Source of the DNA: Lachnospiraceae bacterium
GTDB taxonomy: Bacteria > Bacillota > Clostridia > Lachnospirales > Lachnospiraceae
DNA: 64,000 nt
Assembly: GCA_016283575.1 (NCBI GenBank)
Contig: JAEEND010000011.1
Span: 33,863 to 97,862 of the forward strand
Reading direction: 5' to 3'
Positions 1 through 64,000 of the stretch are shown piece by piece. A model generated the notes under the pieces. The model was given only the letters and a program-made list of their open reading frames with translations, was not told the DNA's origin and did no database searches. The position numbers and the translations under genes were made by a program. Each line of letters starts with the position of its first letter. The stretch's first letter is position 1.

Positions 1-38
1 ACAATTCATAAGCATTAGAATATATTTTGGAGGACAAA

Positions 39-1475
39 ATGGCAGACAAGAAAATGGTGGAAGCTATCACTTCCATGGAAGAAGATTTTGCACAATGGTA
101 TACAGACATTGTAAAAAAAGCAGACCTTATCGACTACACCAGCGTTAAAGGATGCATGGTATTTAAGCCCGCGGGCTACGCAATCTGGGAACTTATCCAG
201 AGACAGCTCGATGACAGATTCAAAGCGACAGGCGTTGAGAATGTTTACCTTCCCATGTTCATTCCCGAAAGCTTACTTGAAAAAGAAAAAGATCATGTAG
301 AAGGCTTTGCTCCCGAAGTAGCATGGGTTACTCAGGGCGGACTTCAGCCCCTGCAGGAGAAAATGTGTGTACGACCTACTTCCGAGACTCTTTTCTGCGA
401 TTTCTATAAAAATGAAGTTCACTCCTACAGAGACCTTCCCAAGGTTTATAACCAGTGGTGTTCTGTAGTACGTTGGGAAAAAGAAACCCGTCCTTTCCTT
501 CGCTCAAGAGAATTCTTGTGGCAGGAAGGTCACACGATCCACGCAACCCGCGAAGAAGCAGAAGAACGTACAATTCAGATGCTTAATGTTTACGCAGATT
601 TCTGTGAACAGGTTCTTGCTATTCCCGTTGTAAAGGGCCAGAAGACTGAAAAAGAAAAATTCGCAGGCGCTGAAGCAACCTATACCATCGAAGCATTGAT
701 GCATGACGGTAAGGCACTTCAGTCAGGAACCAGCCACAACTTCGGTGACGGTTTTGCTAAGGCCTTTGAGATACAATATACAGATAAGGACAATACCTTA
801 AAGCATCCTTTCCAGACATCATGGGGTGTAACCACAAGACTTATCGGTGCCATCATCATGGTACACGGTGACAATTCAGGACTTAAGCTCCCTCCCCTTG
901 TGGCTCCCACACAGGTTACGATCATTCCTATTCGCCAGAAGGATGCAGGAGTGCTTGATAAAGCATATGAGATCAGAGATTCTCTTAAAGCTCGGGGCAT
1001 CAGAGTCAAGGTTGACGATACCGACAAGACTCCCGGCTGGAAGTTCTCCGAATGTGAAATGCGTGGTGTGCCCATTCGTATCGAAATCGGTCCCAAGGAT
1101 ATTGAAGCCGGTAAGTGCGTAATGGTAAGACGTGATAACGGTGAGAAGTTTGAATGCGCTCTTTCCGATATCAACGATAAGGTAAAAGAACTCATCCCCG
1201 TAATTCAGAAGGATATGCTTGAAGCTGCAAGAGAAAGAAGAGATTCTCAGACCTATGTCGCTACCACCAAGGAAGAATTTGAAAAGATATTCTCAGAGAA
1301 GACAGGTTTTGTTAAAGCAATGTGGTGCGGCGAACAGGCTTGCGAAGACGAGATCAAGGAGAAATTTGCGGTAACCAGCAGATGTATGCCTTTCGATCAG
1401 GAAACACTTTCCGAAAGTTGCGTATGTTGCGGTAAGCCCGCTAAGAAGATGGTATACTGGGGAAGAGCATATTAA
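39..1475 (+). CDS. proS: Prolyl-tRNA synthetase (short/archaeal-eukaryotic-like type)
   Basis: Class II aaRS motifs ([56 protein letters not shown]); ATG at 39 follows a GGAGG RBS (the supplied ORF begins at an upstream TTG). Confidence 0.96.
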
Positions 1476-1502
1476 TCCATCATTACCATAAGGAGAAATA
1501 TC

Positions 1503-2696
1503 ATGAATGTATTAGTAATTAACTGTGGAAGTTCATCACTTAAGTATCAGTTTATCAATTCCGATACCGAAGAAGTAATGGCAAAGGGTCTTTGCGAAAG
1601 AATCGGTATTGACGGAAGCAGGATTTCATATCAGCCCAAGGGTGCCGACAAGGAAGAGCTTGAAACTCCCATGCCCGACCACACCAAGGCAGTGGCTCTC
1701 GTAATTGAGAAGCTTACCAACAAAGAAACAGGGGTTGTTAAGTCCCTTGAAGAGATCGATGCCGTAGGACACAGAATCGTACATGGCGGAGAAAAATTTG
1801 CTACAAGCGTAGTGATCAATGATGAAGTAATGAAGGCTATTGAAGAATGTAACGATCTTGCACCTCTTCACAATCCCGCCAATTTGATCGGTATCAATGC
1901 TTGTAAGGCGCTTATGCCCAACGTTCCCATGGTAGCAGTATTCGATACGGCTTTCCATCAGACAATGCCCAGTAAAGCATATCTTTACGGTATTCCTTAT
2001 GAATACTATGAAAAATATAAAGTAAGAAGATACGGATTCCACGGTACAAGCCATGATTTTGTATCCAACGAAGCAGCCAAGTTCCTTGGCAAGGACAGAA
2101 AAGATTTAAAGATTATCGTATGTCACTTAGGAAACGGCGCTTCCGTATCAGCAGTAATGAACGGAAAATCAGTTGATACTTCCATGGGACTTACTCCTCT
2201 TGAAGGACTTATAATGGGAACAAGATCCGGTGACCTTGATCCCGCCATTGTGACCTTCCTTGCATCAAAACTCAATGTAAGTGCCGAAGAAGTATTAAAT
2301 ATCTTAAATAAGAAGTCAGGTGTGCAGGGTCTTTCAGGTATCTCAAGTGACTTCAGAGATCTTGAAAAAGCTTTCAACGAAGGTAATGAACGTGCAAAAG
2401 AAACACTTGAAACATATTGCTACCATGTAGCTAAGTACATCGGAGCTTATGCAGCAGCAATGAACGGCGTAGACGTTATCGCTTATACCGCAGGCGTTGG
2501 TGAAAATACAGCATTTGTAAGACAGAGAGTTTCCGAATATTTAACCTATCTTGGAACAGATGTTGATCCCGAAAAGAATAAGTTGCGCGGAGAAACAGTT
2601 GTGTTATCGAGTCCCGGTTCCAAATGTGTAACAATGATAGTTCCCACCAATGAGGAACTTGCCATTTGCCGAGAGACCGTAAGATTGGTAAAATAA
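1503..2696 (+). CDS. ackA: Acetate kinase
   Basis: N-terminal VLVINCGSSSLKYQ, HRIVHGGEKF, RRYGFHGTSHDFV and GLMGTRSGDLDP-like motifs; AGGAGAAAT RBS. Confidence 0.97.
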   Translation: MNVLVINCGSSSLKYQFINSDTEEVMAKGLCERIGIDGSRISYQPKGADKEELETPMPDHTKAVALVIEKLTNKETGVVKSLEEIDAVGHRIVHGGEKFATSVVINDEVMKAIEECNDLAPLHNPANLIGINACKALMPNVPMVAVFDTAFHQTMPSKAYLYGIPYEYYEKYKVRRYGFHGTSHDFVSNEAAKFLGKDRKDLKIIVCHLGNGASVSAVMNGKSVDTSMGLTPLEGLIMGTRSGDLDPAIVTFLASKLNVSAEEVLNILNKKSGVQGLSGISSDFRDLEKAFNEGNERAKETLETYCYHVAKYIGAYAAAMNGVDVIAYTAGVGENTAFVRQRVSEYLTYLGTDVDPEKNKLRGETVVLSSPGSKCVTMIVPTNEELAICRETVRLVK

Positions 2697-2708
2697 GGAT
2701 AAGGAACT

Positions 2709-2742
2709 AAAGCCTCAGGTTTTTGCCCGAGGCTTTCTTTTT
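2709..2742 (+). terminator. Intrinsic terminator after ackA
   Basis: AAAGCCTCAGG-tttttg-CCcGAGGCTTT followed by a T-rich tract. Confidence 0.8.
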
Positions 2743-2750
2743 AGAAAAAT

Positions 2751-4088
2751 ATGAAAATAAACTTACCGGAAAACGTAAAGTTCATAATTCATACACTGGA
2801 AGAAGCCGGATTCGAAGCATATGCGGTGGGAGGATGCGTGCGCGACTCTATCCTTGGTCGCAAACCCAACGATTGGGACATTACCACATCAGCGCTTCCT
2901 TTAGAAACCAAGGCTTTATTTAAGCGTACATTTGATACCGGCATTAAGCACGGTACTGTTTCCGTGCTTATAAATAAAGATATCTATGAAGTAACAACAT
3001 ACAGAGTGGACGGTGAGTATGAAGATTTAAGGCATCCCAAGGATGTTACCTTTACTTCCAATTTAAAAGAAGATTTAATGCGCAGAGACTTTACCGTAAA
3101 TGCCATGGCATATAATGATACTACAGGGCTCGTGGATCTTTACGGTGGATTAGATGATATTAAGAAACGCATGATAAGATGCGTGGGAAATCCCTACGAC
3201 AGATTCAATGAAGATGCACTGAGAATACTTCGAGCCATTAGATTTGCGGCGCAGCTTGATTATGACATAGAGGAAGACACAAAAACCGCCATAAAGGATT
3301 TAAGAAACAATCTTTCAAAGATAAGTGCCGAGAGGATCCGGGTTGAATTTCTAAAGATGGTAATGAGTGATAACCCCGGGTTTATACGGGAAGCCTATGA
3401 GCTTGGAGTGACTCAAGTATTCATGCCTGAACTTGATGAAATGATGGAATGCTGCCAGAACAATAAAAACCACGCATTTACCGTTGGCGAGCACTGCATA
3501 AGGGTGATGGAGAACCTTCCTAAGGATAAGGTGTTACGTCTTGCCGGCCTCTTTCATGATATAGGAAAGCCGAGAGTTAGGACCACTGATGATAAAGGGA
3601 TCGACCACTTTAAAATGCATCCATGCGTTGGTGCCGACATGACGAGAGATATATTATCAAGGCTTAAGTTTGATAATGATACCAAAGATAAAGTCTGTGT
3701 CTACGTGCGAAACCATGATTGTCAGATTGGCGTAACCGAAGATGAAAAAGCCGTACGCAGGATTATGAATAAGGTGGGTCCCGAATTCTTTCCGGGTCTT
3801 TTTGAATTCGCGGTTTCCGATGTGCTTGCTCAAAGTGAATTTAACCGGGAAGAAAAGCTTGCACATATCGATAAACTGATTAAAATCAGTTGTAAGATAA
3901 AAGAAAAGAAACAGGCCGTGGTACTTAAGGATTTATGTATTTCCGGCCGTGATCTGATAAATGAAGGATTTGAAGCAGGTCCGGGTCTTGGAAAGGTGCT
4001 TTGTGAACTTTTGGAAGAAGTCATTGATGATCCTTCAAAGAATGATCGCGAATATTTACTGAATCGTGCAAAGACTATGGGAGTATAG
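2751..4088 (+). CDS. cca: CCA tRNA nucleotidyltransferase with HD domain
   Basis: GGCVRDSILGRKPNDWDITTSA, RRDFTVNAMAY, RILRAIRFAAQLDY; HD-domain motif LAGLFHDIGKP. Confidence 0.93.
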   Translation: MKINLPENVKFIIHTLEEAGFEAYAVGGCVRDSILGRKPNDWDITTSALPLETKALFKRTFDTGIKHGTVSVLINKDIYEVTTYRVDGEYEDLRHPKDVTFTSNLKEDLMRRDFTVNAMAYNDTTGLVDLYGGLDDIKKRMIRCVGNPYDRFNEDALRILRAIRFAAQLDYDIEEDTKTAIKDLRNNLSKISAERIRVEFLKMVMSDNPGFIREAYELGVTQVFMPELDEMMECCQNNKNHAFTVGEHCIRVMENLPKDKVLRLAGLFHDIGKPRVRTTDDKGIDHFKMHPCVGADMTRDILSRLKFDNDTKDKVCVYVRNHDCQIGVTEDEKAVRRIMNKVGPEFFPGLFEFAVSDVLAQSEFNREEKLAHIDKLIKISCKIKEKKQAVVLKDLCISGRDLINEGFEAGPGLGKVLCELLEEVIDDPSKNDREYLLNRAKTMGV

Positions 4089-4096
4089 ATTTTGTT

Positions 4097-5380
4097 ATGA
4101 AAAGGGTACTTTTATTCTTATCAATATTGCTTGCGCTTTCTTTTACCGCCTGCGAGGGGAAGGAAATTCCCGAAGAATCGGTTTTGGTGGAAGAAAATGT
4201 AGATGAGGTTTCATCATATTTTGATTCTAAGGATCAGTCCATTATCAGTTCCGTAAATACAATAAAGAAGACGATTTCTTTTTATAATTACGACCTGGGT
4301 AAGGGCTATACTCTTGAATATGATGCACTCACCACCTATAAAGATAAATACGGAACACCCATGAGTGTCGAGCAGCTTACTCCGGGAACAGTTGTGGATA
4401 TTGAGTTTTTAAAGAAATCCAAGAGACTCACGGCACTTGCAGAGAGCTCAGGCCTGTTTAAGCTTGATAACCTTACGGGATTTAAGATAAGTGAGAATAA
4501 AAAAACATTTACTTACAAAGAAGATGTTTATAAGATAACCGGCAGGACAATTCTTTTAGGGGAAAAAAATGTAGATTCTGTGCTTGATTTAGATCCGGTT
4601 GATGTTGTAACCATATGTGGAAAGGATTCGGAAATCTACAGCCTGGTTGTGGAAAAATCCCACGGAACCCTGGAAATACAGGGGTTTGAGGATTTTGTCG
4701 GTGGCGAACTTGTGATAAATGAAAGTGTATCTCATCGCATCGGAGACAACTTTAAAGTGGTTTTACCCGAAGGAATCTACAAATCTTCCCTTAAAAAAGA
4801 TTTGACTGAAGAAGCCATAGATTTTGAGATAAAAGCAGGTGAAGTAACGAAGCTGGATCTGTCATCGATAGAGCTTGTGGAAAGCCGTTACGGCAAGGTT
4901 TTATTTAATGCAAGCCCGAAGGATCTGGAGCTTTATATTGACGGAAACCTCACTGATACCAAGCTTTTGCAGACTTTGTCCTATGGTACTCACAGGCTGG
5001 AAGCATATGCTGAGGGATACGGTTCAATTAAGCGTTACTTTAAGGTGGGAGAAGAAAAAGCGACACTTGATGTGACTCTTGAAGCGCTGGAAGGTGAAGC
5101 GGAAGAAGAAGCAGAAGAAGACTCTTCAAATACCGACGGATACTTTATTTTCGTGTCAGAACCCAAAGAAGTGGAAATTTATGTAGATGGTATTTATATA
5201 GGAATGTCACCTGTATCTTTAAAGAAGCAGGCGGGAAGTCATACCGTTGTGCTTAAGAAGGCGGGTTATTACGACAGAACCTATACGATAAAGACCGAAA
5301 ATACCGCAAAAGACGATTATTACACCTTCGGGGAACTGGAGAAAAAGGCTGATTCCGGCGCCGAAAACGGTGATGATTAG
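4097..5380 (+). CDS. Putative lipoprotein with two PEGA-like repeats
   Basis: Lipobox-like signal peptide MKRVLLFLSILLALSFTAC; C-terminal repeats GKVLFNASPKDLELYIDG... and GYFIFVSEPKEVEIYVDGIYIGMSPVSLKKQAGSHTVVLKKAGY. Confidence 0.75.
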   Translation: MKRVLLFLSILLALSFTACEGKEIPEESVLVEENVDEVSSYFDSKDQSIISSVNTIKKTISFYNYDLGKGYTLEYDALTTYKDKYGTPMSVEQLTPGTVVDIEFLKKSKRLTALAESSGLFKLDNLTGFKISENKKTFTYKEDVYKITGRTILLGEKNVDSVLDLDPVDVVTICGKDSEIYSLVVEKSHGTLEIQGFEDFVGGELVINESVSHRIGDNFKVVLPEGIYKSSLKKDLTEEAIDFEIKAGEVTKLDLSSIELVESRYGKVLFNASPKDLELYIDGNLTDTKLLQTLSYGTHRLEAYAEGYGSIKRYFKVGEEKATLDVTLEALEGEAEEEAEEDSSNTDGYFIFVSEPKEVEIYVDGIYIGMSPVSLKKQAGSHTVVLKKAGYYDRTYTIKTENTAKDDYYTFGELEKKADSGAENGDD

Positions 5381-5472
5381 CTTCGGTCGGAAGTTATTTT
5401 ACGGTATAGGCAAAAATAATCAAAAAATGGCATAAAAAATCCTGAAAAACCTTGAAAAATCAACGTTTTTTC

Positions 5473-5500
5473 TTGACATAGGGTACAAATTAGATATAAT
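5473..5500 (+). promoter_or_regulatory. Sigma-A-type promoter for HU gene
   Basis: TTGACA (5473-5478), 16-nt spacer, TATAAT (5495-5500). Confidence 0.8.
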
Positions 5501-5561
5501 GAATTTAGGTGTTTTTTTCACCACTCAAACAAAAAACTCATATTAGAGGAGGAGTTCAATA

Positions 5562-5840
5562 ATGAACAAGACAGAATTAGTTGAAGCTATTGCTAAGCAG
5601 GCTGAATTATCTAAGAAAGATACTGAAAAGGCAGTTAAGGCCTTCACAGAAGTTGTTGGTAAAGAATTAAAGAAGGGCGGAAAGGTTCAGCTCGTTGGCT
5701 TTGGTACTTTCGAAGTTACCAAGAGAGCAGCAAGAACAGGTAGAAACCCTCAGACAGGTGCAGAAATGAAGATTGCAGCTTCTAAGGCTCCTAAGTTCAG
5801 CGCTGGTAAGGCATTAAAGGACTTAGTTAACGGTAAATAA
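5562..5840 (+). CDS. hup: HU family DNA-binding protein
   Basis: [28 protein letters not shown]...[36 protein letters not shown]. Confidence 0.97.
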
Positions 5841-5852
5841 GTTATAAACGCG

Positions 5853-5886
5853 AAAGGCCCTGTAGTTTACTATAGGGCCTTTTTTA
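5853..5886 (+). terminator. Intrinsic terminator after hup
   Basis: AAAGGCCCTgTAG-TTTA-CTAtAGGGCCTTTTTT. Confidence 0.85.
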
Positions 5887-5915
5887 TGTTATATTCATCT
5901 TGACCGGAGGGATTT

Positions 5916-6155
5916 ATGAGACTGGATAAATATTTAAAGGTTTCAAGACTTATAAAAAGACGAACAGTGGCCAATGAAGCCTGTGATAACGGCAGGGTCA
6001 TGGTCAATGATAAAGTTGCCAAGGCATCCCAGGAAGTTAAAGTAGGGGATGTTATTACTATTTCTTTTGGCAATAAAGAAGTAAAAGCAGAGATCACATC
6101 GATCGCCGAAACCGTCAAGAAGGACGAGGCGAGCGAATTATTCCGATATATTTAG
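5916..6155 (+). CDS. S4-domain RNA-binding protein (RqcP/Hsp15-like)
   Basis: MRLDKYLKVSRLIKRRTVANEACDNGRVMVNDKVAKASQEVKVGDVI, a classic small S4 protein. Confidence 0.9.
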   Translation: MRLDKYLKVSRLIKRRTVANEACDNGRVMVNDKVAKASQEVKVGDVITISFGNKEVKAEITSIAETVKKDEASELFRYI

Positions 6156-6163
6156 GGAGTTTT

Positions 6164-7831
6164 ATGAACGAGATTTGGGCAGAGGTAAGAAATATCTGGA
6201 AAAATAAAGCATATTCCATTCCCATGGTGATTACCGCGGTACTGGCTTACGGCTACAAGATTACCCATTTTGCCATAGGTATCGATGATACGCCTTATTA
6301 TTATTATTTCACCGAGGGCATGAACGTACTGGTAGGTCGCTGGGTTTTATTTTTGTTAAATAAGGCCCTCAATATTGGTAAGCTCCTTCCCTTTGTGACT
6401 GATTTTGCCGGTGTCATGCTTTTAATGCTTTCTGCCAGCCTCTATGTAGTTGCATTTAAGAGGGTGGTTAAAAAGAATGTTAACATTTCGGTTTCCTATC
6501 TTTTTTCCGCTTTATTTATTACATGTCCTTTGATCTGCGAGGTTTATACCTATTTTTTACATAACGGAATTTCCATAGGATACGTAGCCAATGCGCTGGC
6601 TCTTCTTATGTTTCTTAAAGGCGACGAAACGGTCGGAAAAAGAAAATGGACGGATTATATTTTAAGCGCCGTATTTTTATTTATTTCCATAGGCTGTTAC
6701 GAATCCTTTGCTTCCGTATTTATTGCCGGTGTATCGATCATGCTATTGATACGGGTAACACATGAAGTAAGAGAGAAAAGCTTTTTAAGGAATATAAAAA
6801 GAATCGGACTTGTGGCTTTGATCGAGGCTTTAAGCATCGTATTCAGAGCTTTGATGCAGAAGCTTTTGATCGTAGTATTTAATATTCACAACTTAAGAAC
6901 AGAAGAAGTGAGCCGTTCAGTCACGGAAATGCTTGGATGGGTATTTACAAGTGAAGGACGTGCCGGTTTTGTAATGGCTTTAAAGCGCTTCTTTGTAATG
7001 TATGGCGTCTTCGGGATCCATTATCTTCCCATAGCCATATTCCTTCTGGCTGCTTTGGTGATCCTTACATTCGGTATCTTTACGGCGATCCGCAAGAAAA
7101 GCCTGTGGGCATTTGTATATATGATGGGAATATATGTATCATGCATTATTCTCATGTTCATAGAGGGAAGCGTTACCTTATACAGGTCAGCGCAGTTCTT
7201 GCCTCTTGTTTCCGCATACGGGATCACGCTTTTCTTCATGGCAGCTTCTTTTGCAACAGAAAAGATTAAGAGATTTACAAAGCCCGTGCTTACGGTTTTG
7301 GCAATCGTGATCCTGTTCAGACAGATAGTTGACATGAATAACTGGTTCTACATAGATACTCTTAAGTATGAAGAAGCCCACAGGATCACGGATAATATTG
7401 CGGAGGACATATTAAGAACCTGTGAAAATGCAGGTAAACCCATTATTTTTGCGGGCGAGTTCCATCCTTCCGTTTCAATAATCGAGGACGCCTATGTGCC
7501 CTTTGGTTCGGAAGAATATGAGCGCATGAAAAAGATTGTTGATATCGTAGATCCGGAGTTAATGTGGAAGTTCTTTAGAAGAAACCGCTTTGAAGTGGCG
7601 CAGACTCCCACGCTTTCGGTTATTTCCTGGGGACAGGAAGCGTTTTTATCAAGCTATGAAGTCGTTCGTTTTATGAATATGTCCGGTTACACTTTTGTAG
7701 GAACCGATGACATAGATGCCATAAGGAATGTTCCCGTTAAATATCTTGATTCCATGGAAACATATCCAAGAGACGGTTATATTTATGAAGATGAGGATTA
7801 TATCATCGTTAATATGGGTATGGGATACTGA
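6164..7831 (+). CDS. Polytopic membrane protein, glucosyltransferase (GtrII-like) domain
   Basis: Many hydrophobic helices; N-terminal motif IDDTPYYYYFTEGMNVLVGRWVLFLLNKAL typical of GtrII-type proteins. Confidence 0.65.
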   Translation: MNEIWAEVRNIWKNKAYSIPMVITAVLAYGYKITHFAIGIDDTPYYYYFTEGMNVLVGRWVLFLLNKALNIGKLLPFVTDFAGVMLLMLSASLYVVAFKRVVKKNVNISVSYLFSALFITCPLICEVYTYFLHNGISIGYVANALALLMFLKGDETVGKRKWTDYILSAVFLFISIGCYESFASVFIAGVSIMLLIRVTHEVREKSFLRNIKRIGLVALIEALSIVFRALMQKLLIVVFNIHNLRTEEVSRSVTEMLGWVFTSEGRAGFVMALKRFFVMYGVFGIHYLPIAIFLLAALVILTFGIFTAIRKKSLWAFVYMMGIYVSCIILMFIEGSVTLYRSAQFLPLVSAYGITLFFMAASFATEKIKRFTKPVLTVLAIVILFRQIVDMNNWFYIDTLKYEEAHRITDNIAEDILRTCENAGKPIIFAGEFHPSVSIIEDAYVPFGSEEYERMKKIVDIVDPELMWKFFRRNRFEVAQTPTLSVISWGQEAFLSSYEVVRFMNMSGYTFVGTDDIDAIRNVPVKYLDSMETYPRDGYIYEDEDYIIVNMGMGY

Positions 7832-7844
7832 TAAGAGGTGAAAA

Positions 7845-8156
7845 ATGAAAAGAAGAAAACCTGCTATGCGAGCTAATCGCCCAAAGAATTTTGGCAGTAT
7901 GCTGTTAGTTTCCGCAGTAGTATTTATGATTTTGATGGTTCTTTTAATAAACAGTCAGAGACTCAAAGAAAAAAGAGCCGAATATGAAAAGAAGCATGAA
8001 TATCTGCTGGAGCAGATCGAGGACGAAAACAGGCGCACCGAAGAAATAGAAGAATACCGAAAATATATGCACACCCTTGAATACATTGAGAAGATGGCAA
8101 AAGAAAAGCTGGGCCTGGTGCATAAGGATGAAATAATAATAGAAGCAGAAGATTAA
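7845..8156 (+). CDS. Septum formation initiator family protein (FtsB/DivIC-like)
   Basis: Single TM followed by a coiled coil and the C-terminal motif YIEKMAKEKLGLVHKDEIII. Confidence 0.85.
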   Translation: MKRRKPAMRANRPKNFGSMLLVSAVVFMILMVLLINSQRLKEKRAEYEKKHEYLLEQIEDENRRTEEIEEYRKYMHTLEYIEKMAKEKLGLVHKDEIIIEAED

Positions 8157-8236
8157 GTTAGCCTTCCGAAAAGCGGGAGGCTAATAAATTTTGACAAAGC
8201 CCGTGGAGGCAGTTTAGGTACAGAAAGATAAACAGG

Positions 8237-9628
8237 ATGGATTCTTTTACACAAAAGGTATCAAGCTTTATAAAGGCACATAATCTCATACAGGAAAATG
8301 ATACCATTGTCATGGGAGTTTCCGGGGGTCCGGATTCCGTGGCTCTTTTTTACGTATTATCAGAGTTGCGGGAATCTTTAAAGCTTAATCTTATCTGCGT
8401 TCATGTAAATCACGGCCTTAGAAAAGAAGCAGTTGAAGAAGCGGAATATGTATCAAAGCTATGCCATGACAATAATGTCACCTTCTATTTAAAGGAGTGC
8501 GACCTTACGAAACTATCAAAAGAATGGAAGCTTGGATGTGAGGAAGCCGGGCGGAGAGTTAGATACGAAGCCTTTAATGAAGCTCTTAAGCTTTCGGGAA
8601 AAGAAGGTAAGATCGCCATTGCGCATAATAAAAATGACAGGGCGGAGACCTTTTTATTTAATCTCTTCAGAGGTACTGGTCCCAAGGGACTTACATCCAT
8701 AAGGCCCATGAGGGACAATGTGATAAGACCGCTTATCTGTGTGACAAGAAGTGAGATCGAAGCTTATCTTAACAGGAATGATCATAAGTATTATATAGAT
8801 AAGACCAATAAAGAGAATGATTTTACCAGAAACCGCATAAGGAATATATTAATCCCGGAAGCTGAAAAAAGCGTGAATAACAGGGCCGGAGAGCATGTGG
8901 CTGATGCAAGTGTAACGCTTACGGAGCTTTTCGATTTTGCCGAAGAAGAAGTTAATGATATTTTTGACAGGCTTTCTAAAAAGAGCGGATCAAGAGTTTC
9001 TTTTGACATAGAAAGCTTTGGTAAGACTCATGATTATGTCAAAAAGAATCTTATATTGAAGTCGATTGAATATCTGGTGCCTCACTTTAAGGATATCACG
9101 AGGCTCCATGTGGAAGATGTGCTGGATGTTATGGAAAAGCCCGGAAACAAGACGGTTGATCTTCCTTATAATATTGTGGCGGGACGTTCTTACGGCGAGT
9201 TATTTCTTGAAAGAAGGGATAAAGAGACTGAAACTAAACTTCCCGAAATAGAGATTAAGGCAGGATTTAATGAAAGCGTTACAGGCCTTGGAAGGGTTTC
9301 CGTTAAAAGTTACGAAGCCCGGGTATTAAAGGATATCCCCGAAAAAGCGTATACTAAATATTTTGATTATGATAAAATAAAGGGTAATATTTTTTTACGG
9401 GGAATGAAAACGCAGGATTTTCTTGTGATCAACAAAGAGGGTAACAGAAAGAAGGTTTCAAAGTATCTTAAGGATGAAAAAGTGCCGGAGGATATGAGAA
9501 ATCAAACCTTTCTTTTTGCGGATGGCGACCATGTCATGTGGGTTGTTGGACACAGGATCAGCGAATATTACAAAATAGATGACAAAACCGAGACTGTACT
9601 TGAAATTGAAGTCTCAAAGGAGGAATAA
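8237..9628 (+). CDS. tilS: tRNA(Ile)-lysidine synthetase
   Basis: PP-loop SGGPDSVAL; HVNHGLRKEAVEEAEYV; C-terminal TilS domain; directly followed by hpt-ftsH (conserved synteny). Confidence 0.95.
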   Translation: MDSFTQKVSSFIKAHNLIQENDTIVMGVSGGPDSVALFYVLSELRESLKLNLICVHVNHGLRKEAVEEAEYVSKLCHDNNVTFYLKECDLTKLSKEWKLGCEEAGRRVRYEAFNEALKLSGKEGKIAIAHNKNDRAETFLFNLFRGTGPKGLTSIRPMRDNVIRPLICVTRSEIEAYLNRNDHKYYIDKTNKENDFTRNRIRNILIPEAEKSVNNRAGEHVADASVTLTELFDFAEEEVNDIFDRLSKKSGSRVSFDIESFGKTHDYVKKNLILKSIEYLVPHFKDITRLHVEDVLDVMEKPGNKTVDLPYNIVAGRSYGELFLERRDKETETKLPEIEIKAGFNESVTGLGRVSVKSYEARVLKDIPEKAYTKYFDYDKIKGNIFLRGMKTQDFLVINKEGNRKKVSKYLKDEKVPEDMRNQTFLFADGDHVMWVVGHRISEYYKIDDKTETVLEIEVSKEE

Positions 9629-10174
9629 ATGTCAACTAAAAAGCATAGCGTAAAAGTGCTTCTTTCAGAGGAAGAAGTAAACAAGAGAATTTCCGAAATG
9701 GGCGCGCAGATTACCAAGGATTATCAGGGTAAGACCGTTCATTTGGTATGTGTATTAAAGGGCGGAAGCTTCTTTATGTGCGAACTTGCAAAGAGGATCA
9801 ACCTTCCCGTATCCCTTGATTTCATGTCCGTATCAAGCTACGGGAGTGATACAAAATCAAGCGGTATCGTAAAGATCGTTAAGGATCTTGATGAGCCCCT
9901 GGCAGGTAAAGATGTACTTGTAGTGGAAGATATTGTAGATTCAGGAAGAACCTTAAGCTACTTACTTGAAATGCTTAAGGACAGAAAGCCTGCATCTTTA
10001 AAGCTTTGCACACTTTTAGACAAGCCTGAAAGACGTGTTACTGACGTAAAGGTAGATTACACCGGATTTAAGATTCCCGATGTATTTGCTGTAGGTTACG
10101 GCCTTGATTACGATCAGATATACAGAAACCTTCCCTATATCGGCGAAGTTGTTTTTGACGAAAATGAAGAATAA
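9629..10174 (+). CDS. hpt: Hypoxanthine phosphoribosyltransferase
   Basis: PRPP-binding motif [37 protein letters not shown]. Confidence 0.96.
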
Positions 10175-10185
10175 GAGGTAGAAAC

Positions 10186-12009
10186 GTGCCAAAGAGAACC
10201 AATCAAGCATACAGAATTTATTTGGTGATAATGATCTTACTCTTGTTAGCAACGATTCTTTTTTCTTTCTTTGAAAGCAAGAGAGAGTATTATACGGAGG
10301 ATCAGCTCTTTCATGATATTGAGAAGGGACTGATAGAAGAAGTCCTTATAACACCAAACAGCGAAAACCAGACAGGTGTGCTGGAAGTTACATTTAAATC
10401 AGGCCAGGAAAAAGATTTATATGTGGTGGACGTTGTGGCCATCGAAGAATCTTTAAAGGCTAAAGACATAAGCGTATTTGTAGGGGATATTCCCAGAGAG
10501 AACTGGTTTTTGGCTTATGTGCTTCCCGTGCTTGTAGTGCTTATAGTAGGCGTATTCCTGTACGTCATGATAATGTCCCAGAGCGCTGCGGGAGCAGGCG
10601 GCGGCCAGAGTGCCCGCATGATGAACTTCGGAAGATCACGTGCCCGCATGTATTCTTCTGAAGAAAATAAGATCAAATTGAGCGATGTAGCCGGCCTTGA
10701 TGAGGAAAAAGAACAGGTTGGCGAAATCATAGATTTCCTTAAGGATCCGAAAAAGTATATTAAAGTCGGAGCAAGAATTCCTAAGGGTATTTTACTTGAG
10801 GGACCTCCCGGAACAGGTAAGACACTTCTTGCCAAGGCAATTGCGGGAGAAGCCAATGTACCTTTCTTCAGCATTTCCGGTTCGGATTTCGTGGAAATGT
10901 TTGTAGGCGTAGGCGCATCAAGAGTAAGAGATTTATTCGCAGATGCCAAAAATAACAGACCCTGTATCGTATTTATCGATGAAATAGATGCAGTTGCAAG
11001 ACGCCGTGGTACCGGTATGGGCGGCGGCCATGATGAAAGAGAACAGACCCTTAACCAGCTCCTTGTTGAAATGGACGGTTTTGGTGAAAACACGGGAATC
11101 ATTGTTCTTGCAGCAACCAACAGAGTTGATATCCTGGATCCCGCAATCTTAAGACCCGGACGTTTCGATCGAAAGGTAGTGGTGGGCGTTCCCGACTATA
11201 AGGGCAGAGGTGAAATCCTTAAGGTACATGCCAAGGATAAGCCCCTTGCCGATGACGTGGATTTAGAGCGTATTTCAAGAACAACGGCAGGCTTTACAGG
11301 CGCAGATCTTGAAAACCTCTTAAATGAAGCAGCGATCAAGGCAGCAAGATCTGATCGTGAATACATAGTGCAGAGCGATATCGAAGAAAGCTTTGTAAAA
11401 GTCGGTATCGGTGTAGAAAAGCGCAGTCGCGTTATTTCAGATAAAGAAAAGAAGATTACGGCGTACCATGAAGCAGGTCATGCGATTTTGTTCCATGTGC
11501 TTCCCGATGTGGGACCTGTGCATTCCGTATCAATTATTCCTACGGGCCAGGGCGCCGCAGGTTATACCATGCCCCTTCCCGAGAAGGACGAAATGTTCTT
11601 AACGAAGGGCAAAATGCTTCAGGATATCATGGTTTCTCTGGGTGGCAGGATCGCTGAAGAGCTTGTATTTGATGATATTACAACAGGTGCTTCCAGTGAT
11701 ATCAAGAAGGCCACCAAGGTAGCAAGAAGAATGGTAACAAAATACGGATTCTCCAAGAATATCGGTGTTATCTGCTACGATGATGATGAAGACGAAGTAT
11801 TTATCGGCCGTGACCTTGCACATGCCAAGAATCATTCCGAAGAAGTATCCGGTGAAATCGACAGAGAAGTTAAATCCATCGTGGACGATTGCTATAAGAA
11901 GGCAACGGATATCATAAAAGAACACAGATCAGTATTAGATGCCTGTGCCGAGCTTTTACTTGAAAAAGAAAAGATCGACAGAGAAGAATTTGAAGCTTTA
12001 TTCGCGTAA
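10186..12009 (+). CDS. ftsH: ATP-dependent zinc metalloprotease FtsH
   Basis: Walker [22 protein letters not shown] region; HEAGH zinc-binding motif. Confidence 0.98.
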
Positions 12010-12180
12010 GCTACAGTTACGTATGTGCAATTTTCACAAAAACAATACACCGCTTTTGTAAAATTTGTGAAACTGTAGCATTGTTGATTAGGGGGTCCTC
12101 TGCTAATATACTACTTGTAACCCCCCAATACATTATATAGTTTTTTGCTATACCCCATAAGAAGAAATACCTTCTCTAAG

Positions 12181-12212
12181 ACAGACAGTAGTTGCTACTG
12201 TCTGTTTTACTT
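12181..12212 (+). terminator. Intrinsic terminator downstream of ftsH region
   Basis: Perfect ACAGACAGTAG-TTG-CTACTGTCTGT stem followed by TTTACTTTT. Confidence 0.75.
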
Positions 12213-12311
12213 TTACCGGGAATATCGGTGTACTAATACAGCTGTTAATGATAGAATGATATAAAAGAAATAGTTATTTTTTAATGTGTAAAAGAGAAGA
12301 GATGATTTTTT

Positions 12312-14420
12312 ATGATTTTCGGATCTAATGACAGATTTTACAATGAAACTCTCTATATAAATGCAATGCGTCCTCTTTTCATAAAGAAAGCATTGTTTTC
12401 TGATACCACATCCAACTATGTATCCCCTGCGGAACCCGAGCCGGACTCAGATGTAAAGATTCGTTTCCGTACTGCGAAGAACAACGTGGATGCGGTTTCT
12501 GTTGTAACGGAAGATGGCATTGTGCCCATGGAAAAAGAATCATCTTCGGATTTCTATGACTTCTATGCCACAACCGTTCACGTAGGAACAAGACCCATAA
12601 AATATTATTTTAAGATTGAATCGGGCAATTTCAGCTCATATTATGATGTGAGCGGTCCGGCAAAATATATCAATCCCGAATTCGAATTTGAGATTATCCC
12701 CGGTTTCCATACTCCCGAATGGGCAAAGGGCGCCGTTATGTACCAGATTTTTGTGGAACGCTTCTGTAACGGTGATCCGACCAACGATGTGGAAACAGGC
12801 GAGTACTTCTACGTGGGCGGAGAGTCTGAAAAAATCGAAGACTGGTACGCATATCCCAAGGCCAATGATATTCATGAGTTCTACGGCGGTGACCTGCAGG
12901 GCGTTATGGATAAACTCGATTATCTTAAGGATCTGGGTATCGATGCGATATACTTTAATCCCCTGTTTGTAAGCCCTTCCAACCATAAATATGACAGCCA
13001 GGATTATGAACATATTGATCCTCACTTCGGTAAAATAGTGAAGGATGGCGGAAACATCCTTAATGTGGGTGATTCCAACAATACTCACGCTACCAAATAC
13101 CAGATTAGAGTGTGCGATGCCGAGAATCTGGAAGCTTCCGACAGGCTTTTTGCAGAGCTTGTGGAAAAAGCGCATTCCATGGGAATAAGGGTTATTTTGG
13201 ACGGTGTATTCAATCACTGCGGTTCATTTAACAAGTGGCTTGACAGAGAGCGTATCTACGAAGGAAGAGATGATTTCAAGAAGGGTGCCTATGTTGCGGC
13301 AGACAGCCCCTACAGACATTATTTCGACTTTAAAAATAAGCAGGCCTGGCCCTATAACGGAAGTTATGACGGATGGTGGGGATATGATACCCTTCCCAAG
13401 CTTAACTACGAGGGTTCACCGGAGCTTTTTGAAAACATACTGAATATAGCCAAAAAATGGATGTCGCCTCCCTTTAACTGTGACGGCTGGCGTCTTGATG
13501 TTGCTGCTGATATAGGACATTCTGCGGAATTTAATCATTATTTCTTTAAGCGATTCAGAGAAGCCGTTAAGGAAGCAAATCCCAATGCTCTTATCTTAGC
13601 AGAGCATTACGGAGATCCCAAGGCATGGCTTAACGGAAAAGAATGGGATTCCGTCATGAACTATGACGGTTTCATGGAGCCTGTAAGCTGGTTTTTAACA
13701 GGTATGCAGAAGCACAGTGATGACTTTAACCAGGGCATGTGGGGTAACTCCGATGCTTTCTTTGGCGCAATGCTTTATGCGGGAAACAGGTTTACCAATT
13801 CTTCTTTGGAAGTGAGCATGAATCAGTTATCCAACCACGACCACTCACGATTCTTAACAAGAACCAACCAGGTTGTGGGAAGATCCAATACCATGGGTTC
13901 ACAGGCCGCGGATGCAGGCGTACTAAAGAGTGTAATGCGTCTCGGTGTCATGATGCAGATGACCTGGACCGGTGCGCCTACTCTATATTACGGTGATGAA
14001 GCGGGTCTTGCAGGATTTACGGATCCCGACAACAGAAGAACCTATCCCTGGGGACGTGAGGACTGGGATTTGATCAACTTCCACAAGGCTATGATCGCCA
14101 TTCATAAGGATTTTTATGAATTTAAAAAGGGTTCCATAAAGAAGCTTAATGCGGAATATGCTCTTTTATCCTATGCAAGATTTACAGATGACGACTGTTC
14201 TGTCATAATAATAAATCGTGATAATCATGAAAGACAGGTCAACATTCCGATTTGGCAGGTAATAAAGGACGATTGTAAGAATCTTAAATTTAAGGTGCTT
14301 ATAGAATCCACCGATTCAGGCTTTACCACCGAGGAAAAGTATTTTACAGCAGGCGAATCCCATCTTGATGTGACAATGCCTCCCATATCGGGAATGGTTC
14401 TAAAAAAGGTTAAGGAATAA
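12312..14420 (+). CDS. GH13-family alpha-amylase / neopullulanase-like enzyme
   Basis: GVFNHCG, DGWRLDVAAD, ILAEHYG and LSNHDHSRF correspond to conserved GH13 catalytic regions; N-terminal CBM34-like segment; no signal peptide. Confidence 0.9.
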   Translation: MIFGSNDRFYNETLYINAMRPLFIKKALFSDTTSNYVSPAEPEPDSDVKIRFRTAKNNVDAVSVVTEDGIVPMEKESSSDFYDFYATTVHVGTRPIKYYFKIESGNFSSYYDVSGPAKYINPEFEFEIIPGFHTPEWAKGAVMYQIFVERFCNGDPTNDVETGEYFYVGGESEKIEDWYAYPKANDIHEFYGGDLQGVMDKLDYLKDLGIDAIYFNPLFVSPSNHKYDSQDYEHIDPHFGKIVKDGGNILNVGDSNNTHATKYQIRVCDAENLEASDRLFAELVEKAHSMGIRVILDGVFNHCGSFNKWLDRERIYEGRDDFKKGAYVAADSPYRHYFDFKNKQAWPYNGSYDGWWGYDTLPKLNYEGSPELFENILNIAKKWMSPPFNCDGWRLDVAADIGHSAEFNHYFFKRFREAVKEANPNALILAEHYGDPKAWLNGKEWDSVMNYDGFMEPVSWFLTGMQKHSDDFNQGMWGNSDAFFGAMLYAGNRFTNSSLEVSMNQLSNHDHSRFLTRTNQVVGRSNTMGSQAADAGVLKSVMRLGVMMQMTWTGAPTLYYGDEAGLAGFTDPDNRRTYPWGREDWDLINFHKAMIAIHKDFYEFKKGSIKKLNAEYALLSYARFTDDDCSVIIINRDNHERQVNIPIWQVIKDDCKNLKFKVLIESTDSGFTTEEKYFTAGESHLDVTMPPISGMVLKKVKE

Positions 14421-14422
14421 AA

Positions 14423-16336
14423 ATGATTTACCAGATACATAACGGCGCCGCCATGTACGGCGCCGAAACAATATTACGGGATATTAATTTTGAAATTAAA
14501 AACGATAAAGAAAAAATAGCCATTGTGGGAAGAAACGGATGCGGTAAGACCACTCTTCTTAAGCTTATAGCAGGAGAGATAGATCTTGTTAAAAGAGATT
14601 CCGATGAGGATATCTATATCGCTAAAACCGGAAATCCCGAAATTGGCTATTTAAAGCAGATGACCTTTGAGGACGACAGCATTACTTTAGAAGATGAAGT
14701 CAAGAAGGTATTTGCCCCCATCAAGAGAATGCAGCAGGAACTTGATGAAATGGTGGCCCGCTTAGAGACTGAATCCACACCGGAGCTTGTGAAGAAATAT
14801 ACCACCCTCCAGGAGCATTTTAATCTTATAGGCGGCTATTATTATGAAAAAGAATATGAAGTGGTCATAAAAAAGTTCGGTTTCACTGAGACTGATAAGA
14901 AAAAGCCCATAAGAGAGTTTTCGGGAGGTCAGCGCACAAAGATTGCCTTTGTGAAGCTGTTACTTGAAAAGCCGGATATCCTTCTTTTGGACGAACCTAC
15001 CAACCACCTGGATATTGAAACGGTTGAGTGGCTTGAAGGATATTTAAAGGATTATCCCAGAGCTGTCGTGATCGTGTCCCATGACCGTATGTTTATCGAT
15101 AACATCTGCGATGTGGTCTATGAAATCGAATACGGAAAGATCAAGCGTTATTCGGGTAATTACACAAAGTTCATGGACTTAAAGCGCGAAGCCTACAGAA
15201 AGCAGTTAAAGGATTATACGGCTCAGCAGGCTGAGATAAAGCGTCTTGAAACCATCGTGGAAAAATATAAGAACACTCCCAGCAAGGTTGCCATGACACG
15301 TTCCAAACTAAAGGCCATCGAGCACATGGAAAAGATTGACTGTCCCGACAGGTACGATACCAAGAGCTTTAAAGCTTCTTTTGTTCCGAGACGGGAAACC
15401 GGCAAGGATGCATTATTTATCAAAGACCTGTCCGTGGGCTATGATAAAGAGATCGCGGTACTTAAGAATCTTGACATGAAGCGCGGTGAAAAGATCGGTA
15501 TCATAGGCGGAAACGGCGCAGGGAAGTCTACGTTCTTAAAGACAATAGTGGGAGCGATAAAGCCCCTTTCCGGTGAATTCAGATACGGCGTAAATACTGA
15601 CATAGGTTATTTCGACCAGCAGATGGCGCAGTACTCATCCGATAAGCGTCTAATTGATGATTACTGGGATGTGTTCCCTACCCTCACCGAAACGGAAGTA
15701 AGAAACGACCTTGGTGCCTTTTTATTTTCGGGTGATGATGTGTTTAAGCAGGTAAACATGCTGTCCGGTGGTGAAAAGGTGCGCCTGGCTCTTTGTAAGA
15801 TGTTTAAAACGGGACCTAACTTTTTAATCCTGGACGAGCCCACAAACCACATGGATATTGTGGGAAAAGAAACTCTTGAAAGCATGCTGAAGGACTTTGA
15901 AGGCTCTGTCATTTTTGTATCCCACGACAGATATTTTGTGAAGCGGGTTTCTGAAAAGGTAATTGACTTCGGAAAAGATGAAGTTAAGGTATATCAATTC
16001 GGATATGACGAGTATGAGGAAGCAAGAAAGAAAGCCTTAGAGACGGATTCATTTAAGACTACCAAGACTGCAGAGGAAGCGCCCAAAAAGCCACAGCCCG
16101 TTAACATCGGCAAGGAAAAGTCTAAGCTTAATAAGAAGATCGAAAAGATTGAAGCCGAGATTGCAGAGCTGGAAGCGAAGATTGAAGCAGAGAAGAAGGA
16201 ACTTAACGATCCCAAGTGGGCGTCAAGCTATTCTCATCTTACCGAGATCCAGGGAAATATCGATAAACTGGAAGAAGAACTTTTGGTTAAAATGGAAGAA
16301 TGGGGCGAGTTTGATAAGAAGCTTTCTGAGTTATAA
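14423..16336 (+). CDS. ABC-F family ATPase
   Basis: Two ABC domains (GRNGCGKTTLLKLIAGE / GGNGAGKSTFLKTIVG), signatures SGGQRTK and SGGEKVR, no TM, C-terminal coiled coil. Confidence 0.95.
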   Translation: MIYQIHNGAAMYGAETILRDINFEIKNDKEKIAIVGRNGCGKTTLLKLIAGEIDLVKRDSDEDIYIAKTGNPEIGYLKQMTFEDDSITLEDEVKKVFAPIKRMQQELDEMVARLETESTPELVKKYTTLQEHFNLIGGYYYEKEYEVVIKKFGFTETDKKKPIREFSGGQRTKIAFVKLLLEKPDILLLDEPTNHLDIETVEWLEGYLKDYPRAVVIVSHDRMFIDNICDVVYEIEYGKIKRYSGNYTKFMDLKREAYRKQLKDYTAQQAEIKRLETIVEKYKNTPSKVAMTRSKLKAIEHMEKIDCPDRYDTKSFKASFVPRRETGKDALFIKDLSVGYDKEIAVLKNLDMKRGEKIGIIGGNGAGKSTFLKTIVGAIKPLSGEFRYGVNTDIGYFDQQMAQYSSDKRLIDDYWDVFPTLTETEVRNDLGAFLFSGDDVFKQVNMLSGGEKVRLALCKMFKTGPNFLILDEPTNHMDIVGKETLESMLKDFEGSVIFVSHDRYFVKRVSEKVIDFGKDEVKVYQFGYDEYEEARKKALETDSFKTTKTAEEAPKKPQPVNIGKEKSKLNKKIEKIEAEIAELEAKIEAEKKELNDPKWASSYSHLTEIQGNIDKLEEELLVKMEEWGEFDKKLSEL

Positions 16337-16341
16337 ACTTG

Positions 16342-16370
16342 TTGACAAGAAAAAGAAAATAATGTAACAT
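16342..16370 (+). promoter_or_regulatory. Promoter for tRNA-Gly
   Basis: TTGACA (16342-16347), 17-nt spacer, TAACAT (16365-16370). Confidence 0.65.
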
Positions 16371-16412
16371 TTGACCTTGGGTGGAGCGAAATCCACCCGG
16401 GCAAATGAATAT

Positions 16413-16483
16413 GCAGGTGTAGTTCAATGGTAGAACACCAGCCTTCCAAGCTGGATACGTGGGTTCGATTCCCATCACCTGCT
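16413..16483 (+). tRNA. tRNA-Gly (anticodon TCC)
   Basis: Cloverleaf: acceptor GCAGGTG/CACCTGC, anticodon stem-loop CCAGC-CTTCCAA-GCTGG, T-loop GGGTTCGATTCCC. Confidence 0.95.
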
Positions 16484-16533
16484 CGACAAAAGACCTCAGG
16501 ATTGTTCCTGAGGTCTTTTTGTCGAGCAGGTGA
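16475..16533 (+). terminator. Extended terminator-type inverted repeat overlapping tRNA-Gly 3' end
   Basis: TCACCTGCTCGACAAAAGACCTCAGGA (16475-16501) / TTGT / TCCTGAGGTCTTTTTGTCGAGCAGGTGA (16506-16533), one single-nt bulge. Confidence 0.85.
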
Positions 16534-16750
16534 GACCTAGAACCCTTGGTACCCAAGGGTTCGGTCTCCGCTTCGCTCCGGTCGGCGCAAAACCGAGGTC
16601 CACCGGACCTCGCCTCTCGTCTCCGACTCGGTCGGTTCGTAGCTCGCGCTCCACTGGAGCGCACTCACCCCCATCACCTGCAAAAAGAGGCGAGACCTCG
16701 AATCCAGTGGATTCGGTCTCGCCTCCGGCTCGGTCGGTTCGTAGTACATG
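16532..16750. repeat. GC-rich mosaic of palindromic hairpins with repeated linker sequences
   Basis: Hairpins at 16532-16568 (GAGACC..GGTCTC), 16594-16612 (CGAGGTCC-ACC-GGACCTCG), 16646-16662 (GCGCTCC-ACT-GGAGCGC) and 16689-16723 (GGCGAGACC..GGTCTCGCC); linker (G/T)CTCCG(G/A)CTCGGTCGGTTCGTAG present twice plus a diverged copy. Confidence 0.85.
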
Positions 16751-16791
16751 CGCCCCATGGATATGAGTCCTTAATCACGTCCTCATGTTCA

Positions 16792-16989
16792 TTATGCGGG
16801 ACGGTAATTTTTTTTATAAATCAGATAGCATTTAAGGTCTTTGCCTGCATTCACGGCTTTCATAAGTGTAAGGTAAAAATGCTCTTCGGAGAGACATATA
16901 TAATCATCGGGTGTGGGAACGTAGCCGAACATTTCGTTATATCGTTGTATCCACAATGCGTATTTTCTGATTAAATCTGTCTGTACCAT
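16792..16989 (-). CDS. Small hypothetical protein (65 aa)
   Basis: ATG at 16989 preceded on the - strand by AAAGGA at suitable spacing: MVQTDLIRKYALWIQRYNEMFGYVPTPDDYICL... Confidence 0.5.
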   Translation of the reverse strand: MVQTDLIRKYALWIQRYNEMFGYVPTPDDYICLSEEHFYLTLMKAVNAGKDLKCYLIYKKNYRPA

Positions 16990-17100
16990 CTGTAAATCCT
17001 TTCTTCCGGTGCCATACTTTAGTATTAACGCACACGAGCGATATCTTATCACAATCTTAAATAAAAATTCATTAGGCAGATTTCACAGAAGTTTTAATTT

Positions 17101-17745
17101 TTATTTTAATTCTTTAGATTTCACAGATGCTATACTGTACCCATTAAAGCAACTATACGGATTTTTAATTAGATCAGCAACTATATCATATTGGCCTATA
17201 TCAGTGGAGCCTTGATACTCTACATCAATAATCGCCCTAATTATTACATGGTCTCCCTTAATCTCATATACGTATTCATCCATAAATGCATGATTCATAA
17301 AGCTTGTATTATCACGACAATTAATATAACCATCAACAACATTTGAATAATCCACTTCAGTATTTGTGATTGAATAATGGATATAGTTGATTTGTTCTGC
17401 CGTTATTCTTCCGTCATTATTTTGGTCAAGATCGTCCAGATAATCAAAGCTAAACATGGAATTTTGTATAAATCTTGCAATGAAGCTATTTTTCCACTCT
17501 TCAGTTTTTGATGTTTCTTCATCGTAGTCTTCATACCAAAACGCGAGACTGGCAATTATCCTTTTCAAACTGTCATCCATGTCGAAATTGTTTGGATATT
17601 CATATTCTGCAATACCTAATTCATCATAGTTAAATGACTTGGGGATATCTTTTATTTCTGTGCCCTCATAATGTTTGATGTGTATCAAAAAGGCCATAGC
17701 CAGCAAAATAATAAAGGATATGACGATAATTAAACTTTTTTTCAT
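17101..17745 (-). CDS. Membrane-anchored/secreted hypothetical protein with single EF-hand/dockerin-like loop
   Basis: N-terminal TM MKKSLIIVISFIILLAMAFLI; DQNNDGRITAEQI calcium-binding loop. Confidence 0.7.
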   Translation of the reverse strand: MKKSLIIVISFIILLAMAFLIHIKHYEGTEIKDIPKSFNYDELGIAEYEYPNNFDMDDSLKRIIASLAFWYEDYDEETSKTEEWKNSFIARFIQNSMFSFDYLDDLDQNNDGRITAEQINYIHYSITNTEVDYSNVVDGYINCRDNTSFMNHAFMDEYVYEIKGDHVIIRAIIDVEYQGSTDIGQYDIVADLIKNPYSCFNGYSIASVKSKELK

Positions 17746-17775
17746 AGCTGGTCTCCTATGAGCTTAAGACTATCA

Positions 17776-18114
17776 TTATTCTACACGCACATTCACTAAT
17801 TTAAGGGTGAGGGAACCATTTCCTTCGACGATGTACCATTTGCCTTTTTCAAGTTCGATAGAGCCACCCATGCCGGGAGTAATGTATCCGATGGTGTATT
17901 TTTCACCGGTCTCAACATCTGTGAAGATTACATCGGTATCCATTGTTCCGGTTACTTTAACTGTTGTGAATATGGGTTGAATCTGCTCGCTTTTAATTCG
18001 TTCATCTCCTGATAAAGTAAAGATATGGTTTTCCCTGTAAGAGATAGCTACTATTCCGGATATGAAAAGGATTAAAATGATAGAAAGTAAAACAATTGAT
18101 TTGTGGATTTTCAT
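17776..18114 (-). CDS. Small secreted/membrane-anchored hypothetical protein
   Basis: N-terminal hydrophobic segment SIVLLSIILILFISGIVAI followed by a polar beta-rich domain. Confidence 0.6.
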   Translation of the reverse strand: MKIHKSIVLLSIILILFISGIVAISYRENHIFTLSGDERIKSEQIQPIFTTVKVTGTMDTDVIFTDVETGEKYTIGYITPGMGGSIELEKGKWYIVEGNGSLTLKLVNVRVE

Positions 18115-18236
18115 AAGTCCCCCCTAGAGTATATGTAGTCAAAAGCCGGTACATGTTTTTATTGTACATAAGCAAAATATCGAGAGCAATTAAGATTTCT
18201 TGAAGATTTTCGTTTTAAAATTGCGAAAGAGATTTG

Positions 18237-18521
18237 TCAAAGAAAAGCTGATAAGGGGGACAGGGAACGGGTTGTTATTTTAAAAGTCTGAATCAGCTTA
18301 AGCTTTTCTTTTTTTGTAAGCTGCTTTATGTGCCATTCCCGGCTTTGGGCTTCTTCTTTTGTATCAAAGGTTTCGTAATAAACAAGCTCCACGGGGCGGC
18401 GGCTTTTGGTATACTTAGCGCCACGTCCTTCGTTGTGAGCCTTTATTCTTTTTTCTAAATCGTTGGTCCATCCGGTGTACAGGGTATCATCTGCACAACG
18501 GAGGATATATGTGTAATTCAT
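18237..18521 (-). CDS. GIY-YIG domain nuclease (UPF0213/YhbQ-like)
   Basis: YTYILRCADDTLYTGWTNDLEKRIKAHNEGRGAKYTKSRRPVELVYYE. Confidence 0.9.
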   Translation of the reverse strand: MNYTYILRCADDTLYTGWTNDLEKRIKAHNEGRGAKYTKSRRPVELVYYETFDTKEEAQSREWHIKQLTKKEKLKLIQTFKITTRSLSPLSAFL

Positions 18522-18684
18522 ATTTAAACTTCCTCTGAAATTGAGTATATCAAAAAATTGAAAAATACAATAATTAATACTAAAATGTAGCTATGGGGCG
18601 GTGTTTCTAGAATCATAATAATCCTAAGGTGATTATTTGTGTGACCGATAAACGTAAATCGGTTTAATGGAGAGGTATAGTACA

Positions 18685-20820
18685 ATGCTTAGGAAGAAAA
18701 AACAGGAGTTAAATACCACTTCGGCAAAGAAAACCTATCTTGCCAACATGAGTCACGAGATCAGGACTCCCATGAATGCCATTGTGGGGCTTTCTGATAT
18801 TCTTTTGCGCGAATGTAAGGACCCGGATATGCGGGAACATTTACATTCCATGCAGTCTGCCACGAGAAATCTTCTCATGACGATCAATAATATCCTTGAT
18901 TATGAAAATATGCTTGAAGGTAAGATACGGATTGAACCTGACGCCTATAATATCGAAGATCTTCTTTCGGAAGTGATTGAAATCACCAAGATCAATATCG
19001 CAAAGAAGGAAATGCTCTTTTTGGTAGAGGCAGATCCCAATATACCGAAACGTCTCTACGGTGATGTGGCGAGGATCAAGCAGATTCTCTGTCACCTTAT
19101 TTCCAATGCGGAGAAGTTCACCAAGGTCGGATACATAAAGCTTTCTGTGGATTTTGAAAAAGAAGCGCTAGATGCGATATTACATTTTTCCGTGGAGGAT
19201 ACCGGCTGCGGCATAAAGGAATCAGATCTTGAAAAGGTGAGGGCAGCTTACACCCAGCAGGATGATTCCAGTACCAGGGATGAAGGCGGCCTTGGGATAG
19301 GACTGACCATAGCGGAAGCGCTTCTAAAGCTTATGGGCACTAACCTCAATATTGAGAGTAAAGAAGGCATAGGCACCAAAGTTTCTTTTTTCATAAGAAA
19401 CAAGATAGTGGAAGAGTCACCTGCCATGAAGATTGATGATGCAGGAGACTATAATATAGGTATTTTCCTTGAGGAAAAGAACGAAGACAATGCGGTAAAG
19501 AGCGTATTTGATAAGCTTGGCATTAAATGTGAAGTCATTGATAACGTGGGTGAATTGTTCATTGCCAATAAAGGTTTTACCCATCTTGTGACAAGTCGCA
19601 ATAAATATGAACAGATGCGCGATATCCAGGAGATCCGTGCGTTAAAGCTTGAATATCTGGTGGGCGTTGATTACACGACACAGATGTCAGTTGAACCCAA
19701 TGCCACGTTTTTTAAGAAGCCGCTGTGGTTTGGGGAGATAAAGGATATCCTAACGGGGGATAATTCCAAGAGCCTTAAAAAAGAAACCATCAATATACAT
19801 GGCTCAAGGATTTTAATTATTGATGATAATGATATAAACTTAAGGGTAACGGCAGGATTACTTAAGCCTTACGGCGCGGCGGTAGATACAGCAACCAATG
19901 CTGAAGACGGAATACGTCTTGCGACAAAAGGCAAGTACGATCTTGTATTTATGGATCATATGATGCCCGGAACCGACGGAGTTGAAGCCACGAAAATAAT
20001 CCGTTCTTATGAGGATCCTTACTATAGGAGCATTCCCATAATCGCTCTTTCCGCCAATGCTATTGAAGGTGCGGAGGACCTGTTTATGCGGGCAGGAATG
20101 AATGATTTCCTTGAGAAGCCCGTTAAGTTAAAGGAGCTTGAGAATATCCTGAAGAAATGGATACCATCGGACAAGCTGAAGGTTAAGTATGTGGATGTAT
20201 CCGATGAATATATGGATATTCCTGTGTTCTCGGATTTTAAAAATATCGATGTTAATGTGGGACTTTCTTTTACCAATGGCGACGCTGCCATGTATAAATC
20301 GATAGTCGAAGAGTACGCTCAGTCCATTGATGCTAAGAAGACTTTACTTGATAATCTTGCGGAAACGGGGGATGTGGCGCGATTTACCATCGAAGTCCAC
20401 TCCTTAAAGTCTCTCTCCAAGACCATCGGAGCCATTAAGTTAAGTGAAGTATGCCTTAACTTCGAGCGTCTCGGCCATAAGCGTGATACGGATACCATTA
20501 AAAATACTATCGATCGGCTGGATGATGAGATCGACAGTGTAAAGAAGGATTTAGAGCCCCTTATTAAAGGCGTAAAGAGCACTAAAGTAAAGCATCCTTT
20601 TAATAAAGAAAAGGTAAGAGAGCTGCTGCGTGAACTTTACTATGCAGCGGATGATTTCGATTATGACAATTCTGTCAAGTTGATGTTTGAGATCGACGGC
20701 TTCACTCTCTCCGAACGTCTGGAAAAAGAATGCTATGAATTAAACAACATGATCGAGAATCTTGATTACGGCGGAGTTAAAGAGAAGGCCGTGGAAATAC
20801 TTATTTTACTGGAGATGTAA
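18685..20820 (+). CDS. Hybrid histidine kinase (HisKA-HATPase, degenerate REC-like, REC, HPt) without recognisable sensor domain
   Basis: H-box ANMSHEIRTPMNAI; ATPase DTGCGIKE / GGLGIGLTIAEALL; REC RILIIDDNDINL..DLVFMDHMMPGTDG; HPt VHSLKSLSKTIGA; RBS GGAGAGG supports ATG at 18685. Confidence 0.88.
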   Translation: MLRKKKQELNTTSAKKTYLANMSHEIRTPMNAIVGLSDILLRECKDPDMREHLHSMQSATRNLLMTINNILDYENMLEGKIRIEPDAYNIEDLLSEVIEITKINIAKKEMLFLVEADPNIPKRLYGDVARIKQILCHLISNAEKFTKVGYIKLSVDFEKEALDAILHFSVEDTGCGIKESDLEKVRAAYTQQDDSSTRDEGGLGIGLTIAEALLKLMGTNLNIESKEGIGTKVSFFIRNKIVEESPAMKIDDAGDYNIGIFLEEKNEDNAVKSVFDKLGIKCEVIDNVGELFIANKGFTHLVTSRNKYEQMRDIQEIRALKLEYLVGVDYTTQMSVEPNATFFKKPLWFGEIKDILTGDNSKSLKKETINIHGSRILIIDDNDINLRVTAGLLKPYGAAVDTATNAEDGIRLATKGKYDLVFMDHMMPGTDGVEATKIIRSYEDPYYRSIPIIALSANAIEGAEDLFMRAGMNDFLEKPVKLKELENILKKWIPSDKLKVKYVDVSDEYMDIPVFSDFKNIDVNVGLSFTNGDAAMYKSIVEEYAQSIDAKKTLLDNLAETGDVARFTIEVHSLKSLSKTIGAIKLSEVCLNFERLGHKRDTDTIKNTIDRLDDEIDSVKKDLEPLIKGVKSTKVKHPFNKEKVRELLRELYYAADDFDYDNSVKLMFEIDGFTLSERLEKECYELNNMIENLDYGGVKEKAVEILILLEM

Positions 20821-21708
20821 ATGGAAAAAGCATATAAGCTTGAATTCGGAGATTCCCTGGACGGAAGCCTCTATAATACATCCTGCGGATTATCTAAGAC
20901 AGAACCTCTGCACAGCTTTGGACCTGCTGTTAAGCCTTTTTTTCTAATTCATTATGTGTTAAGCGGTGAAGGGCGTCTCGTCATAAATGAAAAAGAATAT
21001 CATCTTGAAAAGAATTACGGTTTCCTGATAACACCCGAGGAACTGGCGTTCTACGAAGCCGACGAAAAGAATCCCTGGACCTATGTATGGGTAGGATTCA
21101 CCGGCACGGGAGCCGAGGATGCAGTGAGATCCCTTGGCCTTTCAGTATCTCACCCTGTGTTCTATTCCGATGCATCGGATGAAATATATGAGATCGTAAA
21201 AAACATGATGGAATATAACACATACAGCTTTACCGACAGGTTAAAAAGAAACGGATATCTGTCACTTTTTCTTGCTGCTCTTTCAGACAGAGAAGATAAA
21301 AAGACAGCTGAGAGAGATGACAAAGCAAACACATATGTGGAAAGAGCAATAGAGTATGTGCGCCTTAATTACTGTAACCCCATCAAGGTTACGGACATTG
21401 CTGACTATGTGTGCGTAAACAGAAGCTATTTATATACGCTTTTCAATGAATACCTTCACATGTCACCTCAGCAGTTTCTCGCTACATACAGGATCACCAA
21501 ATCACTGGAGCTTTTACATTCCACCAACTATCCCATTGAGAGTATCGCGCTGTCGTCCGGTTATTCGGACCCCATCGTGTTTAATAAGGCATTTAATAAA
21601 CAAAAAGGAATGTCACCTACGACTTACAGAAAAGCCATGAGAAGTGGCGGAGCCGAGAGCAGCAAAGAGCAGTTAAAGCAGCTTGAGGATTTTATCGAGC
21701 TGGAATGA
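20821..21708 (+). CDS. AraC family transcriptional regulator
   Basis: N-terminal cupin-like domain; C-terminal two HTHs: IKVTDIADYVCVNRSYLYTLFNEYLHMSPQQFLATYRITKSLELL...IALSSGYSDPIVFNKAFNKQKGMSPTTYRK. Confidence 0.93.
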   Translation: MEKAYKLEFGDSLDGSLYNTSCGLSKTEPLHSFGPAVKPFFLIHYVLSGEGRLVINEKEYHLEKNYGFLITPEELAFYEADEKNPWTYVWVGFTGTGAEDAVRSLGLSVSHPVFYSDASDEIYEIVKNMMEYNTYSFTDRLKRNGYLSLFLAALSDREDKKTAERDDKANTYVERAIEYVRLNYCNPIKVTDIADYVCVNRSYLYTLFNEYLHMSPQQFLATYRITKSLELLHSTNYPIESIALSSGYSDPIVFNKAFNKQKGMSPTTYRKAMRSGGAESSKEQLKQLEDFIELE

Positions 21709-21789
21709 TCCCGGAGGGATTATTCCAGCGATGACAATAGACCGAAGGTCTATTGTAGATAAAGCGTCAGGCAAGGTAGATTAAAAAAG

Positions 21790-21845
21790 ACAACATTTTG
21801 ACAAGTACAGGTAACAATCTTGTATTTAACAAAATGTTGTTTTTA
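21790..21845 (+). promoter_or_regulatory. galKT promoter lying inside an 11-bp perfect inverted repeat
   Basis: ACAACATTTTG (21790-21800) / CAAAATGTTGT (21830-21840) then TTTT; TTGACA (21798-21803), 17 nt, TGTATT (21821-21826). Confidence 0.6.
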
Positions 21846-21882
21846 ATTATCATAAATATATACATATTTTTTCGGAGGGTTT

Positions 21883-23046
21883 ATGAAAGACATTTTATTA
21901 AAAGAATTTGAAAGAGTTTACGGATCAAATGATGGCGTGAGAGTTTATTTTGCTCCGGGCCGCGTAAATCTCATAGGTGAACATACCGATTATAACGGAG
22001 GTCATGTTTTTCCCTGCGCACTTACCATCGGAACCTACGGAGCCGTGAAGGCACGTACGGACAGAAAGCTTAGATTCTATTCCATGAATTTTGCGGATGC
22101 AGGAGTGATCGAAACTTCCATTGATGACCTTGTATATGATAAAAAGGCAGGTTGGACCAACTATCCCAAGGGTGTTATCTGGGCTTTTTCTGAAAAGAAC
22201 ATGAAGTGCGATCATGGTTTTGATATTGTCATAAACGGAAACATTCCCAATAGCTCAGGCCTTTCTTCTTCAGCATCCATCGAAGTACTGACAGGCTATA
22301 TTTTAAAAGAGATGTTCGGATTTGATGTATCCAATACAGATCTTGCTCTTATCGGACAGTTTTCCGAGAATAAATTTAACGGCGTAAACTGCGGCATCAT
22401 GGATCAGTTTGCTATTGCCATGGGTAAAGAAAATCAGGCGATCTTCCTTGATACCAATACCTTAAAATACGAATACACCCCCGTTAAACTTACAGGCGCA
22501 AAGCTTGTGATCGCTTGCAGCAACAAGAAACGCGGTCTCGGAGATTCCAAATATAATGAGCGAAGAGCCGAGTGCGAAGAAGCATTAAGAAGAATTCAGA
22601 CAGTAAAGAAAGTAAATTCCTTAGGTGAACTCACAGGAGCCGATTTTGAAGAGGTAAAGTCTGTTATTAAGGATCCTGTTTTAGAAAAGAGAGCGCGTCA
22701 TGCAGTTCTTGAAAACGAAAGAACAGTTAAAGCAGTAGCAGCTCTTAAGGCTAACGATATAGATACCTTTGGTAAGCTCATGATTGCTTCAGATACATCC
22801 CTTCGAGAGGATTATGAAGTAACAGGTATCGAGCTTGATACTCTGGTTTCCGAAGCTCTTAAAGTAAAGGGTGTCATCGGTTCCAGAATGACAGGTGCCG
22901 GTTTCGGTGGATGTACCGTAAGTATTGTTAAAGATGAAGCCATTGATGAATTTATCGAAAAAGTAGGCGCCGCTTATTTAGCAAAGATCGGTTATAAAGC
23001 TGACTTCTATGTAGTGGAAGTAGGCGACGGCCCCAAGGAGATTTAG
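21883..23046 (+). CDS. galK: Galactokinase
   Basis: GRVNLIGEHTDYNGGHVFPCAL; PNSSGLSSSASIEVLTG; MTGAGFGGCTVSIV. Confidence 0.97.
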   Translation: MKDILLKEFERVYGSNDGVRVYFAPGRVNLIGEHTDYNGGHVFPCALTIGTYGAVKARTDRKLRFYSMNFADAGVIETSIDDLVYDKKAGWTNYPKGVIWAFSEKNMKCDHGFDIVINGNIPNSSGLSSSASIEVLTGYILKEMFGFDVSNTDLALIGQFSENKFNGVNCGIMDQFAIAMGKENQAIFLDTNTLKYEYTPVKLTGAKLVIACSNKKRGLGDSKYNERRAECEEALRRIQTVKKVNSLGELTGADFEEVKSVIKDPVLEKRARHAVLENERTVKAVAALKANDIDTFGKLMIASDTSLREDYEVTGIELDTLVSEALKVKGVIGSRMTGAGFGGCTVSIVKDEAIDEFIEKVGAAYLAKIGYKADFYVVEVGDGPKEI

Positions 23047-23049
23047 TCA

Positions 23050-24552
23050 ATGAATGTAGAAAAGAAAATCGCGGAACTTGTTGAATACGGTGTAAATACC
23101 GGTATCGTCGACAAGCGTGACAAAATCTATGTGATAAACTCATTGCTCCTTCTTTTTAATAAGGATGAAGCATACGAAGGTGAGATTGATACCGTAACAG
23201 AAGAGACTTTGCCGGAATTACTTAATGCCCTGACGGATTATGCCTTTGAAAACGGCATGATCTCTGATAACGGTATTGTTTCAAGAGACTTATTCGATAC
23301 GCGTGTCATGGGACTTTTAATGCCACCTCCGAGCGTTGTGATCGATAAGTTTAACGCATTAAAAGAAGATGATCCCGAGAAAGCCACCGATTATTTTTAT
23401 AAGCTTTCAAGAGATGTAAATTATATCCGACGTGACCGCATTAAAAAAGATAAAAAGTGGGTTACAAAAACACCCTATGGGGACCTGGATATTACCATAA
23501 ATCTCTCAAAGCCCGAAAAGGATCCGAAAGCAATTGCCCAAGCTCTTACCATGAAGCAGGCGGGATACCCCAAGTGTCAGCTCTGTATTGAGAACGAGGG
23601 ATACGCAGGCCGCATTAATCACCCCGCGAGAGAGAATCACAGGATCATTCCCATTAAGATAAACGGTTGTGACTGGGGTTTCCAGTATTCACCTTATGTA
23701 TATTACAACGAGCACTGCATCGTACTTAATTCACAGCACGTGCCCATGGCAATAAATCATGATACCTTCTGCAAGCTCTTTTCTTTTGTTGAGCAGTTCC
23801 CTCATTATTTCGTGGGTTCAAATGCAGACTTACCCATTGTGGGAGGCTCTATCTTAAGCCATGATCACTTCCAGGGCGGACACTATGAATTTGCCATGGC
23901 GAAGGCTATTGTTGAAAAAGAATATGTTATCAAGGGATTTGAAGATGTGAAGGCGGGCCGTGTAAAGTGGCCCATGTCCGTTGTGAGACTTTCCGGTAAG
24001 GATACAAAAAGGATTATCGAACTTGCGGATGTAATCTTAAATGCCTGGAGAGGTTACAGCGACGAGAGTGCCTTTATCTTTGCCAATACCGATAACACTC
24101 CTCACAATACCATTACTCCCATCGCAAGAAAGCGTGGCGAGAATTTTGAGCTTGATCTGGTACTTAGAAACAACATTACCACTGAGGAGCATCCTCTCGG
24201 AGTATACCATCCTCATGCAAAGCTTCATCACATCAAAAAAGAAAATATCGGCCTTATCGAAGTAATGGGTCTAGCTGTTCTTCCCGCCCGTCTTGCGACT
24301 GAGATGGAAGATCTAAAGAAGGCCTATTTTGAAAAGACTGATATCAGTAAGGATGAAATCCTTTCAAAGCACGCTGAATGGTTTAACGGGTTTAAACCGG
24401 AAATAGATGCAGCACCTGAAAGATTTGATGAGATAGTAAAGCGTGAGATCGGAAAGGTGTTCTCCGAAGTACTTACGGATGCCGGCGTTTATAAGCGCAC
24501 GGAAGAAGGTATGAAGGCCTTCGACAGATTTATAGATAGCCTTCAGATTTAA
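23050..24552 (+). CDS. galT: UDP-glucose/galactose-1-phosphate uridylyltransferase (GalT family 2)
   Basis: ILSHDHFQGGHYEFAMAKA; GYPKCQLCIENEGYAGR; adjacent to galK. Confidence 0.95.
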   Translation: MNVEKKIAELVEYGVNTGIVDKRDKIYVINSLLLLFNKDEAYEGEIDTVTEETLPELLNALTDYAFENGMISDNGIVSRDLFDTRVMGLLMPPPSVVIDKFNALKEDDPEKATDYFYKLSRDVNYIRRDRIKKDKKWVTKTPYGDLDITINLSKPEKDPKAIAQALTMKQAGYPKCQLCIENEGYAGRINHPARENHRIIPIKINGCDWGFQYSPYVYYNEHCIVLNSQHVPMAINHDTFCKLFSFVEQFPHYFVGSNADLPIVGGSILSHDHFQGGHYEFAMAKAIVEKEYVIKGFEDVKAGRVKWPMSVVRLSGKDTKRIIELADVILNAWRGYSDESAFIFANTDNTPHNTITPIARKRGENFELDLVLRNNITTEEHPLGVYHPHAKLHHIKKENIGLIEVMGLAVLPARLATEMEDLKKAYFEKTDISKDEILSKHAEWFNGFKPEIDAAPERFDEIVKREIGKVFSEVLTDAGVYKRTEEGMKAFDRFIDSLQI

Positions 24553-25228
24553 GAATGTCTAAATAGCGACTTGCTTCGTTTTTAGTCATTAAATCGATGT
24601 CGTAGGGACAATTGATACGATTTCTTTTTATGATTTCATTAAGACGCTCCTTTTGAGATTTCGAAATGGGCGTCTGTTTTTTTGCATTGGCAATGAGCTT
24701 TTGAGGCGTAAATAAAGAAGGTTCTTTTTCATAAAAAGAATCATTAAGCTTTAAATACAGTTCTGCTGTAGCATAGGCGTCATTTAATGCTCTGTGGGGC
24801 TTTAGATCTATGTTATAAAGGCCACAGAGGTCGGAAAGCTTCTTACTCTGCTCGCCGGGATGCATGGCTCTTGCAATCTTGAGGGTATCAATGCCGGTTC
24901 GCTCAAAGTCTAAGCCTTCGTTTACAAAGGCATGCTTTAAAAAGGCATAGTCGAAGGCTATGTTGTGACCGAGCAATACGGAATCCTGCAAAAAGTCTCT
25001 TAGCGCGGGCATCACATTCTTTATAAGGGGTTTATCCCGTAAATCGGAATCCTTTATACCGGTTATGTTCGTAATATGGGGACTTAACTCTCTTCCGGGA
25101 TTTACCATGCATTCAAAGGTATCGCAAATAACGCCATCTTCAATGGAGACGGCGCCGATTTCGATTATCTTATCAAGGCGGGAGCTTAGTCCCGTGGTTT
25201 CCAGATCTATAGATACAATTCTGTTCAT
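24530..25228 (-). CDS. DnaQ-like 3'-5' exonuclease
   Basis: VSIDLETTGLSSRLDKIIEIGAV, LLGHNIAFDYAFL, HRALNDAYATAEL (DEDDh exonuclease motifs). Confidence 0.9.
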   Translation of the reverse strand: MNRIVSIDLETTGLSSRLDKIIEIGAVSIEDGVICDTFECMVNPGRELSPHITNITGIKDSDLRDKPLIKNVMPALRDFLQDSVLLGHNIAFDYAFLKHAFVNEGLDFERTGIDTLKIARAMHPGEQSKKLSDLCGLYNIDLKPHRALNDAYATAELYLKLNDSFYEKEPSLFTPQKLIANAKKQTPISKSQKERLNEIIKRNRINCPYDIDLMTKNEASRYLDILKSEGYL

Positions 25229-25854
25229 ACCTTTTTCTTTTCTTTACAGTATTCTTTTAAAAAGCAGTTCTGACACTGAGGAGAACGGGCTTCGCAGATA
25301 GTGCGTCCGAAGGCGATAAACCATTTGTTTATCAGGATCCAGTAGTCCTTATCTATTTCTTTCATAAGGTCAAATTCGGCCTTTACGGGGTCCTTGGTAT
25401 TTACAAAGCCTAAGCGGTTTGAAATTCTCAGCACATGGGTATCAACCACTACGCTGGGCTCATTATATATATTTCCGCGGATAACGTTGGCGGTTTTACG
25501 GCCGACACCGGGAAGGGTCGTAAGAGCATCAATGTCTGATGGAACTTCGCCACCGAAATCTGATAATATCTTCCGGGCGCAGGCAATTATATTCTTTGCC
25601 TTGTTATGATAAAAGCCTACGGAGTGAATGTCTTTTTCCAGCTCACTTAAATCGGCATCCGCGAAAGCCCGGACGCTTGGATATTTTTTATATAATGTGG
25701 CAGTCACTTCGTTTACTCTTTTATCGGTACATTGGGCACTCATGATGGTAGAGAAAAGAAGCTGCCATGCAGCATCGTGATTTAAGTAGCACGGAATGTC
25801 ACGGCCGTACATCTCATCCATTTTATTAAGTATTTCTAAAGTGCGTTTTTTCAT
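25225..25854 (-). CDS. nth: Endonuclease III
   Basis: HhH motif LPGVGRKTANVI, VVDTHVLRISNRLG, C-terminal 4Fe-4S cysteines CEARSPQCQNCFLKEYC. Confidence 0.96.
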   Translation of the reverse strand: MKKRTLEILNKMDEMYGRDIPCYLNHDAAWQLLFSTIMSAQCTDKRVNEVTATLYKKYPSVRAFADADLSELEKDIHSVGFYHNKAKNIIACARKILSDFGGEVPSDIDALTTLPGVGRKTANVIRGNIYNEPSVVVDTHVLRISNRLGFVNTKDPVKAEFDLMKEIDKDYWILINKWFIAFGRTICEARSPQCQNCFLKEYCKEKKKV

Positions 25855-25865
25855 ATAATAAATCC

Positions 25866-26513
25866 TTAACGTAATTCATCCAAAGCTTTTAATATGAGTT
25901 TCTTACTTCCTGTGCGTAAGTTTTCCGCAACAGTATAGAGATTATCAAATTTATCATATTCCATTAAAGCAAGATATCTCTCACCGAGATATTTATATGA
26001 GTGAACAAGATCTGCCTCAATGGAAACAAGGTATTCCATGATCTTTACGGCTTCTTCTTCATGATCTAAAGAAAGAAGCTTATCCGCAAGGCCCTGAAGA
26101 GCGATGGTCATATCTTCAAAATTACTGTCATACAGGCTTACTGTATCAAGGTTTCCGGCACCATACATAAATTTAAGATCCGTATTAGAATAGCCCTGGA
26201 GGTTCAGGATCCTTTTTTCTTTTAGATAAAGAATGGTATCAACATATGATTTAACATCGGGGTCGTCAAGGCATGTATCAAGGGGCAGATCGTCGGGAAG
26301 CTTGATGTATGGAAGGTCATCAAGGGGTTTTTTACGCACGAAGTTAGCTTCCGCTTCTCTTTCCCAGAATTCATCATCGACGCTTGTGTCTCTTCTTGAT
26401 ATAAATTTAAGATAGATGAAATTTATAAAGAATAAGAAGATGGATCCAAATATGAAAACTGCGGCTATAACCTTAATGGGAGAGGCCTGTAAACTTGCAA
26501 AAAAAATAGCCAT
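25866..26513 (-). CDS. Membrane-anchored hypothetical protein
   Basis: N-terminal TM, soluble alpha-helical C-terminal domain; overlaps no other gene, co-directional with nth. Confidence 0.7.
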   Translation of the reverse strand: MAIFFASLQASPIKVIAAVFIFGSIFLFFINFIYLKFISRRDTSVDDEFWEREAEANFVRKKPLDDLPYIKLPDDLPLDTCLDDPDVKSYVDTILYLKEKRILNLQGYSNTDLKFMYGAGNLDTVSLYDSNFEDMTIALQGLADKLLSLDHEEEAVKIMEYLVSIEADLVHSYKYLGERYLALMEYDKFDNLYTVAENLRTGSKKLILKALDELR

Positions 26514-26560
26514 ATACTATAATAACCTTTCAGTAAATGTATGAGAAAGAAGTTTCTAAT

Positions 26561-26665
26561 ATGAGTATATACAACAAGAAATCGAAACGAGCCTTTACAG
26601 CGGTGATCATAACGATTTTGATCGTTGCAATGATAGTCCCTATTTTAGCATCATTGGTGGTATAA
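26561..26665 (+). CDS. Very small single-TM protein (34 aa), not in the ORF track
   Basis: MSIYNKKSKRAFTAVIITILIVAMIVPILASLVV*: basic N-terminus plus one TM helix; GAAAGAAG RBS-like sequence upstream. Confidence 0.55.
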   Translation: MSIYNKKSKRAFTAVIITILIVAMIVPILASLVV

Positions 26666-26689
26666 GTAAAATAAGCACGGGAGCAGTCA

Positions 26690-27688
26690 ATGAAAACCGG
26701 AAAGGTATCTGAAACAGTCTTTAAGAGATCAATACTTAAATACGCAGGTAAACAGCACGAAAACATCCTCAAGAGAATGAATGTGGGGTCGGATTGTGCT
26801 GTTTTTTCATTTGAAAATAACGCTGTCACCATGAGCGTAAGTAATTCTTTTTTAGAAACTCCCGAAGAACTTGTTATAAGACTTATAAATAAATATGCTG
26901 CTGAAAATGCCGCATTAAAAGGGGCAGTAATAAATATTCTTTTGCCACCTGAAACCGAGGAAGCATTTTTAAAGGATTTTACCGACAGAGCGGCGAAGGC
27001 CTTAAAAGAGGCGGGAGCAGGCATCGCATCAATCAATGCGGAAGTAAGTCCAAATGTAAAGGTTTCCAGGGTAATAATTACAGGTATCGGCGAAAAGGGA
27101 GCCCCTGAAAGGTCAAAGGTAAGGGCCGGCGACGACGTTATCATAACCAAGTGGATTGCATTGGAAGCTACTGAAAAAATAGCCCATATAAAGGAAGCGG
27201 AATTAAATCAGAAATTCCCGGCAAAGTACATATACGACGCCAAGAATTTTGATAAATACCTCTCCGTGGTTCCGGAGGCCGCCACCGCCGTTAAGTCCGA
27301 CGTTACCGCGATGCACTGTATATCCGAAGGCGGAGTTTTCGGTAGCCTTTGGGAATTTGCAGAAAGCGAAGGCGTTGGACTTTCGATAGACTTAAAAAAG
27401 ATTCCAGTTAAGCAGGAAACCATAGAGATCTTTAATTATTACGATTTAAATCCTTATCTTGCCCTGTCAGGAGGCAGCATGATAATTACTGCAAGAGACG
27501 GTAACGCTCTCACGTTTAAGTTAAAAGAACAGGGTATAAATGCCGTGTGCGTGGGAAAGGTTACGGACAGTAAGGACAGAGTGGTGATATCTGAAGATTT
27601 TACGAGATTCTTAGAACCTGCAAAAGAAGATGAAATGTACAAGATCCTGGAGCGCATTCCGGAATTCGTTAACAAAAAAGGAGAATGA
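26690..27688 (+). CDS. AIR synthase-related (HypE/PurM-fold) protein
   Basis: PurM-like architecture, GIGEKGAPERSKVRAGDDVIITKWIALEATEKIA; ALSGGSMIITA. Confidence 0.75.
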   Translation: MKTGKVSETVFKRSILKYAGKQHENILKRMNVGSDCAVFSFENNAVTMSVSNSFLETPEELVIRLINKYAAENAALKGAVINILLPPETEEAFLKDFTDRAAKALKEAGAGIASINAEVSPNVKVSRVIITGIGEKGAPERSKVRAGDDVIITKWIALEATEKIAHIKEAELNQKFPAKYIYDAKNFDKYLSVVPEAATAVKSDVTAMHCISEGGVFGSLWEFAESEGVGLSIDLKKIPVKQETIEIFNYYDLNPYLALSGGSMIITARDGNALTFKLKEQGINAVCVGKVTDSKDRVVISEDFTRFLEPAKEDEMYKILERIPEFVNKKGE

Positions 27689-27690
27689 TC

Positions 27691-28173
27691 ATGAGAGAAA
27701 AAATATTAAATGTTATCGAGAAGAATTCCCGCATTGACATTAAGGAACTTGCTGTGATCTTAGGTTACAGCGAGATAGATGTTGCCAATGAATTAAAAGC
27801 AATGGAAGAAGAGGGTATTATCTGCGGATATCACACCCTTATCGACTGGGACAAGACTTCCATCGAAAAAGTAAGCGCGTTGATCGAGGTTAAGGTTACA
27901 CCTCAGAGAGGACAGGGCTTTGACAATATCGCCGAGCGCATTTACAAATATCCCGAAGTTAATGCAGTATATTTAATTTCAGGCGGATTCGACCTTCTTG
28001 TTTCTTTGGAAGGAAAGACATTAAAGGAAGTGTCACTCTTTGTATCCGATAAGCTTTCAACTCTTGAAACGGTTATCAGCACTTCCACACATTTCGTACT
28101 TAAAAAATATAAGGACCATGGAACGATCATCGGTCAGAAAGCTGTTGATGAAAGGGAGACTATTACATTATGA
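27691..28173 (+). CDS. Lrp/AsnC family transcriptional regulator
   Basis: N-terminal HTH (IDIKELAVILGYSEIDVANELKAMEEEGIICGY) and RAM domain. Confidence 0.9.
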   Translation: MREKILNVIEKNSRIDIKELAVILGYSEIDVANELKAMEEEGIICGYHTLIDWDKTSIEKVSALIEVKVTPQRGQGFDNIAERIYKYPEVNAVYLISGGFDLLVSLEGKTLKEVSLFVSDKLSTLETVISTSTHFVLKKYKDHGTIIGQKAVDERETITL

Positions 28174-29345
28174 GAATACCGTTGTCGGAAGAAGTCGTAA
28201 AGCTTAAGCCCTCGGGTATTCGTAAGTTTTTCGACATTGTTCATGAAATGAAAGATGCCATATCTTTAGGTGTTGGCGAACCTGATTTCGATACACCCTG
28301 GCATATAAGAGATGAGGGTATTTATTCCCTCGAAAAAGGTAAGACCATTTATACTTCCAATTCCGGTCTTATGCAGTTAAGAGAAGAGATTGCCAAGTAC
28401 CTTGAAAGAAAATATAACGTATCCTACGATCCCGCTTCGGAAATGCTTATTACCGTAGGCGGTTCGGAGGGTATCGACGTGGGTCTCCGCGCGATGCTGA
28501 ATCCCGGGGATGAAGTACTTATTCCCCAGCCTTCATATGTATCTTATGAGCCCTGCACCGTTATCGCAGGCGGCAAACCCGTAATAATCGAGCTTAAAGC
28601 AGAAAATGAGTTCAGATTAACGGAAAAAGAATTAAGAGATGCCATTACCGATAAGACAAGAGTGCTTATTTTACCTTTCCCCAATAACCCTACAGGTGCC
28701 ATCATGGAGGAAAGCGACCTTGTGGCTATTGCCAAGGTTTGTGTGGAAAAAGATATTTTTGTAATGTCCGATGAAATATATGCTGAACTTACCTACAAGG
28801 GAAAGCATGTGTCCATCGCATCCCTTCCCGGCATGAAGGAACGTACCATTCTTATTAACGGTTTTTCAAAGGCATATGCCATGACCGGATGGAGACTTGG
28901 TTACGCATGCGGCCCCAAGGAAATAATCACACAGATGACAAAGATTCATCAGTACTGCATCATGTGTGCTCCTACAACAAGCCAGTATGCAGCTATTGAA
29001 GCTATCAAGAACGGTGATGATGATATTGTAAGAATGCGTGAAGCTTACAACCAGAGACGCCGCTTCCTGCTTGATGCTTTTAAGAAAATGGGACTTGATT
29101 GCTTTGAACCCTTCGGAGCGTTTTATGTATTCCCCTGCATCAAGGAATTCGGTATGACCAGCGAAGAATTCGCTACAAGATTCCTGGAAGAAGAAAAGGT
29201 TGCTGCAGTTCCCGGAACAGCTTTTGGTGAATGCGGAGAAGGCTTCCTTAGAATCTCCTATGCTTATTCTCTGGAGCACTTGAAGATTGCCATGGAAAGA
29301 ATGGCTCATTTTGTTGATAAGTTACGTAAGGAGCAGGGACGATAA
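28170..29345 (+). CDS. PLP-dependent class I/II aminotransferase
   Basis: GVGEPDFDTPWHI, FPNNPTGAIM, NGFSKAYAMTGWRLGYACGP (PLP lysine). Confidence 0.94.
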   Translation: MRIPLSEEVVKLKPSGIRKFFDIVHEMKDAISLGVGEPDFDTPWHIRDEGIYSLEKGKTIYTSNSGLMQLREEIAKYLERKYNVSYDPASEMLITVGGSEGIDVGLRAMLNPGDEVLIPQPSYVSYEPCTVIAGGKPVIIELKAENEFRLTEKELRDAITDKTRVLILPFPNNPTGAIMEESDLVAIAKVCVEKDIFVMSDEIYAELTYKGKHVSIASLPGMKERTILINGFSKAYAMTGWRLGYACGPKEIITQMTKIHQYCIMCAPTTSQYAAIEAIKNGDDDIVRMREAYNQRRRFLLDAFKKMGLDCFEPFGAFYVFPCIKEFGMTSEEFATRFLEEEKVAAVPGTAFGECGEGFLRISYAYSLEHLKIAMERMAHFVDKLRKEQGR

Positions 29346-29836
29346 TGCATATTGTACTGCATGAACCTGAAATTCCCGCAAATACCGGCAACATAGGTCG
29401 TACCTGTGTTGCCACTAATACTACTCTTCACTTGATCGAGCCTTTAGGTTTTCGCCTTGATGAAAAGGCCATTAAGCGTGCGGGGATGGACTACTGGCAG
29501 GATCTTGATGTCAGGACATATATTAATTATAAGGATTTCTTAGATAAGAATCCCGATGCCAAGATCTGGTATGCGACCACCAAGTGTGAAAAGTGCTATT
29601 CAGATGTTTCTTTTTCGGAAGAGGACTTCATAATGTTCGGAAAAGAATCTGCCGGAATACCTGAAGAAATACTGGTGGATAATCCCGACAGATGCATCAG
29701 GATTCCCATGAGCGAGGGCATCAGAAGCCTTAATCTGTCTAATTCCGTAGCCATTGTATTGTATGAAGCTTTGAGGCAGAATTCATTCCCCGGGCTTAGT
29801 GAAAAGGGTCAGCTCCACAGGCTTAACTGGAGATAA
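29345..29836 (+). CDS. trmL: tRNA (cytidine(34)-2'-O)-methyltransferase
   Basis: SPOUT family: IVLHEPEIPANTGNIGRTCVATNTTLHLIEPLGF; IPMSEGIRSLNLSNSVAIVLYEALRQ. Confidence 0.95.
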   Translation: MHIVLHEPEIPANTGNIGRTCVATNTTLHLIEPLGFRLDEKAIKRAGMDYWQDLDVRTYINYKDFLDKNPDAKIWYATTKCEKCYSDVSFSEEDFIMFGKESAGIPEEILVDNPDRCIRIPMSEGIRSLNLSNSVAIVLYEALRQNSFPGLSEKGQLHRLNWR

Positions 29837-29901
29837 TAAATATTACAATAGGTTAATGATCCTACTGTATTATAGGCTTACTAAAAGATAGGGGTGAGCA
29901 T

Positions 29902-30147
29902 ATGAACAGGCAGGATTTTGAGATCAAGGCTATCGTAGCCGGACTGACACAAAAAGATATACTGGATTTTACCAGTGCGTTTCGTGCCATATCTGGTAAC
30001 AGCATTGAAAGCCCCATTGTGGATAAGGAGTATCTTCAAAAAGAAGGCCCGGGAATTGCGATCGCGGTCCGGGCAATATTAGATAAGTCGAGCTCCAAAG
30101 AATCCATAGCAAAGATGATAGATTTCTTTGAGTCGTTATATAATTAG
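29902..30147 (+). CDS. Hypothetical protein (81 aa)
   Basis: ORF with RBS AGGGGTGAG; no recognised domain. Confidence 0.6.
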   Translation: MNRQDFEIKAIVAGLTQKDILDFTSAFRAISGNSIESPIVDKEYLQKEGPGIAIAVRAILDKSSSKESIAKMIDFFESLYN

Positions 30148-30156
30148 CTGTATTTT

Positions 30157-30200
30157 AAGCTTCCGTATCAAGCCCACATGTTACGGAAGCTTATTTTTTT
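30157..30200. terminator. Bidirectional terminator between convergent genes
   Basis: AAGCTTCCGTA / TACGGAAGCTT perfect stem followed by ATTTTTTT. Confidence 0.85.
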
Positions 30201-31608
30201 CGTCTGATTTAGCAAGTGAAAATATGAATTCGGTTCCAACACCTTCAGTGCTGATAACATTGATATGTTCGTTGTGAGCCTGAATGATTTCCTTTGCAAT
30301 GGACAGGCCAAGGCCCGTTCCTTTTTTGTCTTTACCTCTTGATAAGTCGGTTTTATAGAATCGATCAAATACAAGTTTCTGGGCATCTTTGGGGATGCCG
30401 ATGCCGGAGTCTTTAACGGAAACAAAAATCTTATTGTGCTTCTCGGTTGTCTCGATAACGATTGACGAATTGTGGTGAGAGAATTTAATGGCATTATCAA
30501 GGAGGTTATATAAAACCTGCTGGATCTTGGTTTCATCGGCATGCACGGGAAGCTTCTCCGCTGTGAGAATAAGCTCGATGGAAATCCCCTTTTTGGCACA
30601 TGACCCTTCGAAGGAGGCAGCGGTGTTTCTGATAACAGAATTAATATCGAAGTCGGTAAGGTCCAGCATTACGCCCTTCATGTTAAGGTTATTTAATGCA
30701 AGAAGCCCGTTGGTAAGCTTTGTAAGTCTCTCAGTTTCATTAAGCACGATACCCAGGTATTTTTCATGCATTTCCGGAGGAATGGTGCCATCTAAGATAG
30801 CTTCAAGATAGCCTCTTATGGAAGTAAGGGGGGACCTGAAGTCATGGGATACGTTTGCAATAAATTTCTTTTGGTTATCTTCGGAACGGGCGATCTCGTT
30901 GGCCATGTAGTTAAGTGTGGCAGCAAGGTAACCAATCTCATCCTCCGAATCCACGGAGAATTCATAGTGCAGATTACCGGATGCATATTGTTCCGTTGCA
31001 TAGGTGATCTTCTTTAGCGGTATATAGACCATTTCCGTGAAAAAGAAGAGGATTATAAGTGACAATATAAAAAGGATCACAAGTAACAGATATGAAATAC
31101 CGAGAAATTTCTCCGATTCCGTTGAAAGTCCTCTGGTGGTAGCATGAATGACCACGTAACCTTTAACCTTATAATTGGCGGTTATGGGAGAAAAAACGCT
31201 GAGCATTTCCTCATCGAAGAAATTAAAGAAGGTTCCCACGGTATAGTAGGAGTTTCCCGTGACGGTGGGGTCAAAGTTTTCTACCATCAGTGTTTCTTCC
31301 TGATTTATCGGAAGGTCCGAACTGAGTATTAATCGTCCTGAGGGGTTTATGATCCAGATGCTTGCGGAAAGAAAGTTACTTAAATCATCAATCTCATCTT
31401 TAACTTCTTCCATGGTGCGGTTTGTTTCATAAAGGTCCGCCGCATAGGTTCCGGCAATAAGGTTTGCTTCTCTGTAGAAGGACTCGGCGCGCTGACGAAG
31501 AAGCCTGTCATAGGTAGTGCGCGATACAAAGGAGCTTACGATGATAAAGCCGAAAACAGCGAAGATCAAATATGCAAATAAGAATTTTAGATAAAGTGTC
31601 TTTCGCAT
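30181..31608 (-). CDS. Two-component sensor histidine kinase
   Basis: Two TM segments, HAMP, FIANVSHDFRSPLTSI H-box, VKDSGIGIP, GTGLGLSIAKEI. Confidence 0.94.
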   Translation of the reverse strand: MRKTLYLKFLFAYLIFAVFGFIIVSSFVSRTTYDRLLRQRAESFYREANLIAGTYAADLYETNRTMEEVKDEIDDLSNFLSASIWIINPSGRLILSSDLPINQEETLMVENFDPTVTGNSYYTVGTFFNFFDEEMLSVFSPITANYKVKGYVVIHATTRGLSTESEKFLGISYLLLVILFILSLIILFFFTEMVYIPLKKITYATEQYASGNLHYEFSVDSEDEIGYLAATLNYMANEIARSEDNQKKFIANVSHDFRSPLTSIRGYLEAILDGTIPPEMHEKYLGIVLNETERLTKLTNGLLALNNLNMKGVMLDLTDFDINSVIRNTAASFEGSCAKKGISIELILTAEKLPVHADETKIQQVLYNLLDNAIKFSHHNSSIVIETTEKHNKIFVSVKDSGIGIPKDAQKLVFDRFYKTDLSRGKDKKGTGLGLSIAKEIIQAHNEHINVISTEGVGTEFIFSLAKSDEKNKLP

Positions 31609-31623
31609 TTTCTTTTCCCGAAA

Positions 31624-32337
31624 TTAATGATTTAAATCCTGTTTTACTTCAAATTTATAACCGATGCCCCATATCGTGGAGATCTTCCAGGTTTCATGGT
31701 CATTGATCTTTTCACGAAGTCTTTTGATGTGTACGTCTACTGTTCTTGTGTCTCCCACATACTCATATCCCCAGATACGCTCAAGAAGCTGATCTCTTGT
31801 AAATACGTGATTGGGCTGTGAAGCTAAGAAGAATAAAAGCTCCATTTCCTTGGGAGGCATATCTATGGATTCGCCCCTGTAGATTACAGAGTAGTTGGTT
31901 AGATTTACGGTTAGATCAGGGTATGTGACGCACTTGTCGCCGGCAGGCTGCACGGGAGCGGCAGCGGGCTTTACGCGACGTAAAACAGCCTTAACCCTGG
32001 CGATAAGCTCCTTGGTATCAAAGGGCTTTTCGATGTAGTCATCCGCACCGAGCTCTAAGCCAAGGACTTTATCAAAGACTTCGCCTTTTGCGGAAAGCAT
32101 GATGATGGGTACCTGGGATTTTGTGCGGATCTCACGGCACACCTGGTATCCGTCTATGCCGGGAAGCATGAGATCTAAGAGCACCAGCGAAGGCTCAAAA
32201 CTGTCAAAAGCTTCGAGGGCTGATTCCCCGTCATTTACGATCTTTGTTTCAAAACATTCTTTTATTAAGTATAAAGAAACAAGTTCCGCTATGTTGTTGT
32301 CATCATCTACTATAAGTATTCGCTGCTTGTTTGCCAT
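31624..32337 (-). CDS. OmpR/PhoB family response regulator
   Basis: REC (ILIVDDDNNIAELV..LVLLDLMLPGIDGYQVC) plus winged-helix domain. Confidence 0.96.
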   Translation of the reverse strand: MANKQRILIVDDDNNIAELVSLYLIKECFETKIVNDGESALEAFDSFEPSLVLLDLMLPGIDGYQVCREIRTKSQVPIIMLSAKGEVFDKVLGLELGADDYIEKPFDTKELIARVKAVLRRVKPAAAPVQPAGDKCVTYPDLTVNLTNYSVIYRGESIDMPPKEMELLFFLASQPNHVFTRDQLLERIWGYEYVGDTRTVDVHIKRLREKINDHETWKISTIWGIGYKFEVKQDLNH

Positions 32338-32353
32338 TTAGTACCCCCTTAGG

Positions 32354-34726
32354 CTATTTAAATTCGACGATAGTTACGCCTGCATCACCTTCGCCGTGTT
32401 CACCGGCTCTGTAGGATTTTACATATTTCGATTTTTTAAGGAACTGCGTTACCGCATTACGAAGTGCTCCCGTACCTTTACCATGGACAATCCGCACCGA
32501 AGGCATGTGGGAAAGATATGCATCATCAAGATACTTATCTAAAATCGCAATGGCTTCATCTACGGTCTTACCTATCAGATTAAGTTCGTATGATACGGTT
32601 AAAGACTTAGACATCTTGATCTTTCCGCTTCCTGTTGCTTTCTTTATGCCGGGAGCAGTGACAGTCTCTTCCTGAACGGGAATTATATCTTTAATATTGG
32701 TTTTAGTCCTGATGATACCGCATTGTACGAACAGGTCACCCTTGGTATCGGGAAGTGTGCTGACAGTTCCCTTAAGGTTCATGGAAAGAATCTTGACCAT
32801 GTCACCTAAGTGTAAGTCTTTAGCCTTTGTGCCGGAGGAAACATCCTTCTTATCTACGGTAAGCTTTGAATTCTTATCATTTATCTTACCGCGCAGGCTT
32901 TCACGGCGCTTTTCAAGATCCTTCATGGAAACGCCGGCTCCCATTTTGTTAAGAGCACGGATGGATTCATCTGCATAATCCTTGGCTTCCTGAAGAATGT
33001 TTCTTGCTTCTTCGTTGGCCTCTCTTAAAATCTTATCTCTGGAAGAATCGAGCTTTTCGGATTTTTCATTAAAGGCTTTTATCTTAATATCCAGGGCACG
33101 CCTGTCTTCATCAAATTGTAAGCGTTCTTTTTCAAGAGAAACTCTTGCGGCATCGAGATTTGAGATGACATCTTCGAATTTCTCGTCAGTTTCATTGATG
33201 GTGAGCTTCGCCTGATCGATTATCTCCTTGGGTAGTCCCATTTTTTCTGAAATGGCGAAGGCGTTACTTTTTCCGGGTATACCGATTAAGAGTCGGTAAG
33301 TGGGGGAGAGGGTCTCCACGCTGAATTCACAGGAAGCGTTCTCCACAAAAGAAGTAGAAAGCGCAAAAACCTTTAATTCGGAATAATGGGTGGTAGCCAT
33401 GGTTCTTATGCCTCTGTCGTGAAGATAAGAAAGAATAGATATGGCTAAAGCAGCACCTTCCGTAGGATCGGTGCCTGCGCCAAGTTCATCAAAAAGGCAC
33501 AGAGCATCGGTGTCAGCGTGCTTAAGTATGTGGACAATTGACTTCATGTGAGATGAGAATGTGGATAAACTCTGCTCAATACTCTGTTCATCACCGATAT
33601 CCGCATAAACTTCTTTAAAAATTGAAAGTTCCGATAAGTCCGCCGCCGGTATGTGTAAGCCTGCCTGTCCCATCAGTGTAAGGAGTCCGACAGTCTTAAG
33701 CGTTACGGTCTTACCGCCGGTATTGGGACCTGTTATAACAAGAAGGTCATAGTCCTTACCGAGGGGAACATCTATGGGCACCACTTTCTTTTTATCAAGA
33801 AGGGGATGGCGTGCTTTTCTTAAGTTGATCACGTGGTCACTATTAAATATGGGACGTACCGCATTCTGTTCCATGGCAAGATTTGCCTTGGCAAAGGTAA
33901 AGTCTAAACGGGTCATGAGATCGATATCCGTTGAAAGGAAAAGAGTCTGTTCCGATAACGAAGCGGAGAGACCGGCTAAGATAATGCCGATTTCGTGCTG
34001 TTCTTCGATCTCGAGTTCTCTTAACTTGTTATTTAATTCAACAACCTGTTTTGGCTCAATAAAAAAGGTGGAGCCTGATGATGACTGATCGTGCACCATG
34101 CCCGGCACCTGTCCCTTATATTCGCTTTTAACGGGGATACAGTATCTGTCCCCACGCATGGTAACAACCGCATCCTGCAGATAGGTGCGGAGAGAACCGT
34201 TAACCATATGATTAAGCTCCGAATGGATCTTTTCGGAAGTCATGGTGATATTTCTCCGGATGGATTTAAGTGCGGGGCTTGCGTCATCGGCAATGTCGCC
34301 GTCCTCGTTTAAAATGCATCGGGATATTTCTTTTTCTATCTGTGTCAAAGGAGCAAGTCCTTCAAAATAATCGCTCAGTGAATCTCTTTCCGCATCATCG
34401 CAACTTACGCCCCACTGCCTTACAACGCGAACATTACTAAGTAGCGATGCAAAAGAAAGAAGTTCTTTTGCAGTGAGAGTCGCGCCGATCTCAAGGGATT
34501 TTATCTGGAAGCGCAGGTCCTTTAATGAACCGAAATTAACAGAACCCTTCTTAAACAGACGGGTAAGAGCATCGGCAGTTTCTTTTTGCGCCTGCTCGAT
34601 TTCCGAAAGATTGGTCATGGGTGTGAGATCACGGCACATGGCCTTGCCAAGGTCTGATGAGGCCTTGTCTGAAAGCATGTCCAATACAACTGTATATTCA
34701 AGAGTTTTTAATACCTTTTCATTCAT
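32354..34726 (-). CDS. mutS2: Endonuclease MutS2
   Basis: Walker A VITGPNTGGKTVTLKTVGLLTLM; LFDELGAGTDPTEGAALAI; C-terminal Smr domain VRIVHGKGTGALRNAV. Confidence 0.96.
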   Translation of the reverse strand: MNEKVLKTLEYTVVLDMLSDKASSDLGKAMCRDLTPMTNLSEIEQAQKETADALTRLFKKGSVNFGSLKDLRFQIKSLEIGATLTAKELLSFASLLSNVRVVRQWGVSCDDAERDSLSDYFEGLAPLTQIEKEISRCILNEDGDIADDASPALKSIRRNITMTSEKIHSELNHMVNGSLRTYLQDAVVTMRGDRYCIPVKSEYKGQVPGMVHDQSSSGSTFFIEPKQVVELNNKLRELEIEEQHEIGIILAGLSASLSEQTLFLSTDIDLMTRLDFTFAKANLAMEQNAVRPIFNSDHVINLRKARHPLLDKKKVVPIDVPLGKDYDLLVITGPNTGGKTVTLKTVGLLTLMGQAGLHIPAADLSELSIFKEVYADIGDEQSIEQSLSTFSSHMKSIVHILKHADTDALCLFDELGAGTDPTEGAALAISILSYLHDRGIRTMATTHYSELKVFALSTSFVENASCEFSVETLSPTYRLLIGIPGKSNAFAISEKMGLPKEIIDQAKLTINETDEKFEDVISNLDAARVSLEKERLQFDEDRRALDIKIKAFNEKSEKLDSSRDKILREANEEARNILQEAKDYADESIRALNKMGAGVSMKDLEKRRESLRGKINDKNSKLTVDKKDVSSGTKAKDLHLGDMVKILSMNLKGTVSTLPDTKGDLFVQCGIIRTKTNIKDIIPVQEETVTAPGIKKATGSGKIKMSKSLTVSYELNLIGKTVDEAIAILDKYLDDAYLSHMPSVRIVHGKGTGALRNAVTQFLKKSKYVKSYRAGEHGEGDAGVTIVEFK

Positions 34727-34834
34727 AAAACACCAAACCTGAATTGCTTAAAAATCAAGGATATTTTATCATAGGTCGGGTCTCTTTACAATGAACTCGG
34801 GGATAGATATACTTAAAGGGAATTGGAGATTTAC

Positions 34835-36172
34835 ATGGAAGAAAACAATAATTTGCAGGAAAAAGAAGAACAATATACGGTTATAAGAGAGAAGATCAAG
34901 GCTCGCCCCATTAATAAGGGCAAGCTTTTAAAAAATGGCCTGATCACGGTCCTTTCCGCGGTGGCCTTCGGTCTTATTGCCTGTCTTACATTTGTGATTC
35001 TTTCTCCGGTATTTCAGAAGATATTTGAGCCTGAAGAAACTGAGAGCACGGTGCCCATCGTGACATTTCCCGTGGAACCCATCGATGAAGAAATGAATCC
35101 CGAGGACATGCTTACGGATGAAGATGTGCTGGAGGAAAACGCCCACGAGACGCAGAAGGAGTTGCCTGAAGAACAGATAGAGGATATCTTATCCAAGGTA
35201 ACATTTTCATTAACTGACTATCAGAAGCTTTATTACGAGCTTTCGGAAATAGCCAAGGAAGCTGAGAAAAGCCTTGTGCGTATCACGCCTTATTCCAACG
35301 AAGAGGATATGTTCTTAAATGTCTATGAGGGATATGGCGAAGATACGGGTCTTATTGTGGCTGAGGCAGATGGCAGGTTTTTTATCCTTTGTAAGAGTAA
35401 GAGCATCAAAACGTCAAAAGAGCCCGTGGTTACTTTTGTAAATGATATAAGAGCGCAGGCTTCGGTATTTGCTGAAGACGATAAAACAGGCTTTACTATT
35501 CTGGCTGTTTCGGAGAACAGTTTAAATGAAGTGACAAGGCGCAGCATAAAAACAGCTACTCTGGGAAGTTCCGCAGCAAGACGCCTTGCAGGTTCTCCCG
35601 TAATTGCAGTGGGAAGCCCCATGGGTAATTACGGCTCCGTCAACTATGGCATGATCACATCTTCCAACACGCCCATATATGTTACCGATAATACCTATAA
35701 AAAGGTTGATACGGATATTTACGGAAGCACTTCCGCTACGGGCGTGCTTGTGAATCTTACGGGGGAAGTTATAGGAGTCATTGATGGTTCTTTTTCCACA
35801 AGTGATGCAAAGAATCTGATTTCCGCCGTGGGTATTACGGAATTAAAGAAAACTATTGAAGATATGATAAATCATGTGGAGGTGCCGGTCTTTGGGATCA
35901 ATGGTACCGATGTGCCGAAGGAGTTAAGCGATATCTACAGCGCTCCCGAGGGCGCATTCGTAATTGCGGTTAATATGGATTCTCCCGCAATGAAGGGTGG
36001 AATTCAAAGCGGCGATATTATTACTTCCGTTGACGGCGTGCCTATTTCAGGCATGAACGGATTTAACAATTCGGTGCGTTCGGCAGGAAAGAAGACAAGT
36101 GTCTCCGTTAAGGTCTACCGCATGGTTATGGACGAATATAAGCCCATGGAACTGGAAATAGTATTGAATTAG
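34835..36172 (+). CDS. Membrane-anchored trypsin-like/PDZ-domain protein (HtrA-like)
   Basis: N-terminal TM, protease-like fold, PDZ segment GAFVIAVNMDSPAMKGGIQSGDIITSVDGVPISGMNGF; ATG at 34835 follows TTGGAG. Confidence 0.75.
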   Translation: MEENNNLQEKEEQYTVIREKIKARPINKGKLLKNGLITVLSAVAFGLIACLTFVILSPVFQKIFEPEETESTVPIVTFPVEPIDEEMNPEDMLTDEDVLEENAHETQKELPEEQIEDILSKVTFSLTDYQKLYYELSEIAKEAEKSLVRITPYSNEEDMFLNVYEGYGEDTGLIVAEADGRFFILCKSKSIKTSKEPVVTFVNDIRAQASVFAEDDKTGFTILAVSENSLNEVTRRSIKTATLGSSAARRLAGSPVIAVGSPMGNYGSVNYGMITSSNTPIYVTDNTYKKVDTDIYGSTSATGVLVNLTGEVIGVIDGSFSTSDAKNLISAVGITELKKTIEDMINHVEVPVFGINGTDVPKELSDIYSAPEGAFVIAVNMDSPAMKGGIQSGDIITSVDGVPISGMNGFNNSVRSAGKKTSVSVKVYRMVMDEYKPMELEIVLN

Positions 36173-36238
36173 GATCATTAAAGTGACCGCCGGTAAGATG
36201 CGGAAGCGTTAATCATACAGAAATCAGGTGAGTAATAT

Positions 36239-37183
36239 ATGAAGTACATTCAGGATTTAAGAGAAGGGGAAAAGGTTCAGGAGATTTATCTTTGTAAACA
36301 GAAGACCTCCGCAGTGACAAAGAACGGAAAGCCCTATGACAGTGTTATCCTGCAGGATAAAACGGGAGCCCTTGACGGTAAGATCTGGGACGTAGGAAGC
36401 GTAGGAATCGATGAATTCGATGCTCTTGATTATGTTGAAGTCACAGGGGATATGACAGTTTTTAACAACACTCCCCAGTTAAATATAAAAAGAGTGAGAA
36501 AGGTATCGGAGGGAGAATACGATCCCGGTGATTATCTTCCCGTAAGCAGCCGTGATATTGATGAAATGTACAAGGAGCTTCTCGGTTTTATAGGAAGCAT
36601 CAAAAATGAATATTTGAAGGCGTTGCTGGAAGAGTTTTTTGTCCGTGATGAGGAATTTATAGCGAACTTCAGAAAATCCAGCGCTGCGAAGAGTGTGCAT
36701 CACAATTTTATCGGAGGATTACTTGAGCATACAGTATCCGTTGCCTGGATATGCGATTCTTTTGCCAAGCATTATCCGATACTTAAGAGAGATCTGCTGG
36801 TGGCAGCAGCGCTTCTTCATGATGTGGGAAAGGTAAAAGAATTTTCGGCATTTCCGTTAAATGATTACACTGACGAAGGAAACCTCCTGGGACACATTAT
36901 CATGGGATCTGAGATGGTAAGTAAAAAGGTCGAGTGTGTACAGGATTTCCCCAAGGGTCTTGAGAATGAATTAAAGCACTGTATCTTAGCGCACCATGGA
37001 AAGCTCGAGTACGGCTCGCCCAAAAAACCCGCCATCATCGAAGCTGTAGCTCTTAATTATGCCGATGATGTGGATGCCAAGATGGAATCCTTTAAGGAGA
37101 TTTTAATGTCAACCAGTGAAACCGGCTGGCTTGGTTACAACAGGCTTTTCGAAAGCAATCTCCGCCCCACATTACCTATGTAA
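36239..37183 (+). CDS. 3'-5' exoribonuclease YhaM family (OB + HD domain)
   Basis: N-terminal OB fold; HD motif HHNFIGGLLEHTVSVAWICD..LLHDVGKVKE. Confidence 0.88.
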   Translation: MKYIQDLREGEKVQEIYLCKQKTSAVTKNGKPYDSVILQDKTGALDGKIWDVGSVGIDEFDALDYVEVTGDMTVFNNTPQLNIKRVRKVSEGEYDPGDYLPVSSRDIDEMYKELLGFIGSIKNEYLKALLEEFFVRDEEFIANFRKSSAAKSVHHNFIGGLLEHTVSVAWICDSFAKHYPILKRDLLVAAALLHDVGKVKEFSAFPLNDYTDEGNLLGHIIMGSEMVSKKVECVQDFPKGLENELKHCILAHHGKLEYGSPKKPAIIEAVALNYADDVDAKMESFKEILMSTSETGWLGYNRLFESNLRPTLPM

Positions 37184-37204
37184 TGTTTAGAATTCAGGAA
37201 GTAT

Positions 37205-38572
37205 ATGTTAAATAAAAATGATGAGGTAGAACTTAAAATAGAGGACTTATCCAAGGATGGAGAAGGAATCGGCCATACCGCAGACGGTATGACCGTTTTT
37301 GTGATGAACGGAGTTCCGGGCGACGTAGTGCTTGCCCACATCACAAAGGTTAAGAAGACCTGTGCATTTTCTTTTGCAAAAGAAATATTAAAGCCTTCAG
37401 CCGACAGGGTGGAACCGAAGTGCCCCGTTGCAAGACTGTGCGGCGGATGCTCGCTGCAGCACCTTGATTACAAGGCGCAGCTTGGATTTAAAGAAGAATA
37501 TGTGAGAAGCTGCATAGAAAGGATCGGCGGCGTAAAGAATCCTCCCATGGAACCTATTGTGGGGATGGATGAACCTTTCTTTTTCCGTAACAAGGCGCAG
37601 TTCCCGATCGGGATCGACCGCGATGGAAAGGTGGTTATCGGTTTTTACAGACATCACTCCCATGACGTGGTAGATAATGCGACATGTGTGATCCAGGGAG
37701 CGTTTAATGAGAAAATTGTCGATGCCATAAAGCGTTATATCGAAACATACAAGGTATCGGTCTACGATGAAGCTACCGGCAAGGGCTTAATGAGACATGT
37801 TTTTACCCGTTACGGCAAAGCTACCGGGGAAGTGATGGTGTGCCTGGTAATTAACGGAGATACCTTGCCGAAGGAAGACGCCCTTGTGGAGATGCTTTTA
37901 GGGCTTGACCTTGGTGATCTTACCATAAAGAGTATCTGTATTAATATTAATAAAGCTAAAACCAATGTGATTCTAGGGGAGAAGCTTAAGTCTCTTTTCG
38001 GTGATCCGTGGATTGAAGATCTGATCGGAGATGTGCGATACAGGATCTCGCCCCTTTCTTTTTATCAGGTTAATCCGGGGCAGACTAAGAAGCTCTACGA
38101 CATCGCCCTTAACTATGCTGGTCTCACCGGATGCGAGGTGGTGTGGGATCTATATTGCGGAATCGGCACAATATCGCTGTTCCTTGCCCGTGCAGCCAGG
38201 GAAGTTTACGGCGTTGAGATCGTGCCGGAAGCCATTGAAGATGCGAAGCTTAATGCAAAGCTTAACGGTATCGAAAATGCCGAATTCTTCGTGGGGGCCG
38301 CGGAGGACGTGGCTCCGAAGCTTAAAAAGCCCGACGTGATCGTGGTGGATCCGCCTCGCAAGGGTTGCGATGAAAAGCTTCTTGAAACCATTATAAATGT
38401 GGCTCCGAAGCGCCTTGTATACGTGTCATGCGACCCGGCAACTTTGGCTCGCGATCTAAAGATACTTACGGAAAGCGGTTTTGTACTTAAAAAAGCCCGC
38501 CCCGTGGACCAGTTCGGCCACTCAACACATTGTGAAGTGTGCTGCGAACTGGAGAGATTTCGAAAGTCTTAA
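37205..38572 (+). CDS. rlmD: 23S rRNA (uracil-5-)-methyltransferase RlmD-type, with TRAM
   Basis: TRAM domain; VWDLYCGIGTISLFLARAA; VVDPPRKGCDEKLL; VYVSCDPATLARDL. Confidence 0.93.
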   Translation: MLNKNDEVELKIEDLSKDGEGIGHTADGMTVFVMNGVPGDVVLAHITKVKKTCAFSFAKEILKPSADRVEPKCPVARLCGGCSLQHLDYKAQLGFKEEYVRSCIERIGGVKNPPMEPIVGMDEPFFFRNKAQFPIGIDRDGKVVIGFYRHHSHDVVDNATCVIQGAFNEKIVDAIKRYIETYKVSVYDEATGKGLMRHVFTRYGKATGEVMVCLVINGDTLPKEDALVEMLLGLDLGDLTIKSICININKAKTNVILGEKLKSLFGDPWIEDLIGDVRYRISPLSFYQVNPGQTKKLYDIALNYAGLTGCEVVWDLYCGIGTISLFLARAAREVYGVEIVPEAIEDAKLNAKLNGIENAEFFVGAAEDVAPKLKKPDVIVVDPPRKGCDEKLLETIINVAPKRLVYVSCDPATLARDLKILTESGFVLKKARPVDQFGHSTHCEVCCELERFRKS

Positions 38573-38649
38573 TATTATCATCAGAAATTGAGATTGTCGG
38601 ATGTGATATTTTGATTGGACAGAATAATTTCAAAGATGAAAGAAGAACT

Positions 38650-40572
38650 ATGAAAACAATAGCAATAATCACCGCCCGTGGCGGAAGCAAAAGAATACCG
38701 AGAAAAAACATTAAGGACTTTCTTGGAAAGCCCATAATTGCATATTCCATTGAAGCAGCTCTTGAGTCAGGGGTTTTTGACGAGGTAATGGTGTCAACGG
38801 ACGATGAAGAGATTGCTGACATTGCAAGGAAGTATGGTGCCAAGGTCCCCTTTATGAGAAGCGAAGCCACCAGCAATGATTTTGCATCAACTGACGAAGT
38901 TATTGCTGAGGTTATTGATAGATATTCAGAGCAGGGAAAAGATTTTGATGCTTTATGTTGCATTTATCCCACTGCTCCTTTTATAACCGGGCGGCGTTTA
39001 AAAGAAGCCGTTTCTTTACTTGAAGAACATGAGTCGGTTACTCCCGTAACACAGTTTTCGTATCCTCCGCAAAGAGGATTCATTATAGAAAACGGTGTAT
39101 TACGCCGAAAATATCCGGAATTTGCCACTGCAAGATCTCAGGATTTAGAAAAACTGTATCATGACAGCGGTCAGTTTTATGCATGCAGAGTTGACGCTTT
39201 CCTTCGAGACAGGACTACAGACGTAGATGATATGGCTCCTGTTATTTTGAGCGATGATGAAGTCCAGGATATAGATACCATGGATGACTGGCGCATAGCT
39301 GAGGAAAAGTATCGAAGACTTAAAGCTAAGTCAGAAAGCGGACACCGTGAAAAAACTGAAATGTATGATGACAAAGCTCTTAAGACTCCGTATTACAGGA
39401 TTGACGAATGTGCATTAAATGCGGATATCGCCATGCTTAAGGAGGCGCTTTCTAAGAATTGGAGTAACAGCAATTGTTCCTATTCCGTAAAGACCAATTC
39501 CTTACCATGGCTTCTCACTCATTTTAAAAATAATGGGTTTTACGCGGAAGTTGTTTCAAAAGAAGAGTATGACCTTTCAATAAGATTGGGATTTGATTCC
39601 GATAAAATCATTTATAATGGACCGATAAAAGACCGCTCTGTATTTGAAAGTGTATTGCTGGCAGGTGGCGTATTAAATATGGATTCAAGTTACGAGCCCA
39701 AATGGTTAAAGGAACTTGCGGAAAAATGGCCCGAAAAGGTATTTAATATAGGCATCCGAGTAAACTATAATCTTTCAGAGCTTAACCCGGATGAAGTATT
39801 GGCAGATGATGAGGGAAGCCGTTTTGGTTATTGCTATGAAAACGGTGAACTTGAAAAAGTCATCAATAAGATAAAAACCATTAATAATGTAAACATTGCG
39901 GGACTTCATTTACATTCTTCAACAAAGACCAGATCTGTGGGTGCATACAGGACGCTCAGTAAAGTGGCAGTCATTGTAGCGAAAGAATTTGACCTTGACT
40001 TAAAGTATATCGACATGGGTGGCGGTTATTACGGAGGAGTTCCGGGAAAGCCCACTTTTAAAGATTATATTCCCGCAATGGCCGAAGAATTATCCAAATT
40101 CTTCGATAAGGATAAAACGACTCTGATTGTGGAGCCCGGAGTTTCAATGGTTTCTTCTTCTTTTTCTTTTGTGACAAGTGTTGTGGATACAAAAGATATA
40201 AGAGGGAAGAGATACGTAATCATAGACGGAAGCAGAGTGAACCTGAATCCTCAGGTTACAAGAAGATGGTATCCTCACAAGTTTGAGCTCCTTGAAGATT
40301 CAAACCGACAGAATGGAGTATTGGATAAACAGGAAATATGCGGATCAACTTGCATGGAATACGATCGTTTATTTGAAGCCGAGGGCGAACAGGAGCTGGT
40401 AACAGGGGACCGCGTTATTTTTACAAACGCGGGAGGATATACTGTTTCTCTCACCCCGCTGTTCATTCACTATTTTCCTGCCGTATATGTAAAGAAGCAG
40501 GATGGAACTCTTTTTACGGCCAGAGCCCCCTGGAATAACGATGAATATATAATGAAAAACTTTTTTGAATGA
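38650..40572 (+). CDS. Fusion: CMP-nonulosonate (pseudaminate-type) cytidylyltransferase + PLP-dependent fold-III decarboxylase
   Basis: N-term ~225 aa: IAIITARGGSKRIPRKNIKDFLGKPIIAYSIEAAL (PseF/NeuA). C-term ~410 aa: YSVKTNSLPWLL (PLP Lys), DMGGGYYGGVPG, VEPGVSMVSS, CGSTCMEYDRLF (DapDC/ODC family). ATG at 38650 preceded by GAAAGAAG. Confidence 0.9.
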   Translation: MKTIAIITARGGSKRIPRKNIKDFLGKPIIAYSIEAALESGVFDEVMVSTDDEEIADIARKYGAKVPFMRSEATSNDFASTDEVIAEVIDRYSEQGKDFDALCCIYPTAPFITGRRLKEAVSLLEEHESVTPVTQFSYPPQRGFIIENGVLRRKYPEFATARSQDLEKLYHDSGQFYACRVDAFLRDRTTDVDDMAPVILSDDEVQDIDTMDDWRIAEEKYRRLKAKSESGHREKTEMYDDKALKTPYYRIDECALNADIAMLKEALSKNWSNSNCSYSVKTNSLPWLLTHFKNNGFYAEVVSKEEYDLSIRLGFDSDKIIYNGPIKDRSVFESVLLAGGVLNMDSSYEPKWLKELAEKWPEKVFNIGIRVNYNLSELNPDEVLADDEGSRFGYCYENGELEKVINKIKTINNVNIAGLHLHSSTKTRSVGAYRTLSKVAVIVAKEFDLDLKYIDMGGGYYGGVPGKPTFKDYIPAMAEELSKFFDKDKTTLIVEPGVSMVSSSFSFVTSVVDTKDIRGKRYVIIDGSRVNLNPQVTRRWYPHKFELLEDSNRQNGVLDKQEICGSTCMEYDRLFEAEGEQELVTGDRVIFTNAGGYTVSLTPLFIHYFPAVYVKKQDGTLFTARAPWNNDEYIMKNFFE

Positions 40573-40581
40573 GGAAAAAAT

Positions 40582-41649
40582 ATGTCCGATAATTGGATGA
40601 GTAAAAGAATTAAATTGGCAGATCACTGGATAAGTAACAATGATCCAGTGTATATCGTAGCTGAGTTATCTGCCAACCATTTACAGGATTATAATAGGGC
40701 GGTAGAAATAATACATGCCGCTAAAGAAGCAGGAGTAGATGCGGTTAAGTTACAGACCTACACTCCGGACACTATCACCCTTAACTCAACAAAAGAATAT
40801 TTTACAATTACCGGCGGAACGATTTGGGATGGCACAACTCTTTATAAGCTTTACGAAGAGGCCTACACTCCTTGGGATTGGCAGCCTAAGCTGTGTGAAT
40901 TGGCAAACAGTCTTGGACTTGATTGCTTTTCATCACCCTTTGATGACACTGCCGTACGCTTCATGCAAGACATGAACATGCCGGCATATAAGATTGCGTC
41001 TTATGAAATAACCGATGTACCCCTTATAAGAAAATGCGCGGCAACCGGAAAGCCGGTGATCCTGGCAACAGGAGTTGCCCGTGAGGATGATATCAGGAAT
41101 GCAATTGAAGCATGTAAAAAAGAAAACAATAATCAGGTGATTTTGTTAAAATGTGTTTCTGCTTATCCTACGCCATATGAAGACGTAAATTTAAATATGA
41201 TTCCCACATTAGCCAAAGAATATGGATGTATCATGGGCTTATCCGACCACACCATGGGAACTGCGGTAGCAGTTGCTTCTGTTGCTTTGGGGGCAAGAAT
41301 GATAGAAAAGCACATTACGTTAAAGAGATCCGACGGCGGACCCGATGGCGCATTTTCCATGGAGCCCGATGAGTTTAAAGAATTGGTGAAGAACGTTCGA
41401 ATTGTGGAGAAGGCTTTGGGAAAGTCGGAATACAGTCTTACACCTGTCCAGGAAATTGAGCGCGAAGGTGCCAGATCTCTCTTTATAGTACAGGATATAA
41501 AAAAGGGTGAAGTCCTTACGGCCGAAAACATAAGATCGATTCGACCCGGAATCGGACTTCCTCCCATTGAATACGATAACGTAATTGGAAAAACAGCCCT
41601 TAAGGATTTGGAAAAAGGAGACCCTCTTACCAAAGATGATTTTAGATAA
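40582..41649 (+). CDS. pseI: Pseudaminic acid synthase
   Basis: IVAELSANHLQDYNRAVEIIHAAKEAGVDAVKLQTYTPDTIT..GGTIWDGTTLYKLYEEAYTPW; C-terminal SAF domain. Confidence 0.93.
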   Translation: MSDNWMSKRIKLADHWISNNDPVYIVAELSANHLQDYNRAVEIIHAAKEAGVDAVKLQTYTPDTITLNSTKEYFTITGGTIWDGTTLYKLYEEAYTPWDWQPKLCELANSLGLDCFSSPFDDTAVRFMQDMNMPAYKIASYEITDVPLIRKCAATGKPVILATGVAREDDIRNAIEACKKENNNQVILLKCVSAYPTPYEDVNLNMIPTLAKEYGCIMGLSDHTMGTAVAVASVALGARMIEKHITLKRSDGGPDGAFSMEPDEFKELVKNVRIVEKALGKSEYSLTPVQEIEREGARSLFIVQDIKKGEVLTAENIRSIRPGIGLPPIEYDNVIGKTALKDLEKGDPLTKDDFR

Positions 41650-41661
41650 TCGGGAGCGAAG

Positions 41662-42729
41662 ATGCCAGAAGAAAAAATATGGATTAGAGCAGACGGAAAT
41701 GAAAATATAGCTACAGGCCATATACGGCGTTGCTGCACCATTGCAACAGAGCTTAAGAGAATGGGCGCAGAAGTTGTTTTTGTTCTTTCAGATAAGAAAA
41801 GCGAAAAAGTATTAAAATCCATTTCGGGAAATGAGTTTTCGGCAATTATTCTCGATACGGATTACCAAAATATGTTATCGGAAGAAAAGACTCTGAGGGC
41901 GCTGTTACTTAGTGAGAAACCGGCATTTTTATTAATTGACTCCTATGCCGTGGAGAAAGATTACTTCTCTTTTTTAAAATCTTTTATTTCCGAGAATTTA
42001 TTGGAAACAAAGCTTGGATACATAGACGATATTTATAAATTTGATTACCCTGTTGAAGTGGTAATAAACTATGACTTAAAGATCCCCGATAACTTCTATT
42101 CCGCACCATGCCGGTTACTGGGACCCGGATATACACCAATCAGAGGTCAGTTTGTTACCGGTGAGAAGACAATCAAAGATAAGGCAGAGACAATTCTTGT
42201 TACATCGGGAGGAACTGACGAAAAGCGAGTTCTTTCAAATCTTATGGCAGATATCTTTAGCCCTGTATTTAAGAATGAGCTTTCCAAAAAGAAATTCCGT
42301 GTTGTTTTAGGCCCTTTGTTCGACGAAGATTACAAGAAGTTTCTAAGATTATATGCCTTAAAAAATGAAAACGTGGAAATGTTTGATAATATCACGGATT
42401 TAAGTGATTTGATGAAGGAAGCTGATTTAGCGATTTCGGCAGCAGGTACAACCTTGTACGAATTATGCGCTTCCGGAGTGCCCACCATTGCATACAGTAT
42501 TGCCGAGAATCAGCGTATTTTTGTTAAGGATTTTGAAAAAGAAGAGATAGTCAAATATTCCGGTGATGCAGAAGATGTGCTTGAACTGTCAGAGAATCTT
42601 CAGAGAGAATGCATAAATCTTATAGAAGATAAGAACGCAAGGCAGAAAATGTCAAAAAAGGGTCAGTCCTTGATTGACGGAAAAGGCGCCACACGAATCG
42701 CAGAAGCTATCATGAAAACCATAGGATAG
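41662..42729 (+). CDS. pseG: PseG-like nucleotide-sugar hydrolase (UDP-2,4-diacetamido-2,4,6-trideoxy-altropyranose hydrolase)
   Basis: IWIRADGNENIATGHIRRCCTIATEL; ILVTSGGTDEKRVL; ISAAGTTLYELCASGVPTIAYSIAENQ. Confidence 0.87.
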   Translation: MPEEKIWIRADGNENIATGHIRRCCTIATELKRMGAEVVFVLSDKKSEKVLKSISGNEFSAIILDTDYQNMLSEEKTLRALLLSEKPAFLLIDSYAVEKDYFSFLKSFISENLLETKLGYIDDIYKFDYPVEVVINYDLKIPDNFYSAPCRLLGPGYTPIRGQFVTGEKTIKDKAETILVTSGGTDEKRVLSNLMADIFSPVFKNELSKKKFRVVLGPLFDEDYKKFLRLYALKNENVEMFDNITDLSDLMKEADLAISAAGTTLYELCASGVPTIAYSIAENQRIFVKDFEKEEIVKYSGDAEDVLELSENLQRECINLIEDKNARQKMSKKGQSLIDGKGATRIAEAIMKTIG

Positions 42730-42732
42730 AGC

Positions 42733-43800
42733 ATGAAGGACAGAATATACGTATGCCACACTTTTTACCATGTATATGTGGCCTGTTTAAAAGAGTTTAA
42801 ATTTAACGACGGAAAAGAAGCTACCTTGGTACTTTCGAAAATGTCCAATAATTTCGGGAAAATGGTGGAGAGAGCCCAAAAGAGCACTATTTTTTCCGAA
42901 GTTTTTGAGTATGATGAAAAGAAAGATACCTTCTTCCCGGAGCTTACTTCGCTTCGCACCGATTCCGGCAATATTGTGATTAACATGATAAAAAGAATCA
43001 TCTTTTGCAGGAAGTTCGGTAAATTGCAGGAAGAATATATTCCCGTAGATTTTACCGGATATAAAGATATTTATGTTTTCTGTGATTCAGATCCTGTTGG
43101 ATATTATCTTAACTATAAAAAGATTAAGTATCACGCTTTGGAAGACGGGTTAGATTGCATCAGATACTATGACACAGCCAGATATGATAACCGAGGACAT
43201 TTTAAGATTAAGGAGTGGATGGCTTCCAAGGGTCTTATTCATATACAGAACGGCTATGATAAGTATTGCATAGACATGGAAGTTAACAATATTTCCGTGC
43301 TGGATTATCCCTGTAAAAAATATGTTGAGCTTCCCAGAAAGCAGTTAACGGAACGCCTTACACCCGATGAAAAAGAAAAGTTGCTGGCTCTTTTTGTTGA
43401 TGATGTAAATGAGCTAAAGAAAAAGGGCAGCAGTGATAAAAAAGCTTTACTGGTTCTCTCTGAACCATTATGTGATTTAGATACCAGAGTTCAGATTTTT
43501 GAAGATATCATCAATACATACTCCACCATTGATGGTGAAGATGCAGTTGTATTTATAAAGCAGCACCCCAGAGATCTACTGGATTATACCAAGTTTTTCC
43601 CTGATGCGGTTCTTTTGGACGGAAGCTTCCCAATGGAAATGCTGAACTTCATAGAGGGCATCAGATTTAACCGAGTTGTTTCAGTATATACCGTTACCGA
43701 TTCAATTCAATTTGCGGACGAAAAGATATATCTCGGCGACGACTTTATGGATAAATACGAAGAACCATCTGTTCACAGACAGAACGAAGCAATAAAGTAA
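42733..43800 (+). CDS. GT52 / polysialyltransferase-like glycosyltransferase
   Basis: YVCHTFYHVYVACLK N-terminus, HALEDGLDCIRYY, VFIKQHPRDLLDYTKFFP..; position in nonulosonate cluster. Confidence 0.6.
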   Translation: MKDRIYVCHTFYHVYVACLKEFKFNDGKEATLVLSKMSNNFGKMVERAQKSTIFSEVFEYDEKKDTFFPELTSLRTDSGNIVINMIKRIIFCRKFGKLQEEYIPVDFTGYKDIYVFCDSDPVGYYLNYKKIKYHALEDGLDCIRYYDTARYDNRGHFKIKEWMASKGLIHIQNGYDKYCIDMEVNNISVLDYPCKKYVELPRKQLTERLTPDEKEKLLALFVDDVNELKKKGSSDKKALLVLSEPLCDLDTRVQIFEDIINTYSTIDGEDAVVFIKQHPRDLLDYTKFFPDAVLLDGSFPMEMLNFIEGIRFNRVVSVYTVTDSIQFADEKIYLGDDFMDKYEEPSVHRQNEAIK

Positions 43801-43818
43801 AAGGAGATCTTTATATAC

Positions 43819-45006
43819 ATGAACGCATTGGTAATCGGTGCAAACGAAGATTCAATTGAATCAATGCGAATAGCAAGAAAATATGGATACACCATATATG
43901 CAATAGATGGAAATAAAGATGCGAAGGGTTTGGAAGCCGCAGACTTTTCATATGTTGTTGATATAAACAATCTGGATAAAGTATTTGAAATTACGGATAA
44001 AATAAAGGCTGATATAGTTCTTCCTGCCCCCATCGGACATTGTCTTACAACGGTAGGTGCTGTTAATGACAGATATAATCTGCCGGGAGTCGGTGAAAAG
44101 AGTGCCAAGCTATGTACGGATAAGTATTTGTTTAATGAGGTTCTTGAGAAAAGCTCACTTAGGGACGCAAGCACATTCTTGATAAATAAAGGCGATAATG
44201 TAAAAGAGGCCGTGGAAAGCATAGATGTGTTGCCGGTTATCGTAAAGCCCAGAACCGGTTCCGGCAGCCGCGGAATTAAGATAATGAGTTCCAAAAAAGA
44301 TTTACGCGAATGGGCCGAAAACTACGATGTTGCCGATGAAGATTATACGGTGGAACGTTTTGTATCCGGTGATGAGTATGGAATTGACGGCGCATTCGCA
44401 GACGGCAAGTTCTATTTGGTTTTACTCAGAAAGAAAATAAACACGCCTCCTCCTTACAGACAGTGTGTGGGATATATTTCCGTTAAGCCGGAAGAAGAGC
44501 AGGGTTTTTACGATAAATGCGTAACTCTCATGAGTGAGATAGGCAAAAGCCTGGGATTTATCAACTGTGTTGTTCATGTTGATGTTATAAAGTCAGAAGG
44601 CGATACACCATTTGTAATTGAAACTTCTGCACGTCCATCGGGACATAATCTGTCCAATTTCTTTACACCAAAGACTACAGGCATCTTTTTGGTGGAAGAA
44701 TTTATAAAAAGCTCTATGGGAAGACCCTTTTCATATGTGCCGACTCATACAGAGAAGATGATGATAAGATTCTTTGATCTTCAAGAAGGAATTGTAGAGA
44801 AGATTCCCGAAAAGGAAGACATGGAAAGAATAAATGGAATACTGGATTACAATTGTAATATTAAAGTTGGTGACAGCTTAAAGACTGTTACAGACGGTGC
44901 ATCCGTCATGGGCAGAGGTTATTATTTGATTAAAGCTGACACTGAACAGGAATTATTGGATATTGCTTCAGAAGTAAGAAACAAATTTATAATAAACAGT
45001 CGTTAG
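43819..45006 (+). CDS. ATP-grasp domain protein
   Basis: PVIVKPRTGSGSRGIKIMSSKKDL, VERFVSGDEYGIDGAF, FVIETSARPSGHNLSNFF. Confidence 0.88.
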   Translation: MNALVIGANEDSIESMRIARKYGYTIYAIDGNKDAKGLEAADFSYVVDINNLDKVFEITDKIKADIVLPAPIGHCLTTVGAVNDRYNLPGVGEKSAKLCTDKYLFNEVLEKSSLRDASTFLINKGDNVKEAVESIDVLPVIVKPRTGSGSRGIKIMSSKKDLREWAENYDVADEDYTVERFVSGDEYGIDGAFADGKFYLVLLRKKINTPPPYRQCVGYISVKPEEEQGFYDKCVTLMSEIGKSLGFINCVVHVDVIKSEGDTPFVIETSARPSGHNLSNFFTPKTTGIFLVEEFIKSSMGRPFSYVPTHTEKMMIRFFDLQEGIVEKIPEKEDMERINGILDYNCNIKVGDSLKTVTDGASVMGRGYYLIKADTEQELLDIASEVRNKFIINSR

Positions 45007-45028
45007 TTATTAACTAAGGGTGCCCTTC

Positions 45029-46057
45029 ATGAAACTTTCCATCATCGTTCCGGTTTACAACATGGCCTCCGACAATAAGCTTTCTTTTTGCATGGATTCG
45101 CTTGTAAACCAGACAATAAAAGATTATGAAATAATAGCCGTTGATGATGCTTCTACGGACGATTCTCTTCACGTTCTTGAGGGATTTAAGGAAAAGTATC
45201 CCGACAAGGTGCGCATTATATCGTCCAAAGAAAACCTTCGCCAGGGCGGAGCTAGAAACCTCGGTATCAAAGAAGCAACAGGCGAGTGGATCGGATTTAT
45301 CGATTCCGATGACTGGATCACACCGGACTATTATGAGAAATTAATAAAAAAAGGTGAAGAAACCGGAGCTGACGTGGTGGGCTGCGGTTATTCTGTTGTG
45401 GGAGAACACACATTTAATATCGGCGAGGAGATTCATGATATTTCTCCCGATCAGGTGGGAGTGCTTACTTCTGAGATGCGCCATAGATTTTTAAGTAAAA
45501 ACGGCAGCATGGTCATGAAGGTTTATAAAGCAGAACTCATAAAAGAAAATAACCTTTCTTTTCCAGAAAAGATTTTTTACGAAGACAATTGTGCGGGACC
45601 TGTATGGGCAATGTATTTTAAACACTTTGAATATGTGCGTGAACCGTTGTATTATTATTATCAACATGACACATCCACTGTTCATACAATCACCGAGGAG
45701 AGGTGTTGTGACAGGCTCAAGGTATCTATGATGATGCTTTCTGAGATGAAGGAACGCGGTTTCTTCGAAGAATTTAAGACAGAAATAGAGAGTAACTTTA
45801 CTACCACTTATTTCGTGAATACGCTGTTTTCTTATATGCGGATTCCTCATAAAAAGCTTTCTTTTGTAAGAAACATGAAGAAAACCATGGTAAAAGAATT
45901 TCCTGCATTCCGTGAGAATCCCTATTACGGAACCCATATGGATGCGGAGCAAAAGAAATACGTGGATATACTTATGAAGAATTCCCTTCGGTTTTTCATC
46001 CAATACTCCCTTCTTTGGGCCTACCGTGACTTTAAAGCTTCTAAAAGTAAGAAATAG
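45029..46057 (+). CDS. Glycosyltransferase family 2
   Basis: KLSIIVPVYNMASDNKLSFCMDSLVNQTIKDYEIIAVDDASTDDS..GFIDSDDWITPDYYEKL. Confidence 0.93.
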   Translation: MKLSIIVPVYNMASDNKLSFCMDSLVNQTIKDYEIIAVDDASTDDSLHVLEGFKEKYPDKVRIISSKENLRQGGARNLGIKEATGEWIGFIDSDDWITPDYYEKLIKKGEETGADVVGCGYSVVGEHTFNIGEEIHDISPDQVGVLTSEMRHRFLSKNGSMVMKVYKAELIKENNLSFPEKIFYEDNCAGPVWAMYFKHFEYVREPLYYYYQHDTSTVHTITEERCCDRLKVSMMMLSEMKERGFFEEFKTEIESNFTTTYFVNTLFSYMRIPHKKLSFVRNMKKTMVKEFPAFRENPYYGTHMDAEQKKYVDILMKNSLRFFIQYSLLWAYRDFKASKSKK

Positions 46058-46087
46058 ATTTAAAAAAATAAAAAACGAGGTTTAACC

Positions 46088-46552
46088 ATGTTTTTGTTAC
46101 TTTTTCTTTGTTGGATCGTATTTAATCAAAACTTTACCCTTGAGATAGTATTGTTCGGTCTCGCGATTTCAGGGGCAATCTACTTTTTCATGTGTAAATT
46201 CATGGATTATTCCATCAAAAAAGACCTTTTCATAATGCGAAAAATTCCACAGATAGTGCATTACGTCTTGATTTTATTTATAGAAATCATCAAGGCTAAT
46301 GTCACTATTTTTAAGTTGTTCGGAACTCTCGGAAAAGAACGTGAACCGGTGATCGTATCATTCAGAACCGACTTAAGGACAAGGCTTGGGCGCACGCTTT
46401 TAGCTAACTCCATTACACTTACTCCCGGCACCATAACCGTAAAAATGGAAGGAAATCTTCTTACGGTTCACTGCTTTGACAAGTCACTTGCAGTGGGATT
46501 AAAGGACAGCGTATTCGAAAGAAAAATAAAGAAACTTGAGGAGGGCGCGTAA
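46088..46552 (+). CDS. mrpE: Mrp/Mnh antiporter subunit E
   Basis: MnhE features: HYVLILFIEIIKANVTIFKL; ANSITLTPGTITVKMEGN. Confidence 0.92.
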   Translation: MFLLLFLCWIVFNQNFTLEIVLFGLAISGAIYFFMCKFMDYSIKKDLFIMRKIPQIVHYVLILFIEIIKANVTIFKLFGTLGKEREPVIVSFRTDLRTRLGRTLLANSITLTPGTITVKMEGNLLTVHCFDKSLAVGLKDSVFERKIKKLEEGA

Positions 46553-46869
46553 TGAATGATTTATCCTTGTTTTTTGACAATTTTGCAGGCTTTTCCCTCA
46601 TAGTTCTGGCAGCGCTTTCAATCCTGTGCCTCTTTAGAGCCATCAAGGGCCCCCGTCCTGCAGACAGGATCGTGGCAGCCAACATGCTTGGAACCCTCAC
46701 CATGGCAATGATCGTATTGCTTTTAGATAAGCTTCATGAAGGCTACCTTGCGGACATCGCATTGATATATGCCCTTATAAGTTTTCTTGCCGTGGTTGTT
46801 CTCTGCAAGGTTTATACCGGCGCATACAAGACTAAAAAGAAGGAGGAGGATCAAAATGGAAACAATTAA
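46552..46869 (+). CDS. mrpF: Mrp antiporter subunit F
   Basis: LFRAIKGPRPADRIVAANMLGTL; three TMs. Confidence 0.92.
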   Translation: MNDLSLFFDNFAGFSLIVLAALSILCLFRAIKGPRPADRIVAANMLGTLTMAMIVLLLDKLHEGYLADIALIYALISFLAVVVLCKVYTGAYKTKKKEEDQNGNN

Positions 46870-47218
46870 TCTTATCCGCATGATCTTAGGATGCATATTC
46901 ATTTTTCTCGGACTCATTCTTTTTGCTTTTGAGGTATATGGCGTATTCAAGCTTAAATATACATTGGACAGGATGCATTTATCAGGCACCGGCGATACCA
47001 TGGGGCTTTTACTTACTATAATAGGCGCCATGCTCATTAACGGCTGGGACTTCACCAACGGAAAATTGTTACTTATCCTGGTATTTTTCTGGTTTGCATC
47101 CCCGGTATCATCACATCTTATTTCCAGACTTGTGGTAAATACCGATGAGGACCTTAAGGACCATGTGACCATTTATTCCGAGGAAGAATCAAAAGAAATT
47201 CTGGAGGGAAGAAAATGA
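46856..47218 (+). CDS. mrpG: Mrp antiporter subunit G
   Basis: ATG at 46856 after AAGGAGGAGG RBS; YTLDRMHLSGTGDTMGLLLTIIGAML. The supplied ORF start at 46787 is too early. Confidence 0.9.
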   Translation: METINLIRMILGCIFIFLGLILFAFEVYGVFKLKYTLDRMHLSGTGDTMGLLLTIIGAMLINGWDFTNGKLLLILVFFWFASPVSSHLISRLVVNTDEDLKDHVTIYSEEESKEILEGRK

Positions 47219-47499
47219 GCATATTAAATTGCGTTTTGTTACTTTTCTTAATAATATGTGCGGTGGCCGCCAGCTTCAGTAAGAACCTTTTAAATTCAGT
47301 CCTTATTTTTATGGGTTACAGCCTTATTATGTCCGTAGTGTGGATGCTTCTTGAATCTCCCGACCTTGCCATTACGGAAGCGGCAGTGGGAGCGGGAGTT
47401 ACCAGCGTGCTCTTTTTCCTGACCCTTTCAAGAATACATTCAATCTTTAAGAACATAGACGATAAGTCCGACAAGGAGGATGAGAATTATGAAGAATAA
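47215..47499 (+). CDS. DUF4040/MbhD-like antiporter subunit
   Basis: SPDLAITEAAVGAGVTSVLFFLTLSRI motif typical of the MrpA C-terminal / MbhD domain. Confidence 0.88.
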   Translation: MSILNCVLLLFLIICAVAASFSKNLLNSVLIFMGYSLIMSVVWMLLESPDLAITEAAVGAGVTSVLFFLTLSRIHSIFKNIDDKSDKEDENYEE

Positions 47500-48445
47500 G
47501 CTTGCCTCCCTTATAAAGTGGATAAAAGAAACAAAGGAATTCTATAACTCCGATATCTACATGCGTGAGATTCACGAGAATCCCGCATCCGTCACCAGAG
47601 AAGAACACCTTGAAAATGTGGAAAAGGTGCGTAATATCGTATATTCCGATAAAAACAAACAGGAAAAGACCATGGAAGCTGTTTACAGAGTCTTTGCGGT
47701 GCTCTTCATGATCTTCTTCAGCGTGATCCTGGTGCTTACCGTTTCCAATCTTCCCGCGACCGGGGCAGATAATAACCCCGCCAACAACGAAGTTGCCGAG
47801 CGATACATAGAAAAAGGTCTTGAAGAAACCGGTGCTACCAATGTGGTTGCCGGCATGATCCTTGATTACAGAGCCTTTGATACTCTGGGTGAATCCCATG
47901 TATTATTCGTGGCGGCTATAGCCGTTACAGTACTTCTCAGGCTTGATAAAAAAGAAAGAGATCCCAAAGATACCAAGATCCGCGAAACCATATCTGAAGC
48001 GGAGGAAGCCGACAGGATCTTTAATACCAGACATGACACGATCTTACAAAAGGTAGCATTACTATTGGTACCTGTAATCCTCATGTTCGGAATCTATGTA
48101 GTATTAAACGGGCATCTCTCACCGGGCGGCGGATTTTCCGGCGGCGCCATCATAGGTTCAGCCTTTATTCTTTACCTGAATGCCTACGGATTCGGAAAAG
48201 CTTCCAATGTATTTACGGAGAAAATATATAAAAGAGCTTCAGTTGCGGCACTTATGTTTTATGCCATCGCAAAGTGCTACGCTTTCTTTTGCGGAGCCAA
48301 CCATTTGGACAGTCACATTCCCAAGGGTATCCCCGGACACATTTTAAGTGCCGGGCTGATCCTCCCCTTGGATATTGCGGTAGGTGTGGTTGTTGCATGG
48401 ACCATGTACGCTTTTGTTGCCATGTTCAGAAAAGGAGGTTTTTAA
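47489..48445 (+). CDS. MbhE-MnhB fusion subunit
   Basis: N-term half EVAERYIEKGLEETGATNVVAGMILDYRAFDTLGE (MbhE-like), C-term half LNGHLSPGGGFSGGAIIGSAFILY (MnhB). Confidence 0.88.
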   Translation: MKNKLASLIKWIKETKEFYNSDIYMREIHENPASVTREEHLENVEKVRNIVYSDKNKQEKTMEAVYRVFAVLFMIFFSVILVLTVSNLPATGADNNPANNEVAERYIEKGLEETGATNVVAGMILDYRAFDTLGESHVLFVAAIAVTVLLRLDKKERDPKDTKIRETISEAEEADRIFNTRHDTILQKVALLLVPVILMFGIYVVLNGHLSPGGGFSGGAIIGSAFILYLNAYGFGKASNVFTEKIYKRASVAALMFYAIAKCYAFFCGANHLDSHIPKGIPGHILSAGLILPLDIAVGVVVAWTMYAFVAMFRKGGF

Positions 48446-48446
48446 A

Positions 48447-48824
48447 ATGGGACCTAATCTTTTTGAAAACTACGCAGAAGCGGTATCCATGATCATCTTT
48501 GCCATCGGATTTACCAACCTCTTACTGCAAAAGAATCTGATAAAGAAGATCATCGGATTTAACATGATGGATACAGCAATGTATCTGTTCCTTGCCCTTA
48601 AAGGCTATATCAATAACCACGTTGCTCCCATAGTGGCAGATGGCGTGGAAGCATCCACAAGCACCATGGTAAACCCCATACCCAGCGGCCTCGTGCTCAC
48701 GGGTATCGTTGTATCCGTATCGGTTTCCGCATTGATGCTTGCTCTTACCGTGCGACTTTATCAGCGTTATCACACGCTTGATCTTGATGAAATTTCAAAG
48801 AGACTTAACAAGGAGGGATTATAA
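48447..48824 (+). CDS. mrpC: Mrp antiporter subunit C (NuoK-like)
   Basis: ATG at 48447 after AAAGGAGG; IIFAIGFTNLLLQKNLIKKIIGFNMMDTAMYLFL..NPIPSGLVLTGIVVSVSVSALMLAL. Confidence 0.92.
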   Translation: MGPNLFENYAEAVSMIIFAIGFTNLLLQKNLIKKIIGFNMMDTAMYLFLALKGYINNHVAPIVADGVEASTSTMVNPIPSGLVLTGIVVSVSVSALMLALTVRLYQRYHTLDLDEISKRLNKEGL

Positions 48825-50332
48825 TGCGTAACATTATAGAGAATTTCCCCCTCTTTTCCATAATCCTATGCCTTTTAGCATCATCGGGGAGCCTGCTGTT
48901 AAAAGAAAAAGCAGCTAAGATCGTAAATACCGCTTTAATTATTCTGGTTGGGCTTATGTCAGCGATCCTCATGGGTTATTGCTACCTGAACGGAAGCTTT
49001 GTATATGTCATGGGACATGTGCCTGCGCCCTGGGGCAATGAAGTCCGCGGTGGTGTTTTGGAAGGAGGCATGGCGCTTTTCTTCAGTATCATCATGTACT
49101 TATCCATGTCCGGCGGAAGAAAGAAGCTTTTGGAAGAAGTTGAAGAGACCAAGCAGAATCTTTATTACATTTTAGATAACCTGCTTTTCTGTTCGCTTAT
49201 AGCTCTTGTATATACCAACGACTTATTTACGGCATATGTGTTCATAGAAATAAACACGATCTCCGCCTGCGGACTTATCATGATACGTCAGAACGGTCGT
49301 ACCATTGAAGCCGCCGTAAGATATATGATCATGAGCTTACTCGGTTCCGGTCTTTTCTTAACCGGTGTGATCATGCTCTATGACATAACCGGACACCTTC
49401 TTATGAGCAATATAAAAGAAAGTGTTCAGACACTTATATCAACAGGACAGTACAGCGAGCCTCTTATGGTAACGGTCGCCTTCATGATCATAGGTCTTTC
49501 CATTAAGAGTGCTTTATTTCCTTTCCATTCCTGGCTTCCAGATGCCTACGGTTATTCCACGATATCAAGTGCGGCGATCCTCTCAAGCCTGGTATCCAAG
49601 GGATACATATTTATACTTATCAAGATCATATACAGGGTTATCGGGTTCGAAGCCGTAGTGCAGTCAAAGCTTTTAAATGTGGTATTTGTCTTTGCTCTGT
49701 GCGGAATAATCTTCGGAAGTATTTCTGCCATGAGAGAAAATGACATTCGCAGAATGATAGCCTATTCCTCAGTGGCTCAGATCGGCTATATCTATTTAGG
49801 TATCAGTTTCGGCACAAAGGCGGGCATGATCGCGGCAGTATTCCACATCCTGTCCCATGCTGCCACCAAGTCCATGCTCTTTATTTCAGCCATCGGACTT
49901 ACCGATACGTCAAATACCAGCCGGCACTTCGGAGACCTTACGGGATCTGCCTACAGAAATAGGATAGCGGGCTTGGGCTTTGCCACCGGCTCTCTTTCAA
50001 TGGTTGGTATCCCTTTGTTTTCAGGCTTTATCAGTAAGCTTCTTTTCATGGAGGCATCTCTACAGAATCAGTATAAGATGCTCCCTGCCCTGATAGTTTT
50101 AGGTATAAGCACGATCCTTAATGCTATATATTTCATGAAGACCGTAGTGCGCATATATTCTCCCGAAAGGGATTTATATAAGGGCCGCGAAGGTTTCCAT
50201 GTGATCCGATTCAAAGAGGAAAAAGAATATGGTATTACCATTATCCTCTTTATCATCCTTAATGTGGTGCTGGGTCTTTGCTCAGGTCCCATCTTAAATA
50301 TGATACAGATCGGCATTGAAAGTTTTTCTTAG
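48824..50332 (+). CDS. Antiporter-like subunit 1 (MrpD/NuoN-like)
   Basis: Proton_antipo_M type: FIEINTISACGLIMIR; SALFPFHSWLPDAYGYSTISSAAILSSLVSKGYIFILIK. Confidence 0.9.
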   Translation: MRNIIENFPLFSIILCLLASSGSLLLKEKAAKIVNTALIILVGLMSAILMGYCYLNGSFVYVMGHVPAPWGNEVRGGVLEGGMALFFSIIMYLSMSGGRKKLLEEVEETKQNLYYILDNLLFCSLIALVYTNDLFTAYVFIEINTISACGLIMIRQNGRTIEAAVRYMIMSLLGSGLFLTGVIMLYDITGHLLMSNIKESVQTLISTGQYSEPLMVTVAFMIIGLSIKSALFPFHSWLPDAYGYSTISSAAILSSLVSKGYIFILIKIIYRVIGFEAVVQSKLLNVVFVFALCGIIFGSISAMRENDIRRMIAYSSVAQIGYIYLGISFGTKAGMIAAVFHILSHAATKSMLFISAIGLTDTSNTSRHFGDLTGSAYRNRIAGLGFATGSLSMVGIPLFSGFISKLLFMEASLQNQYKMLPALIVLGISTILNAIYFMKTVVRIYSPERDLYKGREGFHVIRFKEEKEYGITIILFIILNVVLGLCSGPILNMIQIGIESFS

Positions 50333-50349
50333 AATTGATCGGAGGCACT

Positions 50350-51621
50350 ATGATTACTGTTTGGAAATTAAATGAAGCCTTGTCTCTTTCATATAGATTT
50401 GATGACTTCAGCAGGATCTTTCTTCTGCTGGCAGCAGTGCTTTTTACGGCAGGCTTTGTATATTCCCTTTCTTACATGAAGGAAAAAGAACATAAAGCGA
50501 GATACTACACCTTCTACATACTGCTTTTTTCGGTTATCTGCCTTATGTCATTAGCGGCTAATTTCATCACTTTTTATCTTAATTACGAGCTCATGACACT
50601 CCTGTCAGTGCCCCTCGTAATGCATGATGGCACGGAAGAAGCGCGGGTTGCGGGTTTTAAGTATCTCTTTTATTCCTTTGCCGGAGCATACTGCGTATTA
50701 TTCGGTTTCTTTGTGTTAAATAAATATTGTGAAGATATGGATTTTATATACGGCCGCCAAATAGACTTAAGCACCATACAAGGCCATGAAGGACTGGTTC
50801 TTTTTGCCGTATTCATGATGATCCTTGGTTTTTCCGTAAAAGCCGGTATGTGGCCCATGCATGCATGGCTCACCAAGGCTCATCCCATTGCTCCTGCTCC
50901 TGCAAGTGCGATCCTTTCAGGCGTGATCGTAAAGTCAGGTGTAGCAGGAATAATCCGCGTGGTTTATTACATCATAGGCGCTGACTTTATCAGAGGCACC
51001 TGGGTGCAGTATACCTTCCTGAGCCTCACTCTTATCACGATCTTAATGGGTTCAACTCTTGCTTTCTTTGAACCCGTGTTGAAAAGACGTCTTGCTTATT
51101 CAACAATAAGCCAGATTTCTTATATTTTATTCGGCATTGCGCTTTTAAATGACGAAGCCTTAAAGGGTGGGGATTTACAGTTTCTTGCCCACGGCTTTGC
51201 AAAGTGTGCATTATTCCTGATAGCAGGTATCTTTATCCATGTGACTCATGAAGACAGAGTGGATAAGATGCTGGCTCTCGGAAGAAAATATCCCTTTATC
51301 ACTTTCTGTTATTTGATCGCGTCTCTTTCCATGATAGGTATTCCGCCCACAGGGGGCTTTATCGGAAAGTGGTATTTAATGCTTGGCTCCATGAATGCAG
51401 AGATCAGGGTATTTTCTGTTTTGGGAGCCGCAGTACTGCTGATATCGGCACTTCTAACCGCGGGATATTTATTGCCTTTAGGTTTAAAGGGCTTCTTCCC
51501 CGGAAGCGGATATCTTGTGGTAACAACCGGCGAATCCGTTTCGAAGCTTGAAGCTATTCCTGTAGCCATACTTACGATCATGGCGCTTTTAGTGGGAATA
51601 TTCCCGGGAATCTTTGTTTAG
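50350..51621 (+). CDS. Antiporter-like subunit 2 (NuoM/L-like)
   Basis: YLNYELMTLLSVPLVM; KAGMWPMHAWLTKAHPIAPAPASAILSGVIVKSGVAGIIR; ATG 50350 after GGAGG. Confidence 0.9.
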   Translation: MITVWKLNEALSLSYRFDDFSRIFLLLAAVLFTAGFVYSLSYMKEKEHKARYYTFYILLFSVICLMSLAANFITFYLNYELMTLLSVPLVMHDGTEEARVAGFKYLFYSFAGAYCVLFGFFVLNKYCEDMDFIYGRQIDLSTIQGHEGLVLFAVFMMILGFSVKAGMWPMHAWLTKAHPIAPAPASAILSGVIVKSGVAGIIRVVYYIIGADFIRGTWVQYTFLSLTLITILMGSTLAFFEPVLKRRLAYSTISQISYILFGIALLNDEALKGGDLQFLAHGFAKCALFLIAGIFIHVTHEDRVDKMLALGRKYPFITFCYLIASLSMIGIPPTGGFIGKWYLMLGSMNAEIRVFSVLGAAVLLISALLTAGYLLPLGLKGFFPGSGYLVVTTGESVSKLEAIPVAILTIMALLVGIFPGIFV

Positions 51622-51631
51622 GAGGTAATAC

Positions 51632-53113
51632 ATGAGCGCACTTATCTTATCAGCCATCTTCCTTCCTATTATCGGAGGACTTTTGAATATTGTATTACCC
51701 ATAAAGAACCGTAAAGTGATGCTGGGTATATCTCTCATTTCAGCCCTTCTCACAACGGGAATTGCCTGGTTTTTATTATTAAACCGTCCTCAGGATCCTT
51801 TTGTGCTTTTTGAGTTTGTAAATAAATATACAATCTCATTCAGAATAGACGGCCTGTCTTCGGTGTTTGTGGGCCTTATCTCAACACTATGGCCCCTTGC
51901 TACTCTTTATTCTTTTGAATATATGGAGCATGAAGCAAGTGACAATACCATAAAAGAGAAGACCTTTTTCGGCATGTACATAATCACCTTCGGTGTTACC
52001 ATGGGTATCGCAACGGCAGAGAACATGCTCACCATGTACGTGTTCTACGAAATGCTGACACTTGTGACAGTTCCCCTTATTCTTTTTAATCTCACCAAAG
52101 AAGCGGTAAATGCCACAAGAAAATACATCACCTATTCGCTGGGTGGCGCGGCTTTCGCATTTATTGGTCTTATATTCTTAATGCATTACGGTGACAGCAT
52201 AACCTTTATTAACGGAGGTGTCATAAATCCCGGAAAAGTGGGAGATAAGCTTAATGTGTTAAGACTCATATACGTATTTGCTTTCTTTGGATTTGGCGTA
52301 AAGGCTGCAATATTCCCTTTATGCAGCTGGCTTCCCAAGGCCGGTGTTGCGCCCACTCCCGTTACGGCGTTGCTTCATGCCGTTGCAGTAGTTAAGTCCG
52401 GCGCATTTGCGATCATGAGACTTACGTATTATTCCTTTGGCACGGATATTCTTGCAGGAACCTTTGCTCAATATGTCCCCATGGCATTTGCGATCTTCAC
52501 TATTGTATTTGGCTGCGCCATGGCGGTAAAAGAACGTCACTTAAAGAGACGTCTCGCTTATTCGACAATATCCAATCTTTCATACATTCTTTTTGCAGCG
52601 ACACTTATGACACCTATGGGATTTACCGGTGCCATGTCTCACATGGTATTCCACGGGTTTATGAAGATATGTTCCTTCTTCTGTGCAGGTGCGATTATTG
52701 CCAAGGCTCACAAGACCTATGTCTATGAACTTGATGGCATCGCAAAAAGAATGCCCAAGGTCATGGCTATATTTACAATATCAGCTCTTGCTCTTATGGG
52801 AGTGCCCGGTCTCTGCGGATTTATCAGTAAATACAATATCATCACCGCCGCAGTGGACTTAGGCGGCGTATTACCGATACTCGGCGTTGGAGCCCTTATG
52901 GTATCGGCGCTTCTTACATCAATCTATATGTTACAGATAGTAGTAAGAGCCTATTTTCCTACGGAACATGCGGCTTCCTGCGGAGAAAAATGCGACCCCA
53001 CCTTCAGAATGCTTTTACCTTTATCGATATTTGCCGTAGTGATAATCTACTTCGGATTATTCTCAGGTCAGATAGTGTCATATTTTAATGCGGTATCGGG
53101 AGGATTGTTTTAA
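51632..53113 (+). CDS. Antiporter-like subunit 3 (NuoM/MrpD-like)
   Basis: YVFYEMLTLVTVPLILF; KAAIFPLCSWLPKAGVAPTPVTALLHAVAVVKSGAFAIMR. Confidence 0.9.
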   Translation: MSALILSAIFLPIIGGLLNIVLPIKNRKVMLGISLISALLTTGIAWFLLLNRPQDPFVLFEFVNKYTISFRIDGLSSVFVGLISTLWPLATLYSFEYMEHEASDNTIKEKTFFGMYIITFGVTMGIATAENMLTMYVFYEMLTLVTVPLILFNLTKEAVNATRKYITYSLGGAAFAFIGLIFLMHYGDSITFINGGVINPGKVGDKLNVLRLIYVFAFFGFGVKAAIFPLCSWLPKAGVAPTPVTALLHAVAVVKSGAFAIMRLTYYSFGTDILAGTFAQYVPMAFAIFTIVFGCAMAVKERHLKRRLAYSTISNLSYILFAATLMTPMGFTGAMSHMVFHGFMKICSFFCAGAIIAKAHKTYVYELDGIAKRMPKVMAIFTISALALMGVPGLCGFISKYNIITAAVDLGGVLPILGVGALMVSALLTSIYMLQIVVRAYFPTEHAASCGEKCDPTFRMLLPLSIFAVVIIYFGLFSGQIVSYFNAVSGGLF

Positions 53114-55011
53114 TGTTTAATGAATTAGCCAATTTAAGCTTTAATCCTAACGGAATACTTGGCCCCGGTTTTTCTTTTTCGGTAGACCTGTTCAGGCTTT
53201 TATACATGGGAATTATCATACTTTCCTGGGCGCTTAGCCTTATGTTTACGCCCCGGTATTTAAAGCCCTACAGAAATAAGACAAGGTACTATGTATTCAC
53301 CATAGTGACACTTATAGGTACTCTGGGAGTCTTTGCTTCGGGAGATCTCTTCACATTATTCTGCTTTTTTGAATTAATGTCCTTTGCATCATACGTGTGG
53401 GTCGCCCAGGATGAGAGAAAAGAATCTCTGAAGGCCGCGGATACATACCTCTATGTTGCCGTAATAGGCGGACTCTTTTTGTTAATGGGTATTGTGCTCA
53501 TATATTACGCAACAGGTACTCTTAACATTAACGAATTATCCAATGCATACATGCATAATCTTGATAAAAAAGAATATATCACTGCTTCCGCAATCTGTAT
53601 GTTTATAGGTTTTGCGGCAAAAGCAGGCGCTTATCCCGTACATATCTGGCTTCCCAAGGCTCATCCAGTAGCTCCCGCTCCTGCCAGCGCCCTTCTTTCA
53701 GGTGTACTTACGAAATCAGGCATATTCGGCATCATGATAGTGGGATTCTATGTTATGCGTCATGTTAAGCCCTTTGGTATATTTGTGCTTGCGATCGGAC
53801 TTATAACCATGGTGCTTGGCGCGGTTCTTGCGGTTTTCAGCGTTGATTTAAAAAGAACTCTCGCCTGTTCATCGATGTCACAGATAGGATTTATCGTAAC
53901 GGGCATCGGTGCCAACATTATTCCAATGGTTTCTGAAAACGGCGACCTATATGCAGGAGACTCCATGGCGCTGCTAGACGGAACCATACTTCATATGATG
54001 AACCATACTTTGGTTAAGATGGCGGTTTTCCTTGTGGCAGGCGTAGTTTATCAGAACACTCACAAGCTTAACTTAAATGAGATCCGTGGATTCGGACGGA
54101 AGAAGCCGTTTCTTGCCACAAGCTTTCTTCTTGGAGCTCTTTCATTATCAGGTGTTCCGGGATTTTTGGGATATCTTTCAAAGACGCTTCTTCATGAAGG
54201 CCTTATTGAACCCGGATTCGGTAGCTTTACCGGTTTGATAGAATGGACATTCCTGATTTCCGGTGGCTTTACCCTTTGCTATATGACCAAGCTTTTTGTA
54301 GCTCTCTTTATGGAAAAGGGCGCGGCAGAATATGACAACAAAAACTATATGAGCTTTGTTCAGAGGATCGCTGTTTTGATTCCCGGAATCCTCTTACTGA
54401 TATCAGGTATTTCTCTTATTGCAATCATGAACGGTCATGCATCAACACTTAGTTTATTGCTCGAAAAAGCAGGTTTCGGTGAGCTTCATCACATAAGCTT
54501 TTTATCCTTTGAAATTTTAAAGGGAGCTTTTATATCAATCGGAATCGGAGTGGTGCTTTATTTCTTCTTGGTGCGTCTTGTGCTTATGGATGATGAATAT
54601 AAGAATTTATGGCCTGAGTGGCTTGACCTTGAAGAGCTTATATACAGGCCTTTGATCACAAGGATTTTACCTTTGATCTTAGGATTCTTCGCCCGTGCCC
54701 TGGATCAGTGCATGGATGCTTTTATCATTCTTTTAAGAAAGACATTATTCAGGGATAAACCCATTTCCGAAGCGAGGTTAGAAGGCAATGCTCTTACCCA
54801 TGTCGTTGGATATGCCGTAGATTACCGCAGGGCCATGAAGGAAGAAAAAGATTACGTGCCCTACGATTACGAGAAGAAACTTAATATAAAGTGGATGGAA
54901 TTACAGGAAAATGTTAAAATAGCCAAAAGAAGCATGTCATTTGGCTTGATACTTGCTTGCATCGGCATGTTTGCAATGCTTTCATTTATTTTAGTCAATA
55001 TGTTTTTGTAA
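53113..55011 (+). CDS. Antiporter-like subunit 4 (NuoL-like, extended)
   Basis: CFFELMSFASYVWV; KAGAYPVHIWLPKAHPVAPAPASALLSGVLTKSGIFGI; 632 aa. Confidence 0.9.
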   Translation: MFNELANLSFNPNGILGPGFSFSVDLFRLLYMGIIILSWALSLMFTPRYLKPYRNKTRYYVFTIVTLIGTLGVFASGDLFTLFCFFELMSFASYVWVAQDERKESLKAADTYLYVAVIGGLFLLMGIVLIYYATGTLNINELSNAYMHNLDKKEYITASAICMFIGFAAKAGAYPVHIWLPKAHPVAPAPASALLSGVLTKSGIFGIMIVGFYVMRHVKPFGIFVLAIGLITMVLGAVLAVFSVDLKRTLACSSMSQIGFIVTGIGANIIPMVSENGDLYAGDSMALLDGTILHMMNHTLVKMAVFLVAGVVYQNTHKLNLNEIRGFGRKKPFLATSFLLGALSLSGVPGFLGYLSKTLLHEGLIEPGFGSFTGLIEWTFLISGGFTLCYMTKLFVALFMEKGAAEYDNKNYMSFVQRIAVLIPGILLLISGISLIAIMNGHASTLSLLLEKAGFGELHHISFLSFEILKGAFISIGIGVVLYFFLVRLVLMDDEYKNLWPEWLDLEELIYRPLITRILPLILGFFARALDQCMDAFIILLRKTLFRDKPISEARLEGNALTHVVGYAVDYRRAMKEEKDYVPYDYEKKLNIKWMELQENVKIAKRSMSFGLILACIGMFAMLSFILVNMFL

Positions 55012-55021
55012 AGGGAGATTT

Positions 55022-55672
55022 ATGTATTTAATACTTGCTGCCAACTGGTTTGATGCGACATTCTCGGATTTTGATTATTCGATCCTCTATTTTATGCACA
55101 GGATCGGTGAAGTAACCAAATATAAGATCACGGCATTCTGGGAATTTATTTCATTTATCGGTGAAGCGGGCATCGGTCTCCTGGGACTTGCAATTTTACT
55201 TATGGCGCTATCCTTTATGCCCTTTATTTATAAAAACAGCCCTGAAAAAAGAAAGCTTCTTTTCTGGTGCGGGCTCACTGAGTTTCTGGCAATGGGTATC
55301 GGGTTCCTTGTTACCAATAAGCTGATAAAAGTAAATGTTAACAGGCCGCGTCCCTATATCGATACCGAAGGCATATACAGACAGTGGTGGAGTTTAGTAG
55401 GCGCTCACCTTGACGGAGAAACATCTTTCCCAAGCGGTCACACAACAGCCGCTACGGGAGCCATGACGCCGTTATTCTTATACTATAAAAAGAGATACAG
55501 CTGGACCGCGTTTTTATTCGTAATACTCATGGGGATGTCAAGAATGTATTTGATGATGCATTATCCCACAGACATAATCGGCGGATTCATAGTTGGCTTC
55601 ACGGCGGCGGTAACAGCATATTTTATATGCTTTGCCATAAGAAAATACGGATTAAATATTAAGAGAACCTGA
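55022..55672 (+). CDS. PAP2 family phosphatase
   Basis: KVNVNRPRPY, SFPSGHTTAATG, MSRMYLMMHYPTDIIGGFIVG. Confidence 0.93.
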   Translation: MYLILAANWFDATFSDFDYSILYFMHRIGEVTKYKITAFWEFISFIGEAGIGLLGLAILLMALSFMPFIYKNSPEKRKLLFWCGLTEFLAMGIGFLVTNKLIKVNVNRPRPYIDTEGIYRQWWSLVGAHLDGETSFPSGHTTAATGAMTPLFLYYKKRYSWTAFLFVILMGMSRMYLMMHYPTDIIGGFIVGFTAAVTAYFICFAIRKYGLNIKRT

Positions 55673-55690
55673 GCTGTCAGGTTCTTTTTT
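55663..55690 (+). terminator. Intrinsic terminator of antiporter/PAP2 operon
   Basis: GAACCTGA-gctg-TCAGGTTC followed by TTTTTTT. Confidence 0.85.
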
Positions 55691-55693
55691 TGT

Positions 55694-55722
55694 AAAAAAA
55701 ACCGCAGACATTTGCCTGCGGG
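55694..55722 (-). terminator. Intrinsic terminator of tRNA-Ser
   Basis: - strand: CCGCAGGCAAATGTCTGCGG followed by TTTTTTTT. Confidence 0.75.
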
Positions 55723-55727
55723 TGAAG

Positions 55728-55816
55728 CGGAGTTGGAGGGATTCGAACCCTCGCGCCCCTTGCGAGGCCTGCCGCATTTCGAGTGCGGTCCCTTACAACC
55801 ACTTGGGTACAACTCC
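55728..55816 (-). tRNA. tRNA-Ser (anticodon CGA)
   Basis: GGAGTTG/CAACTCC acceptor, anticodon loop CTCGAAA with CCGCA/TGCGG stem, long variable arm, GGGTTCGAATCCC T-arm. Confidence 0.93.
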
Positions 55817-55936
55817 GGATTAATAAGATTTTTTGCAACGCTTAAAGATCTGACCGGCATCTTTTTCGCGTAACGTAGATATAATAACTCTTACCAATAA
55901 AAAGTGTCAATAAAACATGATTATTTAAATATTGAG

Positions 55937-55965
55937 TTGAGAAGGCCTACCAAATACTATATAAT
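55937..55965 (+). promoter_or_regulatory. Promoter upstream of pfkA
   Basis: TTGAGA (55937-55942), 17 nt, TATAAT (55960-55965). Confidence 0.65.
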
Positions 55966-56008
55966 TATCATAAGTATGGGCTTATGCCAATGGGCAGAAG
56001 GAGTATAC

Positions 56009-57082
56009 ATGATAAGAGTCGGTATGCTTACCAGCGGAGGCGACTGTCAGGCTTTAAACGCAGCAATGCGAGGTGTGGCAAAATGTCTTTTTAACAGTGA
56101 TAAAGAAGTAGAAATATATGGCTTTTTAGACGGCTTTAAGGGTCTTATAACCGGTGAATATAAGAAGCTCGGCCGGGGCGATTTTTCGGGGATCCTCACA
56201 AAGGGCGGCACAATGCTCGGCACATCAAGGACACCCTTTAAAGAGATCAGAGAACCTGATGAGGAAGGTCGTGACAAGGTTTCTTCCATGAAGAAAACCT
56301 ACAAGGATATGGGCCTTGACTGCCTGATCATTTTGGGAGGTAACGGCACTCACAAAACAGCCAATCTTTTAAGAGAAGAAGGCTTAAACATAATAACCCT
56401 TCCCAAGACAATAGATAATGATATTTACGGAACGGACATGACCTTTGGATTCCAGAGCGCCATGGATATTGCCACCAATGCAATAGATTACATACATACA
56501 ACGGCGGATTCCCACGGACGGATCTTCATAGTAGAGATCATGGGACATAAAACCGGATGGCTTACCCTCAATGCCGGGATTGCCGGGGGAGCGGACATTA
56601 TTCTTATTCCCGAGATACCCTATGACATCGAAAAGGTGGTAAAAGCAATTGAGAAGCGCGCAAGATCAGGCGCCAAATTTACGATCCTTGCAGTAGCGGA
56701 AGGCTCAATGCCAAAAGAACTTGCAGCTCTTCCGAAACATGAGAGGAAAGAGATCGAAAAAACAAGTCCGTATCCTTCAGTTTCCTATGCGATTGCCGCA
56801 AAAATAAAAGAAATGACGGGAAACGACGTACGCGTCACCGTTCCCGGTCACATGCAGCGCGGCGGCTCTCCCTGTCCCTATGACAGAGTGCTTGCAAGCC
56901 GTCTCGGAGCGGAAGCAGGGAAGATGATACTTGAAAAAGACTTCGGAAAGATGGCGGGAATCGTCAATCGAGAGATTGTGAGAGTTCCCATGGAAGATGT
57001 GGCGGGAAAGCTTAAGACCATCGACCCCAACGCATCTATCATAAAAGAAGCCAAAGGAATAGGAATCAGCTTTGGCGATTAA
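56009..57082 (+). CDS. pfkA: 6-phosphofructokinase
   Basis: RVGMLTSGGDCQALNAAMRG, GGNGTHKTA, PKTIDNDIYGTDMTFGFQSA; ATG at 56009 follows GAAGGAG. Confidence 0.95.
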   Translation: MIRVGMLTSGGDCQALNAAMRGVAKCLFNSDKEVEIYGFLDGFKGLITGEYKKLGRGDFSGILTKGGTMLGTSRTPFKEIREPDEEGRDKVSSMKKTYKDMGLDCLIILGGNGTHKTANLLREEGLNIITLPKTIDNDIYGTDMTFGFQSAMDIATNAIDYIHTTADSHGRIFIVEIMGHKTGWLTLNAGIAGGADIILIPEIPYDIEKVVKAIEKRARSGAKFTILAVAEGSMPKELAALPKHERKEIEKTSPYPSVSYAIAAKIKEMTGNDVRVTVPGHMQRGGSPCPYDRVLASRLGAEAGKMILEKDFGKMAGIVNREIVRVPMEDVAGKLKTIDPNASIIKEAKGIGISFGD

Positions 57083-57099
57083 AAGAGAATGGAGATAAC

Positions 57100-58701
57100 A
57101 TGTCTTACACAGCGATGTATCGTAAATTCAGACCTCAGCGGTTTGAAGATGTGAAGGGACAAGATCATATAGTAACTACGCTGGAAAACCAGATCAAATC
57201 GGGACGTATAGGGCATGCGTACCTGTTCTGCGGTACCCGTGGTACAGGTAAGACTTCCGTTGCCAAGCTTTTTGCCAAGGCGATCAACTGTGAACATCCC
57301 GACGGGATCAATCCCTGTCTTGAATGCTCTTCCTGTAAAGCCATTCAGTCAGGCTCATCCATGAATGTATTTGAAATTGATGCGGCATCCAATAACGGCG
57401 TAGACAACATCCGCCAGATAGTCGAGGAGGTACAGTATCCCCCTACGGAAGGTCGGTACAAGGTCTATATCATCGACGAAGTACATATGCTTTCCATCGG
57501 CGCTTTCAATGCTCTTCTTAAGACCCTGGAAGAACCGCCGGAATATGTGGTATTTATACTCGCAACCACGGAAGTTCACAAGCTTCCCGTTACAATACTT
57601 TCAAGATGTCAACGCTATGATTTCAAAAGGATCGGTACCAAAGACATTATCGGACGTATCAAAGAGCTTCTTTCGATAGAAGGTCTTTCCGCTGAGGATG
57701 ATGCCATTGAATATATAGCAAAGGCCGCCGACGGGGCAATGCGAGATGCATTGAGTTTATTGGATCAGTGCCTTGCATTTAACTTTGGAAAAACATTAAC
57801 TTACGACATGGTCCTTGATGTTCTTGGCGCAGTTGACAGCGAAACATACAGCGCACTTCTCAGGACAATAGTTTCGGAAGATGTGGGACGCACCATAAAG
57901 ATCCTTGAAGATGCCGTAATGAACGGTCGTGAACTCTCACAGTTTGTTGTGGATTTCACATGGTATTTAAGAAATCTTATGTTGGCGAAGACTTCCGATG
58001 ATCTGTCCATGATAAGTGACATGTCCAAAGAAGGCATCCGTCACTTAAAGGAAGAAGCCAATCTTATACCACTTGAAAATATCATAAGATACATAAGGAT
58101 TTTCAGTGAACTTACCAATCAGATCCGCTATTCTACCAATAAGCGTATCTTAGTGGAGATTGCACTTGTTAAGCTTTGCTGTCCCGCCATGGAGAGTCGT
58201 GATGATTCCATAGTGCCGAGAATACAGTCTCTCGAGAAAAAGCTTGAAAAGGGTGTTTCTTTTTCAGCACCTGCTGATCCTGCTCCCGTTACTAAAGAAC
58301 CGGAAGCACCGAAAGTGACGGCACCGCTTCCCAAGGCGATTCCCGATGATATAAAGAGAGTGGTGCAGGACTGGAATAAGATAATCGACAGGCTTGATAT
58401 CGCCAATGCCTCATTTTTACGAGGAACCAAAACAAGTCTTGGTAACAGTGGCGAGCTTATGATAGTATTTGAAAATGCCACAAAGTATAATTTCTTTGCA
58501 GGGATCGGTGAAGCAACCAAGGAACATTCCGAGGAGCGAATTGAGAATTTAAAAAGAATCATCGCTGATGTAACCGGAAAAAACGTGGATGTTAAGCTGG
58601 AACTTGCAAAAGACGAACAGCATTTCAATGAAGATTATTACGATATTAAGGGAATATTTTCAGGAATAGAGGGCGTAGAAATAGAGATAGAGGCGGAATG
58701 A
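57100..58701 (+). CDS. dnaX: DNA polymerase III subunit gamma/tau
   Basis: YRKFRPQRFEDVKGQDHIVTTL, GTRGTGKTSVAKLFAKAINC, zinc cysteines, EVHMLSIGAFNALLKTLEEPP. Confidence 0.97.
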   Translation: MSYTAMYRKFRPQRFEDVKGQDHIVTTLENQIKSGRIGHAYLFCGTRGTGKTSVAKLFAKAINCEHPDGINPCLECSSCKAIQSGSSMNVFEIDAASNNGVDNIRQIVEEVQYPPTEGRYKVYIIDEVHMLSIGAFNALLKTLEEPPEYVVFILATTEVHKLPVTILSRCQRYDFKRIGTKDIIGRIKELLSIEGLSAEDDAIEYIAKAADGAMRDALSLLDQCLAFNFGKTLTYDMVLDVLGAVDSETYSALLRTIVSEDVGRTIKILEDAVMNGRELSQFVVDFTWYLRNLMLAKTSDDLSMISDMSKEGIRHLKEEANLIPLENIIRYIRIFSELTNQIRYSTNKRILVEIALVKLCCPAMESRDDSIVPRIQSLEKKLEKGVSFSAPADPAPVTKEPEAPKVTAPLPKAIPDDIKRVVQDWNKIIDRLDIANASFLRGTKTSLGNSGELMIVFENATKYNFFAGIGEATKEHSEERIENLKRIIADVTGKNVDVKLELAKDEQHFNEDYYDIKGIFSGIEGVEIEIEAE

Positions 58702-58766
58702 TCATAAGGAGTAATTCTTAAACCGATGATACTCAATTAAAAGCCCGAATAACCAGGAGGATTTAA

Positions 58767-59108
58767 ATGGCAAAAAGAGGAGGATTTCCCGGCGGAATGC
58801 CCGGAAACATGAACAATTTAATGAAGCAGGCTCAGCGCATGCAGCGACAGATGGAAGAGAGCCAGAAAGAACTTGAAAGCAAGGAATTTACCGCAACGGC
58901 AGGTGGCGGTGCAGTTTCCGTTACAGTTACAGGTTCCAAGGAAGTTAAGGCTGTAAAGCTTTCCAAAGAGGCAGTCGATCCCGACGATACGGAAATGCTT
59001 GAAGATCTGATCGTAGCAGCAATGAACGAAGCGCTTAAACAGGTTGACGAAGCCAACGCTTCCGTTATGAACAAGATGACCGGAGGTCTCGGAGGTTTCG
59101 GATTCTAA
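58767..59108 (+). CDS. YbaB/EbfC family nucleoid-associated protein
   Basis: [42 protein letters not shown]; between dnaX and recR. Confidence 0.96.
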
Positions 59109-59704
59109 TGAATCTCTATGGCGGTCAGGTCAATAAATTAATAGAAGAACTTGAATCTTTGCCGGGAATCGGCTCAAAATCCGCGCAGCGTCTTGCTTTT
59201 CATTTAATAGGCATGCCGGAGGAAAAGGTTGAGAAAATTGCCAATACCATGATAGATGCGCGTAAGAATGTCCGGTACTGTAAAGAATGCTTTACTCTCA
59301 CGGATAAGGAGCTTTGCCCTATCTGTGCAAGTCCCACCAGGGATAAATCCACCATCATGGTGGTGGAGACGCCGAGGGATCTTGCGGCCTATGAAAAGAC
59401 CGGGCGATACGAAGGCACCTACCACGTGCTTCACGGCGCAATTTCCCCCATGCTGGGGATCGGCCCCAATGATATCAGGCTAAAAGAACTCATAAAACGT
59501 CTTGAAGGTGATGTAAAAGAAGTTATTATCGCCACCAATTCAAGTCTTGAGGGCGAGACCACGGCCATGTATATAAGTAAGCTCGTAAAGCCCACGGGCA
59601 TTAAGGTATCAAGGATTGCCAGCGGCGTTCCCGTAGGCGGCGATCTTGAATATATTGATGAAGTAACATTGCTGCGTGCCCTTGAAGGCCGCGTTGAATT
59701 ATAG
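59108..59704 (+). CDS. recR: Recombination protein RecR
   Basis: [21 protein letters not shown]4 zinc finger [16 protein letters not shown]; Toprim domain. Confidence 0.97.
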
Positions 59705-59713
59705 GAGGCATCT

Positions 59714-60754
59714 ATGATTAAGTCCGTATTCGGAAATACAAAAGAAGGCGTAACAGTATATAAATACAAATTATCCAATTCCAAGGGAATGCGTGCTGTT
59801 GTTACCAATTACGGCGCAATCCTTGTAAATCTTATCGTACCCGATAAATTCGGCGTTCCCGAAGACGTGGTAATGGGATACGACACCGTTGCCGATTATG
59901 AGAGTAACCCCTGTTTCTTCGGCTCCACCATTGCTCCCAGTGCAAACCGCATAGACAAAGCAAAATTCACCATTGACGGGGTAGAATATAACCTTCCCGT
60001 AAATGACGGCGATAACAATCTTCACAGTGATTATTCCTCAGGGGCCCATAAAAGAGTGTGGGACGCTGAAGAAGTAGGTGAAAACAGTGTTAAATTCACT
60101 TTAAAGATGAAAGACATGGAGCTTGGCTTCCCCGGAAACAAGGTATTTACCGTTACTTACACACTTACCGAAGATAACGAACTTAAAATAGATTACACAG
60201 GTACTTCCGATAAGAATACACTTATCAATCCTACCAACCACAGCTACTTCAATCTTGGAGGACACGGCTCAGGTACAGCCATGAATCATATCATGCGTCT
60301 CGAGTGTGATCGTTACACCGTTGTAAGAGAAGGTTCCATTCCCACAGGAGAAAACGCACCTGTTCAGGGAACACCCATGGATTTCACCAAGGCAAAAAGA
60401 ATCGGTGAAAACAACAATGACAATTTTGAACAGTTTGATATTACCGGCGGCATAGATCACAATTTCGTGATCAAGGATTATGATGGAACACTAAAGCTTT
60501 TTGCTACAGTTGAGGAACCTAATTCCGGAAGACTTATGAAAGTTTACACAACACTTCCCGGAGTTCAGTTCTATGCAGGTAATTACATCGGCGACATGAC
60601 AGGAAAGGACGGAGCTTCCTACGGTTACAGAGGTGCATTCTGCCTTGAGACCCAGTACTTCCCCAATGCAATCAATATTCCTTCTTTTGTACAGCCTGTG
60701 TTCGGACCCGAAAAGCCTTATGTTTCAGAGACTGTTTACAAATTTGAGATCTAG
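59714..60754 (+). CDS. galM: Aldose 1-epimerase
   Basis: NPTNHSYFNLGGHGSG; GGIDHNFVI; FCLETQYFPNAIN. Confidence 0.94.
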   Translation: MIKSVFGNTKEGVTVYKYKLSNSKGMRAVVTNYGAILVNLIVPDKFGVPEDVVMGYDTVADYESNPCFFGSTIAPSANRIDKAKFTIDGVEYNLPVNDGDNNLHSDYSSGAHKRVWDAEEVGENSVKFTLKMKDMELGFPGNKVFTVTYTLTEDNELKIDYTGTSDKNTLINPTNHSYFNLGGHGSGTAMNHIMRLECDRYTVVREGSIPTGENAPVQGTPMDFTKAKRIGENNNDNFEQFDITGGIDHNFVIKDYDGTLKLFATVEEPNSGRLMKVYTTLPGVQFYAGNYIGDMTGKDGASYGYRGAFCLETQYFPNAINIPSFVQPVFGPEKPYVSETVYKFEI

Positions 60755-60789
60755 TTAATAAAAACTCGGAAAGGATTTCTGATTTTCGG

Positions 60790-61980
60790 ATGTCCAATTT
60801 AAGATATTTCCCCGAGCAGGAAGAAAATGTCGGGGCAGGAAACATAAAAAGAAAAATAAAGCGAAGAAGGCTCACGAGATTATATAAGATTCTCATTGTG
60901 ATCGGGATTCTCGGAGCAATTCTTTTAGGTTATTACCTATATGAAAATACCAGAGTCTTTACCGGATATAATATAACCTCTTCTTTTGAAGAAATCCGAT
61001 ATGAAGAATCCGAGGTATTTAATCTTGCAGGGAATATCCTTACATACAGTAAGGATGGCGCCAATTTAAAGACCCCTGACGGAAAGCCTTTATGGAATAT
61101 TACCTTTGACATGCAGTATCCATTGGTAAGTACCTCCGGCGGATGCGTTGCTTTTGCCGATTATACGGGAACCGTGATCTATCTTGTTAACGAAGCGGGA
61201 AAGACTACGGAGATCACAACTGACAAGCCCATAGCAGGTATCAGTGTTGCCTCCGCAGGCTATGTTACCGCAATACTTGAAGACGTGGACGTTTCCTGGA
61301 TTTATATGTACGACTTAAACAGCCGTGTGATCGCATATTTCAGGACTACCATGGAAAAGAGCGGATATCCTGTTTCCGTAAGCGTTTCACCTTCCGGAGA
61401 ACTGGTGGCGGTTTCCTATTATTATCTCGATACGGCAGAAAAGCGCAGTACAGTTGCTTTTTACAATTTCGGGGATGTGGGAAAGAATAACATCGATAAC
61501 TATGTAAGCGGCTATAATTATAAAGATGAACTTGTACCTGCGGTTTCTTTTTTGAATAATGACAAGGCTTTTATGGTATCAACCGACAGACTGTCAGTGT
61601 TTGAAGGCGCTCACAAGCCCGTAAGCATTTCAGACATGTTTTTACAAAAAGAAGCTCGCAGCGTCTATAATTCAGACTCCTACATCGGACTTGTTTTTGA
61701 CGATGCGGGAGGAGATGCAAGATATGAACTGTGCCTCTATAACACATCGGGAAATCTTGCGGCAACAATTCCGTTTAATTTCGACTATCAGGGAGTGGAG
61801 ATCGGAACTGACGCGGTTATTATTTATGGAGACAATAATTTCACTGTCGCCGGTTTAAAAGGTGACATCCGATATACCGGCATTTACAGCGACACGCTGA
61901 GACTCATTTATTCCCTTAACGGTGTAAAAAGAATCGTAGCCGTAACGGACCATTCCATAGATAATATCGAGTTAAAATAG
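60790..61980 (+). CDS. DUF5711-like membrane-anchored hypothetical protein
   Basis: Basic N-terminus, single TM (ILIVIGILGAILLGYYLYENTRVFTGYNI), beta-propeller-like extracytoplasmic region. Confidence 0.65.
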   Translation: MSNLRYFPEQEENVGAGNIKRKIKRRRLTRLYKILIVIGILGAILLGYYLYENTRVFTGYNITSSFEEIRYEESEVFNLAGNILTYSKDGANLKTPDGKPLWNITFDMQYPLVSTSGGCVAFADYTGTVIYLVNEAGKTTEITTDKPIAGISVASAGYVTAILEDVDVSWIYMYDLNSRVIAYFRTTMEKSGYPVSVSVSPSGELVAVSYYYLDTAEKRSTVAFYNFGDVGKNNIDNYVSGYNYKDELVPAVSFLNNDKAFMVSTDRLSVFEGAHKPVSISDMFLQKEARSVYNSDSYIGLVFDDAGGDARYELCLYNTSGNLAATIPFNFDYQGVEIGTDAVIIYGDNNFTVAGLKGDIRYTGIYSDTLRLIYSLNGVKRIVAVTDHSIDNIELK

Positions 61981-62107
61981 TTTAATGATGACCTGTTTTT
62001 TCGACCGGAAATGTAGTACAAAGCATTTTATTTTGTGATAAAGAAGGCGTATACCTTCTTTTGAGCCTGTGGCTCGCAATATATATTAAGAAAAGGTGGA
62101 GTTTAAT

Positions 62108-62644
62108 ATGCAGTGGATTACAGTCAACGCCCCGTTCCTTGTTATGGTAGTTCTCATGATTGTGTTAATGGGACTCGCATTTAAGAACGGAGCCATCAAA
62201 ACGATCGGCGGAATCGTATCCGCAATTGTATCTTCTATTTTAGTAATTCTCATTTCATTTTTGGTAAGAGAATATTTCTACAACGAAAAGCTTGTAATGG
62301 TGCTTACAATAGTTCTTTTATTCTTGCTTGCAGTTGCATTCATGCTTTTCAACACATTCTTCAAGCCTATAAAAGCGTTATCCAATCTTACGATTGTAAA
62401 GATTGTGGATAAGCCTCTTGGAATTTTGCTTGCAGTGTGTGAAACCATCGTGATCATCTGGGGCATTTATTGCATTCTTAACGTTATGAACGGTGGCGCC
62501 ATCGAGGAATGGACCATGAGATGCGTGCAGGAAAACCCCATTATGAAATATCTTTACGACAATAATTTTATATTTAATTTAATGTCCGGTATCGGCAACA
62601 AGATTATGGGACATGAAATAATTGCAAAGTGGATCTTATCATAA
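62108..62644 (+). CDS. CvpA-like membrane protein
   Basis: Four predicted TMs with CvpA-type GLAFKNGAIKTIGGIVSAIVSSI..; ATG at 62108. Confidence 0.6.
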   Translation: MQWITVNAPFLVMVVLMIVLMGLAFKNGAIKTIGGIVSAIVSSILVILISFLVREYFYNEKLVMVLTIVLLFLLAVAFMLFNTFFKPIKALSNLTIVKIVDKPLGILLAVCETIVIIWGIYCILNVMNGGAIEEWTMRCVQENPIMKYLYDNNFIFNLMSGIGNKIMGHEIIAKWILS

Positions 62645-62656
62645 GGAGACTTTTCA

Positions 62657-63688
62657 ATGAGATATCCTGAGGATTTACAAAAAGAAGGTCGTATCGGTTT
62701 TATAGCACCTTCTTTTGGCATGGGAGGTTTAGAGCCTTACTATTCCAGATTTATGTCCGCAAGAGAAAAATTTACTAAAATGGGCTATTCACTGGTGGAT
62801 GGCCCCAATGTTTATGAGGACAGCGGAATCGGAAAAAGCAACACGGCAGAGAAATGCGGTGAAGAGATCAATACTTTCTTTACCCGGGACTATTCTGATG
62901 TGATCATTTCCTGCGGTGGCGGCGAAACCATGTGTGAAGATCTGGATTATGTGGATTTTAAAAAGATCAAAAAATCCAAACCCAAGTGGTTCATGGGCTA
63001 TTCAGACAACACGAATCTCACATTTACCCTGCCCACAATCTGCGATATTGCCGCGATCTACGGTCCCTGTGCAGGTGACTTCGGTATGGATATATGGCAC
63101 CCTTCCATTGAAGATGCATTTTCTTTATTAAAAGGAGAAAAGAAATCCTTCAGTAATTATGACGGCTATGAAAAGGCTGGCATTGATGATAACGGTAATT
63201 TTACAGCACCATACTATATAACTGAGCCCTATGCTCAGATGATATTTAATAATGGAGAAGATGAAGCGTACTTTTCCGGAAGACTGATAGGCGGATGCCT
63301 TGATATATTATCGGTGCTCTGCGGCACGCCCCATGACAATGTGGCAGCTTTTAATGAGAAATATAAAAAGGACGGCTTTATCTGGTTCCTGGAAAGCTGT
63401 GAGCTTAATGCCATGGATGTACGAAGAGTACTCTGGACATTAAAGAGAGCCGGCTGGTTTAAATATATGAGAGGCTTCTTAGTAGGAAGACCCTACATGT
63501 ATGACAGCAATATGTTCGGCCAGGATATCCACGGAGCATTCAGAGAAGCCCTGTCGGAATTCGATGTTCCGATCATCATGGACATAGATTTGGGACACCT
63601 TTCACCTATGATGCCCATTGTCTCAGGAGCCATTGGAAAAGTGGAGGCGGCAGAGAATAAATTTACCCTCTCCATGGAGTTTAGATAG
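62657..63688 (+). CDS. S66 family LD-carboxypeptidase (MccF-like)
   Basis: GRIGFIAPSFGMGG; FMGYSDNTNLTFTL (nucleophile Ser); CGGGETM; SCELNAMDVRRVLWTLKRAGWF. Confidence 0.9.
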   Translation: MRYPEDLQKEGRIGFIAPSFGMGGLEPYYSRFMSAREKFTKMGYSLVDGPNVYEDSGIGKSNTAEKCGEEINTFFTRDYSDVIISCGGGETMCEDLDYVDFKKIKKSKPKWFMGYSDNTNLTFTLPTICDIAAIYGPCAGDFGMDIWHPSIEDAFSLLKGEKKSFSNYDGYEKAGIDDNGNFTAPYYITEPYAQMIFNNGEDEAYFSGRLIGGCLDILSVLCGTPHDNVAAFNEKYKKDGFIWFLESCELNAMDVRRVLWTLKRAGWFKYMRGFLVGRPYMYDSNMFGQDIHGAFREALSEFDVPIIMDIDLGHLSPMMPIVSGAIGKVEAAENKFTLSMEFR

Positions 63689-63734
63689 GAAAGGAAAAGA
63701 CGTCGAAAATCGGCGAAAAATTAGTATTTTCTTA

Positions 63735-63763
63735 TTGACAAAAAAGCACTGAAATAGTAAACT
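63735..63763 (+). promoter_or_regulatory. Promoter-like element immediately upstream of a hairpin
   Basis: TTGACA (63735-63740), 17 nt, TAAACT (63758-63763). Confidence 0.55.
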
Positions 63764-63796
63764 AAAATTCCACCGCGCAAACCGGTGGAATTTTTA
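63764..63796 (+). terminator. Intrinsic terminator
   Basis: AATTCCACCG-cgcaaac-CGGTGGAATT followed by TTT. Confidence 0.75.
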
Positions 63797-63818
63797 CGAA
63801 AAAAGTAAAAAATAAGTC

Positions 63819-63847
63819 TTGACGACATGAAAACAACGTGATAGTAT
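63819..63847 (+). promoter_or_regulatory. Strong promoter, probably of an rRNA operon
   Basis: TTGACG (63819-63824), 17 nt, TAGTAT (63842-63847); followed by leader with AGAACCTTGATAATCAAACA boxA-like sequence and no ORF. Confidence 0.6.
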
Positions 63848-64000
63848 AGTCAACGTTGCGGGTCGCGAGATCACAACACAGAACCTTGATAATCAAACAA
63901 CAATGCAACCCTGAAAATCTTTTTGAATTTCAGAAGTGTGAGAAAACACACTATAAAAAAACTCCTAAAAACAGTAAACGGGATAGAAAAGCCAGAAGCG

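Follow-up and report, generated by a model that had tools for sequence, protein, structure and literature searches.

Fusion of a CMP-pseudaminic acid synthetase with a fold III decarboxylase in Lachnospiraceae: evidence for a decarboxylase and ATP-grasp module in place of PseH

The stretch of DNA analysed here, referred to as the window, comprises 64,000 nucleotides of a Lachnospiraceae genome (assembly GCA_016283575.1, contig JAEEND010000011.1). It harbors a compact same-strand cassette with intergenic gaps of 3-18 bases, consisting of a gene fusion of PseF and a decarboxylase followed by genes for PseI, PseG, a probable glycosyltransferase (GTx), an ATP-grasp ligase, and a GT2 glycosyltransferase. 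Judging from the translations, a putative RumA gene (37205-38572) and a putative Mrp antiporter operon flank the cassette. Its features are:

38650..39333, + strand: PseF domain of the fusion (aa 1-228), assigned to CMP-pseudaminic acid synthetases; TIGR03584; 44-46% identity to 9ftb/9ftc
39334..39363, + strand: linker (aa 229-238); sequence and length vary among the aligned fusions
39364..40569, + strand: alanine-racemase-fold (fold III) PLP decarboxylase domain (aa 239-640), assigned by PF02784 and PF00278
39490..39492, + strand: K281, PLP Schiff-base lysine in YSVKTN; invariant in 26 family members
40351..40356, + strand: C568-M569, catalytic Cys followed by Met in place of Asp/Glu; CME invariant in 26 members
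40582..41649, + strand: PseI, pseudaminic acid synthase; TIGR03586, 479.9 bits (cut-off 340.25)
41662..42729, + strand: PseG, UDP-sugar hydrolase; TIGR03590, 164.1 bits (cut-off 153.55)
42733..43800, + strand: GTx, probable CMP-nonulosonate-using glycosyltransferase; fold match, without Pfam match
43819..45006, + strand: ATP-grasp carboxylate-amine ligase, proposed sugar-amine acylator; PF13535, 47 bits (cut-off 27); LAL_C2, 30.6 bits (cut-off 29.4)
45020..46057, + strand: GT2 glycosyltransferase of the cassette; PF00535, 126.4 bits

The fusion gene (38650-40572, + strand) is a single unbroken frame of 640 amino acids from the ATG at 38650 to the stop at 40572. The mechanically called reading frame starts at a GTG (38539), and the homologue alignments all begin at the ATG. 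M238, located in the linker, was dismissed as an internal start because this methionine is absent from other fusions. A first-pass annotation had described one 640-aa frame combining a PseF-type cytidylyltransferase with a decarboxylase, and profile searches bore this out with three models above cut-off: TIGR03584 (PseF) at amino acids 4-222 (291.8 bits, cut-off 205.7), Orn_Arg_deC_N (PF02784) at 265-501 (93.7 bits, cut-off 23.4), and Orn_DAP_Arg_deC (PF00278) at 455-595 (32.8 bits, cut-off 23). The nearest solved relative of the N-terminal half is the CMP-Pse5Ac7Ac synthetase of A. caviae (9ftb). Compared with this enzyme (9ftb/9ftc) the domain is complete at the identity given above; by family membership the PseF half is thus assigned as a full CMP-pseudaminic acid synthetase. 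Known PseF proteins are stand-alone enzymes of about 230 amino acids, whereas the PseF of the window carries a decarboxylase. For the C-terminal half, the nearest solved relative is the N-citrylornithine decarboxylase FigC (7kh2; 121.8 bits by phmmer). A Foldseek search with the predicted fusion structure also matched 7kh2 (E 8.5e-14), although this model is of low confidence (mean pLDDT 60.6, C-terminal half poor) and its Foldseek matches only confirm the families. Since the C-terminal half passes the Pfam decarboxylase models and falls outside all NCBIfam equivalogs, it is classified, on sequence grounds, as a full fold III decarboxylase with undefined specificity that comes nearest to N-citrylornithine decarboxylase.

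The same fusion occurs at 67-72% identity in many genomes of Butyrivibrio and related Lachnospiraceae. A genome scan yielded six further full fusions (67-70% identity), including those of Butyrivibrio sp. X503 and INlla21, which are RefSeq strain records, as well as several MAGs, and surveys of the family and order added ten genomes, all belonging to a single further genus of this family. The window stems from a 31-contig draft genome, which could raise the suspicion of a frameshift or an assembly artefact joining two genes; the phyletic survey proposed with the first annotation removes it, because the fusion is repeated in independent genomes, RefSeq strain records among them, and we regard an artefact as practically excluded. 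A tree calculated for 27 decarboxylases groups all fused ones in a single clade (100/99), with six unfused decarboxylases from Pse clusters beside it, and both groups together, termed class A, form a clade as well (100/100). The PseF-decarboxylase fusion has a single origin. Across seven aligned fusions the key blocks of the PseF half and the catalytic residues of both halves are invariant, whereas the linker is not.

All decarboxylase motifs named in the first annotation were recovered, i.e. K281 in YSVKTN, GGGY at 457-460, EPG at 495-497, and C568 in STCMEYD, with the correction that the family reads EPGV and is devoid of the Arg which follows EPG in LysA and FigC. In FigC, this position is described as touching the PLP phosphate via its backbone amide (PMC7857480). 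K281, the stacking His H422, G457-G458, E495-G497, and C568 are conserved in 26 members and G459 in all of class A, which is consistent with the earlier impression of a functional enzyme. The catalytic loop reads C-M-E in 26/26 aligned members and C-I-E in one more distant relative (L084). The Met thus takes the place where diamine and DAP decarboxylases carry an acid; in ODC, ADC, and DAPDC, the Asp after the catalytic Cys binds the side-chain amine of the substrate (PMC7857480). Since Met replaces this distal-amine-binding acid, the free substrates suggested in the first annotation (Lys, Orn, Arg, DAP, and carboxypolyamines) appear less likely, and the Asp typical of ornithine, lysine, and arginine decarboxylases is missing from all 26 aligned members. 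Membership in LysA is likewise not indicated (TIGR01048, 133.1 bits, cut-off 297.9; CMEYD instead of CESGD), and the LysA-like gene of the same genome (C8:101279-102409) has a CES motif with C-E, not C-M.

The Met after the catalytic Cys is shared with FigC, where it is M355 (PMC7857480), and with FslC. FigC, SbnH, MccE, and BtrK are all decarboxylases of conjugated amino acids (PMC7857480); the clade is rich in enzymes of this kind. The window decarboxylase nevertheless differs from FigC in several respects: the identity is about 21%, the score for the FigC/FslC model NF041039 is far below the cut-off (153.8 versus 500 bits), no citrate ligase lies nearby, and the specificity-helix region contains a class A-only motif, TR[RH]xYPH, where pairwise alignment places T330/Y331 of FigC. 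The invariant Arg of this motif would be compatible with an acidic distal group of the substrate.

A further hint comes from the neighborhood. An ATP-grasp gene is located within 10 kb of the decarboxylase in 8/8 class A Pse loci with shuffled gene order, frequently directly adjacent, and PseH was detected within 8 kb of the decarboxylase in none of these eight clusters. The best PseH-like gene of the window's own genome scores 82.7 bits (cut-off 93.1) and is found on the same contig at a distance of about 57 kb. Among 76 surveyed PseF genes, seven have a decarboxylase beside them and all seven also an ATP-grasp gene, compared with 3/69 of the PseF genes without decarboxylase (Fisher p 5e-8, from a test which ignores relatedness, applied to related genomes of one family); 13 PseF genes have PseH nearby and neither decarboxylase nor ATP-grasp. 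In six loci (L050, L051, L052, L053, L054, and L059), PseF, decarboxylase, PseI, PseG, PseC, ATP-grasp, GTx, and GT2 are separate genes in differing orders and strands, some cluster genes of L051, L053, and L054 falling outside the fetched stretch. The module of decarboxylase and ATP-grasp ligase, in loci with no PseH nearby, is well supported by comparative genomics. The first annotation was right about the architecture and the residues, and its guess of a nonulosonate decorated with an amino acid-derived group gains support; it had missed the constant ATP-grasp partner (43819-45006), which points to N-acylation of a sugar amine. In G207, G264, and G301, PseH-like GNAT genes do occur 10-13 kb from the cassette. 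They adjoin a second PseC-like aminotransferase and a gene for a protein of about 600 amino acids (L094-L096), and from these neighbors we read them as part of another pathway rather than as the PseH of the cassette, a reading that is unproven.

Other clusters fill the same position differently. L089, from a species of the window's genus, has the arrangement PseF-PseI-formyltransferase-PseG-GTx-GT2 with neither decarboxylase nor ATP-grasp. The best NCBIfam model for its formyltransferase (11011-11613) is a dTDP-4-amino-4,6-dideoxyglucose formyltransferase (84 of the 238 bits of the cut-off). The presence of such a gene in the cluster suggests a 7-N-formyl Pse as product; Pse bearing a 7-formamido group is on record for Pseudoalteromonas distincta in a reference listed in PMC3210612. 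In L011 and L092, a GNAT is found inside the Pse cluster. With formyltransferase, GNAT, and the ATP-grasp and decarboxylase pair filling one slot, the amine acetylated by PseH in the known pathway appears to be served by any of the three. In ATP-grasp loci without decarboxylase, a class III aminotransferase of the acetylornithine/GABA type adjoins the ligase (L085:5250-6470, L086:9107-10351, and L087:1948-3159), which may be the source of a ready-made omega-amino acid.

The sugar itself would be pseudaminic acid or a close isomer. PseC is above cut-off in 11/11 genomes with the fusion. PseB is above cut-off in 5/11 and below in another 5/11, the latter Butyrivibrio-like, and a profile search found none in the window's own genome, so the exact identity of the sugar is unsure.

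A second group of decarboxylases (class B) shows 36-47% identity to that of the window and has a PylC-like ATP-grasp gene adjacent in 10/12 loci. Most of these loci are amino-sugar polysaccharide clusters with a PglC-type sugar transferase and a DegT aminotransferase (LegC/PseC-like), joined in L058, L061, and L063 by a PglF-like dehydratase. In L064 (8958-11042), the class B decarboxylase is fused to a PglC-type Bac_transf domain in a protein of 694 amino acids; according to the tree of 27 decarboxylases, this fusion is independent of that to PseF. In L058, the partner ATP-grasp protein (10583-11596) belongs to PRK12767.1-5 and matches with 307 bits the solved structure 2pn1, which was deposited simply as 'carbamoylphosphate synthase large subunit'.

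Based on these data, the fusion would perform the last steps in the synthesis of CMP-Pse, or of a close isomer, carrying an amino acid-derived acyl residue on the 7-amino group, an interpretation to which we give an even chance. In the proposed pathway, PseC would leave a free 4-amino group on UDP-4-amino-4,6-dideoxy-AltNAc. The ATP-grasp enzyme, replacing the acetylation by PseH, would link the side-chain carboxyl of an amino acid to this amine, leaving the alpha-amino acid end free; gamma-Glu or beta-Asp would be the most probable acyl residue. PseG and PseI would turn the acylated sugar into the nonulosonate. At this stage or at that of the CMP form, the decarboxylase half would split off the alpha-carboxylate as CO2, so that an amide resembling GABA or beta-alanine remains; CMP would be added by the PseF half, and the fusion would couple carboxylate removal to activation. 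Whereas the fusion and its conservation, the partnership with the ATP-grasp gene, the missing PseH nearby, the swap of the acyl slot, and the active-site residues are observed, we infer the amino acid used, the sugar position, and that decarboxylation follows ligation. The ATP-grasp enzyme could also work at another site of the glycan. Since both fusions join the decarboxylase to consumers of the finished sugar (PseF and PglC), action on a sugar-bound group is favored, and the pairing of PRK12767-type ATP-grasp proteins with a decarboxylase suggests sugar aminoacylation. More tentatively, there might be a general ligate-then-decarboxylate N-acylation of bacterial amino sugars, in which a side-chain-linked acidic amino acid is trimmed on the sugar by a dedicated fold III decarboxylase to GABA- or beta-alanine-type amides, with nonulosonates as substrates of class A and bacillosamine-like sugars as those of class B, and in which a positive charge would replace a neutral N-acetyl position; this extension is quite possible, if somewhat less than probable.

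Known systems share parts of this scheme. PseH, which likewise acylates the 4-amino group, would hold the position proposed here for the ligase, but is a GNAT using acetyl-CoA. In butirosin biosynthesis, BtrJ performs the glutamate ligation step, with an acyl carrier protein as acceptor. The resulting conjugate is subsequently decarboxylated by the fold III enzyme BtrK (PMC7857480). In the present case no carrier protein was seen, and a sugar amine is proposed to take its place. Leg5GluNMe7Ac from flagella of C. botulinum is a nonulosonate bearing a glutamyl-type group (PMC13317340), and together with the chemistry it suggests, by analogy, Glu or Asp as acyl donor. It belongs however to the legionaminic series and its carboxylate is retained and N-methylated, while a decarboxylated residue on a pseudaminic acid is proposed here. 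In the flagellin glycan of C. difficile type B, the ATP-grasp protein CDR20291_0245 is required for an amino acid-like decoration (PMC5207246); a nonulosonate pathway and a decarboxylase are absent from the description of this system. The 274-Da Pse of Shewanella was rejected as a model, as this species is without clear PseF, PseG, PseH, and PseI. The literature searched contained nothing useful on aminobutyryl nonulosonates or on BtrJ/BtrK in connection with ATP-grasp.

The main rival to decarboxylation on the sugar is the reversed order with the same final sugar, in which free Glu, Asp, or another amino acid is the substrate of the decarboxylase and the ATP-grasp enzyme then links the omega-amino acid to the sugar amine. 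The frequent adjacency of the two genes is consistent with this, as is the class III aminotransferase in loci devoid of the decarboxylase, which could supply an omega-amino acid; the ligase can evidently function without decarboxylation in L085-L087, and decarboxylation prior to ligation fits these loci too. However, the fusion partners of the decarboxylase are PseF and PglC, no fusion to the ligase was seen, and fold III decarboxylases are known to act on basic amino acids, DAP, and conjugates, so that free Glu or Asp would be a new type of substrate (PMC7857480, PMC8503589). We consider the reversed order unlikely, while giving it real weight.

It is more doubtful still that the decarboxylase yields putrescine, cadaverine, or another free amine, which the ATP-grasp enzyme would couple to a carboxylate of the glycan, e.g. 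C1 of the nonulosonate. ODC, LDC, and ADC are fold III enzymes (PMC8503589) and ATP-grasp proteins of this kind ligate carboxylates to amines (PMC5207246), but the invariant Met at the position of the distal-amine-binding acid (26/26 members), the formyltransferase or GNAT taking the acyl slot in other clusters, and the amino-sugar-making aminotransferases of class B clusters speak against it. Nonulosonate glycans moreover normally keep a free C1 carboxylate. That the fusion is one of chance or convenience, its decarboxylase working in an unconnected pathway, for instance lysine biosynthesis, is very improbable: the domain is LysA-like at 133 bits to TIGR01048, yet this lies far under the lysA cut-off of 297.9, the genome contains the separate LysA-like gene mentioned above, and unfused orthologues remain in Pse clusters.

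Every component of the preferred scheme of ligation followed by decarboxylation stems from a known family. In line with the first annotation, which knew of no enzyme with this architecture, no published account of a PseF-decarboxylase fusion was found in the literature searched, nor one of an ATP-grasp ligase paired with a fold III decarboxylase replacing PseH, most subscription papers being outside the reach of the search. If correct, the scheme would represent a third means, beside acetyl-CoA- and formyl-folate-dependent transferases, of filling the pseudaminic acid amine. It would also assign a role to this decarboxylase clade and to the PRK12767-type ATP-grasp proteins (2pn1), both of them uncharacterised so far, and with a free amine on Pse, flagella or surface polysaccharides of gut and rumen bacteria would differ in charge.

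With regard to the glycan target, the window's genome contains 12 flagellin-domain genes, and since 11 of these (C24:704-20868) share the contig with PseC, flagellin is one possible target of the decorated Pse; flagellar glycosylation has been reported in Butyrivibrio (PMC13317340). Next to the Butyrivibrio cassettes, genes for an ABC transporter and EpsG-like proteins suggest surface polysaccharide as another candidate. Both glycosyltransferases of the cassette have relatives in other Pse clusters, GT2 at 45-76% and GTx at 58-78% in most clusters containing the decarboxylase. A Pfam search with GTx gave zero matches. Its AF2 model (pLDDT 67.6) retrieved the bacterial polysialyltransferase 5wcn as top Foldseek match (E 1.1e-7), followed by GT-B sialyltransferases; because these best fold matches use CMP-sugars, GTx is a plausible CMP-Pse transferase.

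Besides, some further observations were made. The polysialyltransferase-like predicted fold of GTx is that of a protein conserved in many Lachnospiraceae Pse clusters. PseF is also found in other combinations: in another Lachnospiraceae genome it is fused to PseI in one protein of 589 amino acids (L085:8809-10578), and a 991-aa reading frame joins a PseG-like domain to a PseF domain (L093:6244-9219).
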